NCBI GenBank assembly: GCA_009772935.1
Contig: WOUR01000007.1
Location: forward strand, 1 to 64,000
Length of the DNA stretch: 64,000 nucleotides
Reading direction: 5' to 3'
DNA from: Rhodospirillaceae bacterium
Lineage (GTDB): Bacteria > Pseudomonadota > Alphaproteobacteria > Reyranellales > Reyranellaceae
The notes under the pieces were generated by a model, which was given only the letters and a program-made list of their open reading frames with translations, did no database searches and was not told where the DNA came from. This document shows positions 1-64,000 of this stretch, in pieces. The position numbers and the translations under genes were made by a program. How positions within the stretch are numbered: the first letter of the stretch is position 1; each line of letters starts with the position of its first letter.

Positions 1-96
1 AAACCCGCGCCGATCAAAGACCAGAAAACCCACTATCCACAACCTTCTTGCCGTGTTCCCCCTCCAAAATCACCCACTCGATTCCCGGAAGAGGCA

Positions 97-102
97 TATA
101 AT
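97..102 (+). promoter_or_regulatory. candidate -10 box of the TetR gene
   Basis: A perfect TATAAT hexamer stands 22 bases before the TTG start chosen for the TetR gene. The hexamer 17 bases upstream (CCACTC) is a poor -35, so this would need an activator or is chance. Bases 1-96 show no other gene. Confidence 0.35.
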
Positions 103-124
103 AGTCAAGGGTAGGAGAACCCGA

Positions 125-787
125 TTGAGCGCTTTTTCGACAGCGGCGACGGGTGGCCGGAAGAAGCGGGGCGAGGGACATACCCGCCGCGAGGAGATCC
201 TCCAGGCTGCCAAGGAACTGTTCCTGGAGCAGGGCTACGAGGCGACGACGATCCGACGGATTGCCGACCGGGTGGGCGTGTCCGCGCCGGCGCTCTATCT
301 CTATTTCCCGGACAAGGAACAGATGATGCTGGCGCTCTGCGATCAGACCTTCGGGTACCTGATCGAGAGCATCGCTGAGATCGAGACCACCGTCAGCGAC
401 CCGCGCGAGCGTATCCGCCGCTTCGGCGAGGCCTATCTGAAGTTCGGCCTGGCCCATCCAGACGAATACAAGCTGATCTTCCTCGGCACGAACATTCCGG
501 AATCGATCCGCAAGCTGGGGCACCGCATGCCGACCGACGATCCGACGCGACCGGGCATCGGTGGCGCCATCGTGTTCCAGCGCCTGGTGGCAATTCTTGC
601 CGAAGCCGAGGCGTCGGGTCTCAAGCTCAACTATCCGGCGGACACCTGCGCGGAACTCTGCTGGATGGCCATGCACGGCGTTGCCTCGGCCCTCATCCTG
701 AAGCCGGAGTTCCCGTGGTCCAATCGCGACCTGCTGGGCACCGGGATGCTCGACATCATGATGAAAGGCATCATTCGCGCCGACTGA
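125..787 (+). CDS. TetR/AcrR family transcriptional regulator
   Basis: One-component repressor of 220 aa. An N-terminal helix-turn-helix (about residues 23-67) contains TTIRRIADRVGVSAPALYLY, the TetR recognition helix pattern with the usual LYxYFPDKE continuation. The remaining ligand-binding half ends in the WHG-like C-terminal style (AHPDEYKLIFLG). I chose the TTG start at 125 because GGAG at 114-117 is ideally spaced (7 bases) before it; an in-frame ATG at 53 would add 24 residues unlike the family and has no Shine-Dalgarno site. The gene stands alone, ending 3 bases before a convergent TMEM43-like gene, so its target is not evident. Typical targets are efflux or catabolic genes, possibly upstream of this window. 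Confidence 0.85.
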   Translation: MSAFSTAATGGRKKRGEGHTRREEILQAAKELFLEQGYEATTIRRIADRVGVSAPALYLYFPDKEQMMLALCDQTFGYLIESIAEIETTVSDPRERIRRFGEAYLKFGLAHPDEYKLIFLGTNIPESIRKLGHRMPTDDPTRPGIGGAIVFQRLVAILAEAEASGLKLNYPADTCAELCWMAMHGVASALILKPEFPWSNRDLLGTGMLDIMMKGIIRAD

Positions 788-790
788 AGA

Positions 791-1978
791 TCAGGTAGCC
801 GGTCGCACGGCCTTCCTTGTTTCGGTCCGCGCGCGCAGCAACCGCGCCAGGCCCCAGGTCGCCGCCGCGCCGACTACCAGCACACCGATACCGATCAACG
901 GCCGGTACCACAGCCATCCGAGCGCGATCACGACCGGCGCGACCGCCACCGTACAGACCAGCGCCACGAGGAAGGTCCCGGCGCCGATCACGTCGCCGAG
1001 CAGCGGCATGACGCTGCCCGCGACCGCCAGCGGACGCAGCACGAAGTTGAAACCGACCAACATCAGGATCACGCTGATCAGACGAAGCACCCAGGTCATT
1101 GTGACGTTCTCCTCCTCGGCATGCTGGAACATCAGCTTGGCCGGCACGGCACCGGCCGCGATCAGCTCAACGGTCGTGCCGGTATGGGTGGGGAAGGGCG
1201 CGAAACCTGAACCGGACTGGGCGGCGACCACACTGGCCGTCTGCAAAGGAACTTCGGAAAACGAGATGCGCATGTCGCCGATCGCCGGCTGGGACGGGTC
1301 GCGGCCGACATAAAGATCGCCGTCGTTGACGGCGACAGGCTTGCTCACGCGGATCTGCAGGGCATTCGCCTGAGCCTCGGTCGCCGCGAGGTGCTTTGGC
1401 TCACCGAAGCCGCGCAGCAGCGAATCAGGAACGGCAAAGCCGCCGAGCCGCGTGCCGGCGGCCAGCAGATCGCGCGACTGGTAGGTCATCACCGGATTGG
1501 TATGGCCGCGCGGCTCCTTGAAGCGGTCCGAATCGACCGGCTTGTCAGACCAGGTGCGCACATACTTGTAGGTCGTGGTGTGCTCCTCGCCGCCGCCGAA
1601 CTTCGTGCGGGTCTCGCTGTGGGTCTCTTCCTTCCACTGATAGACCTCGACATGGCGCGCCAGCCGCACGGCCTGTGCCTTAAGGGCGAAGTCTGGATCG
1701 GACACCGGACCGGCCGTCGAAAGCATGCCGGTCACGTGGACGAGCCGGCCGTCGTTCGCGGGATCGACCCGTTCGGCCGAGACGCTGCGCACGATGCCGG
1801 CGCCCTCGGCCAGGCCCTGCGCCGTGCGGATCGCGCGACCCTCGTTCCAGAACAGCACACCGATCGACACGACGACGAGTATGAGCCCGATCAGGACGCC
1901 GACCACCGCCTGCCCGAGCCGGGCGAACCAGGAGGTGTTGGTGACCTCAGTCACCTGGTCGACGCCGGGTTGTTCCAT
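791..1978 (-). CDS. TMEM43 family membrane protein
   Basis: Membrane protein of 395 aa. A single N-terminal helix (about residues 23-44) is followed by a large soluble region with repeated beta-rich segments (residues 50-290), then a C-terminal block of about four hydrophobic helices. This layout and the WNEGRA motif just after the first helix are those of the TMEM43/LUMA family, whose bacterial role is unknown. I chose the ATG at 1978, preceded by GAGG on the minus strand. The frame stays open 44 codons further, but those codons translate palindromic intergenic DNA and were excluded. It converges with the TetR gene (3-base gap). No enzyme motif is visible. Confidence 0.8.
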   Translation of the reverse strand: MEQPGVDQVTEVTNTSWFARLGQAVVGVLIGLILVVVSIGVLFWNEGRAIRTAQGLAEGAGIVRSVSAERVDPANDGRLVHVTGMLSTAGPVSDPDFALKAQAVRLARHVEVYQWKEETHSETRTKFGGGEEHTTTYKYVRTWSDKPVDSDRFKEPRGHTNPVMTYQSRDLLAAGTRLGGFAVPDSLLRGFGEPKHLAATEAQANALQIRVSKPVAVNDGDLYVGRDPSQPAIGDMRISFSEVPLQTASVVAAQSGSGFAPFPTHTGTTVELIAAGAVPAKLMFQHAEEENVTMTWVLRLISVILMLVGFNFVLRPLAVAGSVMPLLGDVIGAGTFLVALVCTVAVAPVVIALGWLWYRPLIGIGVLVVGAAATWGLARLLRARTETRKAVRPAT

Positions 1979-2045
1979 TGAAGCTGCCCTCGGGAAATGA
2001 AAACAAACCCGTCGCCTCGACCGCAGCCGTGCATAGCGCAGCGAC

Positions 2046-2154
2046 GTGGAGAGGCCTTCTCTCCACCACAAGCCGGCAAATCGTGGAGGCAAGGGCTCTC
2101 CACTCCGCACCTTCGGTGCTCCGGTCCAGACGGCGGAAAGTTCTTGGGAACTTT
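2046..2154. repeat. cluster of four small palindromes between genes
   Basis: Four hairpins sit back to back between two minus-strand genes. They are GTGGAGAG/CTCTCCAC (2046-2066), GTGGAG/CTCCAC (2083-2103), GCACC-TTC-GGTGC (2107-2119) and AAAGTTC-TTGG-GAACTTT (2137-2154), the last covering the stop codon of the dioxygenase gene. CTCTCCAC recurs at 2096-2103, so the first two hairpins share arms. This looks like a REP-like dispersed element or composite mRNA-end structure. No second copy was found in the window, so dispersal is inference. Confidence 0.5.
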
Positions 2155-2962
2155 AACGCCTCGGCCAGACCCTCGGGAAGAGGTCGCAGGTCATCGGGGC
2201 GCCGGCGGCGAGGTCGGGCGTGTGGGGAAACTGAAAAGTGCCGGGCCTGGGGTCGTAGCGGGCGTCGTCGCCGGTATAGCGAAGCGACAGGCCGCGGCGC
2301 CGCGCCCCCGGCGTGTCGTTGCCCGGCGCGCCGTGCACGATCATGGCGTGGAAGACCAGGCAGTCACCGGGCTCCATCGTCCAGGACCGGATGTCGTACT
2401 TAGCCCGCTCGGCGTCGATGTCGGGGATCTGGATGAGATCGCTCGAGGTGAACTTGGCCTCGTGGCCCTTGCGGAAAGGTGTCGGCCGGTAATTGATTCC
2501 CCAGCGGTGGGACCCGGCGATGAACTCGACGGCGCCGTTGCTTCGATCGATATCGTCGAGGGCAATCCAGACCGACGTGATCTGCCGGCCGATCACGGGC
2601 CAGTAGGGCTGGTCCTGGTGCCACGGGGTCGGATGCGCCGTGCCGGGCTCCTTCACGAACAGCTGGTCGTAGAAGAAGTCGACATTCTGCGAGCGCATAA
2701 GCGCGGCGGCGATTTCGCCGGCGGGCGAGGTGAGGGCGGCGAGGCGAAAATCGTTGTCCCGCCGCCACATGAACATGTCGCCGAAGAATTTGCCCGACGT
2801 GCTGCCTTCCGCGAAGTTCGTCGCGTGCGGCCCCGGCTTGAGGAGGTCCCGCTCGACGGCGTCGCATAGGATTCCGACCCACACGGCATCGAAGGCCCCG
2901 CGCAGGCAGACAACGCCGTCGCGTTCGTACGCGGCGACGTCCGTTTCGGTGACCGGGCTCAA
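2153..2962 (-). CDS. phytanoyl-CoA dioxygenase (PhyH) family protein
   Basis: Predicted Fe(II)/2-oxoglutarate oxygenase of 269 aa. The facial triad is visible as H115-x-D117 in TPWHQDQPYW and distal H210 in MIVHGAPGN, followed by an arginine cluster (about residues 221-223) placed to bind 2-oxoglutarate. PhyH homologues hydroxylate small molecules, and the substrate cannot be read from sequence. The start is taken as TTG at 2962, giving LSPVTETDVAAYERDG, a typical PhyH N-terminus. This TTG overlaps the stop of the upstream monooxygenase gene (translational coupling) and no ATG precedes the conserved region. The longer open frame to 3076 only translates the neighbour out of frame. Last gene of a three-gene minus-strand operon. 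Confidence 0.85.
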   Translation of the reverse strand: MSPVTETDVAAYERDGVVCLRGAFDAVWVGILCDAVERDLLKPGPHATNFAEGSTSGKFFGDMFMWRRDNDFRLAALTSPAGEIAAALMRSQNVDFFYDQLFVKEPGTAHPTPWHQDQPYWPVIGRQITSVWIALDDIDRSNGAVEFIAGSHRWGINYRPTPFRKGHEAKFTSSDLIQIPDIDAERAKYDIRSWTMEPGDCLVFHAMIVHGAPGNDTPGARRRGLSLRYTGDDARYDPRPGTFQFPHTPDLAAGAPMTCDLFPRVWPRR

Positions 2963-3261
2963 GCGTTCTGCAGGACGTGGACGGCGCGATTGGCGAGCAG
3001 ATCCTTGTTCTTGGCCGCGTAGGCCTTCATGTGTTCCGACGCGCCGTGGGCCTTGAGGTCGTCCATGCTCTCCCACTTTTCGATGACGACGAACGTGTCG
3101 GGACCGAACTTGGCGAACGGACCGCCATCGATGTCGACAGCCGCGCCGTATTCGATGCAGCCCTTCTCGGCATGGACGGCGGGGACGTTGTCCTTGAAGT
3201 TCCGGAGGACTTCGTCGCGCTTGCCGGGCTTGGCCGTGATGATGGCGATGACGTGGATCAT
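2959..3261 (-). CDS. antibiotic biosynthesis monooxygenase (ABM) domain protein
   Basis: Single-domain ferredoxin-like alpha+beta barrel protein of 100 aa of the ABM/YgiN type. It starts MIHVIAIITAKPGKRDEV and carries the family's core FVVIEKWESMDDLKAH. Members are small dimeric cofactor-free oxygenases (quinol monooxygenases) or act in autoinducer-2 and aromatic metabolism. GGGAG lies 7 bases before the ATG. The stop overlaps the TTG of the PhyH gene, and the upstream amidohydrolase ends 30 bases away, so the three are probably one transcript. Substrate unknown. Confidence 0.85.
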   Translation of the reverse strand: MIHVIAIITAKPGKRDEVLRNFKDNVPAVHAEKGCIEYGAAVDIDGGPFAKFGPDTFVVIEKWESMDDLKAHGASEHMKAYAAKNKDLLANRAVHVLQNA

Positions 3262-3291
3262 GACTGTCTCCCTGTGGTCTTGTTCGTGGCC

Positions 3292-4977
3292 TTAGGCGGC
3301 GCGGCCGTGTCTTAGCAGACGACCGGGCAGCTTGTCGTCGGCCGCGACGGTGTCCTTGTTGTTTCGGCGAATGACCTTGCCGTTGACGACGACGGCATCG
3401 ATGCCGGTCGCTTCGGAGACGAGGCGGTCGGCGCCGGCTGGCAGGTCGTAGACGCGCTTCAGCGGACCGGGGTTCACGGTCTTCCGATCGAAGACGACGA
3501 CATCGGCGGGCCGGCCTTCGGCGAGCACGCCGCGATCGGTGATGCCGAACATCTCCGCCGGACGCTGGGTGAGGTTGTGCACCGCTTCTTCGAGCGTGAA
3601 GACCTTGCGGTCGCGCACCCAGTGGCCGAGCAGGTGAGTTGAGTAGCAGGCGTCGCAGAGCTGGCTGGCATGGGCGCCCGCGTCGGACAGGGCGATGATC
3701 GTGTTCGGGTCGGTAATGAGCTCGGCGACTTCCTTCTCGTCGAAGTTCATGACGGCCATGCGGAAGCGGGTCTGCAGGTCGTCCGTCAGCGAGATGTCGA
3801 GGGCGAGGTCGACCGGATCCTGCCCGAGCCTTGCGGCCGCCAGGGTGAGAGGCTGCTCCTCAAGCTCGCGATGCGACGGCGACCAGGCGATGACGACGCG
3901 GTCCCACCAGTTGCGGAACAGCGGGGTGACCTCGCTGCGCAGCTTCTCCCGCCAGGCCGGATCGGCATAGGCACGGCGTCGGGTGCCGGGCTCCTTCGCG
4001 TCGGCTTTCGCCAGCTCGTTCATGAACGGCATCACGTCGAAGATGAACGGCTCGGCAAAGGTGACTTCGAAGTTGAGCGGCCGGCAGCTCACCTGTGGAA
4101 TCACCATGGCGCCGGACTTGCGCTGTTCGGCGGCAAGGTCGAGCTGCTTGCGATGGCCGCCCGGGCCGTAGAGGTGTGAGAGGAGAGCCGTCCAGGTGAC
4201 CGGGATGTTGTACTTGCGGCTGACCTCGGCCATGTGGCGGGTCGAGAAATCGCGGCCGATGGTGATCTGCATCAGGCCGCGCTTCATTTCGCCCATGACC
4301 GAGACGAGGGCGTCCATCTCCTCCGGCGTCGCCTGGCGGCTGGGTACGGGCTTGCCGGCATAGCCGTTGTGGCTGACCGAGACGGAGGTGCCGAAGCCAA
4401 TGGCGCCGGCCTCCATCGCCTCATGGACCAGCTTCTTCATCGCGCCGACCTCGTCGACGGTGGCGGCACGTTCGGTCGATTCCTCGCCCATTACATAGAG
4501 GCGCAGCGGCGTGTGGCCGAACAGGGCGGCCACGTTGATCGCAGAGCCGCGATTTTCAAGGGCGTCGAGATATTGCGGGAAGGTCTCGAACGGCCAGTTC
4601 GTGCCGAGGCCCGCTTCCAGCGCCTCGAGGCTCATGCCTTCGACCTTTTCCAGGGTCTGCATGATCATCTTGCGGTGGATTTCCCGGGTCGGCGCGACGC
4701 CGAACCCGCAATTGCCGATCACCGTCGTGGTGACTCCGTGCCACGGCGAGATGGTGAGCATGCGATCCCACAGGATCTGGGCGTCGTAGTGCGTGTGCAC
4801 GTCGACGAAACCCGGCGCCACGACCTTGCCCGTGGCGTCGATCGTCTGCGTCGCCGGCCCGTCGACCTTGCCGATAGCGACGACCTTGCCGTCCTGGATT
4901 CCGAGATCGCCGGCGAAGCCCGGCTTGCCGGTGCCGTCGACGATGGTACCGCCGGTTATCTTGAGGTCGAAGGTCAT
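3292..4977 (-). CDS. N-acyl-D-amino-acid deacylase-like amidohydrolase
   Basis: Metal-dependent amidohydrolase of 561 aa in the D-aminoacylase/DAN family. The beta-barrel signature GFVDVHTHYDAQ gives metal ligands H61 and H63. C90 in IGNCGFGVAPTR matches the bridging cysteine of D-aminoacylases, and the late aspartate is in ALSDAGAHA. The C-terminal part (PADVVVFDRKTVNPG) closes the composite beta-sandwich. The enzyme probably hydrolyses an N-acyl or cyclic amide bond; D-aminoacylase is only the nearest named family. The ATG at 4977 follows GGAG by 5 bases. A GTG two codons earlier overlaps that site and is less likely. First gene of the operon with the ABM and PhyH genes; divergent from the tartrate dehydrogenase gene. 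Confidence 0.85.
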   Translation of the reverse strand: MTFDLKITGGTIVDGTGKPGFAGDLGIQDGKVVAIGKVDGPATQTIDATGKVVAPGFVDVHTHYDAQILWDRMLTISPWHGVTTTVIGNCGFGVAPTREIHRKMIMQTLEKVEGMSLEALEAGLGTNWPFETFPQYLDALENRGSAINVAALFGHTPLRLYVMGEESTERAATVDEVGAMKKLVHEAMEAGAIGFGTSVSVSHNGYAGKPVPSRQATPEEMDALVSVMGEMKRGLMQITIGRDFSTRHMAEVSRKYNIPVTWTALLSHLYGPGGHRKQLDLAAEQRKSGAMVIPQVSCRPLNFEVTFAEPFIFDVMPFMNELAKADAKEPGTRRRAYADPAWREKLRSEVTPLFRNWWDRVVIAWSPSHRELEEQPLTLAAARLGQDPVDLALDISLTDDLQTRFRMAVMNFDEKEVAELITDPNTIIALSDAGAHASQLCDACYSTHLLGHWVRDRKVFTLEEAVHNLTQRPAEMFGITDRGVLAEGRPADVVVFDRKTVNPGPLKRVYDLPAGADRLVSEATGIDAVVVNGKVIRRNNKDTVAADDKLPGRLLRHGRAA

Positions 4978-5040
4978 TGCCACTCCGGAGTAAACGCCTG
5001 TTCATATTGGCGCGGGCGCGTCGCAGGGGCAATGCCGTGC

Positions 5041-5068
5041 TTGCATGGCAAGGTCGCGCTGCTACGTT
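5041..5068 (+). promoter_or_regulatory. candidate promoter of the tartrate dehydrogenase operon
   Basis: TTGCAT (5041-5046), a 16-base spacer and TACGTT (5063-5068) stand 23 bases before the ATG in the divergent intergenic region. The fit to a sigma-70 promoter is moderate. Confidence 0.35.
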
Positions 5069-5091
5069 CCGCGCGGTTCGGGAGGATTATG

Positions 5092-6159
5092 ATGGCCAAG
5101 CACAAGATCGCACTCATTCCGGGAGACGGAATCGGTAAGGAAGTTCTGCCGGAAGGCGTGAAGGTCCTGGAGGCCGCGGCGCGGCGATTCAACTTCGAGC
5201 TCGAGTTCACCGATTTCGACTGGTCGTGCGATCGTCTGGTCAAGACCGGCAAGATGATGCCGGATGACGGCATGGAGCAGCTCAAGGCGTTCGAGAGCAT
5301 CTTCCTCGGCGCCGTCGGCTGGCCCGGAGTGCCCGATCACGTGTCGCTGTGGGGCCTGCTGATCCCGATTCGCCGCGACTTCGACGAGTATGTGAACCTG
5401 CGCCCGGTGCGACTGTTCGAGGGCGTTCCCAGCCCGCTGGCCAACCGCAAGCCGGGCGATATCGACTTCTGGGTGGTGCGAGAGAACACCGAGGGCGAGT
5501 ACAGCTCGATCGGCGGACGCATGTTCCAGGGCACCGACGACGAGATGGCCATTCAACAGTCCATCTTCACCCGCAAGGGCGTCGACCGGATCCTCAAGTT
5601 TGCCTTCGACTTCGCAAGCACGACGAAGAAGAAGCACGTGACCTCGGCTACCAAGTCAAACGGCATCATCCACACGATGCCGTTCTGGGACGAGCGCTTC
5701 GCCGAGATGTGCAAGAAATATCCGCACATCAAGGCGGACCAGTATCACATCGACATCCTGACGGCGCATTTCGTGCGCAACCCGGACTGGTTCGACGTGG
5801 TGGTTGGCTCCAATCTGTTCGGCGACATCCTCTCCGACCTCGGTCCGGCCCTGACCGGCTCGATCGGCGTGGCGCCGTCGGGCAACATCAATCCGGAACG
5901 CAAGTACCCCTCGATGTTCGAGCCGGTGCACGGTTCGGCACCCGACATTGCAGGCAAAGGCATTGCCAACCCGATCGGCCAGATCTGGTCGGGCGCGATG
6001 ATGGTCCGGCACCTGGGCTATCCGGAAGCAGCCGAGGCGATCGAGCGGGCCATCGCGGCCTCGCTGGTCGAAGGCGGGCCCCGCACCAAGGATCTGGGCG
6101 GCAACGGCGATACCAAGACCGTGGGTGCAGCCATTGCACAGCTCGTGAAGACGGTGTAG
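5092..6159 (+). CDS. ttuC: tartrate dehydrogenase / D-malate dehydrogenase (decarboxylating)
   Basis: NAD-dependent beta-decarboxylating dehydrogenase of 355 aa, from the isopropylmalate/isocitrate dehydrogenase superfamily. The substrate loop reads NLRPVRLFEG, followed by VVRENTEGEYSSIGGR, which is typical of the tartrate/D-malate branch. Catalytic K188 (SATKSNG), metal ligands D245 and D249 (NLFGDILSDLGP) and D221 are present. It would oxidise and decarboxylate tartrate or D-malate in the cytoplasm. The ATG at 5092 follows GGAGG by 6 bases; the ATG one codon upstream and out of frame is too close to it. A Bug receptor gene follows 35 bases downstream, which suggests uptake and breakdown of a hydroxydicarboxylate. 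IPMDH is excluded by the VPSPL and NTEGEYSS regions. Confidence 0.9.
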   Translation: MAKHKIALIPGDGIGKEVLPEGVKVLEAAARRFNFELEFTDFDWSCDRLVKTGKMMPDDGMEQLKAFESIFLGAVGWPGVPDHVSLWGLLIPIRRDFDEYVNLRPVRLFEGVPSPLANRKPGDIDFWVVRENTEGEYSSIGGRMFQGTDDEMAIQQSIFTRKGVDRILKFAFDFASTTKKKHVTSATKSNGIIHTMPFWDERFAEMCKKYPHIKADQYHIDILTAHFVRNPDWFDVVVGSNLFGDILSDLGPALTGSIGVAPSGNINPERKYPSMFEPVHGSAPDIAGKGIANPIGQIWSGAMMVRHLGYPEAAEAIERAIAASLVEGGPRTKDLGGNGDTKTVGAAIAQLVKTV

Positions 6160-6194
6160 CAGCCGCATTACAGCAATCCTTGGGAGGTACCTCC

Positions 6195-7181
6195 GTGAAG
6201 AGACGCAACCTGCTTGCCGCCGCCGCGGCGGCCACCCTGGCCGCGGCGCCCGTCGGCGCCATGGCTCAGGCCAATTACCCGACGAAGCCGATCACGGTCA
6301 TCGTGCCGTTCGCGGCCGGCGGCCCGACCGATGCGCTGGCCCGCGTGCTCACCGCCCGCATGGGTGAGGCGCTCGGCCAGACGATGATCGTGGAGAATGT
6401 CGGCGGCGCCGGCGGCACGATCGGCGTCAACAAGGCCGCCAAGGCGACGCCCGACGGCTACACGATCCTGTTCGCGCACATGGGCACCCTCGCGGTGAAC
6501 ATCGCGCTCTACAAGACGCTGCCCTACGACAGCCAGAAGGACTTCGAGCCGATCGGGCTCGGGGGCACGAACCCGATGGTGCTGGTCGCCAAGAAGGACC
6601 TGCCGGCCAAGGACTTCAAGGAATTCGAGGCCTATGTGAAGGCCAACCAGAAGAAGGCGCAGTACGGCATGGCCGGCATCGGCGCCGCCTCGCACCTGGG
6701 TGGCCTGATGCTGAACAGCATGATGAAGGTCGACGTGCTGGAAATTCCCTACAAGGGAACCGGGCCGGCGCTGAACGACCTGGTGAGCGGCCAGTTCGAC
6801 TACATGGTTGACCAGGCGGTGAACGTGCTGCCTCAGATCAAGGCCGGCACCATCAAGGCTCTGGGCGTCAGCACGCTGAAGCGCCTGCCGCAGCTGCCGG
6901 ACGTGCCGACGATCGACGAGTCCGGCCTCAAGGGCTACGAGGTCACGATCTGGAACGGCTTCTTCGTGGCCAAGGGCACTCCGAAGAACGTCATCGACAC
7001 GCTGAACAAGGCGCTGGTCACGGCGCTTGGGGATGAGAAGGTACGCGCACGTCTGATCGACCAGGCGGTCGACTTGCCCGAGCCGAAGGATGCGACTCCC
7101 GAGGCAATGCGGGCCCAGCTCAAGGCCTCGATCGACAAGTGGGTGCCCGCCATCAAGGCCGCCGGCGTCCAGCCACAGTAA
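6195..7181 (+). CDS. Bug-type (TctC) tripartite tricarboxylate receptor
   Basis: Periplasmic solute-binding protein of 328 aa. The signal peptide starts VKRRNLLAAAA and ends near AMA-QA (about residue 24); its paired arginines leave Tat export possible. The mature part shows the Bug pattern: YPTKPITVIVPFAAGGPTD, then PDGYTILF, then IPYKGTGPALNDLVSGQFD. Bug proteins bind carboxylates or small amides for TctAB transport, yet no tctA or tctB is nearby, so this is an orphan receptor. GTG start with GGGAGG 7 bases upstream. It follows the tartrate dehydrogenase gene and ends before a strong terminator, so the two form a two-gene operon. A C4 hydroxydicarboxylate ligand is an inference from that pairing. 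Confidence 0.9.
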   Translation: MKRRNLLAAAAAATLAAAPVGAMAQANYPTKPITVIVPFAAGGPTDALARVLTARMGEALGQTMIVENVGGAGGTIGVNKAAKATPDGYTILFAHMGTLAVNIALYKTLPYDSQKDFEPIGLGGTNPMVLVAKKDLPAKDFKEFEAYVKANQKKAQYGMAGIGAASHLGGLMLNSMMKVDVLEIPYKGTGPALNDLVSGQFDYMVDQAVNVLPQIKAGTIKALGVSTLKRLPQLPDVPTIDESGLKGYEVTIWNGFFVAKGTPKNVIDTLNKALVTALGDEKVRARLIDQAVDLPEPKDATPEAMRAQLKASIDKWVPAIKAAGVQPQ

Positions 7182-7201
7182 TCCCGGCTACCGAAACCAT
7201 G

Positions 7202-7232
7202 AAGGGCCGCCGCAAGGCGGCCCTTCTCTTTT
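7202..7232 (+). terminator. rho-independent terminator after the Bug receptor gene
   Basis: A 10-bp perfect stem (AAGGGCCGCC with GGCGGCCCTT) around a GCAA tetraloop is followed by TCTCTTTT. It closes the ttuC-Bug operon 20 bases after the stop codon. Confidence 0.88.
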
Positions 7233-7243
7233 GTGACGGCATA

Positions 7244-7624
7244 TCAACCCGGATTGGCGGTTCCCGATGGCGGCTGCGGCTGTTGTCCGCGCGGAGGCCG
7301 CTCCTTGTCGGTAGGCCGTCCTGGAGCCGCCCCGGGGGGCTTTCCCTGCTGTCCCATGCGGGCCGGCTCGGACGGCGCTGCGCCGTTTCCGCCGCGTCCG
7401 TTCGGGGGAGGCGGTCGATGCTCGCCCTGAGTGTTCACTCCGGCATCGTGCGCCTTGGTGTCGGCCCGGCCTTGAGGTGGCGCTCCCTGCGGCCGACTCG
7501 GTGCGGCGTCCGTCGATGTCGGGTGAGAAGCGGAAGACGGGGTGGTGTCCTGTGCGAAGACCAGAGTTGTGGTGAGAGCGAGCGCGAGAAGTGAGACCGA
7601 GGCGACGGTTTTCACCGGTTGCAT
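7244..7624 (-). CDS. small secreted Pro/Gly-rich protein, unknown function
   Basis: Unrecognised 126-aa protein. A clear Sec signal peptide (MQPVKTVASVSLLALALTTT, cleavage likely after VFA near residue 24) precedes a low-complexity mature chain rich in Pro, Gly, Arg, Gln and Ala. The mature chain contains repeated QG, PPPP and GRP patterns, no cysteine and no predicted domain, so it is likely disordered and periplasmic or secreted. AGGAAG precedes the ATG at good spacing, which supports real expression. It converges on the Bug operon terminator. GC-rich low complexity makes false ORFs common, but the signal peptide and ribosome site argue that this one is real. Confidence 0.6.
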   Translation of the reverse strand: MQPVKTVASVSLLALALTTTLVFAQDTTPSSASHPTSTDAAPSRPQGAPPQGRADTKAHDAGVNTQGEHRPPPPNGRGGNGAAPSEPARMGQQGKPPGAAPGRPTDKERPPRGQQPQPPSGTANPG

Positions 7625-7717
7625 GCAGCTTCCTTTGGGCTGAGATCGGCGGCCGATACCGCCTTGTCCTCGCTACGCCCTCCGGTGAAGCCGCATCCCC
7701 CGATTCAATCTGGGCAA

Positions 7718-8767
7718 TCAGGTGGCAATGCCCAGCGAGTCGAAACCAATGTCGACCGCACGGCGCGTGTCGCCGCTCTCGTCGCGCAGCGCCAGCAGGA
7801 GTGTCCGTGCCGACCAGTCGATCTCGACCACGCCGAAATTGGCGGCGGCGAAGAGAGGGCCAATGCGGTTGGGTCCGGGCTCCTTGGCCGCCCAGTAGAC
7901 CATGTTGAGGCCGCTCGAGGTGACCTCGTACAGCGGATAGAGCGCTTGGTGAGTCTCGCGATAGAGCGCGCCGATGTGACGATCGCCGGACAGGAACACG
8001 ACACCCTTGGCGCCGCTCTCGCGAATCGTATCGACCAGCTTCTGCTTCTCCAGTGGCATGTTTCCCCAGCGCTCCCAGCCATGGCCTTCGGCCAGGACCT
8101 GCGTGCTCGACACGATCAGGCGCAGCTCGGCCGGCTTGCTCAGTTCCCTGGCCAGCCACGCCCATTGCTCGGCACCCAGCATCGTCTTTGCCGGATCCAG
8201 GTCGGGAAGGTAGCGCTGCTTGCCCGGCGCACCGCGCTGGTCGGTGATCCTGAGGGGCGAGCGGAACCAGCGCACGTCCAGCAGGATCACCTGCACGCGC
8301 TTTCCCGCCGGCCCGATGAGCCGTGAATCGTAGATGCCACCGCGTGTGCGCCGTATATCGCCGGGCGGAGCTTCCCAAAAATCGAGGAAGAGGTCTTTCG
8401 CGACTGTCTTGTGGGCAAATTCCACACCGCCATCGTTCGCGCCATAATCATGGTCATCCCAGACGGCGAGATGGGGCACCGTCTCGCGCAGCTTCAGATA
8501 TCCGGCGATGTGCCTGGCTTCGTCGTAGGCTCGCTTCAACTCTTCTGCGTCCTCCGAACTGAAGTCGCCATAGACATTGTCCCCGGCAAAGATGAAGAGG
8601 TCAGGCCGGTAGGCGATGATCGGCTCCCAGATCGGCTGGGGCAAAGTCTGCTTCGCGCACGAGCCGAAAGCGATGCGCGACAGCGGCTTGCCGGGGTGCG
8701 CAAAAGGGGTGGCGGGGGCCAGCGAGGCGGCGCCCGCGAGGCGGGCGAACGTTCGGCGGGTGAACAT
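7718..8767 (-). CDS. PhoD-like alkaline phosphatase / metallophosphoesterase
   Basis: Calcineurin-like phosphoesterase of 349 aa in the PhoD group. Metal-binding blocks appear in order: IAFGSCAKQ (residues 32-40), FAGDNVYGD (60-68), VWDDHDYGAND (102-112) and FLSGDRHIGALY. The N-terminus MFTRRTFARLAGAASLAPA is a twin-arginine (Tat) signal, as expected for PhoD enzymes exported folded with metals. It would cleave phosphomono- or diesters outside the cytoplasm. The start at 8767 is chosen because it begins the Tat signal. An in-frame ATG four codons upstream is possible. The frame stays open to 9454 but that part lies opposite another gene. It is divergent from the small membrane protein gene with a 45-base gap. 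Confidence 0.88.
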   Translation of the reverse strand: MFTRRTFARLAGAASLAPATPFAHPGKPLSRIAFGSCAKQTLPQPIWEPIIAYRPDLFIFAGDNVYGDFSSEDAEELKRAYDEARHIAGYLKLRETVPHLAVWDDHDYGANDGGVEFAHKTVAKDLFLDFWEAPPGDIRRTRGGIYDSRLIGPAGKRVQVILLDVRWFRSPLRITDQRGAPGKQRYLPDLDPAKTMLGAEQWAWLARELSKPAELRLIVSSTQVLAEGHGWERWGNMPLEKQKLVDTIRESGAKGVVFLSGDRHIGALYRETHQALYPLYEVTSSGLNMVYWAAKEPGPNRIGPLFAAANFGVVEIDWSARTLLLALRDESGDTRRAVDIGFDSLGIAT

Positions 8768-8812
8768 GATAAACACCATAATGACATTTTGTGTGGTTTG
8801 GATGGCGGAAGC

Positions 8813-9322
8813 ATGAAGCGCCATTTGAAGCGTGCCCTGGAACTGATTCTGATGCCCCTGGCGGCGGCGATCGTCTTCATCGAAGACGTGCTGCTGCACT
8901 ACCTGGGGGTCGCCATGGCAGCGTTTGCCAAGTGGCCGCCGGTCGCCCGCCTCGAAGCCTGGTTCGCGCGCCTGCCGCCTTGGGGAGCGCTGGTTGCCTT
9001 CGTTGCGCCTTCGGCGCTCGTGCTGCCGATCAAGCTGGCGGCCGTCGGTTTCGCCCTGAGCGGAAAGTTCGCCCTGGCAACGACCAGCATCCTCCTCGGC
9101 AAGATGCTGGCGACCGCTCTGGTCGCGCGCCTCTACAAGATTCTGCGGCCGACCCTGATCACGATGCCCTGGTTCCTTGCCTCCGAGACATGGGTCTTCA
9201 AATGGCGCGACAGACTCTATGCCTTCGTGCAATCCCTGCCAGTCTGGCAGAAGACCAAGGCCATGGCGCGACGTTTGCGTCGCTGGATGTCGGGCCTGGT
9301 CGCCGGCCTTCTTGCCCGTTAA
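8813..9322 (+). CDS. hypothetical membrane-associated protein
   Basis: Unrecognised 169-aa protein. The basic N-terminus MKRHLKRALEL leads into a hydrophobic stretch (about residues 11-38). A second apolar region follows (about 56-95, WGALVAFVAPSALVLPIKLA), and the C-terminus is strongly basic (MARRLRRWMSGL). Two or three membrane segments are likely. The ATG at 8813 has GGAA just upstream. The open frame extends back to 8411 but that part overlaps the divergent phosphoesterase and is excluded. Its last four bases overlap the end of the convergent LysR gene. No catalytic motif is visible. Confidence 0.65.
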   Translation: MKRHLKRALELILMPLAAAIVFIEDVLLHYLGVAMAAFAKWPPVARLEAWFARLPPWGALVAFVAPSALVLPIKLAAVGFALSGKFALATTSILLGKMLATALVARLYKILRPTLITMPWFLASETWVFKWRDRLYAFVQSLPVWQKTKAMARRLRRWMSGLVAGLLAR

Positions 9323-10224
9323 CCGGGCGCGAGGCGGGTGTCGGCCTCGTTTGCCGTCCGCCTTAGGGCTTCGAGAAACCGCTCGACCGAATGCGATGGC
9401 GGAATCAGCGCCGGCAGCAGCACGCCGACGTTGAACAGCGTCCGCGGACGCCATGGCACCAGGACGAGGCGGCTCGTGCCGAGGGCGGCGGGCGTGAGGG
9501 GATCGGCAATCGCAATGCCGGCGCCCTGACCGACCAGTCGGCAGGCGAACTCCAGCGAGTCGGCGACGATGCTCGGACGAATGGCGACGCCCTCGGCCGC
9601 GAACATGGTCTCCACGTCATTGCGCAACTGCGTGCCGGGCCCGAGCACCACGAGAGTCTCGGCGGCAAGATCGCGGGCGCCGAGCGACTTCCGGCGGGCG
9701 AGGGGATGGCGGGCGGGCAGGACGACCACCGCGGGGAGGCTGAGCAGAGGCCGCGCCTCGATGCCGGGATTGTCGAGCGGCAGGGCGCCGATCCCAAGAT
9801 CGAAGGACTGGTTGGCGATGGCCAGTTCGAGTTCACGACGATGAATGATCGCGACGTCGACCTCGATCTCGGGATGATCACGGTGGAAACGGGCCACGGC
9901 CGGCGCCAGCAGGCTGGCGGCGAAACGCGGCATGCTCACGATCCGGAGGCGCGCCCGCGTGCCACCTGCCACGCGCTCGGCGACGCGAGGCAGGTCGTCG
10001 ATCGCCACGAGAACGCGCCGCACCTCGGCGAAGAACGTGGTCCCTTCGGTCGTCGGCACGAGGCGCATGCGATCGCGGTGGAAGAGGCGCAGGCCGGTGG
10101 CGTGTTCCAGACCCGCCAGCAGGCGGCTCGCCGCGGAATGGCTCATGTTCAGCGACTGCGCGGCGGCGCCGAGGCTTCCCAACTCCATGATGCGCAAGAA
10201 GAGCCGCAGCGCCTTCAGTTTCAA
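9319..10224 (-). CDS. LysR family transcriptional regulator
   Basis: LysR-type regulator of 301 aa. A winged helix-turn-helix at the N-terminus (LGSLGAAAQSLNMSHSAASR, residues 16-35) precedes a periplasmic-binding-protein-like effector domain (about 90-295). It starts with TTG at 10224, preceded by AGGTGA on the minus strand; this gives the canonical MKLKALRLFLRIMELGSLGAAA N-terminus. It is divergently transcribed from the sulfatase operon with a 103-base gap holding a perfect T-N11-A palindrome, so it most likely controls that operon and itself. The effector is presumably a substrate or product of the operon. Confidence 0.9.
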   Translation of the reverse strand: MKLKALRLFLRIMELGSLGAAAQSLNMSHSAASRLLAGLEHATGLRLFHRDRMRLVPTTEGTTFFAEVRRVLVAIDDLPRVAERVAGGTRARLRIVSMPRFAASLLAPAVARFHRDHPEIEVDVAIIHRRELELAIANQSFDLGIGALPLDNPGIEARPLLSLPAVVVLPARHPLARRKSLGARDLAAETLVVLGPGTQLRNDVETMFAAEGVAIRPSIVADSLEFACRLVGQGAGIAIADPLTPAALGTSRLVLVPWRPRTLFNVGVLLPALIPPSHSVERFLEALRRTANEADTRLAPG

Positions 10225-10234
10225 CTCTCACCTA

Positions 10235-10249
10235 TTGCGGTAAACGCAA
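10235..10249. promoter_or_regulatory. LysR-type operator (T-N11-A palindrome)
   Basis: TTGCG-GTAAA-CGCAA is a perfect 5-5-5 inverted repeat with the T-N11-A spacing of LysR regulator boxes. It lies 11 bases before the LysR start and 79 bases before the sulfatase start, the usual position of a recognition site that mediates autoregulation and activation of the divergent operon. Confidence 0.65.
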
Positions 10250-10327
10250 CAACTGGTCCGCTATTTGCATTTTATACAAGACTGCCCCGCTGTCACTCTT
10301 CGTGCGTCTTTCAGAGGAGCGTGAGCC

Positions 10328-11683
10328 ATGACCGTTCGCCCGCCGAATATCCTGTTGATCCTCGCCGACAATCTCGGATGGGGCGAACTCGGCTGCTACG
10401 GCGGCGGCATCCTGCGCGGCGCGCCGACGCCGAGGATCGACGCACTCGCGAACGAAGGGTTGACCTGCCTCAACTTCAACGTCGAGAGCGATTGCGTGCC
10501 GACCCGCTCGGCGCTGATGACCGGGCGGCACCCGATCCGCACCGGCGCCCTGCAGTCGGTGCCGGCGGGATTGCCGCAGGGGCTGATCCCCTGGGAGATT
10601 ACGATCGGTCAGCTGCTGCAGGACGCCGGCTACGCGACCGCCTGCTTCGGCAAATGGCACCTGGGAGACCGGGAAGGACGCCTGCCCAAGGATCGCGGCT
10701 TCGACGAGTGGTACGGCATTCCACGCACCTCCAACGAGGCGATGTTCACGGCGGCTCCCGGATTCGATCCGACGATCGTGCCGATGCCGTATGTGATGGA
10801 GGGCGTGAAGGGCGCACCGGCCCGCGAGCTCGCGGTCTACGACCTGGAGCAGCGCCGCCTCATCGACGGCGAGCTGACGCGGCGGACGATCGACTTCATG
10901 GAGCGCCAGTCGGCCGCCGGCCATCCGTTCTTCGCCTACGTGCCGTTGACGCAACTGCACTTTCCGACCCTGCCGCATCCCGAGTTCGCGGGCCGTACCG
11001 GTGCGGGCGACTTCGCCGATGCGATGGCCGAGATGGATCATCGGGTGGGGGAGATGCTGGACGCGATCGACCGCCTGGGCTTGCGCGAGGACACGCTGGT
11101 GCTGTTCGGCAGCGACAACGGACCGGAGTTCCGGCGGCCGTGGCGCGGCACCGCCGGTCCTTGGCGAGGGACCTATCATACGGCCATGGAGGGCGGACTT
11201 CGGGTTCCCTTCATCCTGCGCTGGTCGGGCCGCATCGCGCCGGGTCGGACGACGGAGGTGCTGCACATCACCGATCTCTATCCGACCTTGGCCAAGGTGG
11301 CCGGCGCACGGCTGCCGGCCGACAGGCCGATCGACGGGATCGACCAGCTCGGCTTTTTCCTCGGCGAGCAGCCGAACTCGGCACGCGACGGGTTTCCCTA
11401 TTACATCAAGACCGAGCTGCGGGCCGTCAAATGGCGCGACTGGAAGATGCATCTCATGTGGGAGGTCGAGCCCAATGAAGGCCCGATCAAGCTGGAGACG
11501 CCCTATCTGTTCAACCTCGTGAAGGATCCCAAGGAGGAAACCGACGCGAACGTGGAGGAGGGCTGGGTGCGCGGACCGATCCGCCGCCTGATCGAGTCTT
11601 TCCAGCAGAGCCTCAAGGCACATCCGCCGATTCCGCCTGGCGCACCTGACGGTTTCTTCCCGGGCGGGAAGGCGGGCGCATGA
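10328..11683 (+). CDS. sulfatase (arylsulfatase family)
   Basis: Type I sulfatase-fold enzyme of 451 aa. Metal ligands appear early in ILLILADNLGWGELG (D14, N15). The formylglycine motif is C56-V-P-T-R in VESDCVPTRSALMTGRH, and the late metal block is LFGSDNGPE. C56 would need conversion to formylglycine by a maturase not seen nearby. No signal peptide is visible, so the enzyme is probably cytoplasmic. It would hydrolyse a sulfate ester, though phosphonate or phosphodiester activity also occurs in the superfamily. GAGGAG lies 8 bases before the ATG. The next gene, a Bug receptor, overlaps by ATGA, so transport and hydrolysis are translationally coupled. Confidence 0.88.
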   Translation: MTVRPPNILLILADNLGWGELGCYGGGILRGAPTPRIDALANEGLTCLNFNVESDCVPTRSALMTGRHPIRTGALQSVPAGLPQGLIPWEITIGQLLQDAGYATACFGKWHLGDREGRLPKDRGFDEWYGIPRTSNEAMFTAAPGFDPTIVPMPYVMEGVKGAPARELAVYDLEQRRLIDGELTRRTIDFMERQSAAGHPFFAYVPLTQLHFPTLPHPEFAGRTGAGDFADAMAEMDHRVGEMLDAIDRLGLREDTLVLFGSDNGPEFRRPWRGTAGPWRGTYHTAMEGGLRVPFILRWSGRIAPGRTTEVLHITDLYPTLAKVAGARLPADRPIDGIDQLGFFLGEQPNSARDGFPYYIKTELRAVKWRDWKMHLMWEVEPNEGPIKLETPYLFNLVKDPKEETDANVEEGWVRGPIRRLIESFQQSLKAHPPIPPGAPDGFFPGGKAGA

Positions 11684-12642
11684 GACGCGCGCTCCTCCCG
11701 ATCCTCGCGGGCTGCCTCGCGCTCTCGGCCTTCGCAGCCGCGGCGCAGGACTGGCCGAAGAAGACGATCCATATCGTTGTGCCCTTTCCCTCGGGTGGAA
11801 CCACCGACACCGCGGTGCGGCCGCTGGCCGATCGGCTGTCGCAGCAGCTCGGGGTCTCGGTCGTCGTCGAGAACAAGCCCGGAGCGGCCGGCCGCATCGG
11901 CTACGACTTCGCCGCGAAGGCGGCACCCGACGGCTACACCCTGCTCGCGGGCACCGACAGTCTCGGCCTGCAGCCGCATCTCGATCCGCCGCCCAACTAC
12001 GCTCCCATCCGCGACTTCGCGCCGATCGCCCAGCTCTCGTCGCAGCCGCTGGTGATCGCGGTTCATCCCTCGCTCGGAGTGACGACGCTGCACCAGCTCG
12101 TCGAACTCGGTCGCAAGAAGGGCGAGCCGCTCGGATACGCCACGTCGGGTATTGGCTCCTCGCAGAATTTCGCCGGCGAATGGTTCGCTCGTGTCTCTGG
12201 GCTGAAGATGCTGCACGTGCCGTATCGCGGCGGTGGCCAGGCGGTGAACGATCTCCTGGCCGGTCAGGTTCAGCTCGCGGTCCTGGGGATCGCGCCGCTG
12301 ATCCCGTATCAAAAGTCGGGCCGGATCCGCATCCTGGCCGTCACCACCATCGAGAGATCGCCCGCGCTGCCCGATGTGCCTACGCTGAAGGAGCTGGGCT
12401 ACGACGTCGTCGTCGACCAATGGATGGCGTTGCTGGCGCCGGCGAAGGTACCGCCCGCCATCCTCGATCGGCTCAATGCCGAGGTGAATACGGCGCTGCG
12501 CGATGCACGGCTCCGGGAAATCTATGCGGGCGCTGCGATGCGCCCCGTCGGCGGCAGTGCGGCCGACCTCGGGAAGCTGCTCCAGCAAGACCACAGCCGC
12601 TTCGGCAGGCTGACCAAGGAGCTGGGCTTCAAGGCGGAGTAG
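11680..12642 (+). CDS. Bug-type (TctC) tripartite tricarboxylate receptor
   Basis: Second orphan Bug receptor, 320 aa. Signal peptide MRRALLPILAGCLALSAFAA is probably cleaved near AAA-QD (residue 22). The mature chain has WPKKTIHIVVPFPSGGTTD, PDGYTLLAGT, VPYRGGGQAVNDLLAGQ and SPALPDVPTLKELGYD, all standard for the family. It overlaps the sulfatase stop by four bases (ATGA). No TctA/TctB permease genes are nearby, so the receptor either borrows a permease or acts as a sensor. Its operon suggests a sulfated or sulfonated organic ligand, which is inference. Confidence 0.9.
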   Translation: MRRALLPILAGCLALSAFAAAAQDWPKKTIHIVVPFPSGGTTDTAVRPLADRLSQQLGVSVVVENKPGAAGRIGYDFAAKAAPDGYTLLAGTDSLGLQPHLDPPPNYAPIRDFAPIAQLSSQPLVIAVHPSLGVTTLHQLVELGRKKGEPLGYATSGIGSSQNFAGEWFARVSGLKMLHVPYRGGGQAVNDLLAGQVQLAVLGIAPLIPYQKSGRIRILAVTTIERSPALPDVPTLKELGYDVVVDQWMALLAPAKVPPAILDRLNAEVNTALRDARLREIYAGAAMRPVGGSAADLGKLLQQDHSRFGRLTKELGFKAE

Positions 12643-12734
12643 GCTGCCCTTTCGCTCTCCGGTTTGCAGCTTTTGTGACCGTGCGCTCTTGCGTTAGGCT
12701 CGCCCGCAGTGAAGCTCACGGGAGTCGCAGGACC

Positions 12735-13574
12735 ATGCCGGAAGTCGTTCCCAACGCAGCCGCCTTGGGCGCGTGCATCGAAGGGCTCGACCGCGCGTCG
12801 GCGAACGAGCCGGCGGTGGCCGCGCTTCTGAACCGGGCGCTTGCCGAGCATCTGCTGGTGGTGATCCCGGGCGATCCGATGACGCCGGAACAGACGCGTG
12901 AGTTCTCGAAAGCCTTCGGCACGCCGCAGAGACAGTTGCTGCGCTACAAGCGCAGTGGCGCCGTGCCCGACGTGTCAGTCATGGTGAGCACGTTGATGGC
13001 CGACGGCACGACCGACAAGACGGCCATTCGTGCGGAAGACTGGCACACCGACGATTCCTACTTCGCGGTGCCTGCCAAGGCGACCTTGCTGCACAGTATC
13101 GAGATTCCGAGCCACGGCGGAGCGACCTGGTTCTGCAACATGCACTCGGTCTACGACGCCCTGCCGGATGCGACGAAGAAGCGGATCGAGGGCAGGCGCG
13201 CCATTCACGGCTACGACACGCCGCGCGCCCGCAACCGGCCGTCGCCGCGCACGCCCGAGGAGATCGCCGAGACGCCGGATGTCGAGCATCCGCTGGTACG
13301 AACGCATCCGGTGACCGGCCGCAAGGCGCTCTACCTGAACCCTAACCGCCTCGACCGTATCGTCGGGCTGGAGCGTGCCGAAAGCGACGCCCTGCTCGAC
13401 GAACTCGCCGAAGAGGCGCGCAAGCCCCAACACCATTTCGGTCATGTCTGGAGCCGAGGCGACATCGTCGTCTGGGACAACCGGGCCACGATGCACCGTG
13501 TCGTCATTGACTATCCGGTCGGCGAGCAGCGGATCATGCACCGTGTGCTCATCGAGGGCGATCGGCCGTACTGA
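12735..13574 (+). CDS. TauD/TfdA family Fe(II)/2-oxoglutarate dioxygenase
   Basis: Alpha-ketoglutarate-dependent oxygenase of 279 aa. The triad is H104-x-D106 (DWHTDDSYF) and H254 (NRATMHRVV), and R270 (IMHRVLIEG) sits at the position of the 2-oxoglutarate-binding arginine in TauD. Family members oxidise taurine, sulfonates, alkyl sulfate esters (AtsK), phenoxyacetates or carnitine precursors. Next to a sulfatase and a Bug receptor, an organosulfur substrate is a reasonable inference but not proven. The ATG at 12735 gives a standard length; the open frame upstream to 12180 is a shadow inside the Bug gene. The SGNH gene starts within its stop codon. Confidence 0.88.
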   Translation: MPEVVPNAAALGACIEGLDRASANEPAVAALLNRALAEHLLVVIPGDPMTPEQTREFSKAFGTPQRQLLRYKRSGAVPDVSVMVSTLMADGTTDKTAIRAEDWHTDDSYFAVPAKATLLHSIEIPSHGGATWFCNMHSVYDALPDATKKRIEGRRAIHGYDTPRARNRPSPRTPEEIAETPDVEHPLVRTHPVTGRKALYLNPNRLDRIVGLERAESDALLDELAEEARKPQHHFGHVWSRGDIVVWDNRATMHRVVIDYPVGEQRIMHRVLIEGDRPY

Positions 13575-14641
13575 TGAGCGGGGCGGCTCCGTCACGCCGG
13601 CCGTCCGTGCGTTCGGGGCTGATACTCGCTATCCTGACTGTCGTGGTCTGCCTGCTGGCGGCGGAGATGGCGCTGCGGCTGCGCACGTCGGCCAGCCTTT
13701 TGTGGCACTACCCGAACTTCATTCAGCTCGACCTGCGCGCGAACGAATCGGAACGGCCGCAGCTGCGCTACGATACCGTGCTGGGCTGGGACTTGCAGCC
13801 CGGTGCGTCCGGCCTTCTCGCGGGCCGGCCGATTTCGATTTCGCCCGAGGGCATGCGCAACCATGCGTCGGGCGCCAAAGCCGGCCGCGGTCCGACGATC
13901 CTCGCCTTGGGCGATTCCTATACCGAAGGCTTCGCGGTCGCCGATGACGAGACCTGGCCCGCCCATCTCGAACGCCACACCGGCCGGCGCGTCCTGGCCG
14001 GCGGCGTGCGTGATTACGGCCTCGACCAGATGGTCCTCAAGGCCGAAAAGCTGGTGCCGACCCTGAAGCCGGGTGTCGTGGTCCTGGCCTTCATTGCTTC
14101 CGACATCGACCGCACCGGGCGGGCCGCCCGGAACGGGCGACACAAGCCGTACTTCGTGGCGACCGGGGAAGGGCTCGAACTTCGCAACGTTCCGGTGCCG
14201 GCAATGCCGGTGGATGGTCCCGACACGCTGGTGCGTCGCGTGCTGGGCCATTCCTATCTCCTGCACCTCACCATGGGCCGGCTTGGTGCGCATGAGCTCT
14301 GGCATGGCAATACGGTCCATACCGGCGAAGACAGCGATCTGATCTCCTGTCGTCTGATGAGCCGGCTCGCTGCCTTGACTCAACGCGAGAACGTCCAGGC
14401 CCTCGTGGTCGGCTTTCCCCGCTACGAAGACTGGGCTTGGCCGGGGAACGGGATCGTGCAGCATCGGCGTGTGGCGGCCGTCCTCGACTGCGCGAGCAGA
14501 GCCGGGCTGAAGACACTCAACACATACGCCCCCTTCGAACAGGAGGGCGTGGCGCAGGAACTCGAAACCTTCTTCGTCGACTGGCACTTCAGCGACAGGG
14601 CCAATGCGCTGGCGGCGCGACTGATCGCGCCGGCTCTCTAG
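13574..14641 (+). CDS. SGNH/GDSL hydrolase family protein, membrane-anchored
   Basis: Protein of 355 aa with an N-terminal membrane anchor (about residues 14-36) and an SGNH-type domain facing the periplasm. Block I is LALGDSYTEGF with S115 as nucleophile. FIASDID (about 173-179) stands in the place of the GxND block, and DWHFSDRANALA near the C-terminus carries the Asp/His pair. This resembles acyltransferase- or esterase-type SGNH proteins acting on polysaccharide or lipid. The ATG overlaps the stop of the dioxygenase gene (TGATG), so it belongs to the sulfatase operon, where de-esterification of the substrate is one possible role. It converges with the two-domain hydrolase gene, overlapping by four bases. 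Confidence 0.75.
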   Translation: MSGAAPSRRPSVRSGLILAILTVVVCLLAAEMALRLRTSASLLWHYPNFIQLDLRANESERPQLRYDTVLGWDLQPGASGLLAGRPISISPEGMRNHASGAKAGRGPTILALGDSYTEGFAVADDETWPAHLERHTGRRVLAGGVRDYGLDQMVLKAEKLVPTLKPGVVVLAFIASDIDRTGRAARNGRHKPYFVATGEGLELRNVPVPAMPVDGPDTLVRRVLGHSYLLHLTMGRLGAHELWHGNTVHTGEDSDLISCRLMSRLAALTQRENVQALVVGFPRYEDWAWPGNGIVQHRRVAAVLDCASRAGLKTLNTYAPFEQEGVAQELETFFVDWHFSDRANALAARLIAPAL

Positions 14642-16374
14642 CGTCGCAACTGGCCGAGGAAACAAATCATCTCGGCCGCGGCATCCTCCCGGCTCTCAGA
14701 CGAAATCAGCGCATGGTCCATTCGAGGCACGATCCGAATTTCGGCACCGCGATAGTGGGTTAGTGCATCGGGCTCCAGGGTGAATTCGCGCCGGAACATC
14801 TCGAGGTCTTCCTTCGCCGGCGAAAACAGGAAGAGAGTCTTGACTCCGCGTGCGCAAAGGTCCGACAGAGCCGATTGGGCGAAGGACTGTTTGCGGATGA
14901 GGCCGAGCGCCCGTCCGATCTGCCGCGTCCCCAGGCGAGCGAAACGCAGGCCACGGACCCAGAGCGAGTGCAGGGTCCTGCCGATGTCGACCCGTCCGTC
15001 GAGGAGCGTGCGCCAGCTCTGCGGACTGGCGATCTTGCGAAGATAGAAGAGCGGCGTCTGGCCGCGATGATCGAGGTAGGTGATTTCATCCGGCCGTCGC
15101 GGCAGGGTGAAGAGCGGCTGGTTGACCAGCATCAGAGCGCTGATGCGCCGATCGGCGAGTGCCCCATGGAAGGCGTGATAGGCACCCGAGCAGATTCCTT
15201 GCACCGTGAATCTCCGGAAACCGAGCTTCTCGAGGGCGTCGACCATCGCGCGAATGTCCGAGGTCCGGTCGGCGAACGCGTGACTGATGATGTTTTCCTT
15301 GCCAGGTGGGCCGAGACTGTCGCCCAGACCGGCAAAGTCCGCCCGCAACGATGAGAACCCGCAACGGCCGAGACGGCGCGCAAACTCCGCGCCTTGTCGT
15401 GATGCTCCATAGCGGGGGTCCCTGCCGCCATTCACGATGATCACGATGTCCCTGGACGGGCCCGCTTCGGGGTTGCAGACGATTCCGAACAGCCGCCGGC
15501 CGGGGCCGAAGCGGAGCGTCGTCTCGATACAGTCGCCCGGCCGCAAGGTGACCTCGGCGGGCAGGGCGGGCGGGCAGCGCTCGCTCACCGGCGAACCCGT
15601 CGCAAGGGGGAAGGCTGCCGTCACCCAGCCGACCACGTCGCGAAAGCTCGGGAGCTGCACGGCATCGAATGTCGGGTGCCCGACCAGGGAATTCAGATCG
15701 TCGCTCCAGTTGCCCTTTGTCACTTCGAGGCCCGCATGCCGCCAGCGATCGAGGCATTCGTCGACCAGCCGGGTCTCCGCACGAGTGAACACCGCAACCT
15801 TCTGGCCCGCTCTTGGGCACGTCTTGCGCAGGTCCGTGCTGGCGATCTCGGCGAGCGTGTTGCCGCCGAACCTGAACTCGCCGACTTCGATACCGCCTCC
15901 CGACGGCAGCACCCGGCCCCCATGAAGCTCGGCATCGAGCGTCAATTCACGGACATAAGAGCGCCCGCTCACCGTGGGTTCGAACAGAAGGAGCCCGACA
16001 ATGTCGTCCCGGCGGGAAGCCACCAGGGTCGTCAGCAGGGCGCCGGCCCGCATGCTGCAGATCACGAGTTTCCCGGCACCACTCACGGACTTCAGCCAGT
16101 CCGCGATGGTGTCGATGCTGTCCTGCCAGGCCGGCCAGTGGCCGTCCGACCGGGCGAGAGCCTGATCGCAGGAGTCGCCGGTGCCCGGATACTCCAGGCG
16201 AACGGTCCAATACCCGGTCCGCGCCAGTTCGTCGGCGAGCACCCTGAGGGCGCAATACGCCACCAGCTCGTCCCCCAGCAAACCGGGACAAACCAGAACC
16301 GCCACGTTACTACGACGAGCGTCGACAGGCGTGTGAAGCCATCCGAAGCAGTCGTTAACCGCAATCGGTGTCAT
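14638..16374 (-). CDS. two-domain alpha/beta hydrolase, second domain with Cys nucleophile
   Basis: Protein of 578 aa built from two alpha/beta-hydrolase-like halves (about 1-260 and 285-578). In the first half the elbow reads CSMRAGALL, so the nucleophile position is R109, as in exosortase-associated hydrolase-like proteins; this half is probably inactive. In the second half the elbow is QGICSGAYHAF, giving C395 as a G-x-C-x-G nucleophile. A histidine is available in RMDHALI near the C-terminus, and D346 or D352 lies in LRADFAGLGDS. No signal peptide. It is divergent from the carrier-protein operon with a 145-base shared control region, so an acyl/aminoacyl thioesterase or transferase role in that pathway is plausible but inferred. 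The start ATG is preceded by GGAAGG. Confidence 0.7.
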   Translation of the reverse strand: MTPIAVNDCFGWLHTPVDARRSNVAVLVCPGLLGDELVAYCALRVLADELARTGYWTVRLEYPGTGDSCDQALARSDGHWPAWQDSIDTIADWLKSVSGAGKLVICSMRAGALLTTLVASRRDDIVGLLLFEPTVSGRSYVRELTLDAELHGGRVLPSGGGIEVGEFRFGGNTLAEIASTDLRKTCPRAGQKVAVFTRAETRLVDECLDRWRHAGLEVTKGNWSDDLNSLVGHPTFDAVQLPSFRDVVGWVTAAFPLATGSPVSERCPPALPAEVTLRPGDCIETTLRFGPGRRLFGIVCNPEAGPSRDIVIIVNGGRDPRYGASRQGAEFARRLGRCGFSSLRADFAGLGDSLGPPGKENIISHAFADRTSDIRAMVDALEKLGFRRFTVQGICSGAYHAFHGALADRRISALMLVNQPLFTLPRRPDEITYLDHRGQTPLFYLRKIASPQSWRTLLDGRVDIGRTLHSLWVRGLRFARLGTRQIGRALGLIRKQSFAQSALSDLCARGVKTLFLFSPAKEDLEMFRREFTLEPDALTHYRGAEIRIVPRMDHALISSESREDAAAEMICFLGQLRR

Positions 16375-16435
16375 ACCTTCCCTTTACAGCCCACGTGCAC
16401 TTTCAGGCATGTCCCACCACACCCGGAAGCGCCTG

Positions 16436-16498
16436 CAAATTGATTTGTCCCCACCGGCAGATTATCGTGAACTGCAGGAATTGCTTGCGAATTTTCGC
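16436..16498 (+). promoter_or_regulatory. candidate promoter and palindromes of the carrier-protein operon
   Basis: TTGATT (16440-16445), a 17-base spacer and TATCGT (16463-16468) make a moderate sigma-70 promoter. A palindrome CAAAT-TG-ATTTG (16436-16447) covers the -35. A second palindrome, GCGAA-TT-TTCGC (16487-16498), lies in the leader before the GTG start. Either could bind a regulator; none is encoded next to the operon. Confidence 0.4.
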
Positions 16499-16519
16499 AT
16501 CCGCTAGCCGGGAGTTTCC

Positions 16520-16783
16520 GTGTCCTCGCCGCTGAAGGTTCGCATTCGATCCGTTCTGAAAAGTGCTGGATGTCTGCAAAATGGTTTGGAGGTTATTGGG
16601 GATGACGCCGACCTGCACGCGGCCGGGCTGACCTCGCACGCCACGGTGAGCCTCATGCTGGCGCTTGAAGAGGCGTTCGACATCGAGTTTCCGGACCGGC
16701 TTCTGCGGCGCCGGACATTTTCCAGCATCGATGCCATCGCCGAAGCCCTTGGCGAGATCGGTGTGCGAGATGAGGCGACATGA
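16520..16783 (+). CDS. stand-alone acyl/aminoacyl carrier protein
   Basis: Carrier protein of 87 aa. The phosphopantetheine site is S39 in DLHAAGLTSHATVSLML, matching the D-L-x3-G-(L/M)-(D/T)-S pattern, with Thr before Ser as in carrier proteins served by amino acid:[carrier protein] ligases. It carries the growing or loaded residue as a thioester on a 4'-phosphopantetheine arm, to be added by a general PPTase; none is encoded here. GTG start with GGGAG 5 bases upstream. Its end overlaps the flavoprotein gene by ATGA. It is not the fatty-acid AcpP, because the motif and surroundings differ. Confidence 0.88.
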   Translation: MSSPLKVRIRSVLKSAGCLQNGLEVIGDDADLHAAGLTSHATVSLMLALEEAFDIEFPDRLLRRRTFSSIDAIAEALGEIGVRDEAT

Positions 16784-17940
16784 GCCCGTGGCTCGCCGCG
16801 GCCCGCGCGGTGGGAGCTGAAATCGCCGCCCGGCATGCCGATGACGTCGACGTGCGGGCCCGCTTTCCGGGCGAGGCTCTGGCGGCGCTGAAGGACCGCA
16901 AGCTGCTTGGCATCCTGGTGCCCGAGAGCGCGGGAGGCCCCGGTGCCGGCATCGCCGATGTGGTGTCGGTCTGCCATGAACTCGGCCAGCATTGCGCGTC
17001 CACGGCCATGATCTACGCAATGCATCAGATCCAGACAGCGTGCATCGTCCAGCACGCCGGACAGGATCCCTGGCTGCGCACCTTCCTGAAGCGTCTGGCC
17101 GAGGATCAATTGCTGCTCGCATCGGCAACGTCGGAAGCGGGCGTAGGCGGCGACGTGAGGTCGAGCATCTGTGCGCTGACGGAGAGGCGGGGGCGCTTCA
17201 GCCTGGTCAAGCAGGCGCCGGTGATCTCCTACGGCGAGGAAAGCGACGCGATCCTGGTGACGGCCCGACGGACGCCACAGTCGCCGGCCTCCGATCAGGT
17301 GATTGTCGTCGTGCCGCGGGCCGGTGTCGAGTTCCAGCCCCAGGAAACGTGGAACACTCTCGGCATGCGCGGGACATGCTCGAAGGGCCATCGCCTGACG
17401 GTGGAAGGGGAGATGGCGCAGGTCATCCCCGTGCCCTATGCCGATGTGTCCTCCCAGACCATGCTTCCGGTCTCCCATCTCGTGTGGAGCGCCCTTTGGC
17501 TCGGGATTGCCAGCGATGCTTTGGGCCGGGCGCGGGCCTTCGTTCGCGCAGAGGTGAAGACGAGTTCCGGCGAGTCGCCTCCGGGTGGCGGCCGACTGGC
17601 CGGGGCGGCCATCGAACTGCAGACCATGAAGAGCAACCTCATTACTTGCTTACGCGCGTACGAGGCGGCGATCGGGTCGGCCGACAGGCTCTCGGCAATT
17701 TCCTTTGCCGTTGCCATGAACAACCTAAAGCTCGCCTCCTCGCAATCCGTGGTGAAGATCGTCGGCGAGGCGATGCTGATCTGCGGCCTGGCTGGCTATC
17801 GCATCGACTCACGCTTCAGCGTGGGACGCCATCTGCGCGATGCACACTCGGCTGCCGTGATGGTCAACAACGACCGGATCATCGCGAACAATGCCACGCT
17901 GGCTCTGGCGCTGCGCGACGACCGGGAACTCCTCGCGTGA
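16780..17940 (+). CDS. acyl-CoA dehydrogenase-like flavoprotein, canonical Glu missing
   Basis: Protein of 386 aa with the acyl-CoA dehydrogenase fold: N-terminal helical domain with the usual VPESAGGPGAGIAD, central beta domain with LASATSEAGVGGD, and C-terminal helical domain ending GYRIDSRFSVGRHLRDAHSA. Where classical enzymes carry the catalytic glutamate (EGT motif after the conserved RDA), this one has V362-N363-N364, so ordinary alpha,beta-dehydrogenation by that base is doubtful. Some family members use a Glu elsewhere, others catalyse N-oxidation or hydroxylation. It overlaps the carrier protein (ATGA) and the ligase (GTGA), so the likely substrate is a carrier-bound amino acid, for example oxidation of an aminoacyl thioester. 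That role is inferred. Confidence 0.85.
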   Translation: MSPWLAAARAVGAEIAARHADDVDVRARFPGEALAALKDRKLLGILVPESAGGPGAGIADVVSVCHELGQHCASTAMIYAMHQIQTACIVQHAGQDPWLRTFLKRLAEDQLLLASATSEAGVGGDVRSSICALTERRGRFSLVKQAPVISYGEESDAILVTARRTPQSPASDQVIVVVPRAGVEFQPQETWNTLGMRGTCSKGHRLTVEGEMAQVIPVPYADVSSQTMLPVSHLVWSALWLGIASDALGRARAFVRAEVKTSSGESPPGGGRLAGAAIELQTMKSNLITCLRAYEAAIGSADRLSAISFAVAMNNLKLASSQSVVKIVGEAMLICGLAGYRIDSRFSVGRHLRDAHSAAVMVNNDRIIANNATLALALRDDRELLA

Positions 17941-18860
17941 AGGAAGATGCAACCCCGGCCTATGAGGCGTTTCGGGACGAGTTGCTTAGCCATGGCCTGC
18001 TGATTTCCATGGGCGTCGATGGACTGTACGGGCGGAGCGGGACGTTCGAGCATGTCGTGGAATGCCTGAACGCGGCGATCGGAGCGGCGGGCGACCCGGA
18101 CGAGCCCGAGATCATGCGCTTTCCGCCCGGCATCGGCAGTTTGCAGCTCGAGAAGAGCGGCTATGTCCGGAACTTTCCGAATCTGCCTGGCACCGTCGCC
18201 AGTTTCGCCGGCTCGGATCAGGACCATGCCGCGCTTCTCGTCAGGCTGGCGAACGGCGAGGACTGGACCGGCACGCAGCGCCCTACGGGCGTCGCCCTGA
18301 CTCCGGCCGCCTGCTATGGTGTCTACCCGGTGATCGCATCGCGCGGGCGGCTTGCCGCCGGCGGGGCGCTGGTCGACGTCTACACCTGGTGCTTCCGCCA
18401 CGAGCCGTCTATCGATCCGGCGCGCATGCAGATGTTCCGGCAACGCGAGCATGTCCGCATCGGCTCGCCGGAACAGGTCTCGTCGTTCCGGGCGCTCTGG
18501 CTCGGGAGGGCCCGCGCTCTCGTGGAATCCCTCGGCTTGCCCGTTGCGATCGAAGTCGCAAACGATCCCTTTTTCGGGCGGGCGGGCAGGCTCCTCGCGG
18601 CCAACCAGCGCGAGCAAAGCCTCAAGTTCGAGCTATTGGTTCCGATCGTCGCCGAGGGGCCGCGCACGGCCTGCGTCAGTTTCAACGACCATCGCGACCT
18701 GTTCGGCCGTGCTTGGGCCATCGCGACGGAGACAGGCGATACGGCTCACACGGCCTGCGTCGGATTCGGCGTCGAGCGGCTGACGCTCGCTCTGTTTCGC
18801 CATCACGGCTTCGCTCTCGCGAATTGGCCGGGCAGCGTCCGCAATGTCCTCGGACTCTGA
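17937..18860 (+). CDS. amino acid:[carrier protein] ligase (class II aaRS homologue)
   Basis: A 307-aa catalytic-core-only homologue of atypical seryl-tRNA synthetase. The family activates an amino acid with ATP and transfers it to the phosphopantetheine of a carrier protein instead of tRNA (shown for Bradyrhizobium and Agrobacterium enzymes, mostly glycine or alanine). Visible features are motif 2 around FRQREHVRIG (residues 167-176) and motif 3 as GFGVERLTLALFRHHG (276-291). C126 (LTPAACYGVYP), E171 and C274 (HTACVGFGVE) are placed for a Cys-Glu-Cys zinc site. No tRNA-binding arm is present. GTG start inside the stop of the flavoprotein gene. The carrier protein is the first gene of the same operon. 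Which amino acid is used cannot be read by eye. Confidence 0.88.
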   Translation: MKEDATPAYEAFRDELLSHGLLISMGVDGLYGRSGTFEHVVECLNAAIGAAGDPDEPEIMRFPPGIGSLQLEKSGYVRNFPNLPGTVASFAGSDQDHAALLVRLANGEDWTGTQRPTGVALTPAACYGVYPVIASRGRLAAGGALVDVYTWCFRHEPSIDPARMQMFRQREHVRIGSPEQVSSFRALWLGRARALVESLGLPVAIEVANDPFFGRAGRLLAANQREQSLKFELLVPIVAEGPRTACVSFNDHRDLFGRAWAIATETGDTAHTACVGFGVERLTLALFRHHGFALANWPGSVRNVLGL

Positions 18861-19815
18861 GGCCGTCGATCTTCTGGAGCTCAGCGCTGCGACGTGGAGG
18901 CCGAGCGCGCTTCACGGTGTTGATCGGGTCTGGCCCGAGACCAATTGCTACGTCGATCTGTGGGTGGAACTGCTGCCGGCGCTCGGCCATCCGGTCGAAG
19001 CGGCGCTTTCTTTCACGGTGTTGCAGGATTTCGAGGGCGATCAATTCACCTTCTTCAAGTTTCCATTGCAGGACCTGCAGGCACTTTTCGGCCTCGCAGT
19101 GCAGGAGCTTGCCCTCTACGAATCGGTCGAAGCGCAAGCGATGGCGCAGCTTCGCCGCGGGCGGCCCGTGCTGGTCGAGGTCGATGCCTTCTGGCTGCCC
19201 GATGCCGGCGATGCCTATCGCAAGGCGCATGTGAAGACGAGCGTGGCCGTCATTGCGCTCGATCCGGGACGCAAGCGCTTCGGATACTTCCACGGTACCG
19301 GCTATCGCGAGCTGTCGGGCGAGGATTATGACGGGCTGTTTCGCCAGCCGACGGTCCTGTTTCCCTATGCCGAGTTCGTGAAGCGCGATGGCGAGGCGCG
19401 GGCAGGGCATGAACTGCTCGACGCTTCCCTGACGCTCCTGCGCGGTCACCTGACGCGGCGTCCGCGCAAGAACCCGATAGAGGCATGGCAGGCGGCGCTG
19501 CCGTCGCATGTCGAGAGGTTGGCCGGCCAGGACATGGCCTACTTTCATCTCTATGCCTTCAACGGGCCCCGTCAGCTCGGTGCGAACTTCGAGATGCTCG
19601 GCACCTACCTGCAATGGCTGGGCGCCAACGGGGTCGACGGTCTCGCCGATGCCGCGGCCACCGGCCGGCGCATTGCCGAGGCCGCCAAGACCGTGCAGTT
19701 CCAGCTGGCGCGCATGGTTCATCGCCGGAAGTTCGACGCGGATGCCGTGGCGCTGGCGCCGCTCGCCGCGGACTACGATTCCGTATTCGCGGCCCTCGCC
19801 GCCCGGTTCGCCTGA
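18844..19815 (+). CDS. DUF1839 family protein
   Basis: A 323-aa cytoplasmic protein of the uncharacterised DUF1839 family, found with amino acid:[carrier protein] ligases. It starts with a conserved-looking block, WPETNCYVDLWVELL (about residues 30-44), with a cysteine (C35) that could be catalytic. It then has DFEGDQFTFFKFP and VLVEVDAFWLPD, and a C-terminal helical half (FHLYAFNGPRQLGANFEMLG). The Cys plus later His residues (AHVKTSVAV; FHGTGYREL) recall a papain-like or transglutaminase-like layout, which is my inference. The first 17 bases overlap the ligase gene and the last base overlaps the GH2 gene. A role in moving the aminoacyl group off the carrier protein is possible. Confidence 0.8.
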   Translation: MSSDSEAVDLLELSAATWRPSALHGVDRVWPETNCYVDLWVELLPALGHPVEAALSFTVLQDFEGDQFTFFKFPLQDLQALFGLAVQELALYESVEAQAMAQLRRGRPVLVEVDAFWLPDAGDAYRKAHVKTSVAVIALDPGRKRFGYFHGTGYRELSGEDYDGLFRQPTVLFPYAEFVKRDGEARAGHELLDASLTLLRGHLTRRPRKNPIEAWQAALPSHVERLAGQDMAYFHLYAFNGPRQLGANFEMLGTYLQWLGANGVDGLADAAATGRRIAEAAKTVQFQLARMVHRRKFDADAVALAPLAADYDSVFAALAARFA

Positions 19816-22211
19816 TGGAATGGCAACTCGCCTGTACTGCACCCGGGGCGGTGGCGAGGCCGGGCGACCTGCTGCCGGCGCTGGACTGGATCGCGGCGCC
19901 GGTGCCGGGGACGGCGGCCCAGGCCCTGCGCGATGTGGGGCGCTGGACGCTGGAACGACCGCTTCCGCTGCATGACCAGGACATCTGGTATCGCACCCGG
20001 TTTGGCGGAAATGGACCGCGCGTGCTGCGCTTCTGCGGGCTGGCGACCGTGGCGGAGGTCTGGCTGAACGGACGGTCAATTCTCGTCTCCGACAACATGT
20101 TCCTCACGCACGACGTTGAGGTCGAGCTCGCCGGTGAAAACGAACTCGCGATCGTTTTCCGTTCGCTCGACGCCGAGCTTGCGCGTCGAAAGAAGAGGGC
20201 GCGCTGGCGGACGGCGCTGGTCGCGGACAATGGCTTGCGACAGGTGCGCACGACGCTGCTGGGGCACATGACCGGCTGGCAGCCTGCAGCGCACGCGGTT
20301 GGACCGTGGCGTGAGATCGAGGTGTTGGAGAAGGCAAGGCCGTTGCGGGTGGAGTCCGTCGAGGTTCGCGCCACGCTCGACGGCAACGACGGTCTGCTCG
20401 CCGTAACCCTCGATGTCGATTGCGCCGGCGTACGGCCGGCGGCGCGGCTGGAAATTGCCGGCCGCAGCGTGCCGCTGGCATGGTCTGTGGAGGGGCGTCT
20501 CGAGGGCGCAGCGCATCTCCCGGGTGTGGAGAAGTGGTGGCCGCATACTCATGGCACACCGTTCCTGTACCCGGCGCGGGTCATCGCGGGCGACGTCGAG
20601 GTCGATCTCGGTCGGGTTGGATTCAGATCGATCGAGGTCGATCGGGGACCCGACGAACGGGGTTTCATGCTTAAGGTGAATGGGCAGGCGCTCTTTGCCC
20701 GGGGGGCGTGCTGGAGCACGGCGGATCTCGTCACGTTGAGGGGCGACCGCGACACGCTGGCGCCGTGGCTGCGTCGGGCGCGCGATGCGAACATGAACAT
20801 GATCCGCGTTGGCGGGACGATGCTCTACGAGAGCGACGATTTCTTCGCCCTGTGCGATGAGCTCGGCCTTCTCGTCTGGCACGACTTCATGTTCGCCAAC
20901 ATGGACTACCCGATTGCGGATCCGACATTCCGTGCGAGCGTCGAGCGGGAGGCGGATCAGTTCCTCGCCCGCGTCCAGTCGCATCCGTCGCTCGCCGTCC
21001 TGTGCGGTGGCAGCGAGATCGCCCAGCAGGCAGCGATGCTCGGACTGCCGCCGACGCTCTGGAGAAGTGCGCTGTTCGACGAGATCCTTCCGGGGATCGC
21101 CAAGGCCCGCTGCCCGCAGGTGGTTTTCGTCGCGCAGTCGCCCAGTGGTGGCGATCTGCCGTTCCAGGTCGATGCAGGGGTGTCTCACTATTACGGCGTC
21201 GGCGCTTACAGGCGGCCCCTCGAAGATGCGCGGCGCGCCGGTGTCCGGTTCGCCACCGAGTGCCTGGCCTTTGCGAATGCGCCTGCCGCGGCGACGCCGG
21301 CGCGCGGCCCGGACCGGGTGCCCCGCGACCGCGGCGCCGACTGGGACTTCAGCAGTGTGCGCGACCACTATCTCACGCTGATCTACGGCGTCGATGCCGC
21401 GGATCTGCAGGCCGAGGATCCGGCGCACTATCTCAGGCTTTCGCGGGCCGTGTCGGCCGATCTGATGGAAGCCGTGATCGCCGAATGGCGGCGGCCGGCC
21501 TCGTCCTGCGCCGGGGCGCTGGTCTGGATGCTGAAGGACCTGAGCGCGGGGCCGGGCTGGGGCGTCGTGGATCCCGCCGGCATGCCCAAGCTCGCCTGGC
21601 ACGGGTTGCGGCGCGCCTTCCGGCCGGTCCAGGTCGCGCTTACGGACGAGGGGCTGAACGGCCTCGGCGTGCACCTGGTCAACGAGACGGCGGCGCCGGT
21701 CTCGGCCAGCCTGTCATTGCTCTGCCTGCAGGCCGGCGACGTGGTCGTGATGCTGCGGGAATGCGAACTTGTACTGCCGCCGCGAAGCGCACGGACGATG
21801 ACCTCGGCCGAGCTCATCGGCTCGTTCTTCGACATCACCTACGCCTACCGCTTCGGCCCGCCGCCGCTCGAGGTCGCCGTTGTCACGCTGGAGGATTCCG
21901 GCTCGGGTGAACGTCTCGGCGAGGCTGCGCACTTCCCGCTGGGCCGCGCGGCGATCGCGCACGATCCGGGCCTGTCGGCAGAACTGGAGCGGGACGGGGA
22001 GGGGTGGTGGGTCGCGATCCGGGCGACGCGATTCGCGCCCTGCATCCAGATCGAGGTACCGCACCACCATGCCGAGGACGAAGGCTTCCACCTGCTGCCG
22101 GGCGAGCAACGGCGCGTGAGATTGCTGTCGGCCGGGGCGGCCGGGGGCCGGCCGGCCGGCGAGGTGCTTTCCGTAACTCCGGCGCGGGCAAAGGCCTGTC
22201 GATTCGCCTAA
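19815..22211 (+). CDS. glycoside hydrolase family 2 / beta-mannosidase-like protein
   Basis: A 798-aa protein with the GH2 layout: jelly-roll domain (about 1-175), immunoglobulin-like sandwich (176-275), TIM barrel (about 280-600) and C-terminal beta domains. Barrel landmarks are MLKVNGQALFARGACW and MNMIRVGGTMLYESDDFF. The acid/base residue is E401 (VLCGGSEIAQQ, where beta-mannosidases have NGNNE) and the nucleophile is E482 (RFATECLAF). There is no signal peptide, so it works in the cytoplasm, unusual for a scavenging glycosidase. ATG overlaps the DUF1839 stop (TGATG); its end overlaps the convergent CoA-transferase gene by four bases. It may trim or transfer a sugar on a product of this operon. 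Substrate unknown. Confidence 0.82.
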   Translation: MEWQLACTAPGAVARPGDLLPALDWIAAPVPGTAAQALRDVGRWTLERPLPLHDQDIWYRTRFGGNGPRVLRFCGLATVAEVWLNGRSILVSDNMFLTHDVEVELAGENELAIVFRSLDAELARRKKRARWRTALVADNGLRQVRTTLLGHMTGWQPAAHAVGPWREIEVLEKARPLRVESVEVRATLDGNDGLLAVTLDVDCAGVRPAARLEIAGRSVPLAWSVEGRLEGAAHLPGVEKWWPHTHGTPFLYPARVIAGDVEVDLGRVGFRSIEVDRGPDERGFMLKVNGQALFARGACWSTADLVTLRGDRDTLAPWLRRARDANMNMIRVGGTMLYESDDFFALCDELGLLVWHDFMFANMDYPIADPTFRASVEREADQFLARVQSHPSLAVLCGGSEIAQQAAMLGLPPTLWRSALFDEILPGIAKARCPQVVFVAQSPSGGDLPFQVDAGVSHYYGVGAYRRPLEDARRAGVRFATECLAFANAPAAATPARGPDRVPRDRGADWDFSSVRDHYLTLIYGVDAADLQAEDPAHYLRLSRAVSADLMEAVIAEWRRPASSCAGALVWMLKDLSAGPGWGVVDPAGMPKLAWHGLRRAFRPVQVALTDEGLNGLGVHLVNETAAPVSASLSLLCLQAGDVVVMLRECELVLPPRSARTMTSAELIGSFFDITYAYRFGPPPLEVAVVTLEDSGSGERLGEAAHFPLGRAAIAHDPGLSAELERDGEGWWVAIRATRFAPCIQIEVPHHHAEDEGFHLLPGEQRRVRLLSAGAAGGRPAGEVLSVTPARAKACRFA

Positions 22212-23401
22212 CGGACGGCGCCCGACGTCCGAAGCGCTTCGATCTCCGCGGCGCCGTATCCGGCTTCGGCAAGAATTGCGTTCGTATGCTCGCCGAGCGT
22301 GGGGGCATGGGTCTCCGCCGTCCGCTCGCCGCCCGAGAACTTGTTTGCGCGGCGCGAACGTCGGATTCGGCCTTCGCTGGGATGGTCCTCGGGCTGGAAG
22401 AAGCCGATATCGGCCAAGTGGGGATCGGTGAGCAGGTCGTCGATCGTGTTGTAGCGGGCCGCCGGCACGTCGAGCCGGTCGAAGATCTCCAGCCATTCGG
22501 CCGTCGTCTTCTGAGCGAGGCCGGTCTTGCGGACCTCGAAATATGCGGCGGCGTTGTTGGTGCGGGCGAAGGCGCTGTCGAAGCGCGGATCGGTCTTCAG
22601 TTCCGGCCGGCCGATGGCGTCGAAGAAGGCGAAGGCCTGCTGGTTGGTGTTGGGCCCGACGGTGATGTACCCATCCTTCGTGGGCAGGGGACGATAGTCT
22701 GGACTGAGCAGCCTTCCGTCACCGCTGGGCCCGATCGGCGGATCGAAGGTCGCGGCACCGAGATGCTCGCTCGACACGAACGAGGCCATGTTCTCGAGCA
22801 TGGGCACGTCGATCGCCTCGCCGACGCCGGTCTTCTCGCGCCGGTACAGCGCGAAGCCGATGCACTGTGCGGCGATCAGGCCGGTCGTGTGGTCGCTCAT
22901 CACCATGGGCACGAAGCGCGGCTCGCCGGTGGCGCGTTCCAGGGTGCCGGCGACGCCGGACAGGCTCTGCACGATGGGATCGTAGGCGGGGCGGTTGTAG
23001 TAGCGGCCGCCGCGACCGAAGGCCAGGATCGAGCAGTGGATCAGCTTCGGGTTCTTCTTCGCGAGGCTGGCATGATCGAGCCCGGCGCGGGCGAGGGCCT
23101 CGGGCCGCACGTTGCTCACGAACACGTCGGCCTTCTCGATCAGGCGGTGGAGCGCCGCGAGCCCGTCCGGCTTCTTGATGTCGAGCACGATCGACCGCTT
23201 GTTGCGGTTGAAGTTGATGAACTTGCCCGACATGCCGGGATTGCGGCTGCCCTGCGCCATGGTACGCAAGAGGTCGCCGCCCGGCGCCTCGACCTTGACG
23301 ACCTCGGCGCCGTAGTCGGCAAGGGTACGCGTGCAGATCGGCCCGACGACCACCGTCGTCAGGTCGACGACCTTCACGCCCGAGAGCGGGCCACCGCTCA
23401 C
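22208..23401 (-). CDS. class III CoA-transferase (CaiB/BaiF family)
   Basis: Family III CoA-transferase of 397 aa, interlocked-dimer type. The N-terminus LSGVKVVDLTTVVVGPICTR, the block ADVFVSNVRPEALARAGLD and catalytic D170 in VMSDHTTGLIAAQ are present. It moves CoA between an organic acid and an acyl-CoA. GTG start at 23401 overlaps the stop of the upstream MaoC-like gene, giving a two-gene operon. That pairing resembles mesaconyl-CoA C1-C4 transferase plus mesaconyl-C4-CoA hydratase of the 3-hydroxypropionate bicycle. Formyl-, citramalyl- or succinyl-CoA-type transfer is equally possible from sequence alone. The 30-base open extension upstream of GTG is not used. Confidence 0.88.
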   Translation of the reverse strand: MSGGPLSGVKVVDLTTVVVGPICTRTLADYGAEVVKVEAPGGDLLRTMAQGSRNPGMSGKFINFNRNKRSIVLDIKKPDGLAALHRLIEKADVFVSNVRPEALARAGLDHASLAKKNPKLIHCSILAFGRGGRYYNRPAYDPIVQSLSGVAGTLERATGEPRFVPMVMSDHTTGLIAAQCIGFALYRREKTGVGEAIDVPMLENMASFVSSEHLGAATFDPPIGPSGDGRLLSPDYRPLPTKDGYITVGPNTNQQAFAFFDAIGRPELKTDPRFDSAFARTNNAAAYFEVRKTGLAQKTTAEWLEIFDRLDVPAARYNTIDDLLTDPHLADIGFFQPEDHPSEGRIRRSRRANKFSGGERTAETHAPTLGEHTNAILAEAGYGAAEIEALRTSGAVR

Positions 23402-24264
23402 GCCTCGAACTCCAGGTCCATCTCGCCGCACAGAACGCCGTTCTTGTCAGCGGCCCACAACTTCAGCTTCCCGTCCTTCTGGTCCTCGCCGCGGACCTCG
23501 ATCAGGTCGCCGACCCACAACGGATGGACGAGGCGGGCACTGTAGCCCTTCAACTCGCCCTTGGCGTGCTTCAGCGCGGCGTCGACCATCAGGTGCATCG
23601 ACAGGCCGCCGTTGGAGACGATGGCGGGATAGCCTTCCTCGCTGCGAGTGTAATCGCCGTCATAGTGGATGCGATGGGCGTTCCAGGTGATGGCGCCGTA
23701 GCGGAAGTTGAGCGTGTTGGTGAGGGACGTCCTCTCGGTCCAGGCCTGGTCGGCGCGGGCCTGCGTGGCCACCGTCGCGGTGGTCTTCTGGCCCGGCGGG
23801 ACGGCGGGGCGGTAGATCGCGTCGAACGTGTCGGAGGCGATGGTGCGGCCGCCCTGCTCGATCGTGTGGCGCATCGTCAGCACGAAGATGTCGCCCGAGC
23901 GCCCGGTCTTGGGGACGATGTTCGCCACCTCGGCTTTCTTCAACGCCGGCTCCCCGGCCTTGAGGCGGCCCATGATCTCGACCCGCCGCCCGGCGCCCAT
24001 GCGGCGCGGCATCGGGATCGGCGGCAGGACAATGCCCTTGTTGGGATGGCCGTCAGGACCCAGCTCGCCCTGGCGGACGGTCTCGGCGAAGAAGACGGTG
24101 AACCAGTGTGGCGGCAGCTCCTGGCCGCGCTTGATGGATTCGGGATCGACGTCGAAGGTCGCGGCGACGCGGCGGACGGCCATCATGCCGATATCGTCCT
24201 CGACCGTGCGCACCCGCCCGATCCAGGGCCGCAGGGTCTCCATCGCTTCGTCCATCCAGCCCAT
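23398..24264 (-). CDS. MaoC/FAS1-type dehydratase-hydratase (mesaconyl-C4-CoA hydratase-like)
   Basis: A 288-aa protein with two hot-dog halves. The N-terminal half carries ELPPHWFTVFF and the C-terminal half carries the active-site stretch FRYGAITWNAHRIHYD, with Asp/His placed as in R-specific enoyl-CoA hydratases and mesaconyl-C4-CoA hydratases. It would add water to, or remove it from, an acyl-CoA double bond. The ATG at 24264 follows GAGGG with good spacing; 33 extra upstream codons in the open frame run into a terminator and are excluded. First gene of the operon with the CoA-transferase, which supports C4/C5 dicarboxylic acyl-CoA chemistry. The exact substrate is inferred. Confidence 0.8.
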   Translation of the reverse strand: MGWMDEAMETLRPWIGRVRTVEDDIGMMAVRRVAATFDVDPESIKRGQELPPHWFTVFFAETVRQGELGPDGHPNKGIVLPPIPMPRRMGAGRRVEIMGRLKAGEPALKKAEVANIVPKTGRSGDIFVLTMRHTIEQGGRTIASDTFDAIYRPAVPPGQKTTATVATQARADQAWTERTSLTNTLNFRYGAITWNAHRIHYDGDYTRSEEGYPAIVSNGGLSMHLMVDAALKHAKGELKGYSARLVHPLWVGDLIEVRGEDQKDGKLKLWAADKNGVLCGEMDLEFEA

Positions 24265-24303
24265 GTCCGTTCCCTCGGAAGTTTTGCGGCGTGCATCCTC
24301 CAA

Positions 24304-24333
24304 CAAAAGAAGGGCACGCAACAGCGGGCCCTT
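24304..24333 (-). terminator. candidate terminator of the lipoprotein gene
   Basis: Read on the minus strand, AAGGGC and GCCCTT form a 6-bp stem around a 12-base loop, followed by CTTTTGTT. It lies 27 bases past the stop of the lipoprotein gene and before the MaoC-like operon. Confidence 0.5.
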
Positions 24334-24359
24334 CCATGATCCGAAAGATCGCCGGTGGT

Positions 24360-24632
24360 TCACTGAATGACTTCGGCCACGCCCTTTTCGTTGAACACGA
24401 CAACTACACCGTTACGCGTGCCATCGCTGGCAGCCGTGGCCCAGATCGCGCGGATCCGGCCGCCTCGCGAGTCAACATTGTAAGGCTTTCCCAACAGCAC
24501 AACGGCCTGGTCGTAGGTCGTGACGCCGATTTGGAGACGGCTGATGTTCGCTCGGGTTGGCGCGGGTGTGCTGCAGGCCGCGAGCCCGAGCAGGGCCAGC
24601 GCGACAATGAATACAGGGAGACGAGCATTCAT
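24360..24632 (-). CDS. small lipoprotein, SmpA/BamE-like
   Basis: A 90-aa outer-membrane-type lipoprotein. The lipobox LAAC places the modified cysteine at C20 after a short hydrophobic signal. The mature part has ISRLQIGVTTYDQAVVLLGK, similar to the SmpA/OmlA (BamE) start where a helix pair precedes a small beta sheet (IWATAASDGTRNGVVVVFN). BamE proper is longer, so this is a short relative of unknown role. The Shine-Dalgarno site before the ATG is weak. It lies between terminators for glnA and for itself, so it is probably a single-gene unit. Confidence 0.75.
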   Translation of the reverse strand: MNARLPVFIVALALLGLAACSTPAPTRANISRLQIGVTTYDQAVVLLGKPYNVDSRGGRIRAIWATAASDGTRNGVVVVFNEKGVAEVIQ

Positions 24633-24650
24633 GATGCAGCGAGCCTACAC

Positions 24651-24680
24651 GAAAAAGGCCGCCCGGTGAGGGGCGGCCTT
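24651..24680 (-). terminator. rho-independent terminator of glnBA
   Basis: On the minus strand a perfect 10-bp stem AAGGCCGCCC/GGGCGGCCTT with a 6-base loop is followed by TTTC, 25 bases past the glnA stop. It ends the glnB-glnA transcript. Confidence 0.85.
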
Positions 24681-24704
24681 CTCGCGTGAACTCGGGAGCC
24701 GAGA

Positions 24705-26111
24705 TCAGATCGAGTAGTACATCTTGTACTCGATCGGGGCCGGCTGATGTTCCCAGTTGTAGACCTCTTCCCACTTGAGCTCCATGTAGGCGTCGATCTG
24801 GTCGTCGGTGAACACGCCGCCCTGGGTGAGGAACGAGCGGTCGGCGTCGAGGGCGTTGAGGGCCTCGCGCAGCGAGCCGGCGACGGTCGGAACCTTGGAG
24901 AGTTCTTCCGGCGGCAGGTCGTACAGGTTCTTGTCCATCGGGTCGCCCGGATGGATCTTGTTCTTGATGCCGTCGAGGCCGGCCATCAGCATCGCCGCGA
25001 AGGCGAGGTACGGGTTGGCCGACGGGTCGGGGAAGCGGACCTCGACGCGCTTGCCCTTGGGCGAGGACGCGTAGGGGATGCGGCACGAGGCCGAGCGGTT
25101 GCGCGACGAGTAGGCCAGCAGCACCGGCGCCTCGAAGCCCGGGATGACGCGCTTGTAGGAGTTGGTGCTGGCGTTGGTGAAGGCGTTCAGCGCCTTGGCG
25201 TGCTTGATGATGCCGCCGATGTAGTACAGCGCCGTCTCCGACAGGTCGGCATAGCCGGAACCCGCGAACAGCGGCTTGCCGTCCTTCCAGATCGACTGGT
25301 GGGTGTGCATGCCCGAGCCGTTGTCGCCGTAGAGCGGCTTCGGCATGAAGGTCAGCGACTTGCCGTAGCTGTGGGCAACGTTGTGCAGCGTGTACTTGTA
25401 CTTCTGCACGTTGTCGGCGGTCTTCACGAGCGTGTCGAACTTGAAGCCGAGCTCGTTCTGGGCCGGCGCCACCTCATGATGATGGATTTCCATGACCAGG
25501 CCCATGTCGGTGCAGACCGACATCATCTCCGCGCGCAGGTCGTTGTGCGTGTCGACCGGCTGGACCGGGAAGTAGCCGCCCTTGACGCCCGGACGGTGGG
25601 CGAGGTTGCCGCCCTCGACGGCGATGCCGGTGTTCCACGGCGATTCGTTCGAGGAGATGCTGTAGAAGCTGCCCTGCATCTGAACGTCGTAGCGGACGTC
25701 GTCGAACACGAAGAATTCGAGCTCGGGGCCGAACACGGCGGTGTCGCCGATGCCGGACGACTTCATGAAGGCTTCGGCGCGCTTGGCGGTCGAGCGCGGG
25801 CAGCGGGCGTAGAGCTGGCCGGTCGAGGGCTCGACGACGTCGCAGTTCACGATCAGCGTGGTCTGCGCGGAGAAGGGATCGAGCACGGCCGTGGACGGAT
25901 CCGGCATCAGGATCATGTCGGACTCGTTGATCGCCTTCCAGCCGGCGATCGAGGAGCCGTCGAACATCACGCCGTCCTCGAAGGTGCCTTCGTCGGTGGC
26001 GGACGCCATGCGGGCCGTGTGCTGCCACTTGCCGCGCGGATCGGTAAAGCGGAAGTCAACGAACTTGACGTCCTTTTCCTTGATCAGCGCGAGAACCTGT
26101 TTGGCATCCAT
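24705..26111 (-). CDS. glnA: type I glutamine synthetase
   Basis: Dodecameric glutamine synthetase of 468 aa, standard for the bacterial GSI-beta form; it condenses ammonium and glutamate using ATP. Visible motifs are DGSSIAGW, the metal-binding [19 protein letters not shown], and the ATP region [17 protein letters not shown]397 in [11 protein letters not shown] is the adenylylation site used by GlnE, so activity is controlled by covalent modification through the PII cascade. glnB lies 55 bases upstream on the same strand, and the pair shares a sigma-54-type promoter before glnB and a terminator after glnA. Confidence 0.98.
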
Positions 26112-26166
26112 TGTCGGTCGTCCCTCTACTTGTGGTTTACTGCTTCAGCCCCCAAAGGCCGGGTCC

Positions 26167-26660
<494 letters not shown>

Positions 26661-26702
26661 TTTAATCAGATAAATGAACAAATATCAGGCAATACAGCGT
26701 CC

Positions 26703-27866
26703 ATGAAACCTGCAAACTCGACGATGGCCAGCTTGGGAACGACCGTGTTCGAAGTCATGTCGGCACTTGCCCGCGAACACAATTCCGTAAACCTCGGCCA
26801 AGGATTTCCCGACGACAAAGGGCCGGAGGAGGTTCGTGCCGCGGCGGCGGATTATCTGCTGAACGGCCACAACCAATACCCACCGATGATGGGAATACCG
26901 GAACTGCGGCAGGCGGTGGCGGAACATGCCAAGCGCTTCCAGGGGCTCGACATCGACTGGCAGAGCGAGGTGCTGGTGACGTCCGGCGCGACCGAGGCGC
27001 TGGGCGACTGCCTGTTCGGCCTGATCGAGCCGGGCGACGAGGTCGTGCTGATAGAGCCGCTTTATGACTCCTACCTGCCCATCGTGCGGCGTGCGGGCGG
27101 GATTCCCAGGCTGGTGCGGCTGGAGCCGCCGGAGTGGCGCCTTCCAAGAGAGGAACTCGCTGCCGCGTTCGGTCCCAGGACCAAGCTCATCCTCTTCAAT
27201 ACGCCGATGAACCCGTGCTCGAAGGTCTTCGACCGCGAAGAGCTTTCTTTCATCGCGGAGCTTTGCCTCAAGCATGATGTCTACGCCATCTGCGACGAGG
27301 TCTATGAGCACATCATCTTCGACGACCGGCGGCACATCTCGCTGATGACCCTGCCGGGCATGCGCGATCGCACGGTGCGCATCGGCTCCGCCGGCAAGAG
27401 CTTCAGTCTGACGGGGTGGAAGGTCGGGTACATCACCGCTGCGCCGGAGCTGATGAAGCCGATTGCCAGGACGCACCAGTTCATGACGTTCACGACCCCG
27501 CCCAACCTGCAGTGGGGGGCGGCGACAGGGCTGCGGCTGCAGGACGGGTATTTTTCAACCTTGGCCGCCGACATGCAGCGCAAACGCGACCGACTGGCGG
27601 ACGCTCTGGCGGCCATCGGTTTCGATGTCTTGCCCGCGCACGGGACCTACTTCGTCACGACGGACTTCCGGCCTCTGGGATTTAACGGCACGGACGAGGA
27701 ATTCTGTCGTCACATAACTGTAAAGGCAGGGGTGACCGCCGTCCCGGTGAGCGCCTTTTACCAGTCGCCCGAGGCTCCGCGGTATTTCGCACGCTTCTGC
27801 TTCTGCAAACACGACTCCACGTTGGACAGCGCCATTCAGCGGTTGGCGGCTCATTTTGGAGACTAA
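26703..27866 (+). CDS. class I/II pyridoxal-phosphate aminotransferase
   Basis: Fold-type I aminotransferase of 387 aa. Family motifs are VNLGQGFPDDKGP, the glycine-rich TSGATEAL, LFNTPMNPCSKV, the cofactor-binding ICDEVYEHI, K232 in SAGKSFSLTGWKVGY as Schiff-base lysine, and a late R in YFARFCFCK. It resembles the kynurenine/methionine aminotransferase (YbdL) branch, which transfers amino groups from aromatic or sulfur amino acids to 2-oxo acids. It is divergent from glnBA and followed by the TetR triplet 162 bases away on the same strand. The Shine-Dalgarno site is weak. The exact amino donor cannot be told. Confidence 0.88.
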   Translation: MKPANSTMASLGTTVFEVMSALAREHNSVNLGQGFPDDKGPEEVRAAAADYLLNGHNQYPPMMGIPELRQAVAEHAKRFQGLDIDWQSEVLVTSGATEALGDCLFGLIEPGDEVVLIEPLYDSYLPIVRRAGGIPRLVRLEPPEWRLPREELAAAFGPRTKLILFNTPMNPCSKVFDREELSFIAELCLKHDVYAICDEVYEHIIFDDRRHISLMTLPGMRDRTVRIGSAGKSFSLTGWKVGYITAAPELMKPIARTHQFMTFTTPPNLQWGAATGLRLQDGYFSTLAADMQRKRDRLADALAAIGFDVLPAHGTYFVTTDFRPLGFNGTDEEFCRHITVKAGVTAVPVSAFYQSPEAPRYFARFCFCKHDSTLDSAIQRLAAHFGD

Positions 27867-27902
27867 AGCTCTGGTATTTGCAGTAATTTGATCTTACAAT
27901 GC

Positions 27903-27968
27903 AATTGTCACACAATTTCAGGCGCTGCGGCCCTGATCCAAGAAAGTGCCTGCATTGGCATTGCCAAT
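27903..27968. promoter_or_regulatory. two 6-3-6 palindromes upstream of the TetR triplet
   Basis: AATTGT-CAC-ACAATT (27903-27917) and ATTGGC-ATT-GCCAAT (27954-27968) are perfect inverted repeats with identical 6-3-6 geometry. They lie 61-126 bases before the first TetR start. Their size suits TetR-family operators, so they may mediate autoregulation. The binding protein is inferred. Confidence 0.5.
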
Positions 27969-28028
27969 ATCTGCAAATCCGGTCCATATCCGGCGCGCAT
28001 GGCGTTCCATGGTGAGCTTGCTGCCGAA

Positions 28029-28688
28029 ATGACGCGGACCGACGATGCTGCCCCGGCGGCGGCGGTCGCCAAGCCCATCCGGATGGATGGTCGTCGTTTG
28101 CGCAGCGAACGAACAAAGCAGCTCATCATCGAAGCCTATCTGGACCTGATCCGTGAGAACCCGTCGGTGCCGATGCCGACCGCGGCGGAGATCGCGGCGC
28201 GGGCCGGCTATTCCGTCCGGTCCATCTTCGAGCGCTTTCCCGACCTCCACACGTTGAGAGTCGCGGCGGCGGACTATAGCCTTGCTCATGCCGCAGCATT
28301 GGCCCCGGCGCGCAACGTCGACGGCGACCGCGCGACCCGAATAAGATCGCAGGTCGAGACAAGGGCAGGGACCTGCGAACGCGGGATCGCCCTGTGGCGG
28401 GCATTGCTGTTCAACGTCGACGAGAACGACGCCCTCAAGGCGCGCGTAAGGCTCGCTCGGGACCGGACGATCGAGCGCATGGAACTCATGTATCGACCTG
28501 AACTGTCGACACTTTCACCGATCGAGCGCCGCAATCTCCTGATCGCTCTTGAAGCCGTGACCGATATCGAGAGCTGGGCGCGGATGCGCGACATGCACGG
28601 GCTTTCGTTCGCCGAAAGCTGTGACGTCTGGATTCGGGCCATCGATCGGATCCTGCCACCGACCCCGCAAGACACCGCACCATCATGA
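28029..28688 (+). CDS. TetR/AcrR family regulator, first of three tandem paralogues
   Basis: A 219-aa regulator. The DNA-binding part begins with MDGRRLRSERTKQLIIEAYL, and the recognition region is AARAGYSVRSIFERFPDLHT. These blocks recur almost unchanged in the next two genes, so the three arose by duplication. The C-terminal ligand domain includes IESWARMRDMHGLSF, also shared. The ATG at 28029 gives an N-terminus matched in length to the third copy; the open frame reaches back to 27888, so other starts (27999, 28083) remain possible. Its last four bases overlap the next start (ATGA). The target is unknown; the palindromes just upstream suggest autoregulation. Confidence 0.82.
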   Translation: MTRTDDAAPAAAVAKPIRMDGRRLRSERTKQLIIEAYLDLIRENPSVPMPTAAEIAARAGYSVRSIFERFPDLHTLRVAAADYSLAHAAALAPARNVDGDRATRIRSQVETRAGTCERGIALWRALLFNVDENDALKARVRLARDRTIERMELMYRPELSTLSPIERRNLLIALEAVTDIESWARMRDMHGLSFAESCDVWIRAIDRILPPTPQDTAPS

Positions 28689-29302
28689 ATTCTGCACCAA
28701 ACAAGCTCGACGGCCGCCGGCTGCGCAGCGAGCGGACCAAGCAGTTGATCATCGAAGCCTACCTGGCGCTGGCCCAGGAGATGTCTCCCCGCGTGCCGAC
28801 GGCCGCCGAGATCGCCGAAAAGGCAGGCTATTCGGTGCGCTCGGTGTTCGAGCGTTTTCCCGATATCCGCGCACTTCAGGTGGCGGCCGTCGACTATTCG
28901 CTGGCGCAGATGGCGGCGCTGGCGCCGCCACGGGGAGCCGATGGCGACCGCAAGACCAGGATCGATTCGCACGTCCGCACGCGCGGCCAGACCTGCGAAA
29001 GCTGGCTGCCGCTGTGGCGCTCCTTGATCGTGAACCAGGGCGACTCGCCGGAGTTGAAGGCACGCATCCGTCTGGCGCGCGACCATGTAACCGCTCGCAT
29101 GGAGCTGATGTTCGCACCGGAGTTCGCGCTGATGCCCCCCGGGGAGCGGCGTCAGATACTGATCGCGCTCGAAGCGTTGACGGATGTCGAAAGCTGGGCC
29201 CGCATGCGTGAACTGTTCGGCCTGTCCGTCGACGAGGCGTACCTCGTCTGGATCCAGGCGATCGATCGACTGCTGCCCACGGATGCCAGCGGCGCGGCAT
29301 GA
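28685..29302 (+). CDS. TetR/AcrR family regulator, second tandem paralogue
   Basis: A 205-aa regulator with LDGRRLRSERTKQLIIEAYL at residues 8-27, recognition region AEKAGYSVRSVFERFPDIRA, and the shared C-terminal block VESWARMRELFGLSVDEA. ATGA overlaps on both sides bind it translationally to its two paralogues. Compared with the first copy the DNA-reading helix is nearly identical, while the effector half has diverged more (for example LWRSLIVNQGDSPELKARIR against LWRALLFNVDENDALKARVR). This suggests related operators but different ligands or heterodimers. Confidence 0.85.
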   Translation: MNSAPNKLDGRRLRSERTKQLIIEAYLALAQEMSPRVPTAAEIAEKAGYSVRSVFERFPDIRALQVAAVDYSLAQMAALAPPRGADGDRKTRIDSHVRTRGQTCESWLPLWRSLIVNQGDSPELKARIRLARDHVTARMELMFAPEFALMPPGERRQILIALEALTDVESWARMRELFGLSVDEAYLVWIQAIDRLLPTDASGAA

Positions 29303-29940
29303 CGGAGCGGGGCAGGCAGCCATCGGAAGTCCCGGCCAGACCTGAACCCGTCGACGGCCGCCGGTTGCGCAGCGCGAGGACGCGCCAGCTCATCATCGAA
29401 GCCTATCTTGCGCTCCTGCGGGAGAATCCACGGATTCCGACCGCCGCGGCGATCGCGCAAAGGGCCGGCTACTCGGTCCGGTCCATCTTCGAGCGCTTTC
29501 CAGACCTGCATGCGCTGCGTGTTGCCGCGACAGACGAGGCGCTGCTGAAGGCATCGGCCCAGGTCGCTGCCCAGCCAACCGTTGGCGGCCGTCCGGATAG
29601 GCTGAAGACCCATGTCGAGGCGCGCGGCAGGGTCTGTGAGGAATGGCTTCCGTTTTGGCGGGCGCTCAACGCCAACCAGGGCGATTCGGCGGATCTCAAG
29701 GCGCGGATACGCCTGATCCGCGAACTGGTCATCAGGCGGATCGAGGAAGTGTATGCGCCGGAACTATCGATTCTCGACGAGTGCGAGCGGCGCCAGACGG
29801 TGCTGGCCGTGGAATCGCTGATCGATTTCGAGAGCTGGGCCCGCATGCGAGATCTGTTCGGATTGTCGTTCGAGGACGCATGCGGCGTCTGGAAACGGGC
29901 CATCGATCGACTTCTTCCGCCAACCCCGCCTGTTTCTTGA
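29299..29940 (+). CDS. TetR/AcrR family regulator, third tandem paralogue
   Basis: A 213-aa regulator with VDGRRLRSARTRQLIIEAYL (residues 18-37), recognition region AQRAGYSVRSIFERFPDLHA, and C-terminal FESWARMRDLFGLSFEDA. The ATG overlaps the second copy's stop by four bases. Residues 8-17 carry a Pro-rich lead-in. The stop codon lies inside the candidate promoter of tRNA-His, so the cluster ends tight against the tRNA gene. As with its sisters, no target gene is indicated by sequence alone. Confidence 0.85.
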   Translation: MTERGRQPSEVPARPEPVDGRRLRSARTRQLIIEAYLALLRENPRIPTAAAIAQRAGYSVRSIFERFPDLHALRVAATDEALLKASAQVAAQPTVGGRPDRLKTHVEARGRVCEEWLPFWRALNANQGDSADLKARIRLIRELVIRRIEEVYAPELSILDECERRQTVLAVESLIDFESWARMRDLFGLSFEDACGVWKRAIDRLLPPTPPVS

Positions 29941-29965
29941 CGCTCCGGCCGCCGGGGCGTAGGAA
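29937..29965 (+). promoter_or_regulatory. candidate promoter of tRNA-His
   Basis: TTGACG (29937-29942), a 17-base spacer and TAGGAA (29960-29965) end 30 bases before the tRNA. The -35 overlaps the stop codon of the third TetR gene. Confidence 0.45.
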
Positions 29966-29995
29966 GGCGCCGCTTCGTCGGGAGCGATCCGCGAT

Positions 29996-30073
29996 GGCGG
30001 CCGTAGCTCAGTTGGTTAGAGCGCCAGATTGTGATTCTGGATGTCGCCGGTTCAAATCCGGTCGGCCGCCCCA
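29996..30073 (+). tRNA. tRNA-His (anticodon GTG)
   Basis: Complete cloverleaf. The acceptor stem GCGGCCG pairs with CGGCCGC, and an extra G at 29996 pairs with C73, the G-1 identity element of tRNA-His. The anticodon stem CCAGA/TCTGG encloses TTGTGAT with anticodon GTG. The T arm is GCCGG-TTCAAAT-CCGGT. CCA is encoded at 30071-30073. Confidence 0.97.
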
Positions 30074-30105
30074 ATCGCCCTCACGAGAAGTTCCCCAGGT
30101 CTGAA

Positions 30106-31599
30106 ATGCGCGATCTCGTTCCTCGAGACGAACTGGCTCTCCTGAACTGTGCCGAGATGGCACGGGCCGATGCCTTTGCGATCGGCGGTGGAGTGTCCGG
30201 GCGGGTCCTCATGGAGGCCGCGGGCCGTACCGTCGCCACGGCTGCGATGCAGCAGTACGCCAGGCGGCCGGTGGTGGTCCTCTGTGGACCGGGAAACAAC
30301 GGCGGCGACGGTTTCGTCGCGGCGCGATACCTGCAGAAGGCCGGATGGCCCGTCCGTCTCATTCTCTTCGGCGCTGTCGGCAACCTCAATGGCGACGCCG
30401 CCTGGGCTGCCGGAACCTGGAAGGGACCCGTCGAGCGTTGGTCCCCAACCCTGTTCGACGACGGCCCGCTGGTGATCGACGCCGTTTTCGGGGCCGGTCT
30501 CAGCCGACAAATCGATGGAGAGATTGCGGCGGCCATCGAACTGGTGAACGAGCGGAAGCTTTCCGTCGTCGCCGTCGACGTGCCGACCGGTCTCCACGGC
30601 GACACCGGTGCAGTCCATGGCCACGCATTCCAGGCCGAGACGACCGTTTCTTTCTTCCGGGCGAAGCCCGGCCACTATTCTGTCGAGGGCCTGCGGCGCT
30701 GCGGCCGCCTGCTGATCGCAGACATCGGCATTCCCGCGGGAGCCTTGGCGGAGATTGCGCCCCAGGCCTGGCTGAATGCCCCGACGCTCTGGGCGCATCA
30801 CGTGCGGCGTGGGGACATTGCTGATCACAAATATGCACGGGGCCATCTCACGATCCTGGCCGGACCTCACGCCACCGGCGCGGCGCGACTTGCTGCGCTG
30901 GCTGGTCGGCGCGTGGGGGCCGGGCTCGTCACGATTGCGGCATTTCGGTCAACGTTGCCTGCGTTCCAGGCGGCCGAGCCCGGCAACCTCATCGTCGAAG
31001 CCGACGATGGCACGATGTTCGCCCACCTGTTGGGCGACCCGCGGCGCAATGCCGTTCTGATCGGGCCCGGATCGGGGACGGACGGCCGGACGAGAGAGTC
31101 TGTTCTCTCGGCGCTCGAGGCACGGCGCAGTGTTGTGCTCGACGCCGATGCCATAACCGTTTTCGCGGCCGACCCGGACCTTCTCTTTCGCAGCGTTCGC
31201 GGTCCGACATTGCTTACTCCCCATGAAGGGGAGTTCCGCCGGCTGTTTCCGGATCTTGACGGCGTTGTGGGGAAGCTGGAGCGGGTGAGGCGGGCGGCAG
31301 CGCGAAGCGGAGCGACCATCCTGCTGAAGGGACCTGATACCGTGATCGCAGAGCCCGGGGGGCGTGCCATCATCAACGTGCATGCCTCGCCGGCCCTGGC
31401 GACGGCGGGATCGGGCGATGTGCTGGCGGGAACGATCGGCGGACTGCTGGCGCAGAACCTAACGCCCTTTGCCGCGGCCTCGGCGGCGGCTTGGCTGCAT
31501 GGTGAATGTGCGCTGACGTTCGGCGGCTCCGGCCTGATCGCCGAGGATTTGCCCGCGCTTCTTCCTCGCGCACTTCAGTCGCTGTCGTCCTTCAATTGA
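30106..31599 (+). CDS. nnrD: bifunctional NAD(P)H-hydrate epimerase / ADP-dependent dehydratase
   Basis: Two-domain metabolite-repair enzyme of 497 aa. The N-terminal YjeF domain (about 1-215) epimerises R- and S-NAD(P)HX; it contains VLCGPGNNGGDGFVAARYL and AVDVPTGLHGDTG. The C-terminal ribokinase-like domain (about 225-497) dehydrates S-NAD(P)HX using ADP; it contains LIGPGSGTDGRTRE, LLTPHEGEFRRLF and the catalytic ATAGSGDVLAGTIGG. Together they restore damaged NADH and NADPH in the cytoplasm. The ATG at 30106 lies 33 bases after tRNA-His. A longer open frame from 30031 begins inside the tRNA and is rejected. Confidence 0.93.
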   Translation: MRDLVPRDELALLNCAEMARADAFAIGGGVSGRVLMEAAGRTVATAAMQQYARRPVVVLCGPGNNGGDGFVAARYLQKAGWPVRLILFGAVGNLNGDAAWAAGTWKGPVERWSPTLFDDGPLVIDAVFGAGLSRQIDGEIAAAIELVNERKLSVVAVDVPTGLHGDTGAVHGHAFQAETTVSFFRAKPGHYSVEGLRRCGRLLIADIGIPAGALAEIAPQAWLNAPTLWAHHVRRGDIADHKYARGHLTILAGPHATGAARLAALAGRRVGAGLVTIAAFRSTLPAFQAAEPGNLIVEADDGTMFAHLLGDPRRNAVLIGPGSGTDGRTRESVLSALEARRSVVLDADAITVFAADPDLLFRSVRGPTLLTPHEGEFRRLFPDLDGVVGKLERVRRAAARSGATILLKGPDTVIAEPGGRAIINVHASPALATAGSGDVLAGTIGGLLAQNLTPFAAASAAAWLHGECALTFGGSGLIAEDLPALLPRALQSLSSFN

Positions 31600-31624
31600 C
31601 CGTTCGGCGGGGTCGGGCTAAGAG
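31596..31624 (+). promoter_or_regulatory. candidate promoter of tRNA-Leu / tig
   Basis: TTGACC (31596-31601), a 17-base spacer and TAAGAG (31619-31624) begin in the stop codon of the NAD(P)HX repair gene and lie 63 bases before the tRNA. tig follows the tRNA by 18 bases, so both may share this start. Confidence 0.4.
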
Positions 31625-31687
31625 GCCCGCGATTCGGCCTTCGCGGCACGCCCCGATGGCTCAGAATGTGGTTTGGGCTGGCTTCGG

Positions 31688-31772
31688 GCGGGCGTGGTGG
31701 AATTGGTAGACACGCGAGATTTAGGTTCTCGTGCCGCAAGGCGTGGGGGTTCAAGTCCCTCCGCCCGCACCA
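31688..31772 (+). tRNA. tRNA-Leu (anticodon TAG)
   Basis: An 85-base class II tRNA. The acceptor GCGGGCG pairs with CGCCCGC, and A73 and CCA are encoded at the end. The anticodon arm CGAGA-TTTAGGT-TCTCG gives anticodon TAG. A long variable arm (TGCCGCAAGGCG) precedes the T arm with TTCAAGT. Confidence 0.96.
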
Positions 31773-31790
31773 GGAAATGGAAGTGAGACA

Positions 31791-33137
31791 ATGCAAGTTA
31801 CGGAACTCTCGGCTGAAGGCCTGAAGCATCAGTTCAAGATCGTCGTCCCAGCCGGCGACCTGACCTCGAAGATCGACGAACGCCTCGCCGAGATGGCGAA
31901 GACCGCCGCGCTGCCGGGCTTCCGTCCGGGCAAAGTGCCGGTCAGCCTCCTGAAGAAGCAGTATGGCCAGGCGCTGTTCGGTGAGGCCGTCGAAGCGGCC
32001 GTCAACACCAGCACGGCGAAGGCGATCGAGGATCGTGGCCTCAAGCCCGCCCTTCAGCCGCGCGTCGACCTGAAGCAGCTCGAGGAAGGCAAGGACGTCG
32101 AGTTCGAGGTTGTCGTCGAGGTGCTGCCCGAAATCGGCCAACTCGATTTCTCAGGCGTCGAGCTAGAGCGGCTCAAGGCCGAGGTCCCGGAGAAGGACAT
32201 CGACGAGGCGCTCGAGCGCATTGCCAAGGCGAACCGCGAGCAGAAGCCCGTCGATCCGCCGCGTGCCGCGCAGAAGGGCGATGCGATCAAGCTCGACTTC
32301 GTGGGATCGGTGGACGGTGTCGAGTTCCCCGGCGGTGCAGCCCAGGACTACGTGCTGGAGATCGGCTCGGGCTCTTTCATCCCGGGCTTCGAGGATCAGC
32401 TGGTCGGCGCCGAGGTCGGCAAGCCGGTCGACGTGAAGGTCACGTTCCCGGCCGAGTACGGCGCGCCCGAACTCGCCGGCAAGGACGCCGTGTTCAAGTG
32501 CACGGTCAAGGAAGTGCTCGAGTTCGTCGACAAGCCGGCGGACGATGAACTGGCCAAGAAGAACAACTTCGAGAACCTGGAGGCCATGCGCAAGGCGATC
32601 GGCGAGCGGATCGGCCAAGACTACTCGCAGATCTCCCGCACGATGATCAAGCGACAGTTGCTCGACAAGCTTGCGGACAGCCACAAGTTTGCCGTGCCGG
32701 AAGGCCTCGTCGAGGGCGAGTTCAACGCGATCTGGCAGCGCATCGAGGAGGCCAAGAAGAACGGGCAGAAGGTCGAGGAAGACGAAGAGAAGATGCGCAA
32801 GGAGTATCGAGACATCGCCGAGCGCCGGGTTCGCCTGGGCCTGCTGCTGGCCGATGTCGGCCGCTCCAACAGCATCGACGTGACGCCGGAGGAACTCAAC
32901 CAGGCAGCGATGCGCGAAGCCATGCGGTACCAGGGCCAGGAGCGTCAGGTCCTCGAGTACTTCAGCAAGAATCCCGAGGTGAAGGATCAGCTTCGCGCGC
33001 CGATCTTCGAGGAGAAGACGGTCGATTTCATCCTCGAGCTGGCGAAGGTTTCCGAGAAGTCGGTTACCCCGGAGGAACTGCTCAAGGCCGCCCGCGAGGC
33101 GGAAGAGGAAGAGGCCGGCGAGAAGGCCGCAGACTGA
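31791..33137 (+). CDS. tig: trigger factor, ribosome-associated chaperone
   Basis: A 448-aa chaperone with peptidyl-prolyl isomerase activity that meets nascent chains at the ribosome exit. The N-terminal ribosome-binding domain has the signature GFRPGKVPVSLLKKQYG (about residues 43-59). An FKBP-like domain follows (about 160-245, GSGSFIPGFEDQLVGAEVG), then a long helical substrate-binding domain and an acidic tail. The ATG at 31791 lies 18 bases after tRNA-Leu; the longer open frame starts inside the tRNA. clpP, clpX and lon follow, the usual protein-quality-control cluster. Confidence 0.97.
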   Translation: MQVTELSAEGLKHQFKIVVPAGDLTSKIDERLAEMAKTAALPGFRPGKVPVSLLKKQYGQALFGEAVEAAVNTSTAKAIEDRGLKPALQPRVDLKQLEEGKDVEFEVVVEVLPEIGQLDFSGVELERLKAEVPEKDIDEALERIAKANREQKPVDPPRAAQKGDAIKLDFVGSVDGVEFPGGAAQDYVLEIGSGSFIPGFEDQLVGAEVGKPVDVKVTFPAEYGAPELAGKDAVFKCTVKEVLEFVDKPADDELAKKNNFENLEAMRKAIGERIGQDYSQISRTMIKRQLLDKLADSHKFAVPEGLVEGEFNAIWQRIEEAKKNGQKVEEDEEKMRKEYRDIAERRVRLGLLLADVGRSNSIDVTPEELNQAAMREAMRYQGQERQVLEYFSKNPEVKDQLRAPIFEEKTVDFILELAKVSEKSVTPEELLKAAREAEEEEAGEKAAD

Positions 33138-33142
33138 TCTTG

Positions 33143-33170
33143 AGCCGGTGGCCTTGAACGGGATCACCGG
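33143..33170 (+). other. hairpin between tig and clpP
   Basis: GCCGGTG (33143-33149) and CACCGGC (33164-33170) pair around a 14-base loop, 6 bases after the tig stop. There is no T tract, so it may be a weak terminator or processing structure. A CTTGAA in the loop (33152-33157) could instead be a heat-shock -35, but the -10 fit is poor. Confidence 0.35.
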
Positions 33171-33212
33171 CGCTGCCACTTTTCATCGATCAGTCACTCA
33201 AGGGGGCCCGCG

Positions 33213-33863
33213 ATGATTCGCGACCGCGATCCGCTGGAAGTTCACAACAACTACTACGTGCCGATGGTGGTCGAGCAATCGGCGCGCGGCGAGCGCGGCT
33301 ACGACATCTGGTCGAGGCTGCTGAAGGAGCGGATCATCTTTCTGAACGGTCCGGTCGAGGACCATGTGGCGGGCGTGCTCTGCGCCCAGCTGCTCTATCT
33401 CGAGGCTGAGAACCCGACGAAGGACATCTCCTTCTACATCAACTCGCCGGGAGGCGTGGTGACGTCCGGCATGGCGATCTACGACACCATGCGCTATATT
33501 CGCCCCCACATCTCCACCCTGGTCTATGGCCAGGCGGCGTCGATGGGTTCTCTCCTGCTGACGGCGGGCGAGAAGGGCAAGCGATTCGCCCTGCCGAACG
33601 CCCGGATCATGATCCATCAGCCCTCGGGCGGCGCCCAGGGCCAGGCCACGGACATCGAAATCCATGCCCGCGAGATCCTTGCGACCCGGGCGCGGCTCAA
33701 CCAAATGTACGTGGAGCATACCGGCAAGCCGATCGAAGTGATCGAGCAAGCCATGGAGCGCGACAAGTTCTTCGCTCCGCTGGAAGCCAAGGAATTCGGC
33801 CTCATCGACGATGTTCTCGAGAAGAGGCCGACCCCGACCACCATCCAGGCTGCTGCCTCCTGA
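33213..33863 (+). CDS. clpP: ATP-dependent Clp protease proteolytic subunit
   Basis: Serine peptidase of 216 aa forming the double heptameric barrel that degrades proteins delivered by ClpX or ClpA. S110 is the nucleophile in [11 protein letters not shown] and H135 is in [10 protein letters not shown]; the Asp lies further on as in the family. [20 protein letters not shown] is the handle region. Start ATG after AAGGGGG. clpX follows after a 145-base gap that carries its own promoter candidate. A CTGCTGC/GCAGCAG hairpin spans the stop codon (33850-33871). Confidence 0.98.
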
Positions 33864-33898
33864 AGCAGCAGTCGCGACCAATTGTTTCCTGTTCGCAG

Positions 33899-33950
33899 GG
33901 CGACACACCATATTTTGATGTTGTCGCCGTCCGGGCGGCACGTTTAACAT
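33899..33950 (+). promoter_or_regulatory. candidate clpX promoter with overlapping palindrome
   Basis: TTGTCG (33921-33926), an 18-base spacer and TAACAT (33945-33950) form a possible sigma-70 promoter 58 bases before clpX. The inverted repeat GGCGACA (33899-33905) / TGTCGCC (33922-33928) overlaps the -35, so a bound protein or hairpin could control it. Confidence 0.38.
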
Positions 33951-34008
33951 AGGCTTGTGTGCGGGCCCTCAGGTCGCGGGGCCCCCCAAGCGGAGGTGCG
34001 TTACCGAC

Positions 34009-35280
<1,272 letters not shown>

Positions 35281-35328
35281 GTTTTGCTGCGTCGGCGGCA
35301 ACCGTCGCCGGCGGTCTCCCCGACGGGG

Positions 35329-35357
35329 CTTGAACAACCCTCTGTTCAGGCCAATCT
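35329..35357 (+). promoter_or_regulatory. candidate heat-shock (RpoH) promoter of lon
   Basis: CTTGAA (35329-35334), a 16-base spacer and CCAATCT (35351-35357) resemble the RpoH consensus CTTGAA plus CCCCATNT. It lies about 100 bases before lon, a classical heat-shock gene. The -10 is imperfect. The rest of the 174-base gap shows no gene. Confidence 0.42.
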
Positions 35358-35454
35358 CTGATATCGAGTGCGCGCGTTCGCGTGCCGTGGATTGCCTAAT
35401 GGGGATCCCCGGCCGAGGCACGGGTAGCTCTAACAGCGTACGTTGCGAGGCATC

Positions 35455-37854
35455 ATGAACGCCCCCATTCAAGGAACCGTCTATCCCGTCCTGCCGCTGC
35501 GCGACATCGTCGTGTTCCCCGGCATGATCGTCCCGCTCTTCGTCGGTCGCGAAAAGAGCGTCAAGGCCCTGGAAGAGGTCATGAAGGACGACAAGCAGAT
35601 CCTGCTGATCGCCCAGAAGAACGCCAGCCAGGACGATCCCGGCCCCGACGACATCTATACGATCGGCACGCTGGGCACCGTGCTGCAGCTCCTCAAGCTG
35701 CCCGACGACACCGTCAAGGTGCTGGTCGAGGGCGGGCGTCGCGTGAAGATTGTCGGCTACAACGACCGCCCCGACTTCTTCGAAGCGCGAGCCGTCGACA
35801 TGGAGGAGTCGGCCGGCGACAGCGCGGAGCAGCAGGCGGCTGCCCGCACAGTGGTCTCGGAATTCGAGAACTACGTGAAGCTGAACAAGAAGGTGCCGCC
35901 GGAAGTCGTCGTCTCGATCAACAAGATCGAGGAGCCGGCCAAGCTTGCCGACACCATCTCGGCCCATCTGGCGCTCAAAGTTGCCGAAAAGCAGCAGTTG
36001 CTTGAGCTCGACTCGGTGTCGAAGCGGCTGGAGCGCATCCTCGGCCTGATGGAAGGTGAGATCGGCGTCCTGCAGGTCGAGAAGAAGATCCGCAATCGCG
36101 TGAAGCGTCAGATGGAGAAGACGCAGCGCGAGTACTATCTCAATGAGCAGATGAAGGCGATCCAGAAGGAGCTTGGCGAGACCGAGGACGGTCGCGACGA
36201 GGTGTCCGAGCTGGAGAAGCGCATCAAGAAGACCCGCCTCAGCAAGGAGGCGAGGGAGAAGGCCAACGCGGAGCTGAAGAAGCTCCGGACGATGAGCCCG
36301 ATGTCGGCCGAGGCGACCGTTGTACGCAACTATCTCGACTGGCTGCTGTCGATTCCATGGCGCAAGCCGACCAAGATCATCAAGGATCTGAAGTACGCCG
36401 AGGAGATTCTCAACGCCGACCATCACGGCCTGGAGAAGGTCAAGGAGCGCATCCTCGAGTATCTCGCGGTCCAGCAGCGGGTCGACAAGATGAAGGGCCC
36501 GATCCTGTGCCTCGTCGGCCCGCCCGGCGTCGGCAAGACCTCGCTCGGCAAGTCGATCGCCAAGGCCACCGGACGGAACTTCGTTCGCATGTCGCTGGGC
36601 GGCGTGCGCGACGAGGCCGAGATTCGTGGCCATCGGCGGACCTACATCGGCTCGCTGCCGGGCAAAGTCATCCAGAGCATGAAGAAGGCGAAGTCGTCGA
36701 ACCCGCTCTTCCTGCTCGATGAGATCGACAAGCTGGGCGCGGACTTCCGCGGTGACCCTTCGTCGGCGCTGCTCGAGGTTCTCGATCCCGAGCAGAACAC
36801 GACGTTCAACGACCACTATCTCGAAATCGACTATGACCTGTCGAACGTGATGTTCATCACCACGGCCAACTCGCTGCGCATGGCGCAGCCGTTGCTGGAC
36901 CGCATGGAGATCATCCGGCTCGCCGGGTACACCGAGGACGAGAAGGTCGCGATTACCCGCAAGCACCTGATCCCGAAGCAGATCGAGGCGAACGGTCTCA
37001 AGGAAAGCGAGATCGAGATCCACGACGACGCCGTGCGTGACCTGGTGCGCTACTACACGCGCGAGGCGGGCGTCCGTAACCTGGAGCGCGAGATCGCCAA
37101 CCTGGCCCGCAAGGCCACCAAGGAAATCCTCATGAAGGGGACGACCAAGGTGAAGGTCGGCCGCAAGAATCTCGAGAAGTATGCCGGCGTCCGGCGCTTC
37201 CGCTTCGGCGAGGCGGAACTCGAGGACCTGGTCGGCATCACGACGGGCCTGGCCTGGACCGAGGTCGGCGGCGAGCTGCTGCAGATCGAGGCCGTTCTGG
37301 TCCCGGGACGTGGTCGCATGACGGTCACCGGCAAGCTTGGCGACGTGATGCAGGAGTCGGTGCAGGCGGCCAACGCTTATGTCCGCTCGCGCGCCCATGT
37401 GTTCGGGATCAAGTCGAACATCTTCGAAAAGCGCGACATCCACATCCACGTGCCCGAAGGCGCGACGCCGAAGGACGGTCCGTCCGCCGGCGTGGGGATG
37501 GTCACCTCGATCGTGTCGGCGCTGACCGGCATCGCGGTACGCAAGGAAGTCGCCATGACCGGCGAGATCAGCCTGCGCGGGCGGGTCATGCCGATCGGCG
37601 GTCTCAAGGAGAAGCTGCTGGCGGCGCTGCGCGGCGGTCTGAAGACCGTGCTCATTCCCAAGGAGAACGAGCGCGATCTGCCGGAGATCCCGGACAACGT
37701 GAAGAAGGGCCTGGAGATCGTGCCGGTCTCGACCGTGGACGAAGTCCTGGCCCGCGCCCTGGTGAAACCGCTGGTGGCGATCGAGTGGGTCAACGACCTC
37801 GACGCCGTGGCCGCCAAGCCGGCCGAGCCGACAGAGGCTGCCCGGGCCCACTGA
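35455..37854 (+). CDS. lon: ATP-dependent serine protease Lon
   Basis: LonA-type protease of 799 aa. The N-terminal substrate-recognition domain starts [20 protein letters not shown]. The AAA+ module follows, with Walker [16 protein letters not shown] and Walker [14 protein letters not shown]. The C-terminal protease has the catalytic Ser in [12 protein letters not shown] and the Lys in the following [14 protein letters not shown] region. It degrades damaged and short-lived regulatory proteins in the cytoplasm. The ATG at 35455 has GCGAGG 4 bases upstream; an in-frame TTG four codons earlier overlaps that site. It is separated from clpX by 174 bases with a possible RpoH promoter and ends in a hairpin terminator. 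Confidence 0.98.
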
Positions 37855-37877
37855 GCCCCTCACGCCAAACGAGAATG

Positions 37878-37914
37878 CGAAGCCCCGGAGCGATCCGGGG
37901 CTTCGTCGTTTCGA
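37878..37914 (+). terminator. terminator after lon
   Basis: A 10-bp stem GAAGCCCCGG/CCGGGGCTTC with a 6-base loop is followed by GTCGTTTCG, 24 bases past the lon stop. The stem is strong but the T tract is short. Confidence 0.65.
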
Positions 37915-38000
37915 CCCAAATCATGCGATCCGTTTCGGGCGGGCTACAAAATATGGTATAGGGGCGCAAGACTGGGTTCCGGAACAGGAGAGGCTCGCCT

Positions 38001-38273
38001 GTGAACAAGCATGATCTGATCGCCGCCGTCGCCGCGTCGACGAATCTCTCCAAGGTCGATGCTGCGAATGCCGTCGATTCGATCCTCACGGTCATCACCA
38101 AGTCGCTCCGGAAGAAGGAAAAGGTCCTGCTGGTCGGATTCGGGACGTTCCAGGTGTCCAAGCGCAAGGCAGGCGAGGGGCGCAATCCCCAGACCGGCGA
38201 GAAGATCAAGATTCCTGCGGCAAATGTGCCGCGCTTCAAGGCCAGCAAGGCCCTGAAGGATGCGATCAACTAG
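38001..38273 (+). CDS. hupB: DNA-binding protein HU
   Basis: A 90-aa nucleoid protein that bends DNA as a dimer. It shows the standard HU order: helical N-terminus MNKHDLIAAVA, VGFGTFQVSKRKAGEGRNPQ leading to the DNA-embracing beta arm, and FKASKALKDAI at the end. GTG start 7 bases after AGGAGAGG. AT-rich TATGGTATAGG about 40 bases upstream may be its -10 region. Its place after lon is the common alphaproteobacterial order. Confidence 0.96.
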   Translation: MNKHDLIAAVAASTNLSKVDAANAVDSILTVITKSLRKKEKVLLVGFGTFQVSKRKAGEGRNPQTGEKIKIPAANVPRFKASKALKDAIN

Positions 38274-38307
38274 GCTTTCCCTTTGTCGCTGTGCTACGAC
38301 GCGCATC

Positions 38308-38382
38308 GGGCGATTAGCTCAGCGGTAGAGCATTCCCTTTACACGGGAGCGGTCGGCGGTTCGATCCCGTCATCGCCCACCA
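38308..38382 (+). tRNA. tRNA-Val (anticodon TAC)
   Basis: A 75-base cloverleaf. The acceptor GGGCGAT pairs with ATCGCCC; A73 and CCA are encoded. The anticodon arm TTCCC-TTTACAC-GGGAG holds TAC. The T arm carries GTTCGAT. It follows hupB by 34 bases. Confidence 0.96.
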
Positions 38383-38466
38383 ATTTTGTTTCGCTGGTCA
38401 TCATGTGTGCGGCGGAACGCGTTGAAATATCGGGCATTTGTGCACCTCTTCGCTGGTGCAGTATGC

Positions 38467-38495
38467 TTGACACACAATAGGCGCTCCTATATCTC
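38467..38495 (+). promoter_or_regulatory. promoter of tRNA-Asp (and perhaps nuo)
   Basis: A perfect TTGACA (38467-38472), a 17-base spacer and TATCTC (38490-38495) stand 24 bases before tRNA-Asp. nuoA starts only 45 bases after the tRNA with no terminator, so the complex I operon may be read from here too. Confidence 0.6.
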
Positions 38496-38519
38496 TCCGC
38501 GCGCCGTTTGGGGCTGAAA

Positions 38520-38596
38520 GCGGGCGTAGTTCAGTTGGTTAGAATGCCGGCCTGTCACGCCGGAGGTCGCGGGTTCGAGTCCCGTCGCTCGCGCCA
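38520..38596 (+). tRNA. tRNA-Asp (anticodon GTC)
   Basis: A 77-base cloverleaf. The acceptor GCGGGCG pairs with CGCTCGC (one G-T), with G73 and encoded CCA. The anticodon arm CCGGC-CTGTCAC-GCCGG gives GTC, and the T arm has GTTCGAG. Confidence 0.96.
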
Positions 38597-38641
38597 GCCC
38601 AAACACTGGCAGCCCATAAAAAAAGGGCGCAAGGGGTGGCG

Positions 38642-39007
38642 ATGGAAGCTCTTCTGCGGGAATACCTGCCAATCCTGATCTTCCTCGGACTAGCCTTCGG
38701 GCTGGTCTGCGCCATGCTCGGCGGGTCGTACCTAATCGCCCGCCAGAATCCGAACTCGGAGAAGCTGTCGCCATTCGAATGCGGGTTCGCGCCGTTCGAC
38801 GATGCGCGTGGCCAGTTCGACGTTCGCTTCTATCTGGTCGCGATCCTTTTCATCATCTTCGATCTCGAGGTCGCGTTCCTGTTTCCGTGGGCGGTGGCGC
38901 TGGGCGATATCGGCCTCTTCGGCTTCTGGTCGATGATGCTATTCCTCGGCGTGCTGACGGTGGGGTTCATCTACGAGTGGCGTAAGGGAGCCCTGGAATG
39001 GGAGTGA
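38642..39007 (+). CDS. nuoA: NADH-quinone oxidoreductase subunit A
   Basis: Membrane subunit of 121 aa with three helices. The conserved loop after the first helix reads [20 protein letters not shown], containing the Cys that marks the active/deactive loop in homologues. Then comes [25 protein letters not shown] lies 5 bases before the ATG at 38642; a GTG two codons earlier overlaps it. First gene of the complete nuoA-N operon; its end overlaps nuoB by 10 bases. Confidence 0.96.
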
Positions 39008-39531
39008 TCACTCCGGCCAAGCCCAATACGGCGGCCGAGGCGGCGCTGTCGCGGGCGCTTAACGACGAGTTGGCCGACAAGGGTTTCGTCGTCGCCCAGC
39101 TCGACAAGCTGGTCACCTGGGCGCGCACCGGTTCGATGTGGGGGCTGACCTTCGGTCTGGCCTGCTGCGGCGTCGAGATGATCCATTGCTGGATGAGCCG
39201 CTACGATCTCGACCGCTTCGGTTTCGCGCCGATGCCCAGTCCGCGCGCCGCCGACGTGATGATCGTGGCCGGCACGCTGACCAACAAGATGGCGCCGGCG
39301 CTGCGAAAGGTCTACGACCAGATGGCCGAACCGCGCTACGTGATCTCGATGGGGTCTTGCGCCAACGGCGGCGGCTACTATCACTACAGCTATTCCGTCG
39401 TACGCGGCTGCGATCGGATCGTGCCGGTCGACGTGTACGTCCCGGGCTGTCCACCGACTGCCGAAGCGCTGCTCTATGGTGTGCTGCAGCTTCAGAAGAA
39501 GGTCCGTCGCACGGGCACGCTGGTGCGCTGA
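38998..39531 (+). CDS. nuoB: NADH-quinone oxidoreductase subunit B
   Basis: A 177-aa subunit that holds cluster N2, the last iron-sulfur centre before quinone. The adjacent cysteines are in [11 protein letters not shown], and the others in [12 protein letters not shown] and [13 protein letters not shown]. It sits in the connecting module of the peripheral arm against NuoD. It overlaps nuoA at the start; nuoC starts within its stop (TGATG). Confidence 0.98.
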
Positions 39532-40160
39532 TGAGCGAGGCTCTCAAGGAACTCGCAGGCCATATCGCCAAGGCGCAGATGGGCGTCGTTTCGAAGACGG
39601 AAGTTCGCCTCGGCGAGCTGATGATCGAGACGACGCCGGACAAGGTGATCGCGCTTCTGACGTATCTGCGCGACGATCCGAAGTGCCTGTTCAAGCAGCT
39701 GATCGACATTTGCGGCGTCGACTGGCCCGAACGCGAGAAGCGGTTCGACGTCGTCTACAACCTGCTCAGCGTGAAGCTGAACCAGCGCATCCGCGTGAAG
39801 CTGATGACCGACGAGACGAGGCCAGTACCGTCGGCCGCACCGGTTTACAGCTCGGCCGGGTGGTTCGAGCGCGAGACCTACGATCTTTACGGTGTATGGT
39901 TCTCCGATCATCCCGACCTGCGCCGCATCCTTACGGACTACGGATTCGAGGGGCATCCGCTGCGCAAGGATTTCCCGCTGACCGGCTTCGTCGAACTGCG
40001 CTGGGACGACGTCCAGAAGCGCGTTGTGTACGAGCCGGTGAAGCTCGCCCAGGAGTTCCGCCGCTTCGACTTCCTCAGCCCCTGGGAAGGGGCCCCCAAG
40101 GTTCTTCCGGGTGACGAGAAGGCTCAGGAAACGGCCGCGGCACCGGCGAAGGCGAACTGA
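39531..40160 (+). CDS. nuoC: NADH-quinone oxidoreductase subunit C
   Basis: A 209-aa 30-kDa-type subunit, separate from NuoD (not the fused CD form of enterobacteria). The family signature [20 protein letters not shown] is complete, followed by [13 protein letters not shown]. The tail from about residue 190 is Ala/Lys-rich and variable. It stabilises the peripheral arm. The ATG overlaps the nuoB stop; nuoD starts 1 base after its stop codon. Confidence 0.97.
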
Positions 40161-40161
40161 C

Positions 40162-41346
40162 ATGTCCGACGTCGAGATCAAGACACTGACCATGAACTTC
40201 GGGCCGCAGCATCCGGCGGCCCACGGCGTGCTGCGTCTCGTCGTCGAGATGGATGGCGAGATCGTCGAGCGCTGCGATCCGCATATCGGCCTGCTGCACC
40301 GCGGCACCGAGAAGCTGATCGAGTACAAGAGCTATCTGCAGGCAGTGCCGTACTTCGACCGGCTCGACTACGTCTCGCCGATGAACCAGGAGCATGCCTA
40401 CGCGCTCGCGGTCGAGAAGCTGCTGGGCATCGAGGCGCCGGAGCGGGGCCAGTACATCCGCGTCCTGTTCTCCGAGATCACGCGCATTCTCAACCATCTG
40501 CTGAACGTCACGACCTTCGCGATGGACGTCGGCGCGCTGACCCCGCCGCTGTGGGGCTTCGAGCAGCGCGAACTCCTGATGGAATACTACGAGCAGGTGA
40601 GCGGCTCGCGCATGCATGCGGCCTATTTCCGGCCGGGCGGGGTCCACCAGGACTTGCCGGCGGGCATGCTCGACTCGATGGAAGGTTGGATCAAGCAGTT
40701 CTATCCGTTCATGAAGGACATCGAGAACCTGCTGAACGAGAACCGCATCTTCCGCCAGCGCACGGTCGATATCGGCATCGTTTCGGCCGACCAGGCGCTC
40801 GACTGGGGGTTCTCGGGGCCGCTGATCCGCGCCTCGGGTTTGCCGTGGGATTTGCGCAAGTCGCAGCCGTATGACGTCTACGAACGCATGGATTTCGACA
40901 TCCCGGTCGGCAAGACCGGCGACTGCTACGCGCGCTACCTCGTGCGCATCGAGGAAATGTACCAGAGCGCCCGTATCATGGAGCAGTGCATCGCCGCGCT
41001 GCGTAAGGTCGGTGGTCCAGTGCGCGTCGACGACCGCAAGATATCGCCGCCGCGTCGCGGCGAGATGAAGGGCTCGATGGAAGCGCTGATCCATCACTTC
41101 AAGCTCTACACCGAGGGCTACAAGGTGCCGGCCGGCGAGACCTACACGGCGGTCGAGGCCCCGAAGGGCGAGTTTGGCGTCTATCTCGTGTCCGATGGCA
41201 CCAACAAGCCCTACCGCTGCAAGATCCGCGCTCCCGGATTCCCGCATCTGCAGGCGCTCGAGATGATGACCAAGGGACACCAGCTCGCCGACATGTCGGC
41301 GAACATCGGCTCGCTCGACATCGTGTTCGGCGAGATCGACCGCTAG
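40162..41346 (+). CDS. nuoD: NADH-quinone oxidoreductase subunit D
   Basis: A 394-aa 49-kDa-type subunit related to the large subunit of NiFe hydrogenases; it forms the quinone pocket with NuoB. It begins with [15 protein letters not shown] (the His of this loop lines the quinone site), then [16 protein letters not shown] and [16 protein letters not shown]. The C-terminus DIVFGEIDR is typical. ATG at 40162, one base after the nuoC stop. Confidence 0.98.
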
Positions 41347-41357
41347 GAGACGATGCG

Positions 41358-41939
41358 ATGGCGATGATCACCGCCGACCCCAAGGACGTTCCGCAGGTCG
41401 CAAGCTTTTCCTTCACGCCCGAGTACATGGCGAAGGTCGAGGAGCAGATTGCCCACTATCCGCCGGGCCGTCAGGCGAGCGCCGTCATTGCGGTGCTGGA
41501 TCTGGCGCAGCGCCAGCAGGGCTGGCTGCCGCGCGCGGCGATGAACGAGGTGGCGCGCCTCCTCGATATGGCGCCGATCCGTGTCTACGAGATTGCGACC
41601 TTCTATACGATGTTCCAACTGCGGCCGAAGGGTAAGTACCTGCTGCAGGTCTGCACCACGACACCGTGCTGGCTGCGCGGTTCCGAAGCGGTAATGAAGG
41701 CGTGCCAGCATGCCGCCGACGGCGAGACGTTCAGCGTGCAGGAGGTCGAGTGTCTCGGCGGCTGCGTCAACGCGCCGGTCGTACAGATCAACGACGATTT
41801 CTACGAGGATCTCGACGAGGCCTCGATGAACAAGGTCCTCGACGCACTCCGGCGCGGCGAGTCACCGAAGCCCGGACCGCAGGTGGACCGACAGACGTCG
41901 GCGCCCGAGGGCGGCCTGACAACGCTGAAGGGCGAATAG
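41358..41939 (+). CDS. nuoE: NADH-quinone oxidoreductase subunit E
   Basis: A 193-aa 24-kDa-type subunit with a thioredoxin-like [2Fe-2S] domain (N1a). The cysteines are in VCTTTPCWLRGS and VECLGGCVNAP. It pairs with NuoF in the NADH dehydrogenase module. The ATG at 41358 lies 8 bases after TAGGAG. The C-terminal 30 residues are a variable Pro-rich extension. Confidence 0.97.
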   Translation: MAMITADPKDVPQVASFSFTPEYMAKVEEQIAHYPPGRQASAVIAVLDLAQRQQGWLPRAAMNEVARLLDMAPIRVYEIATFYTMFQLRPKGKYLLQVCTTTPCWLRGSEAVMKACQHAADGETFSVQEVECLGGCVNAPVVQINDDFYEDLDEASMNKVLDALRRGESPKPGPQVDRQTSAPEGGLTTLKGE

Positions 41940-41942
41940 ACG

Positions 41943-43226
41943 ATGCTCGGCGACAAGGACCGCATCTTCACCAATCTCTATGGCGTCCATGACTGGCGCC
42001 TGGCGGGCGCGCGTGCGCGCGGCGCCTGGGACAATACCAAGGCTATTCTCGACAAGGGCGTCGACTGGATCATCGACGAGATGAAGAAGTCGGGCCTGCG
42101 CGGCCGCGGTGGTGCGGGCTTCCCGACCGGCATGAAGTGGTCCTTCATGCCCAAGGAAGTGAAGGACCGGCCACACTATCTCGTCGTCAATGCCGACGAG
42201 TCGGAGCCCGGTACCTGCAAGGATCGCGACATCATGCGCCACGATCCCCACCTGCTGATCGAGGGGTGCCTGGTCGCGGGCTTCGCGATGCGCGCCAATG
42301 CCGGGTACATCTACGTACGTGGCGAGTTCTACAACGAGGCGCAGCACCTGATTGCCGCGATCAAGGAGGCCTATGACGCGGGCCTGCTCGGCAAGAACGC
42401 CTGCGGCTCGGGTTGGGATTTCGATCTCTACGTCCATCGCGGCGCCGGCGCCTACATCTGCGGCGAGGAGACCGCGCTGCTCGAGAGCCTCGAGGGCAAG
42501 AAGGGCATGCCGCGGCTGAAGCCGCCGTTCCCGGCGGGCGCCGGCCTCTATGGCTGCCCGACCACGGTGAACAACGTCGAGTCGATTGCGGTGGCGCCAA
42601 CCATCCTGCGGCGCGGCGCGGCCTGGTTCGCGGGCATCGGCCGGCCCAACAACACCGGCACCAAGCTCTTCTGCATCTCCGGCCACGTGAACCGGCCCTG
42701 CAACGTGGAAGAGGAGATGGGTATCCCGTTGCGCGAGCTCATCGAGCGCCACTGCGGCGGCGTGCGCGGCGGCTGGGACAATCTGCTGGCGGTCATTCCG
42801 GGCGGTGCCTCGGTGCCGCTGCTGCCGAAGTCGATCTGCGACACGGTCCTGATGGACTTCGACTCGCTGCGCGACCAGCGCTCGGGCCTCGGCACCGCGG
42901 CGGTCATCGTCATGGACAAGTCGACCGACGTCGTGAAGGCGATCGCCCGGCTCAGCTACTTCTACAAGCACGAGAGCTGCGGCCAGTGCACGCCCTGCCG
43001 CGAGGGCACCGGCTGGATGTGGCGCGTGATGGAACGCATGGTCACGGGCGATGCGCGGCTTGAAGAGATCGACGCGCTCGAGGACGTCACCAAGCAGGTG
43101 GAGGGTCACACGATCTGCGCGCTGGGCGACGCGGCGGCGTGGCCGATCCAGGGTCTGATCCGGCATTTCCGGCCCGAGATGGAACGCCGCATCCGCGCGC
43201 GCACCGAAAAACTGGCAGCCGAGTAG
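41943..43226 (+). CDS. nuoF: NADH-quinone oxidoreductase subunit F
   Basis: A 427-aa 51-kDa-type subunit that binds FMN, NADH and cluster N3. The glycine-rich nucleotide loop is [14 protein letters not shown], the FMN region is [18 protein letters not shown], and the cluster cysteines are in [12 protein letters not shown] plus a later Cys in TICALGDAA. It takes hydride from NADH and passes electrons into the chain. It lies 3 bases after the nuoE stop. Confidence 0.98.
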
Positions 43227-43245
43227 GCGGGGCGGGGAGCAGGCA

Positions 43246-45294
43246 ATGCCCAAGGTCAAGATCGACGGTGTCGAATTGGAGGTGCCGGCCGGCATCACGG
43301 TCCTGCAGGCCTGTGAGCTGGCGGGCGTAGAGATTCCGCGCTTCTGCTATCACGACCGGCTGTCGATCGCCGGAAACTGCCGCATGTGCCTGGTCGAGGT
43401 GAAGCCTGGCCCGCCCAAGCCGCAGGCGAGCTGTGCGCTGCCCGTCGCCGATAAGCAGGAGATCTTCACCCAGACGCCGACCGTGCAGAAGGCGCGCAAG
43501 GGCGTGATGGAGTTCCTGCTCATCAATCATCCGCTGGATTGCCCGATCTGTGACCAGGGCGGTGAGTGCGATCTGCAGGACCAGGCAATGGCCTACGGCT
43601 TCGACCGCAGCCGCTATCACGAGAACAAGCGCGCGGTGCCGGACAAGGAATTGGGCCCGCTCGTCAAGACGTCGATGAACCGTTGCATCCACTGCACGCG
43701 CTGCATCCGCTTCGCGACCGAGGTCGCCGGTGTCGAGCAGCTCGGCGCCACGGGCCGCGGCGAGAGCATGGAAGTCACGACCTATGTCGAGCAGGCGCTG
43801 TCGACCGAGCTCGCCGGCAACCTGGTCGATCTCTGCCCGGTCGGCGCGCTGACCTCCAAGCCCTACGCCTTCGAGGCTCGTCCCTGGGAGCTGACCAAGA
43901 CTGAGTCGGTCGACGTGCTGGACGCGCTGGGCTGCAATATCCGCATCGACTCCCGCGGCGCGCAGGTGATGCGCGTCCTGCCGCGCCTCAACGACGACGT
44001 GAACGAGGAGTGGATCTCGGACAAGACGCGCAACGCGATCGACGGGCTCCGTCATCAGCGGCTGGATCGGCCCTATGTCCGCACCAAGGGCAAGCTCGTC
44101 GAAGCGACCTGGGACCAGGCCTTCGCGGCCATCGCCGCCAAGCTGAACGGTCTGGACGGGAGCAAGATCGCCGCGATCGTCGGCGACCAGTGCGACGCCG
44201 AGTCCATGGTGGCGCTGAAGGACCTCATGGCGTCGCTGGGTTCACCCAACGTCGACTGCCGCCAGGACGGCGCCAAGATCGACGGGCCGCGCGGCAGCTA
44301 CATCTTCAATGCCGGTGTCCGCGGCATCGACCAGGCGGATGCCATCCTGCTGATCGGCACGAACCCGCGCGTCGAGTCGCCGGTGCTCAACGCCCGCATC
44401 CGCAAGCGCTATGTCCATGGGCGCTGCCCGATTGCCAGTATCGGCACCGCCGAAGACCTGACCTATCCGGTCGAGCGGCTGGGCGCGGGCCCCGCGACCT
44501 TGCGCGAACTTGTCGACGGCAAGCTCGGCTTCTTCGACAAACTCAAGGATGCGAAGCACCCGCTGATCGTCGTCGGCATGGGCGCGCTCGCCCGCGAGGA
44601 CGGCGGCGCCGTACTGGCGATGGCGTACGAACTGGCTGGCAAGCTGGACGCGGTGCGTGACGACTGGAACGGCTTTGCCGTGCTGCACACGGCGGCGGCG
44701 CGCGTCGGTGGGCTCGACCTCGGCCTGGTACCGGGCGAGGGCGGTCGCGACGTCGCCGGCATCCTGGAAGGTTGCCAGAAGAAGGAGATCGAGGCGGTCT
44801 TCCTGCTCGCGGCCGACGAGATCGACACCACGAAGCTGGGCAAGGCTTTCGTGGTCTACCAGGGTCACCACGGCGATGCCGGTGCCCACCGCGCCGACGT
44901 GATCCTGCCGGGCGCGGCCTACACCGAGAAGCCCGGCATCTACGTGAACACCGAGGGCCGGGTCCAGGTCGGCCGGCGCGCCGGCTATCCGCCGGGCGAC
45001 GCCCGCGAGGACTGGGCGATCCTGCGCGCGCTTTCGGAGCGACTCGGCAAGACTCTGCCTTACGACACGCTTCATCAGGTCCGGGCGCGGCTCGTGGCCG
45101 TGAACAAGGTCTTTGCGGCGATCGATCAGCAGGCACCCGGTGCGTGGGGACCGGTCGGCAAGCCCGGCACGACCACGGATGCGCCGCTCGCGTCGGCGGT
45201 GGCCAATTTCTACATGACCTGTCCGATCAGCCGCGCGTCGAGGACCATGGCCGATTGCATGGCCTCCCGGGCCCATCTCATGGCGGCGGAGTAG
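43246..45294 (+). CDS. nuoG: NADH-quinone oxidoreductase subunit G
   Basis: A 682-aa 75-kDa-type subunit. The N-terminal ferredoxin domain (N1b) has FCYHDRLSIAGNCRMCLVEV. The His-ligated N5 site lies in NHPLDCPICDQGGECDLQD. The N4 cysteines are in NRCIHCTRCIRF and LVDLCPVGALTSKP. The rest (from about 215) is a molybdopterin-oxidoreductase-like domain without catalytic metal. The shorter length without the extra N7 cluster matches the alphaproteobacterial/mitochondrial type. It ends 3 bases before nuoH. Confidence 0.97.
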   Translation: MPKVKIDGVELEVPAGITVLQACELAGVEIPRFCYHDRLSIAGNCRMCLVEVKPGPPKPQASCALPVADKQEIFTQTPTVQKARKGVMEFLLINHPLDCPICDQGGECDLQDQAMAYGFDRSRYHENKRAVPDKELGPLVKTSMNRCIHCTRCIRFATEVAGVEQLGATGRGESMEVTTYVEQALSTELAGNLVDLCPVGALTSKPYAFEARPWELTKTESVDVLDALGCNIRIDSRGAQVMRVLPRLNDDVNEEWISDKTRNAIDGLRHQRLDRPYVRTKGKLVEATWDQAFAAIAAKLNGLDGSKIAAIVGDQCDAESMVALKDLMASLGSPNVDCRQDGAKIDGPRGSYIFNAGVRGIDQADAILLIGTNPRVESPVLNARIRKRYVHGRCPIASIGTAEDLTYPVERLGAGPATLRELVDGKLGFFDKLKDAKHPLIVVGMGALAREDGGAVLAMAYELAGKLDAVRDDWNGFAVLHTAAARVGGLDLGLVPGEGGRDVAGILEGCQKKEIEAVFLLAADEIDTTKLGKAFVVYQGHHGDAGAHRADVILPGAAYTEKPGIYVNTEGRVQVGRRAGYPPGDAREDWAILRALSERLGKTLPYDTLHQVRARLVAVNKVFAAIDQQAPGAWGPVGKPGTTTDAPLASAVANFYMTCPISRASRTMADCMASRAHLMAAE

Positions 45295-45297
45295 GGT

Positions 45298-46335
45298 ATG
45301 TACGCCGATCTGATCACCTTCTTCACGACCAACTGGCTGGGCATGGCGATTGTCATGCTGGCACAGTGTCTCGCGGTGACCGTGCCGCTGCTGGTGGCCG
45401 TGGCCTACATGACCTATGTCGACCGCAAGGTCTGGGCCTCGATCCAGCTGCGCCGCGGCCCGAACGTGGTCGGCCCGTTCGGCCTGCTGCAGCCCTTCGC
45501 CGACGGCCTGAAGCTCGTCCTCAAGGAGACGATCGTCCCGTCGAGCGCCAACGGCATCCTGTTCATCATCGCGCCCATGATCGCCTTCATGACGGCGCTG
45601 GTCGCCTGGGCGGTCGTGCCGTTCGACGACGGCTGGGTGATCGCCGATATCAACGTCGGCATCCTCTATCTCTTCGCCATCTCGTCGCTGGGCGTCTATG
45701 GCATCATCATCGCGGGCTGGGCCTCGAACTCGAAATACGCGTTCCTCGGCGCGCTGCGCTCGGCGGCGCAGATGGTGTCCTACGAAGTCTCGATCGGCTT
45801 CGTGCTGATCACCGTGCTGCTGTGTGTCGGCTCGCTCAACCTGTCGCATGTCGTGCTGGCCCAATCCGGCTGGTTCTGGAACTGGTTCTGGCTGCCGCTT
45901 CTGCCGATGTTCGTGATCTTCTTCATCTCCGCCCTGGCGGAGACGAACCGCACGCCGTTCGACCTGCCGATGTCGGAAGCCGAGCTGGTGGCGGGCTTCC
46001 ACACCGAATACTCGGCCATGACCTTCGGCCTGTTCTTCCTCGGCGAATACGCCAACATGATTCTGCTCTCGGCCCTGGGCGCGGTCCTGTTCCTGGGCGG
46101 CTGGCACTCGCCGATCCCCTATGCACCGTTCACGCTCGTACCGGGCGTTGTGTGGTTCGCCCTCAAGATCGCCTTCCTGCTGTTCATCTTCAGCTGGACC
46201 AAGGGCACCCTGCCTCGCTACCGCTACGACCAGCTGATGCGGCTTGGCTGGAAGGTGTTCCTGCCCGTGTCGTTGGGCTGGGTCGTCCTCACTGCTGCCG
46301 TCCTGACGTTCGGCGGCTGGCTGCCGAAGCCCTAG
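45298..46335 (+). CDS. nuoH: NADH-quinone oxidoreductase subunit H
   Basis: A 345-aa membrane subunit, homologue of mitochondrial ND1, with eight or nine helices. It joins the membrane and peripheral arms and forms the entry of the quinone tunnel. Conserved loops include [39 protein letters not shown] and [20 protein letters not shown], whose acidic residues belong to the E channel. Start codon three bases after the nuoG stop. Confidence 0.98.
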
Positions 46336-46347
46336 GAGCAATCGCCA

Positions 46348-46836
46348 ATGGCTTCCCTCGACCGTACCGCGCGCGCTTTCCTGCTCTCCGAGCTGCTGGC
46401 GGGCTTTGCCCTCACCCTGAAGTACATGTTCAAGCCCAAGGTTACGGTGAACTATCCTTACGAGAAGGGGCCGCTCAGCTCGCGCTTCCGCGGCGAGCAT
46501 GCGCTGCGCCGCTACCCCAACGGTGAGGAGCGCTGCATTGCGTGTAAGCTGTGCGAGGCGATCTGCCCCGCCCAGGCCATCACCATCGAGGCCGAGCCGC
46601 GCGACGACGGCAGCCGGCGTACGACGCGCTACGACATCGACATGACGAAGTGCATCTATTGCGGTTTCTGTCAGGAAGCCTGCCCGGTCGATGCAATCGT
46701 GGAGGGGCCGAACTTCGAGTTCTCGACCGAGACGCGCGAGGAACTCATGTACGACAAGAACAAGCTGCTCGCGAACGGCGACCGGTGGGAGACCCTGATC
46801 GCGGCGAACCTCCACTCCGAAGCGGCGTATCGCTGA
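46348..46836 (+). CDS. nuoI: NADH-quinone oxidoreductase subunit I
   Basis: A 162-aa subunit with two [4Fe-4S] clusters (N6a and N6b) of the 8-Fe ferredoxin type: [16 protein letters not shown] and [16 protein letters not shown]. An amphipathic N-terminal helix lies along the membrane ([18 protein letters not shown]). It carries electrons from NuoG to NuoB. AGGAG lies upstream of the ATG. Confidence 0.98.
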
Positions 46837-46860
46837 GCCGGGCGGGGGGAGAGACAGATC

Positions 46861-47475
46861 ATGATACTCCAGGCCCTGGCCTTCTACGTCTTTGCCGCGA
46901 TCACGGTGGCTGCGGCCGCCATGGTCGTGGTCTCGCGCAATCCCGTCTATTCGGTGCTCTTCCTGATCCTGGCGTTCTTCAACGCCGCAGGCCTGTTCCT
47001 GCTGATCGGGGCCGAGTTCATCGCGATGATCCTGGTGATCGTCTATGTCGGGGCGGTGGCGGTGCTCTTCCTCTTCGTGGTCATGATGCTCGACATCAAC
47101 CTCACCGAGCTGCGCGAGGGGTTCCTCGATTACTTCCCGGTGGGCGCGCTGATCGGCGCGGTGCTGTTCGCCGAGCTGCTGCTGGGCGTCGGCATCATCG
47201 GCGCCGGCTCGACGACCGTCGCGGGCCTGAATGCGCATGGCGCCCAGGTGATGGCGATCGAGAATACGCGCGCCATCGGGCGGGTGCTCTACACCCAGTA
47301 CTTCTATCTCTTCCAGGTCGCTGGTCTGGTGCTGCTGGTCGCCATGATCGGCGCCATCGTGCTCACCCTGCGCAGCCGGCCGGGCGTCCGCCGTCAGAAG
47401 GCGGTGGATCAGATCAACCGCTCGAAGGAACAGTCCATCACGGTGGTCAAGGTTCCGACGCGGGGAGGGGTGTGA
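46861..47475 (+). CDS. nuoJ: NADH-quinone oxidoreductase subunit J
   Basis: A 204-aa ND6-like membrane subunit with five helices. The conserved third helix [19 protein letters not shown] contains the pi-bulge region that couples redox change to proton pumping in homologues. The cytoplasmic tail ends with basic residues ([15 protein letters not shown]). Its stop overlaps the nuoK start. Confidence 0.96.
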
Positions 47476-47783
47476 TGACGATCGGGCTCGGCCACTATCT
47501 CACCGTTGCCGCGGTGCTGTTCACGATGGGCATCCTGGGCATCTTCCTGAACCGCAAGAACGTCATCGTCATCCTGATGTGCGTCGAACTGATGCTGCTC
47601 GCGGTGAACATCAACCTGGTGGCCTTTTCGGTCTTCCAGGGCAACGTCGTGGGACAGATCTTCGCCATGCTGGTGCTGACCGTGGCCGCCGCGGAGGCGG
47701 CGATCGGGCTGGCGATCCTGGTGGTCTATTTCCGCAATCGCGGAACGATCGAAGTCGAAGACATCAATGCGATGAAGGGCTAG
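47475..47783 (+). CDS. nuoK: NADH-quinone oxidoreductase subunit K
   Basis: A 102-aa ND4L-like subunit with three helices. Two buried glutamates used in proton transfer are in [11 protein letters not shown] and [13 protein letters not shown]. The ATG at 47475 overlaps the nuoJ stop (TGATG). The much longer open frame upstream (from 46551) is a shadow over nuoI and nuoJ. Confidence 0.97.
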
Positions 47784-47796
47784 GGGCGCGCTCATC

Positions 47797-49764
47797 ATGG
47801 ATCTCGCCATCAAGCTCATCGTCTTCCTGCCGCTGGTCGCGGCGGCGATCGCCGGCCTCTTCTGCCGCGTCATCGGCGCACGTCCTGCGCAGATCGTGAC
47901 CTGCGCGGCGCTGCTGATCGCGGCGGCCCTCTCGGTCTTCGTCTTCGTCAAGATCGGCTTCGGGACGGAGAAGCTGATCGTCGTGAAGCTTTTCTCCTGG
48001 ATCGATTCAGGGACCCTGGACATCTCCTGGGCGCTGCGCGTCGACACGCTGACCGCCGTCATGCTGATCGTGGTCACCGGCGTGTCGTCGATGGTCCACA
48101 TCTATTCCATCGGCTACATGGAAGACGATCCCAGCATCCCGCGCTTCATGGCGTATCTCAGCCTGTTCACCTTCTTCATGCTGATGCTGGTGACGGCCGA
48201 CAACCTCGTGCAGCTCTTCTTCGGCTGGGAAGGGGTGGGCCTCGCCTCCTACCTGCTGATCGGCTTCTGGTACGACAAGCCGTCGGCCAATGCCGCCGCG
48301 ATGAAGGCCTTCATCGTGAACCGGGTCGGCGACTTCGGCTTCGCGCTGGGCATCTTTGCCGTCTGGATGCTGTCGGGCTCGGTCGGCTTCGAGGAGATCT
48401 TCGGCAAGGCGCCGCAGATGGCGCAGATGCGCATCCAGTTCCTCGGCATGGACCTGCCGGCGCTGGAGACCGCCTGCCTGCTGCTGTTCGTCGGCGCGAT
48501 GGGCAAGTCGGCGCAGCTCGGCCTGCACACCTGGCTGCCGGACGCGATGGAAGGCCCGACGCCGGTCTCGGCCCTGATCCATGCCGCCACGATGGTGACT
48601 GCCGGCGTCTTCATGGTCTGCCGCCTGTCGCCGCTGTTCGAACTGGCGCCGACCGCCTCCATGGTCGTGACGCTGATCGGCGCCGCGACGGCCTTCTTTG
48701 CCGCCACCGTCGGCCTGACCCAGTTCGACATCAAGCGGGTGGTCGCCTATTCGACCTGCAGCCAGCTCGGCTACATGTTCTTCGCCTGCGGCGTCGGTGG
48801 TTATTCAGGCGCCATGTTCCATCTCACGACGCACGCTTTCTTCAAGGCGCTGCTGTTCCTTGGCTCAGGCTCGGTGATCCACTGCCTCCATCACGAGCAG
48901 GACATGCGCAAGATGGGCGGGGTGCGCGAGAAGGCACCCCAGACCTTCATCCTGATGTGGATCGGGACGCTGGCGCTGTCGGGCATCGGCATCCCGTTCA
49001 TCCTGGGCAACGGCCTGGGATTCGCGGGCTTCTACTCCAAGGACATCATGCTGGAGTCGGCCTTCGGTGTTCACACCACGGTCGGCCTGATCGCCTTCTG
49101 GCTGGGCGTGATCGCCGCCTTCATGACGGCGTTCTATTCGACGCGCCTGATGTTCATGACCTTCTACGGCAAGTATCGCGGCGATCATCACACCTGGGAT
49201 CACGCCCACGAATCACCGCTGGTCATGATGATCCCGCTCTACGTGCTGGGCGTCGGCGCCGCCTTTTCGGGCCTGGTCGGCTACGACTGGTTCGTCGGCC
49301 ATGACTGGAAGGCCTTCTGGGGCAATTCGCTCGCCGTGAAGGCCACGGAAGAGGTGCTGCACCATGCGCACGAAGTGCCACTCTGGGTGAAGCTGCTGCC
49401 GCTGGCGTTCGCGATCGCCGGCATCGCCCTCAGTTACTACTACTACGTCCTGCGCACCGACATGCCGGAGCGCACGGTGAAGCGGTTCCCCGGCCTGCAC
49501 GCACTGTTCTACAACAAGTGGTACTTCGACGAACTCTACGATGCGGTGTTCGTGAAACCCTCGCTGGCGATCGGCCGCTTCCTCTGGAAGAAAGGTGACG
49601 GCGCCACGATCGACGGGCTCGGTCCCGACAACGTGGCTGCTCGCGCCCAGGACATGGCTGGCATGCTGATGCGCTTCCAGAGTGGCTATCTCTATCACTA
49701 TGCGTTCGTGATGCTGGTCGGCGTCGCCGGTCTCGTTACCTATTTCATGCTGTCGGCGAGGTAA
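47797..49764 (+). CDS. nuoL: NADH-quinone oxidoreductase subunit L
   Basis: A 655-aa antiporter-like subunit (ND5) at the distal end of the membrane arm. It has about 16 helices, the last being part of the long lateral helix and its anchor. Conserved stretches are [39 protein letters not shown] and [15 protein letters not shown]. The Lys and Glu of these lie on the proton path. nuoM starts 8 bases after its stop codon. Confidence 0.97.
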
Positions 49765-49772
49765 GGCCCCCG

Positions 49773-51287
49773 ATGTCGAGCTGGCCCATCCTCTCCCTGA
49801 TCACGTTCCTGCCACTGGTGGGAGCGTTTTTCTGCCTGATCGTCAACGGCCCGAAGGAGGCCGTGGATCGCAACTGCCGCAGCGTGGCGCTGGTTACGAC
49901 GCTCGCGACCTTCCTGATCTCGCTGCTTCTCTGGATCCGCTTCGATCCGACGAAGGCAGGGTTCCAGTTCGAGGAGAAGGTGGCTTGGGTGCCGGCTCTT
50001 AATATCGGCTACCATGCCGGTATCGATGGCATCTCGCTGTTCTTCGTGCTGCTGTCGACCCTGCTGACACCGATCTGCATCCTGGCGAGCTGGGAATCGA
50101 TCAAGGTTCGCGTCAAGGAATACATGATCGCGTTCCTCGTGCTCGAGACCTTCATGGTCGGCATGTTCTGCGCGCTCGACCTCGCGCTGTTCTACATCTT
50201 CTTCGAAGGTGTCCTCATCCCGATGTTCCTGATCATCGGCGTGTGGGGCGGCAAGCGGCGCGTCTACGCGGCCTTCAAGTTCTTTCTCTACACGCTGCTC
50301 GGCTCGGTGCTGATGCTGCTGGCGATCATCGCCGTCTACTGGCAGGTCGGTACGACCGATTTGCCGACGGCGATGGAGAAGCTCGACCTGCCGTTCACCT
50401 GGCAGTGCTGGCTGTGGCTGGCCTTCTTTGCCTCGTTTGCGGTGAAGGTGCCGATGTGGCCGGTCCACACCTGGCTGCCGGACGCCCACGTCGAGGCGCC
50501 GACCGCGGGCTCCGTCATCCTGGCAGGTGTGTTGCTGAAGATGGGCGGTTACGGCTTCCTGCGCTTCTCGATCCCGCTGTTTCCCGAGGCGACCCAGTAC
50601 TTCGCGCCGATGGTCTTCGCCCTCTCCATCGTGGCCGTGATCTACACCTCGCTGGTCGCGCTGGTGCAGGAGGACATGAAGAAGCTGATCGCCTATTCGT
50701 CGGTCGCCCACATGGGCTTCGTGACGATCGGCGCGTTCGTCATGAACATGCAGGGCGTGCAGGGCTCGATCTTCCAGATGCTGAGCCACGGCATCGTGTC
50801 GGCCGCGCTCTTCCTCTGCGTCGGCGTGGTCTACGACCGCATGCACACCCGCGAGATCGCGGCCTATGGCGGCCTCGTGCATCGCATGCCGCGCTACGCC
50901 TTCACCTTCCTGTTCTTCACCCTGGCGAGCGTGGGGCTGCCCGGCCTGTCGGGATTCGTCGGCGAGTTCCTGGTCTTGCTGGGCGCCTTCAAGGCCAATA
51001 CCTGGGTGGCGTTCCTGGCGTCGACCAGCCTCATCCTGGGCGCTGCCTACGCACTGTGGCTCTATCGCAAGATCGTGTTCGGCGAGCTCACCAAGGACTC
51101 GCTCAAGGGCATCCTCGACATGAACGGTCGCGAGATCGCGATCTTCCTGCCGCTGGTGCTGCTGACGATCTGGATGGGTATCTATCCCAATTCCTTCCTC
51201 GACCCGATGGCGCCGGCCGTGGACAAGCTGATCGGCGACTATCAGGCGGCTTTGAAGCTCGCCCGCACCGCGGCGCTGGTACCGTGA
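49773..51287 (+). CDS. nuoM: NADH-quinone oxidoreductase subunit M
   Basis: A 504-aa antiporter-like subunit (ND4) with about 14 helices. Landmarks are [20 protein letters not shown] with the key glutamate, [20 protein letters not shown], and [18 protein letters not shown]. It pumps one of the four protons per NADH. It follows nuoL and precedes nuoN with short gaps. Confidence 0.97.
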
Positions 51288-51300
51288 GCGGCCGGGAGTA

Positions 51301-52749
51301 ATGAACATGATCGTCGGTCTCGAATCCTGGACCCTGGCCCGGCCGGAAATCTTCCTCGCCGCGGCCACCGCGCTGCTGCTGATCTACGGCGTCGTTCGGG
51401 GCGAAATCGCCACGCCGTTCGTGTCGGTGGCGACCTCGGCCGCTCTGCTCGTGACGGCGGCGCTGCTGTTCCTGCCCTACCGCGAAGGGCCGGCCTTTTC
51501 CTCGCTGTTCATCGTCGACCGCCTGACCGCGACCATGAAGGTCATGGTGCTGGTGGGCTCCGCCATCGCCATCCTGATGTCGCGTGCCTATTTCGAGCAG
51601 GCCAAGGCCTGGCGGTTCGAGTATCCGATCCTGGTCGCCCTGGCGACGCTCGGCATGATGCTGATGATCTCGGCCAACGACCTGATGGCGCTCTATGTCG
51701 GTCTCGAACTTCAGTCGCTGGCGCTCTACGTCATCGCCTCGTTCCAGCGCGACAGCATCCGGTCGACCGAGGCCGGCGTGAAGTACTTCGTCCTGGGCTC
51801 GGTCGCCTCGGGCATGCTGCTGTTCGGATCGTCGCTCATCTATGGCTTCTGTGGGGGCACGGCCTTCGTCCAGATCTCCGGTGCGCTGGCCGACGGCCGT
51901 GCGACCGAAATCGGCGTGATCATCGGCCTGGTGTTCGTGGTCGCGGGTCTCGCCTTCAAGGTCTCGGCCGTGCCGTTCCACATGTGGACTCCGGACGTCT
52001 ATGAGGGTGCTCCGACGCCGGTGACGGCGCTGTTCGCGGTCGCCCCCAAGATCGCCGCCCTGTCGCTGCTGGTGTCGGTCCTGATGGGCCCGTTCAAGCC
52101 GCTGTTCGCGCAATGGCAGCAGATCATCGTCGTGGCCTCGGTGCTGTCGATGGCGCTGGGCGCCTTCGCCGCGCTGCGCCAGCAGAACATCAAGCGCCTC
52201 ATGGCCTATTCGTCGATCGGCAATGTCGGCTACATTCTGCTGGGTGTCGCGAGCGGCACCGAGAAGGGCATCCAGGCGGTGGTTTTCTATCTCGCCATCT
52301 ACTTGGTCATGACCCTGGGCGTCTTCGCCACCGTCCTGATGATGAAGCGCCGCAACATCATGGTCGAGCAGGTCTCCGACCTCGCGGGTCTCGCCCGCAG
52401 CCAGCCGATGATGGCGCTCGGCATGCTGATCTTCATGTTCTCGCTGGCCGGCATTCCGCCGCTGGCGGGTTTCTGGGGCAAGCTCTACATCTTCATGGCC
52501 GCGGTCGAGGCCAAGCTGTTCATTCCCGCGGTACTGGGCGTGCTCGCCTCCGTGGTGGCCTCGTACTACTATCTGCGCATCGTGAAGGTGATGTACTTCG
52601 ATGAGCCGGCCGAGGCGATCGACCGGCCGGCCTTCGGGGTCAATCGTGTGGTGGCACTGGTGGCGGCCTTCCTGATCGCCGTCTTCTCCTTGGTGCCGCA
52701 GCCCCTCAGCGTGATCGCCGAAGCGGCCGCCAGGGGCCTGTTCCCGTGA
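51301..52749 (+). CDS. nuoN: NADH-quinone oxidoreductase subunit N
   Basis: A 482-aa antiporter-like subunit (ND2) with about 14 helices. It contains MALYVGLELQSLALYVIASF, FKVSAVPFHMWTPDVYEGAP and LMAYSSIGNVGYILLGV. It completes the 14-gene set nuoA-N, which here has no inserted foreign gene. Its last four bases (GTGA) contain the start of the biotin ligase gene. Confidence 0.97.
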   Translation: MNMIVGLESWTLARPEIFLAAATALLLIYGVVRGEIATPFVSVATSAALLVTAALLFLPYREGPAFSSLFIVDRLTATMKVMVLVGSAIAILMSRAYFEQAKAWRFEYPILVALATLGMMLMISANDLMALYVGLELQSLALYVIASFQRDSIRSTEAGVKYFVLGSVASGMLLFGSSLIYGFCGGTAFVQISGALADGRATEIGVIIGLVFVVAGLAFKVSAVPFHMWTPDVYEGAPTPVTALFAVAPKIAALSLLVSVLMGPFKPLFAQWQQIIVVASVLSMALGAFAALRQQNIKRLMAYSSIGNVGYILLGVASGTEKGIQAVVFYLAIYLVMTLGVFATVLMMKRRNIMVEQVSDLAGLARSQPMMALGMLIFMFSLAGIPPLAGFWGKLYIFMAAVEAKLFIPAVLGVLASVVASYYYLRIVKVMYFDEPAEAIDRPAFGVNRVVALVAAFLIAVFSLVPQPLSVIAEAAARGLFP

Positions 52750-53480
52750 CCTCGGTGCCCGTCCTTCCGGACGGGTGGACGCTGGTCGTGCTCGAAAGCG
52801 TCGGCAGTACCAACGACGAGGCCACCCGCCTGGCCGATGCCGGCGCGCCCGAGGGCACCGTCGTCTGGGCGCGCGAGCAGTCAGGTGGGCGCGGTCGCCG
52901 CGGCCGAAACTGGGCGTCGCCGGTCGGCAACCTCTACAGTTCCACGATCCTGCGGCCCGGCTGCATGGCACCGCAGGCCGCCGAACTGGGGTTCGTCGCG
53001 GCGCTCGCGATCGGCGACCTCGTGCCGGCGGATCGTAGCGTTCGCCTGAAATGGCCCAATGACGTCCTGGTCGACGGCGGCAAGGTCGCGGGAATCCTTC
53101 TGGAGAGCGCGATCGGCCAGGACGGGCTGGTCGAGCATGTTGTGGCTGGCATCGGCGTGAACGTCGCCTTCGCACCGCAGCTGCCTGAGATGCGTTATCC
53201 CGGCGCGGCGCTGGGTGGAACGGTCGAGGCGGCGCTGGAGGGTCTCACGCGCGCCCTGGCGGCCCGGTTGGCGCAATGGCGCCAGGACGGGTTCGAGACG
53301 GTGCGCCGCGAATGGCTGGCGAAGGCGGGGCCGCTGGGGGCCGAAGTCGACGTCAGGCTGGGCGAGGGGATCGTCCGGGGCCGGTTCGCAGGGCTGGACC
53401 GCGAAGGCGCTCTCCTGCTGGATACGGCGGAAGGGCCGCGCAAGATCGTGTCGGGTGAATTGCTGGGCCGGGCGGCCTGA
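52746..53480 (+). CDS. birA: biotin--[acetyl-CoA-carboxylase] ligase
   Basis: A 244-aa biotin protein ligase. It activates biotin with ATP and attaches it to the carboxylase carrier lysine. The biotin/AMP loop is SGGRGRRGRNWASP, followed by LKWPNDVLVDGGKVAGIL and a small SH3-like C-terminal domain (GLDREGALLLDT). There is no N-terminal helix-turn-helix, so it is the monofunctional kind and cannot act as biotin repressor. GTG start overlaps the nuoN stop, a linkage frequent in alphaproteobacteria. Confidence 0.94.
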   Translation: MTSVPVLPDGWTLVVLESVGSTNDEATRLADAGAPEGTVVWAREQSGGRGRRGRNWASPVGNLYSSTILRPGCMAPQAAELGFVAALAIGDLVPADRSVRLKWPNDVLVDGGKVAGILLESAIGQDGLVEHVVAGIGVNVAFAPQLPEMRYPGAALGGTVEAALEGLTRALAARLAQWRQDGFETVRREWLAKAGPLGAEVDVRLGEGIVRGRFAGLDREGALLLDTAEGPRKIVSGELLGRAA

Positions 53481-53491
53481 GGAGGGCGGGA

Positions 53492-54262
53492 ATGCTGCTG
53501 GCCATCGACGTTGGCAACACCAACTCGAAGTTCGTCGTCTTCGATCAAGACAGGATCGTCGCCGCGTGGCGCCTGCGTACCGAGTCCAAGCGCACGGCCG
53601 ACGAGTATGCCGCCTGGGTTACGCAGCTCATGCATTTGCAGGGCTTCGATCCAAAGTCGATCAAGGGTGCGATCCTGGCCAGCGTCGTGCCGGCGGTGAA
53701 CACGCACCTGCGGCGACTCTGCGAGAATTACTTCCACAGCAAGCTGTTGATCGTCGGCGAGCCCGACTGCGAACTGGGGATCAAGGTCCTGATCGACCGG
53801 CCAGCGGAGGCGGGTGCCGATCGTCTCGTCGGCGTCATCGCCGGCCATACGAAATATGGCGGGCCACTGATCACGATCGACTTCGGCAGCGCCACGACCT
53901 TCGACCTCGCCGACAAGGACGGCAACTTCATCGGTGGCGTGTTCGCGCCGGGCGTCGAACTGACGATCGAGGCCTTCTACCTGATGACGGCGCGCCTGCC
54001 GCGCATCCGGGTCGAGAAGCCGGCCCGCGTGATCGGCAAAAGCACAGTGGCCAACATGCAGTCAGGCATCTTCTGGGGTTATGTCGGGTTGATCGAGAGC
54101 CTGATCAGGCGCATCCGCGAGGAGTTTGGCGAGCCCATGAAGGTGATCGCCACGGGCGGACTCGCCAGCGTGTTCAAGGACGAGATCGGATTGTTCGACT
54201 TCATCGAGCCCGACCTGATGTCGCTCGGCCTGCTGGAGATCTGGCGGCGCAACCGCGGATGA
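53492..54262 (+). CDS. coaX: type III pantothenate kinase
   Basis: A 256-aa ASKHA-fold kinase that phosphorylates pantothenate, the first step of CoA synthesis. Motifs are AIDVGNTNSKFVVFD (phosphate loop), AGADRLVGVIAG and ITIDFGSATTFDL with the catalytic aspartate. The type III enzyme is not inhibited by CoA. It lies 11 bases after birA and overlaps the RNase J gene by ATGA. Confidence 0.95.
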   Translation: MLLAIDVGNTNSKFVVFDQDRIVAAWRLRTESKRTADEYAAWVTQLMHLQGFDPKSIKGAILASVVPAVNTHLRRLCENYFHSKLLIVGEPDCELGIKVLIDRPAEAGADRLVGVIAGHTKYGGPLITIDFGSATTFDLADKDGNFIGGVFAPGVELTIEAFYLMTARLPRIRVEKPARVIGKSTVANMQSGIFWGYVGLIESLIRRIREEFGEPMKVIATGGLASVFKDEIGLFDFIEPDLMSLGLLEIWRRNRG

Positions 54263-55911
54263 CGGTCCCCTCGCACGACGAGCTGCTCTTCCTGGCCCTC
54301 GGTGGGGCCGGCGAGATCGGCATGAACCTCAACCTCTACGGCACGGCCGGCAAATGGCTGATGGTCGATCTCGGCATCGGCTTCGCCGACAGCACCATGG
54401 CCGGCGTCGAGGTGGTGATGCCCGATCCCGAATTCATCGTCGAGCGTCGTGAAGACCTTGTCGGCATCGTTCTGACCCACGCCCACGAAGACCATCTCGG
54501 CGCCGTCGCCGACTTGTGGCCGCGGCTGAAGGCGCCCGTCTATGCGACGCCCTTCGCCGCCTCGGTCCTCAAGCGCAAGCTGATCGATGCTGGCCTGCGG
54601 GACCAGGTTCCGGTCACCGAGATTCCGCTGGGGGGCAGGTTCAATGTCGCGCCGTTCGAGCTCGAGATGATCACCATGACGCATTCGATCCTCGAGCCGA
54701 ACGCGATGGCGATCCGCACGAAGTTCGGCACGGTCTTCCACACCGGCGACTGGAAGATCGACCCGGAGCCGCTGCTGGGCGACCTCACCGACGAGGCGAT
54801 GCTGAAGCGCATCGGCGACGAAGGTGCGCTGGCCATGGTCTGCGACAGCACCAACGTCTTCGTGGAGGGCGAGGCCGGTTCGGAATCGAAGGTACGTGCC
54901 AACCTGGAAAAGCTCGTCCGTGGGCAGAAGGGCAGGGTGGCCGTGACCTGCTTCGCTTCCAACCTCGCCCGCGTCGAGAGCATCGCGCTGGCGGCAGTCG
55001 CGGCGGGCCGCCACCCGGTCCTGTCAGGCCGTGCCCTCACGCGCATGCTCGAGTCGGCGCAGGAATGCGGTTACCTGCTGGATTTCCCCGAATGCGTGCC
55101 GGAGAAGCAGGCGGGTTACCTGCCTCGGGACAAGGTGCTGTTCGTCTGCACCGGCAGCCAGGGCGAGCCGCGCGCCGCCATGTCGAAGCTGGCCGGCGGC
55201 GAGCATCGAGACCTCGTCCTCGAAGCCGGCGACACCGCGATCTTCTCGTCGCGGGTCATCCCGGGGAACGAGCACTCGGTCGGGCGCCTGCAGAATTCCC
55301 TGATGGCTCGCGGGGTCAAGGTCATCACCGACCGCGAGGCCGACATCCACGTCTCCGGCCACCCGGCGCGGGACGAGCTGGTGAGGGTCTATCAGTGGGT
55401 CCGGCCGAAGATCGCCCTGCCGGTCCACGGCGAGGTACGGCACATGATCGAACATGCCGAACTGGCGCGAGCCTGCCAGGTGCCGGAAACCGTCGTGGCG
55501 CCCAACGGCACGCTGGTCCGGCTGGCGCCAGGGCCTGCGGAAATCATCGACCATGTCTTTTCTGGCCGGTTGGCGCGCGACGGTGACGGGCTCATTCCGC
55601 TCGACGGCGAGGCGCTACGTGAACGGCGCAAGCTCCTGTGGAACGGCGCGGCGGCGGCGACCCTGGTGGTGGACAGGCGTGGCAAGGCCCTGGCGCCCCC
55701 CAAGGTCTCGCTGCGCGGGATCGATGACGCAGACGGCGAGTTGGAAGAGGCCATCGTGGACGCGCTGGCCGAGATGCTGGCCGACCTCAAGGCCGCCGAA
55801 CGCTCCGACGACCGGCGCATGGAGGAGGCGGCCCGGCAGGCCGTCCGGCGCGTCGTGCGGGCGCACCTCGGCAAGAAGCCGTTGACGGACGTGCACATCG
55901 TCCGCATCTAA
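54259..55911 (+). CDS. rnj: ribonuclease J
   Basis: A 550-aa metallo-beta-lactamase ribonuclease with 5' exonuclease and endonuclease activity in RNA decay and rRNA maturation. The zinc motif is LTHAHEDHLGAV, further ligands are in FHTGDWKIDPEP and HVSGHPARDEL, and the beta-CASP domain covers about residues 195-350. The ATG at 54259 overlaps the coaX stop; the earlier open frame is a shadow over birA and coaX. RNase J in this place is typical of alphaproteobacteria. Confidence 0.95.
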   Translation: MTVPSHDELLFLALGGAGEIGMNLNLYGTAGKWLMVDLGIGFADSTMAGVEVVMPDPEFIVERREDLVGIVLTHAHEDHLGAVADLWPRLKAPVYATPFAASVLKRKLIDAGLRDQVPVTEIPLGGRFNVAPFELEMITMTHSILEPNAMAIRTKFGTVFHTGDWKIDPEPLLGDLTDEAMLKRIGDEGALAMVCDSTNVFVEGEAGSESKVRANLEKLVRGQKGRVAVTCFASNLARVESIALAAVAAGRHPVLSGRALTRMLESAQECGYLLDFPECVPEKQAGYLPRDKVLFVCTGSQGEPRAAMSKLAGGEHRDLVLEAGDTAIFSSRVIPGNEHSVGRLQNSLMARGVKVITDREADIHVSGHPARDELVRVYQWVRPKIALPVHGEVRHMIEHAELARACQVPETVVAPNGTLVRLAPGPAEIIDHVFSGRLARDGDGLIPLDGEALRERRKLLWNGAAAATLVVDRRGKALAPPKVSLRGIDDADGELEEAIVDALAEMLADLKAAERSDDRRMEEAARQAVRRVVRAHLGKKPLTDVHIVRI

Positions 55912-55937
55912 AGGCCGCGCAGCCGCTGGAGAAGACC

Positions 55938-56342
55938 ATGATCGGACGCCTGAATCATATCGCGATTGCCGTGCCCGACCTGGCGAAAGCGAGCGAGCTC
56001 TACCGTACTGTGATGGGCGCCAAGGTGAGTGCACCCAAGGAGCAGCCGGCGCATGGCGTGACGGTGGTCTTCGTCGAGCTGCCGAACACCAAGATCGAAC
56101 TCCTGCATCCGCTTGGCGAGAAGTCACCCATCGCCAATTTCCTGGCCCGCAACGCCGACGGTGGAATCCATCACGTTTGCTACGAGGTCGAGGACATCTA
56201 CGCCGCTCGAGACAAGCTGAAGTCGCAGGGTGCGCGCGTGTTGGGTGACGGCGAACCCAAGATCGGTGCCCACGACAAGCCCGTGCTGTTCCTGCATCCT
56301 AAGGACTTCACCGGTACCCTGATCGAACTCGAGCAGGTCTGA
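55938..56342 (+). CDS. mce: methylmalonyl-CoA epimerase
   Basis: A 134-aa vicinal-oxygen-chelate protein that interconverts the R and S forms of methylmalonyl-CoA in propionyl-CoA and odd-chain or branched-chain catabolism. It starts LNHIAIAVPDLAKASELYR and contains GGIHHVCYEVEDI and VLFLHPKDFTGTLIELEQV, giving the metal-binding His and Glu residues of the glyoxalase fold. The mutase itself is not in the window. Confidence 0.92.
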   Translation: MIGRLNHIAIAVPDLAKASELYRTVMGAKVSAPKEQPAHGVTVVFVELPNTKIELLHPLGEKSPIANFLARNADGGIHHVCYEVEDIYAARDKLKSQGARVLGDGEPKIGAHDKPVLFLHPKDFTGTLIELEQV

Positions 56343-56355
56343 GGAGCGCCGCACC

Positions 56356-56601
56356 ATGGGCTGGGCTACCGGCATCATGGTCTACCTGGTGATTTGGTGG
56401 ATCGCGCTGTTCATGGTGTTGCCGCTAGGCGTGCGGCGCGTCGAGAATCCGGGCAGGGGCCAGGAGCAGGGGGCGCCGGAGAAGCCGGAGCTGCTCCGCA
56501 AGGCGATCATTACGACCATCTTGGCCGCGGTGCTGTGGCTCGCCTTCTACGGGTTCTACCAGCTCGATATACTGAGTTTCAGGCGTCTCGAAGGATCCTG
56601 A
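56356..56601 (+). CDS. DUF1467 family membrane protein
   Basis: An 81-aa protein with two hydrophobic helices (about residues 4-25 and 51-71) separated by a charged loop. MVYLVIWWIALFMVLPLGVR and the following RRVENPG are the hallmarks of DUF1467, an alphaproteobacterial family of unknown function often placed between mce and proS. It starts 13 bases after the mce stop. Function unknown. Confidence 0.85.
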   Translation: MGWATGIMVYLVIWWIALFMVLPLGVRRVENPGRGQEQGAPEKPELLRKAIITTILAAVLWLAFYGFYQLDILSFRRLEGS

Positions 56602-56633
56602 GGCGCACGATCCGCGCGCCTTTCGCCAAAAGG

Positions 56634-56662
56634 AAACGGCGGACCGATGGTCCGCCGTCCTC
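56634..56662. terminator. hairpin terminator after DUF1467; rest of the gap appears empty
   Basis: ACGGCGGACC-GAT-GGTCCGCCGT is a perfect 10-bp stem with a three-base loop, about 35 bases past the DUF1467 stop; the T tract is poor. The rest of the gap to 56856 has a second small hairpin (GCGGC-TTGC-GCCGC, about 56687-56700). I see no gene, and no 6S or SRP RNA signature, there. Confidence 0.5.
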
Positions 56663-56856
56663 TACCCCCGAAACTCGTCGTAGGCGGCTTGCGCCGCTCT
56701 CCTCCCTAAACCCGGACAGTGCCCAAGGCTGAGGCTGTGTAGCGTGCCGCCCATCGCTTGCCAAGACCTTTTCTTTCGATCCGTTGGTGCCCAGCAAAAG
56801 AATCTTCAAGGCGGGGGTCGTTCGACTACAAACTAATGTCCCTACCGTTTCGCTGT

Positions 56857-58149
56857 TCATCCAATGACCATGTATTTGATCACGAACAGGACAGCGAGAA
56901 TTGCCACCGCCGGATGGACTTCGCGATACCGGCCTGCGGCAACCTTGATGCCGGCGTACGAGATGAAGCCGAACGCGATGCCGTCGGCGATCGAGAAGGT
57001 GAAGGGCATGGCGATCGCAGCGATGACCGCCGGCGCCGCCTCGGTGACGTCGCTCCATTCGATCTCGGTCAGGCCACGCGCCATCAGGCACGCGACATAG
57101 AGAAGTGCCGGCGCGGTGGCATAGGCGGGGATCGATGCAGCGAGAGGCGAGAGGAAGAGCGCCAGCAGAAACAGCACGCCGACCGCAGCAGCGGTGAGCC
57201 CGGTGCGCCCTCCGGCATTGATGCCCAACGCGCTCTCGATGTAGCTCGTCGTTGTCGAGGTGCCGGCCGCCGCACCGAGCATGGCGGCGGCACTGTCGGA
57301 GATCAGCACGCTGCGCAGCCGGGGCACGGTCCCGTCCGGTCGCATGAAGCCGCCGCGATGGGCCAGCGCGATCAGCGTGCCTGTATTGTCGAACAGGTCC
57401 ACGAACAAGAAGGCGAAGACCACCGTCACGAGCCCGACCTTCAGGGCGCCCGCGAGATCCATCTGAAGGAACACGGGCCCGATCGAGGGTGGCGCGTCGA
57501 AGATGCCCACGAACTTCTGCTGGCCGGCCAGGATGGAGACCGCCGTCACGACGAGAATGCCGATGATGACGCCGCCCATGATGCGGCGGTGCTCGAGCGC
57601 GACGATGAGGACAAAGCCCAGCACCGCCATCACCACCGGCCAGCTCGTCATCTTTCCGTGGGTGACCAGCGTCGCCGGATGGGCGACCACGATGCCGGCA
57701 TTCTTCAGGGCGATCAGCGCCAGGAACAGCCCGATTCCGGCCGCAATCGCCATCTTGAGGGACTTCGGGATGGCATTGACGATCCATTCGCGTATCGGCA
57801 GCACGCTGATGATCAGGAAAATGACACCTGAAATGAAGACGCAGCCCAGCGCGACCTGCCAGGTGTGGCCCATGCCGCCGACCACGCCGAAGGCGAAGTA
57901 GGCGTTCAGCCCCATGCCGGGCGCGAGGGCGATCGGGTAGTTGGCCAGGAACGCCATCAGAAAGCAGCCGACCGCGGCTGCCATGCAGGTGGCGGCGAAC
58001 ACGGCTCCGAAGGGCATCTTGGCCTCGGCCAGGATCGCCGGGTTGACGAATATGATGTAGGCCATCGCGAGGAACGTCGTCAGGCCCGCGACCAGCTCGG
58101 TCCGGACGTTGGTCTTGTTCTCGCGCAGCTTGAAAAGTCGCTCCAGCAT
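56857..58149 (-). CDS. NCS2 family nucleobase permease (AzgA-like)
   Basis: A 430-aa membrane transporter with about 12-14 helices, on the strand opposite its neighbours. It starts [20 protein letters not shown] and has [15 protein letters not shown] and [19 protein letters not shown], followed by [15 protein letters not shown]. These are signatures of the AzgA hypoxanthine/guanine/adenine proton symporters within NCS2. The ATG at 58149 has GGGAG upstream; the 85 extra codons open upstream overlap the divergent proS gene and are rejected. The exact purine cannot be told from sequence. Confidence 0.9.
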
Positions 58150-58288
58150 CCTGCTCCCCCCGAAAGTCGCGCCCAGTGTGCGGGCACATGGCTGTGAAAA
58201 GCCAGCCGCACCACCCGGTTTGCCTTTGGCCGACCCGTTCCCTACAGTCCGCCGCCATCCCGATACCCGGACCGAGGACCGATTCCGC

Positions 58289-59602
58289 ATGCGCATGAGC
58301 CAGTACTTTCTGCCGACGATGAAGGAGACTCCGTCGGAAGCGCAGATCGTTTCGCACCGGCTGATGCTGCGCGCCGGCCTCGTCCGCCAGACCAGCGCCG
58401 GCATCTATGCCTGGCTGCCGCTCGGCCTGCGGGTCCTGCGGAACATCGAGCGGATCGTACGTGAGGAGCAGGACGGGGCAGGTGCCCAGGAAGTGCTGAT
58501 GCCGACCATCCAGTCGGCCGACCTGTGGCGCGAAAGCGGCCGCTACGACGCCTATGGCCCCGAGATGCTGCGCATCAAGGACCGCCACGACCGCGAGATG
58601 CTCTACGGCCCGACGAACGAGGAGATGATCACGGTTCTCTTTCGCGACGGGGTGAAGAGCTATCGCGACCTGCCGAAGAACCTCTACCATATCCAGTGGA
58701 AGTTCCGGGACGAGGTCCGTCCGCGTTTCGGCGTGATGCGCGGCCGCGAGTTCCTGATGAAGGACAACTACTCGTTCGACATCGACAAGGCCGGGGCCAT
58801 CCATTCCTACAACAGGATGTTCGTGGCCTATCTGCGCACCTTCGCCCGCATGGGCCTGAAGGCGATTCCGATGCGGGCCGATACCGGCCCTATCGGCGGC
58901 GATCTCAGCCACGAGTTCATCATCCTGGCCGAGACCGGCGAGAGCGCCGTGTTCTGCCACAAGGGCCTGGTCGACAAGGACATCCTGAGCCGCACGATCG
59001 ACTATTCGTCGGACCTGCAGGGGATCGTGAACGAGTGGACGTCGCTCTATGCGGCGACCGACGAGATGCATGACGCGAAGGCCTTCGAGGCGCTGCCCGA
59101 GGGCGAGCGCCTGGCCGCACGGGGCATCGAGGTCGGGCACATCTTCTACTTCGGCACCAAGTACTCCAAGCCGATGAATGCCGTCGTCGCCGGACCCGGC
59201 GGCGAGCAGATCACGGTCGAGATGGGCTCCTACGGCATCGGCGTCTCGCGCCTGGTGGGCGGCATCATCGAGGCGAGCCACGACGATGCCGGAATCGTCT
59301 GGCCGGACGAAGTGGCGCCCTTCAAGGTGGCGATCGTCAACCTGAAGCCGGACGACGGTTCCGTCGGCGGCGCCTGCCAGAAGCTCTACGACGCGCTCTC
59401 GGCCAAGGGCGTCGCAGTGCTGCACGACGATCGTGACATCCGGCCGGGTGGCAAGTTCGCCGACATGGACCTGATCGGCATCCCCTGGCAGGTCATCGTC
59501 GGCCCCAAGGGACTCGCCGCGGGCAAGTTCGAGGTCAAGAACCGCAAGACCGGCGCTCGCGAGGAGCTGGCGCTCGAACAGGTTCTCGCGCGGTTCGGCT
59601 GA
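58289..59602 (+). CDS. proS: prolyl-tRNA synthetase, short alphaproteobacterial type
   Basis: Class II synthetase of 437 aa that charges tRNA-Pro. Motif 1 contains [17 protein letters not shown], motif 2 [20 protein letters not shown], and motif 3 [16 protein letters not shown]; the anticodon domain starts near VAIVNLKP. The editing insertion of the standard bacterial enzyme is absent (437 rather than about 570 residues), as is usual in alphaproteobacteria, so a free-standing deacylase such as ProXp would be expected elsewhere. The ATG at 58289 has GAGGA 10 bases upstream. Confidence 0.96.
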
Positions 59603-59622
59603 GCCGCGGACACGGCTCCGCC

Positions 59623-60933
59623 ATGTCCTTCGCCGCCGAGCGCCTGATCGCCTTCCGCTTCCTGCGCGCACGCCGCGAGGAGGGCTTCATTTCGGTGATC
59701 GCCGGCTTCTCGTTGATCGGCATCACGCTGGGCGTCGGCACGCTGATCGTCGTGATGTCGGTGATGAACGGCTTTCGCGTCGAGATGCTGTCGCAGATGT
59801 CGAGCATCAGCGGCCAGCTTGGCGTTCAGTCCAATGGCGGCCCCCTCGAGCCCACGCCCGACTTTCTGAAGCGCCTGGCGGCGGTGCCGGGCGTCCAGTC
59901 CGCCACACCGACGGCCGAGGGCCAGCTCATGGCCGTCGCCGGCGATCGCGTGCGCGGGATCGTGCTGCGTGGCATGCGGGCGGACGATATCCGCAATCGC
60001 GCGCCGCTCGCTTCGGCGATCGAGGGATCGCCGGAGGATCGTGAGCGCTATCGCACGCTCTGCAAGGCGGAGGATGACAAGCCCATCGACTGGGGTACCC
60101 TCAAGGGCTTCGGCGACGACTTCTCGGTCGTCATCGGCCGACGCCTGGCCGACCTCATGAACCTGAAGGTCGGAGACAGGATCCAGCTCGTGTCGCCGGT
60201 ATCAGTCGCGACGCCGCTCGGCGTCATGCCGCGCTCGGCCGCGGTCAAGGTCTCCGCGATCTTCTGCACCGGCATGTACGACTACGATTCCAACTTCGTG
60301 TACGCGCCGCTGCAGGACGCCCAGCACATGCTCAACCTCGGGCCCAACGTCACGGGCATCGAGGTGTTCGTGACGGACAAGGCCTCGACGGCCGAGACGC
60401 GCCGGCTGCTCATGCAGGCGGTCGGGACACAGGGCTGGGTCTTCGACTGGTTCCAGGCCAATGCCGGCTTCTTTTCGGCCGTCGTCGCACAGACCAACAT
60501 GATCTTCCTGGTCCTGACGATGATCGTGCTGGTCGCGGCGTTCAACATCGTCTCCAGCCTGGTCATGCTCGTGCGGACCAAGACGGCCGACATCGCCATC
60601 CTGCGCACCATGGGCGCCAGCCGGGCGAGCATCATGCGGATCTTCCTGCTCGATGGCCTGTCGATCGGCGGCGCCGGGACGATCCTCGGGGTCGTTCTGG
60701 GCCTCGCCTTCGCGCGCAACATCGAGGCGATCCGGCAGTGGCTGCAGCGAACCTTCGACATCGTTCTGTTCGACCAGACCCTCTATCTGCTCGCCGAACT
60801 GCCGTCGCGGATCGAATGGAGCGAAGTCGCAGGCATTGCGGCCATGGCGCTGGTGTTCGCGCTGCTGGCCTCGATCTATCCGGCGGCGCGCGCGGCGCGC
60901 CTCGATCCCGTCGAGGGCCTGCGCCGTGAGTGA
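59623..60933 (+). CDS. lipoprotein-releasing ABC transporter permease (LolC/E family), first copy
   Basis: A 436-aa inner-membrane permease. One helix near residues 24-48 precedes a large MacB-like periplasmic domain (about 50-270), then three C-terminal helices with [20 protein letters not shown], the coupling region that contacts LolD. It works with LolD to extract lipoproteins for the outer membrane. ATG start 20 bases after the proS stop. It overlaps the second permease by 8 bases. Confidence 0.92.
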   Translation: MSFAAERLIAFRFLRARREEGFISVIAGFSLIGITLGVGTLIVVMSVMNGFRVEMLSQMSSISGQLGVQSNGGPLEPTPDFLKRLAAVPGVQSATPTAEGQLMAVAGDRVRGIVLRGMRADDIRNRAPLASAIEGSPEDRERYRTLCKAEDDKPIDWGTLKGFGDDFSVVIGRRLADLMNLKVGDRIQLVSPVSVATPLGVMPRSAAVKVSAIFCTGMYDYDSNFVYAPLQDAQHMLNLGPNVTGIEVFVTDKASTAETRRLLMQAVGTQGWVFDWFQANAGFFSAVVAQTNMIFLVLTMIVLVAAFNIVSSLVMLVRTKTADIAILRTMGASRASIMRIFLLDGLSIGGAGTILGVVLGLAFARNIEAIRQWLQRTFDIVLFDQTLYLLAELPSRIEWSEVAGIAAMALVFALLASIYPAARAARLDPVEGLRRE

Positions 60934-62177
60934 GCGCGCGCCCGTCGTCGAGCGCTGGCTGGCCTGGCGCTACCTCGCGACCCGCCAGCGCGAAGGCTTC
61001 GTGTCTTTCATCGCGATGTTCTCGCTGATCGGCGTGGCCTTGGGCGTGGGAACCTTGATCGCCGTGCTCTCGGTGATGGGTGGCTTCCGCGAGCAGCTGC
61101 TGGGCCGGATCATCGGCATGAACGGCCATGTCGTGATCGCCGCACGCGACGGGCTGCTGCAGGCCACGCCCGAGCTGCTGGCGAAGCTCAAGGACGTCCC
61201 CGGCGTCGAGGCCGTACGCCTCACTCTGGAGAGGCAGGTCCTCGTGACTGGCCACGGCCAGACGCGGGGCGCCCAGCTTCGTGGCGTGCGGCGCGAAGAT
61301 CTCCTGAACCGGGAGATCGTTGCCAAGAACATCATCTTCGGCGATCTGGCGGAGTTCGGCACCAAGCCCGGCCTGGTGATCGGCGAACGGCTGCGCCAGC
61401 AGATGCAGGTGAGGGTCGGCGAGCCGCTGACCGTGGTGACGCACCAGCTGAACGAGGGCGGCACGATTGCGCCGCGCTACAGCGACTACGACATCCTGGC
61501 CACCTTCCTGAGCCGCCGCTACGAGTTCGACAGCACCCTCGTATTCATCCCGCTCGCGGTGCTCCAGGACGATCTCGACTACGGCAAGGAGACCGTGAGC
61601 TCGATCGATCTTTTCCTGAAGGACCCGCAGGCTGCGCCGCGGGTGGCGCAGGAGCTGCGCCGGTCGCTCGGCCGGGAGGATCTCCGCGTCTCGCACTGGC
61701 TGGGCCTCAATGCGCGCTTTGTCGGCGCCCTGCAGGTCGAGCGGGTGATGATGTTCATCATCCTGACGTTGATCGTGGTCGTGGCCGCCATGAACGTGGT
61801 CGCGAGCTTCACCATGCTGGTGCGCGTGAAGCGCGGCAGCATCGCCATCCTGCGGACCATGGGCGCCAGCCCCGGAACGATCGTACGCGCCTTCTTCATG
61901 GCGGCTGCGGCGGTCGGCGTCGCTGGAACGGCGATCGGAGCGGCCCTGGGCCTGCTGCTCTGCGCCAACATGCCCGCGATCGGTCGTGCTCTGGCGAACG
62001 TCACGGGCGGCGGCGGCACGGCGGGGGCGGAAGTCGACTTCATCACTTCGATGCCGGTGCGGGTCGACCCGGTCGAGGTGATTTTCATCATCGCCGTCGC
62101 GATCGTGCTTTCTCTCATCGCCGCGGCCTATCCGGCGTGGCGGGCCACCCGGGTCGAACCGGTCGAAGGATTGCGAC

Positions 62178-62185
<8 letters not shown>
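60926..62185 (+). CDS. lipoprotein-releasing ABC transporter permease (LolC/E family), second copy
   Basis: A 419-aa permease with the same layout as the first but clearly diverged (coupling region [21 protein letters not shown]-terminal block [20 protein letters not shown]). Having two distinct permeases argues for a LolC-LolE heterodimer rather than the single LolF of many alphaproteobacteria. GTG start at 60926, 8 bases inside the first gene; the open frame before it is a shadow. It overlaps lolD by 8 bases. Confidence 0.9.
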
Positions 62186-62861
<676 letters not shown>

Positions 62862-62892
62862 CAGTCCACAGGCCGCGGCGCGATGATGGCCC

Positions 62893-64000
62893 GTGGCCCT
62901 CGCTGATTTCATCCATCTGAAGGTTCGTTCCGCCTATTCGCTCACCGAAGGCGCGAACAAGGTCGACAAGGTCGTCTCGCTGGCCAAGGAGGCGGAGATG
63001 CCGGCGGTCGCCGTCACCGACCGCAATAACCTGTTCGGCGCCCTCGAATTCTCGCAGTACGCCGCCAAGGCCGGCATTCAGCCGATCGTAGGCTGCGACC
63101 TCGGGATCCGGCGCGAAGAAGAAGGAGGCATCGCCACGGCGAGCAAGGTCCTCGCCATCGACTGGCTGACACTGCTGGTGCAGAGCGAGCAGGGCTATCT
63201 CAACCTGATGCGGCTGGTGAGCCGCGCCCATCTCGAGTTCAAGGTCGGCTCGGTGGCGGCGCTGCCGCTGGCGGACCTCGAAGGATCGACCGAGGGGCTC
63301 ATCGCCCTGACCGGCAGCGTCGGCAGCGGTATCGGCCGGTTGCTGGCCGCCGGCCAGACGGCGGCCGCGGCCCATATGCTCGACCGCCTGCAGGGCCTGT
63401 TCGAGGGCCGGCTCTATCTCGAGCTGCAACGCCATGGCGACGATCCCGAGCGCCGGATCGAAGGGCCGCTGGTCGATCTCGCCTACGAGCGAAATCTGCC
63501 ACTGGTGGCGACCAACGACGTGCACTTCCCGAAGAAGCCGATGTACGAGGCGCACGACGTGCTGCTCTGCATCGAGCAGGGCGCGCATATCGACGATCCC
63601 AACCGCCGGCGCCTGACGCCGGAGCACTATTTCAAGTCGGCGGCCGAGATGCGCAGCCTGTTCTCGGACATTCCCGAGGCCTGCGACAATACCCTGGTGA
63701 TCGCCCAGCGATGTGCCTACATGCCCGCGCCGCGCAAACCCATCCTGCCGCGCTACACCAAGCTCCAGGGCCGCACCGAAGGCGAGGCGCTGCGCGACCT
63801 CGCGAAGACCGGGCTCGAGGAGCTGAGGACACTCGGCCGCCTGGCCGACAACTTCGCCTTCGAGCGCTACACCGAGCGACTGACCTACGAACTCGACATG
63901 ATCGAGAGGATGGGGTTCGCCGGCTACTTCCTGATCGTGGCCGACTTCATCCAGTGGGCGAAAGACCATGACGTGCCGGTGGGGCCGGGCCGCGGTTCGG
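62893..64000 (+). CDS. dnaE: DNA polymerase III subunit alpha, 5' part
   Basis: Replicative polymerase catalytic subunit, cut by the window end after 369 codons. The N-terminal PHP domain begins FIHLKVRSAYSLTEGANK, followed by PAVAVTDRNNLFGALEFSQ and PIVGCDLGIR. Later blocks are VATNDVHFP and GFAGYFLIVADFIQWAKD leading to DVPVGPGRGS of the polymerase core. GTG at 62893 is the only credible start, since an in-frame TGA lies at 62884-62886 and upstream ATGs are out of frame. It follows lolD by 31 bases, a common alphaproteobacterial order. Confidence 0.95.
   Translation, partial: MALADFIHLKVRSAYSLTEGANKVDKVVSLAKEAEMPAVAVTDRNNLFGALEFSQYAAKAGIQPIVGCDLGIRREEEGGIATASKVLAIDWLTLLVQSEQGYLNLMRLVSRAHLEFKVGSVAALPLADLEGSTEGLIALTGSVGSGIGRLLAAGQTAAAAHMLDRLQGLFEGRLYLELQRHGDDPERRIEGPLVDLAYERNLPLVATNDVHFPKKPMYEAHDVLLCIEQGAHIDDPNRRRLTPEHYFKSAAEMRSLFSDIPEACDNTLVIAQRCAYMPAPRKPILPRYTKLQGRTEGEALRDLAKTGLEELRTLGRLADNFAFERYTERLTYELDMIERMGFAGYFLIVADFIQWAKDHDVPVGPGRGS

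Follow-up and report, generated by a model that had tools for sequence, protein, structure and literature searches.

A conserved six-gene cassette that joins an amino acid:[carrier protein] ligase to a candidate carrier-dependent condensing enzyme of the DUF1839 family

Background

The question raised by this locus is what becomes of an amino acid once a tRNA-synthetase-like ligase has placed it on a carrier protein whose gene is joined, without a gap, to those of a flavoprotein, a DUF1839 protein and a glycosidase. The chemistry of the ligase has been known since 2010, reportedly from the work of Mocibob et al. on the amino acid:[carrier protein] ligase, and the loading of an amino acid onto the carrier has been shown biochemically for homologous ligases. 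As far as could be found, no product of the cassette or of the ligase has been reported in the literature, and the statement of an earlier, sequence-only reading of this DNA that the final product is not established therefore stands; the pathway that the reading set out is nearly identical to a proposal printed in 2010 as a note in proof (PMC2922099, Biol Direct), which describes the same neighbourhood and predicts from such gene context that an amino acid is joined by an amide bond to a sugar amine. No experimental test of the reaction predicted in 2010 was found in the literature.

The Atu2571-Atu2574-type system, as that note in proof presents it (PMC2922099), resembles the cassette in bringing together a ligase, a carrier, a redox enzyme, an uncharacterised conserved ORF and a glycosidase, and from the gene order we infer that Atu2574 is the DUF1839 protein. 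What is new here, relative to the Atu2571-Atu2574 proposal, is structural support in the form of a CcbD-like structure for the conserved ORF, a sixth gene, GH2_14-like features of the glycosidase, the co-occurrence of the genes, and a split of the ligases into two types.

Gene organization

Five overlapping genes had been described, and re-derivation of the coordinates within the window (the whole stretch of DNA analysed, 64,000 nucleotides) places them, all on one strand, at 16520-22211 as claimed. The five-gene set was incomplete, since it missed a divergent hydrolase gene at 14638-16374, which brings the cassette to six genes in all:

14638..16374, minus strand: sixth gene, two-domain alpha/beta hydrolase, 578 aa, divergent from the cassette
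16520..16783, plus strand: aminoacyl carrier protein, 87 aa, GTG start, phosphopantetheine site S39; NF005480
16780..17940, plus strand: acyl-CoA-dehydrogenase-fold flavoprotein, 386 aa, 4-nt overlap with the carrier gene; PF02771, PF00441
17937..18860, plus strand: amino acid:[carrier protein] ligase, 307 aa, GTG start, 4-nt overlap with the flavoprotein gene; NF005479
18844..19815, plus strand: DUF1839 protein, 323 aa, 17-nt overlap with the ligase gene; PF08893
19815..22211, plus strand: GH2 enzyme, 798 aa, 1-nt overlap with the DUF1839 gene; PF22666, PF17753

For the GH2 gene, the ATG at 19815 is a likelier start than the position 19485 given in the ORF list, because the latter puts the extension wholly inside the DUF1839 gene in another frame. 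Adenylation and condensation Pfam families are absent among the matches of all six genes, and the set is not a classical NRPS.

Conservation of the cassette

The joint conservation of the five genes, for which a genome survey had been named as the test, was assessed by a locus scan keyed on DUF1839 alone, in which the best 80 of 207 confirmed relatives and the window together gave 81 loci; residue counts reported below come from these same loci. All five genes are found in the same order in 74 of the 81, and the claim is borne out. Two of the other seven loci are cut by contig ends, four are without an adjoining GH2 gene, and one is without the flavoprotein and the ligase. One locus (L042) is scored as full despite a ligase split over two frames and a GH2 gene cut by the contig end, and the DUF1839 of another (L083) was added manually to the locus count from the original DUF1839 scan. 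The exclusion from the alignments of sequences with internal stops or of less than 80-85 percent length left 79 carriers, 78 flavoproteins, 74 ligases, 79 DUF1839 proteins and 73 GH2 enzymes from the 81 loci.

At the level of whole genomes, GH2 and the sixth gene are present in every one of the 19 surveyed genomes with DUF1839 (19/19, as are all six genes), and among 15 ligase genomes without DUF1839 the GH2 gene occurs in none and the sixth gene in three; in the ligase tree, whose 53 rows come from 34 genomes plus 19 chosen loci, the DUF1839-linked ligases form nearly one clade, and the genome counts are therefore non-independent events. Within a single genus (g221), two genomes with DUF1839 have both GH2 and the sixth gene, and three ligase-only genomes have neither; in another genome (G186) the two genes lie together on a different contig and are still retained. 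Each of the six families was scored as present or absent from HMMER matches in stop-to-stop frames, with the ligase of one genome (G557) counted as present although its match contains one in-frame TAA. The retention of the six genes identifies the proteins that a reconstitution would need.

Carrier protein and ligase

The carrier scores 102.3 bits against NF005480 (cut-off 72), has PDB relatives in 4h2w_C (E 1.6e-19) and 2jq4 (Atu2571; E 2.8e-19), and has S39, E50 and E56 each invariant in 79/79 aligned carriers, which agrees with the assignment of the site to S39 in the sequence-only reading. The ligase scores 454.8 bits against NF005479 (curated cut-off 357) and 26.5 against the general Pfam model tRNA-synt_2b, under the cut-off of 29.3, and its PDB relatives are 4h2w (E 1.6e-89) and 3mey (E 3.7e-87). 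With its 307 aa it is a class II synthetase core without the tRNA-binding domain, and its match to the type-2 SerRS 3w3s (527 aa) spans only SerRS residues 308-505. The Cys-Glu-Cys set C126, E171 and C274, which we take to be the zinc ligands, is kept in 74/74 ligases and aligns with identical residues in the 4h2w chain. The curated cut-offs exceeded, the presumed zinc positions and the missing tRNA-binding part together argue for the earlier proposal that an amino acid would be loaded, independently of an NRPS, on a dedicated carrier. The term "carrier protein ligase" occurs in PMC12930378 and PMC4792211, and two expression papers name Bll0957 or Atu2573.

Flavoprotein

The flavoprotein exceeds the Pfam cut-offs of PF02771 (53.8 against 22.9) and PF00441 (27.7 against 22.4) and falls under that of the middle domain PF02770 (24.3 against 33.3). 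When it is aligned to 7p98 and 4kto, no Glu or Asp is found at either canonical base position, these being presumably the equivalents of MCAD E376 and IVD E254; in 78/78 sequences position 362 is I or V, position 232 is S, T, C or A, and H233 is kept. The missing catalytic Glu at the two positions speaks against a classical acyl-CoA dehydrogenase. Because the usual base of the acyl-CoA dehydrogenases is lacking, ordinary desaturation by this protein appears unlikely, and the suggestion that the amino acid is oxidised on the carrier is not supported in so far as it meant ordinary acyl-CoA dehydrogenase chemistry.

DUF1839 as a candidate condensing enzyme

The DUF1839 protein (392.1 bits against PF08893, cut-off 22.5) is proposed to be a carrier-dependent amide synthase, a proposal drawn from the fold of its AF2 model (pLDDT 92). 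The predicted structure combines over its whole length a papain-like first half with a helical second half, and it is matched by 14 entries at Z 16.6-20.2 over 269-289 residues, among them CcbD (VIA; Z 20.2, 285 residues, 3.1 A) and, over nearly the full length, AziU3/U2 of the azinomycin pathway (best Z 18.4) and CtaG of the closthioamide pathway (17.6). A papain-like protease follows in the next row at 7.8, and proteases cover only the N-terminal half of the model (Z <=7.8). Sequence identity to the structural matches is 10-12 percent. Because a DUF1839 sequence profile run against PDB sequences finds no CcbD-type chain and no condensing enzyme, and the score against BtrH_N (16.7 bits) lies under the cut-off of 29.7, the link to CcbD rests on predicted structure.

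As PMC12945683 describes the step, CcbD uses a catalytic Cys to couple a carrier-bound proline with a thiooctose through the amino group of the sugar. The lincosamide condensation carried out by CcbD and LmbD resembles what is proposed for the cassette in the delivery of a carrier-bound amino acid to an amino sugar, in a protease-like Cys triad and in the matching fold. The cassette differs in that a synthetase-like ligase replaces the adenylation domain, the triad is permuted, a flavoprotein, a GH2 enzyme and a hydrolase are added, and no sequence match is found. A 2015 passage that describes LmbD and CcbD as without sequence relatives (PMC4351081) leaves this reading unchanged. CtaG, for which the relevant section of PMC6772006 proposes transfer of a carrier-bound acyl group, and AziU3/U2 share the fold and differ from the cassette in their acceptors and pathways.

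C35, H129, K131 and H150 are invariant in 79/79 DUF1839 proteins, and T132 is T or S across the aligned relatives. The triad of DUF1839 has been given as a permuted C-T/S-H (PMC10318531), with which T132 (T/S) and the invariant H150 are consistent; C35, T132/S133 and H150 are proposed as the catalytic residues, the role of C35 being taken from that paper rather than from a residue-level structural alignment. A Cys-His-Glu/Asp triad in canonical order is not found in DUF1839, and PDB variant titles (C11A, H128A, D144N) suggest that the triad of CtaG is canonical. In view of the permuted triad, DUF1839 is therefore better said to work like CcbD than to be a CcbD. R290 (79/79) and R294 (78/79) match, by residue offset only, the carrier-binding positions of CcbD as far as these are described, and stand opposite the invariant E50 and E56 of the carrier. 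The earlier wording "release or transfer" can accordingly be narrowed, since the fold of DUF1839 is that of condensing enzymes which work with a carrier: transfer is favoured, and release is not.

GH2 enzyme

The GH2 enzyme exceeds the cut-offs of PF22666 (65.1 against 27) and PF17753 (26.4 against 22.6), and its best PDB relatives are beta-mannosidases. S400, E401 and E482 are invariant in 73/73 sequences, S400-E401 forming an SE motif in place of NE and E482 being the second catalytic Glu by alignment. At the GH2_14 His/Trp position, G333 of the window enzyme faces a Trp of the 2vjx chain, and the 73 relatives have Gly (46), Ser (15), Pro (7), Ala (3), Cys (1) or another residue (1). According to the portion of PMC12243196 that treats GH2_14, an SE motif and Gly at the His/Trp position are hallmarks of this subfamily, the SE motif is linked to room for modified sugars, two tested members slowly cleave pNP- and oNP-beta-galactoside, one is weakly active on lacto-N-tetraose and beta-1,6-galactobiose, and neither is tied there to a pathway. 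The window enzyme is likened to GH2_14 by these described hallmarks, namely the SE motif and a small residue at the His/Trp position, and by the lack of an evident signal peptide. A Ser that precedes the acid/base Asp, as described for CsxA (in part of PMC6566704), leaves the reading unchanged. The best 15-residue Kyte-Doolittle mean at the N-terminus is 1.0, with no strongly hydrophobic stretch, and the prediction that the enzyme is cytoplasmic is on this basis reasonable.

Sixth gene

The C-terminal domain of the divergent hydrolase has a Cys elbow, G393-I-C395-S-G397, followed by D553-H554, and G393, C395, G397, D553 and H554 are kept at the 95 percent level in 48 sequences. The gene lies <=240 nt from the cassette in 48 of the 81 loci. 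Its product is related to exosortase A-associated hydrolases 1 and 2 and was rejected as a member of either, its scores lying under the cut-offs of TIGR03100 (96.2 against 168.45) and TIGR03101 (64.6 against 202.75); the source genome contains no TIGR03100 match over the cut-off. Generic esterases and lipases are among the matches listed in a fold search, which gave no functional hint.

Proposed pathway

The reading that we somewhat favour is that the cassette carries out aminoacyl transfer powered by the tRNA-synthetase-like ligase and independent of the ribosome, of tRNA and of a classical peptide synthetase, with the acyl group passing to an amine, probably that of a sugar, and with a surface glycan as the likely destination. 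The ligase would use ATP to activate a small amino acid, which would then be attached to the carrier through the phosphopantetheine arm on S39. The flavoprotein would then alter the carrier-bound aminoacyl group, amine oxidation or monooxygenation being more likely than alpha,beta-desaturation. DUF1839, to judge from fold and context, would take the acyl group on C35 and hand it to an amine, most likely a sugar amino group, and the aminoacyl sugar, or a precursor of it, may be the cytoplasmic substrate of both the two-domain hydrolase and the GH2 enzyme. A more specific version, in which a widespread six-enzyme carrier route decorates the amino sugars of cell-surface glycans with oxidised amino acids, the flavoprotein having made a non-standard acyl group of the loaded one, and the GH2 enzyme and the Cys-nucleophile double hydrolase are obligatory partners that handle the glycan, is tentative and more probably wrong than right. 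Compared with the sequence-only interpretation as a whole, loading and five-gene conservation are retained, transfer is sharpened, and ordinary on-carrier oxidation is given up.

With a CcbD-like condensing enzyme encoded in its operon, the ligase system would gain a concrete, testable reaction. If the proposal is true, DUF1839 and this type of GH2 enzyme share a biological role, and soil and plant-associated Proteobacteria possess a route for amino-acid decoration that requires neither tRNA nor a peptide synthetase.

Genomic context and alternative explanations

For the product, a surface glycan would be the likely home; this destination is supported only in part, and in some relatives the genes nearby point to it directly. 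One locus (L177) sits among polysaccharide-synthesis genes, and second DUF1839 copies in two further loci (L174 and L175) adjoin ManC, Wzc, the sixth gene and glycosyltransferases. The counts do not show a general link to polysaccharide export: an export gene lies near DUF1839 in 4/19 genomes, all of one family, against 0/15 of the ligase genomes without DUF1839 (Fisher p 0.11). The conserved gene set includes no sugar-nucleotide gene and no glycosyltransferase.

Flanking genes were called by a simple GC-by-codon-position script, which misplaced some genes. Besides the sixth gene, the family found most often in the flanks, a LysR regulator, reaches 23 of the 81 loci. Next to the cassette of the window stand a TauD dioxygenase, a CoA-transferase and a GDSL enzyme; these were found in 5, 6 and 10 of the 81 loci and were rejected as further core genes. 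EF-P, EpmA-like and EpmB-like genes (16, 17 and 15 of 81, for example L052, Neorhizobium), M20 peptidases (11 and 9 of 81) and an SbmA/BacA-like transporter (13 of 81), the last two with examples from Azospirillum, were treated as lineage synteny, a call made without a listing of the loci that hold each family.

The alternative that survives best, itself rather unlikely, is that the cassette makes a small diffusible, lincosamide-like aminoacyl sugar, with trimming or unmasking left to the GH2 enzyme and the hydrolase. CcbD and CtaG, as their sources describe them, belong to antibiotic pathways, the carrier, ligase and condensing enzyme form a minimal set, and exemplar polysaccharide genes lie near few of the 81 loci, with neither these nor a polysaccharide export gene found in the window; against this, the second DUF1839 copies lie within polysaccharide clusters, and, because apart from the sixth gene no neighbouring family exceeds the 23 of 81 loci of the LysR regulator, the flanks show no exporter and no resistance gene that is conserved.

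It is improbable that the acceptor is instead a carrier- or lipid-bound amine or peptide, with the GH2 enzyme acting on a separate glycoside and a short modified peptide or aminoacyl lipid as the product. The close structural match CtaG is proposed, in the section of PMC6772006 concerned, to move a peptidyl group from one carrier to another, and GH2 lies away from DUF1839 in 4/80 loci (best 80 of 207), but the set has a single carrier gene, and GH2 is retained in 19/19 DUF1839 genomes even when it is located elsewhere. Transfer to a sugar amine remains the preferred reading, and a catabolic cassette, in which an amino acid is oxidised on the carrier and released hydrolytically by DUF1839 and the hydrolase while GH2 frees it from a glycoside, is highly improbable: a flavoprotein, an alpha/beta hydrolase and a glycosidase fit breakdown, and an Abhydrolase_3 esterase gene lies near three ligase loci without DUF1839 (L108, L165 and L168), but ATP-driven loading suggests biosynthesis and the full-length structural matches of DUF1839 are condensing enzymes.

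Gene content and conservation of the cassette

The cassette in the window is a further case of a known gene neighbourhood, since that neighbourhood was reported in 2010 in the note in proof of PMC2922099 (Biol Direct); what is added here is structural evidence, a sixth gene, the GH2_14 features of the glycosidase, the missing base of the flavoprotein and a co-occurrence test. The genes lie in a draft genome of 6.01 Mb in 124 contigs.

Genes of the cassette and the adjacent sixth gene
14638-16374, opposite strand: sixth gene, two alpha/beta-hydrolase domains, 578 aa, just upstream of the cassette
16520-16783, plus strand: carrier protein
16780-17940, plus strand: flavoprotein, overlapping the carrier
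17937-18860, plus strand: amino acid:[carrier protein] ligase, overlapping the flavoprotein
18844-19815, plus strand: DUF1839 protein, overlapping the ligase
19815-22211, plus strand: GH2 enzyme, 798 aa from ATG 19815, overlapping DUF1839

The five overlapping plus-strand genes are as the sequence-only reading stated, and a profile search backed their identities with curated families; the Pfam middle acyl-CoA-dehydrogenase domain (flavoprotein) and the general tRNA-synt_2b model (ligase) scored under their cut-offs. The closest solved structures are the amino acid--[ACP] ligase chains 4h2w and 3mey for the ligase, and 4h2w_C and 2jq4 (Atu2571) for the carrier; the predicted loading of an amino acid onto the carrier is very probably correct. 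The GH2 frame begins at 19485 in the ORF list, and ATG 19815 is preferred because the added part would sit within DUF1839 in another frame and because relatives align to the 798-aa form from residue 1-3 on. Also upstream of the cassette are a PhoD-like phosphatase gene on the minus strand (7718-9454) and a reading frame for a TauD-like dioxygenase (12180-13574), the latter found in 5 of 81 loci.

Loci were surveyed by a species-genome scan keyed on DUF1839 alone, in which the best named relatives of the window's protein point to an alphaproteobacterial host near Reyranella. Conservation of the quintet, which the same reading had put forward for checking, was borne out: all five genes occur in identical order in 74 of 81 loci (the best 80 of 207 confirmed relatives, plus the window), while two of the remaining seven are cut by contig ends, four have no adjacent GH2 and one has neither flavoprotein nor ligase. 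Hosts include Reyranella, Azospirillum, Rhizobium and relatives, Methylobacterium, Caballeronia and Paraburkholderia. A congener of the window's organism (G066) has no ligase, DUF1839, GH2 or sixth gene at the thresholds used, which makes the cassette accessory in that genus. One locus (L066 9550-11911, Paraburkholderia ribeironis) keeps only carrier and DUF1839 with three weak GH2-like pieces, and is perhaps a decayed cassette. In 15-17 loci (e.g. L052 1726-4569) the cassette is preceded, at a distance of about 0.25-6.3 kb, by genes for EF-P, EpmA-like and EpmB-like proteins, another synthetase-like aminoacylation system; this is probably plain synteny.

DUF1839 as a predicted acyltransferase

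The AlphaFold2 model of DUF1839 (mean pLDDT 92) matched only AziU3/U2, CtaG and CcbD entries in Foldseek (all 13 matches at E <=0.001). In VIA-align it aligned with CcbD at Z 20.2 (285 residues, 3.1 A), AziU3/U2 at Z 18.4 and CtaG at Z 17.6, and the next row was a papain-like protease at Z 7.8. CcbD, as described in PMC12945683, uses a Cys-His-Glu ping-pong mechanism to couple proline from its carrier to a thiooctose amino group, and binds that carrier through arginines near the C-terminus; CtaG is a proposed peptidyl transferase between carriers (PMC6772006). In DUF1839, C35, H129, K131 and H150 are unchanged in 79 of 79 aligned sequences, as is R290; R294 is kept in 78 of 79, and position 132 holds T or S. 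PMC10318531 assigns DUF1839 to the papain-like superfamily, gives its triad as C-T/S-H and guesses, from genomic context, a role in acyl-CoA-dependent glycan processing; its main text names neither CcbD nor lincosamides. The triad order is unlike that of CcbD, and likeness of work is therefore claimed rather than family membership. On the modelled fold, DUF1839 is likely to be a carrier-dependent acyltransferase. The structural match arrives by a different route at the reaction predicted in the note in proof of PMC2922099, in which an amino acid is joined as an amide to the amino group of a sugar. For the putative acceptor, an amino sugar, the chances are about even.

Co-occurrence of the GH2 enzyme and the sixth gene

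Two genome samples were drawn regardless of gene content (385 class and 398 phylum members), and DUF1839 was found in 5 and 16 of these respectively, giving 19 distinct genomes. An over-cut-off ligase lies directly upstream of a DUF1839 in all 19, with carrier and flavoprotein adjoining that ligase. GH2 is present in 19/19 of these genomes (at least 711 bits) and, at E 1e-20, in none of the 15 ligase-only genomes, which have an over-cut-off ligase and lack DUF1839. The sixth-gene profile matches 19/19 and 3/15; two of those three matches are near the ligase and one consists of two weak pieces with stops. Fisher tests for the two genes gave 5e-10 and 8e-7, values which overstate the co-occurrence because in the ligase tree the DUF1839-linked ligases are almost a single clade, interrupted only by the two carrier-ligase-hydrolase loci (G131 and G316). 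Within one genus (g221), both genes are present in two DUF1839 genomes and neither in three ligase-only genomes, and in one genome (G186) they are retained as a pair about 20 nt apart on a different contig from the cassette.

The sixth gene is no more than 240 nt from the cassette in 48/81 loci, on either side and either strand. Its C-terminal domain carries D553-H554 and a cysteine elbow (G393-x-C395-x-G397), all conserved at the 95 percent level in 48 sequences; of 18 sequences inspected at the N-terminal elbow, most have no Ser at the usual place. The structural matches listed are generic esterases and lipases.

Flavoprotein and GH2 chemistry

Families and alignments give the flavoprotein an acyl-CoA-dehydrogenase fold. 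At the places of MCAD E376 and IVD E254, the catalytic Glu of the classical enzymes, it has I or V and S, T, C or A respectively (78/78 relatives each); H233, beside the latter, is invariant. Of the proposal that an amino acid is loaded, oxidised on the carrier and then released or transferred, loading was supported and the last step sharpened to transfer; oxidation by ordinary acyl-CoA-dehydrogenase chemistry was not supported, there being no canonical Glu. Amine oxidation to an imine, or the monooxygenation suggested in PMC2922099, would be better guesses than desaturation.

In the GH2 enzyme the acid/base motif is Ser-Glu, not Asn-Glu, in 73/73 sequences, and where beta-mannosidases have Trp the window's enzyme has Gly and most relatives a small residue. 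Both are marks of subfamily GH2_14 as PMC12243196 describes it, and by that description the cassette enzyme is GH2_14-like. According to that source, GH2_14 has the fewest signal peptides among the subfamilies studied; its two tested members hydrolyse pNP- and oNP-beta-galactoside at 1-3 turnovers per minute, one of the two also weakly cleaves lacto-N-tetraose and beta-1,6-galactobiose, and a pocket for substituted substrates is suggested, which an aminoacylated amino sugar would suit.

Type of product

Several loci have a glycan context. At L177 the cassette adjoins the sixth gene and matches to polysaccharide flippase, polysaccharide deacetylase, sugar-transfer-associated ATP-grasp, Wzz, O-antigen-ligase and glycosyltransferase families; at L176, Wza and Wzc follow it. 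L174 (235-1452, G681) and L175 (91-1299, G613) have a second DUF1839 copy that lacks a ligase of its own; these copies lie in polysaccharide clusters beside ManC, Wzc, the sixth gene, glycosyltransferases and Wza, and a single loaded carrier may serve two transferases there. In 4/19 genomes, the four sampled members of one family, a Wza-family gene and a DUF1839 lie no more than 20 kb apart, vs 0/15 near the ligase in ligase-only genomes (Fisher p 0.11). A small-molecule product remains a serious alternative, because exemplar polysaccharide genes have no match within the 64-kb window and both Wza-family genes of its genome are on contigs other than the cassette's. A surface glycan is a tentative assignment, somewhat short of even odds.

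Ligases without DUF1839

In the ligase tree, 13 of the 15 DUF1839-less ligases form a separate clade with an adjacent flavoprotein. A third arrangement, carrier, ligase and two-domain hydrolase, occurs at L107 (G131) and L110 (G316), with no flavoprotein, DUF1839 or GH2 found nearby. Around the ligases of the separate clade the neighbours vary, and include an Abhydrolase_3 esterase (L108, L165, L168) and a class IV aminotransferase (L166). Phosphorylase-family and IF-2B-family genes at L106 (G361), and O-acetylhomoserine-sulfhydrylase-type and homoserine-succinyltransferase-type genes at L109 (G070), perhaps belong to methionine metabolism.
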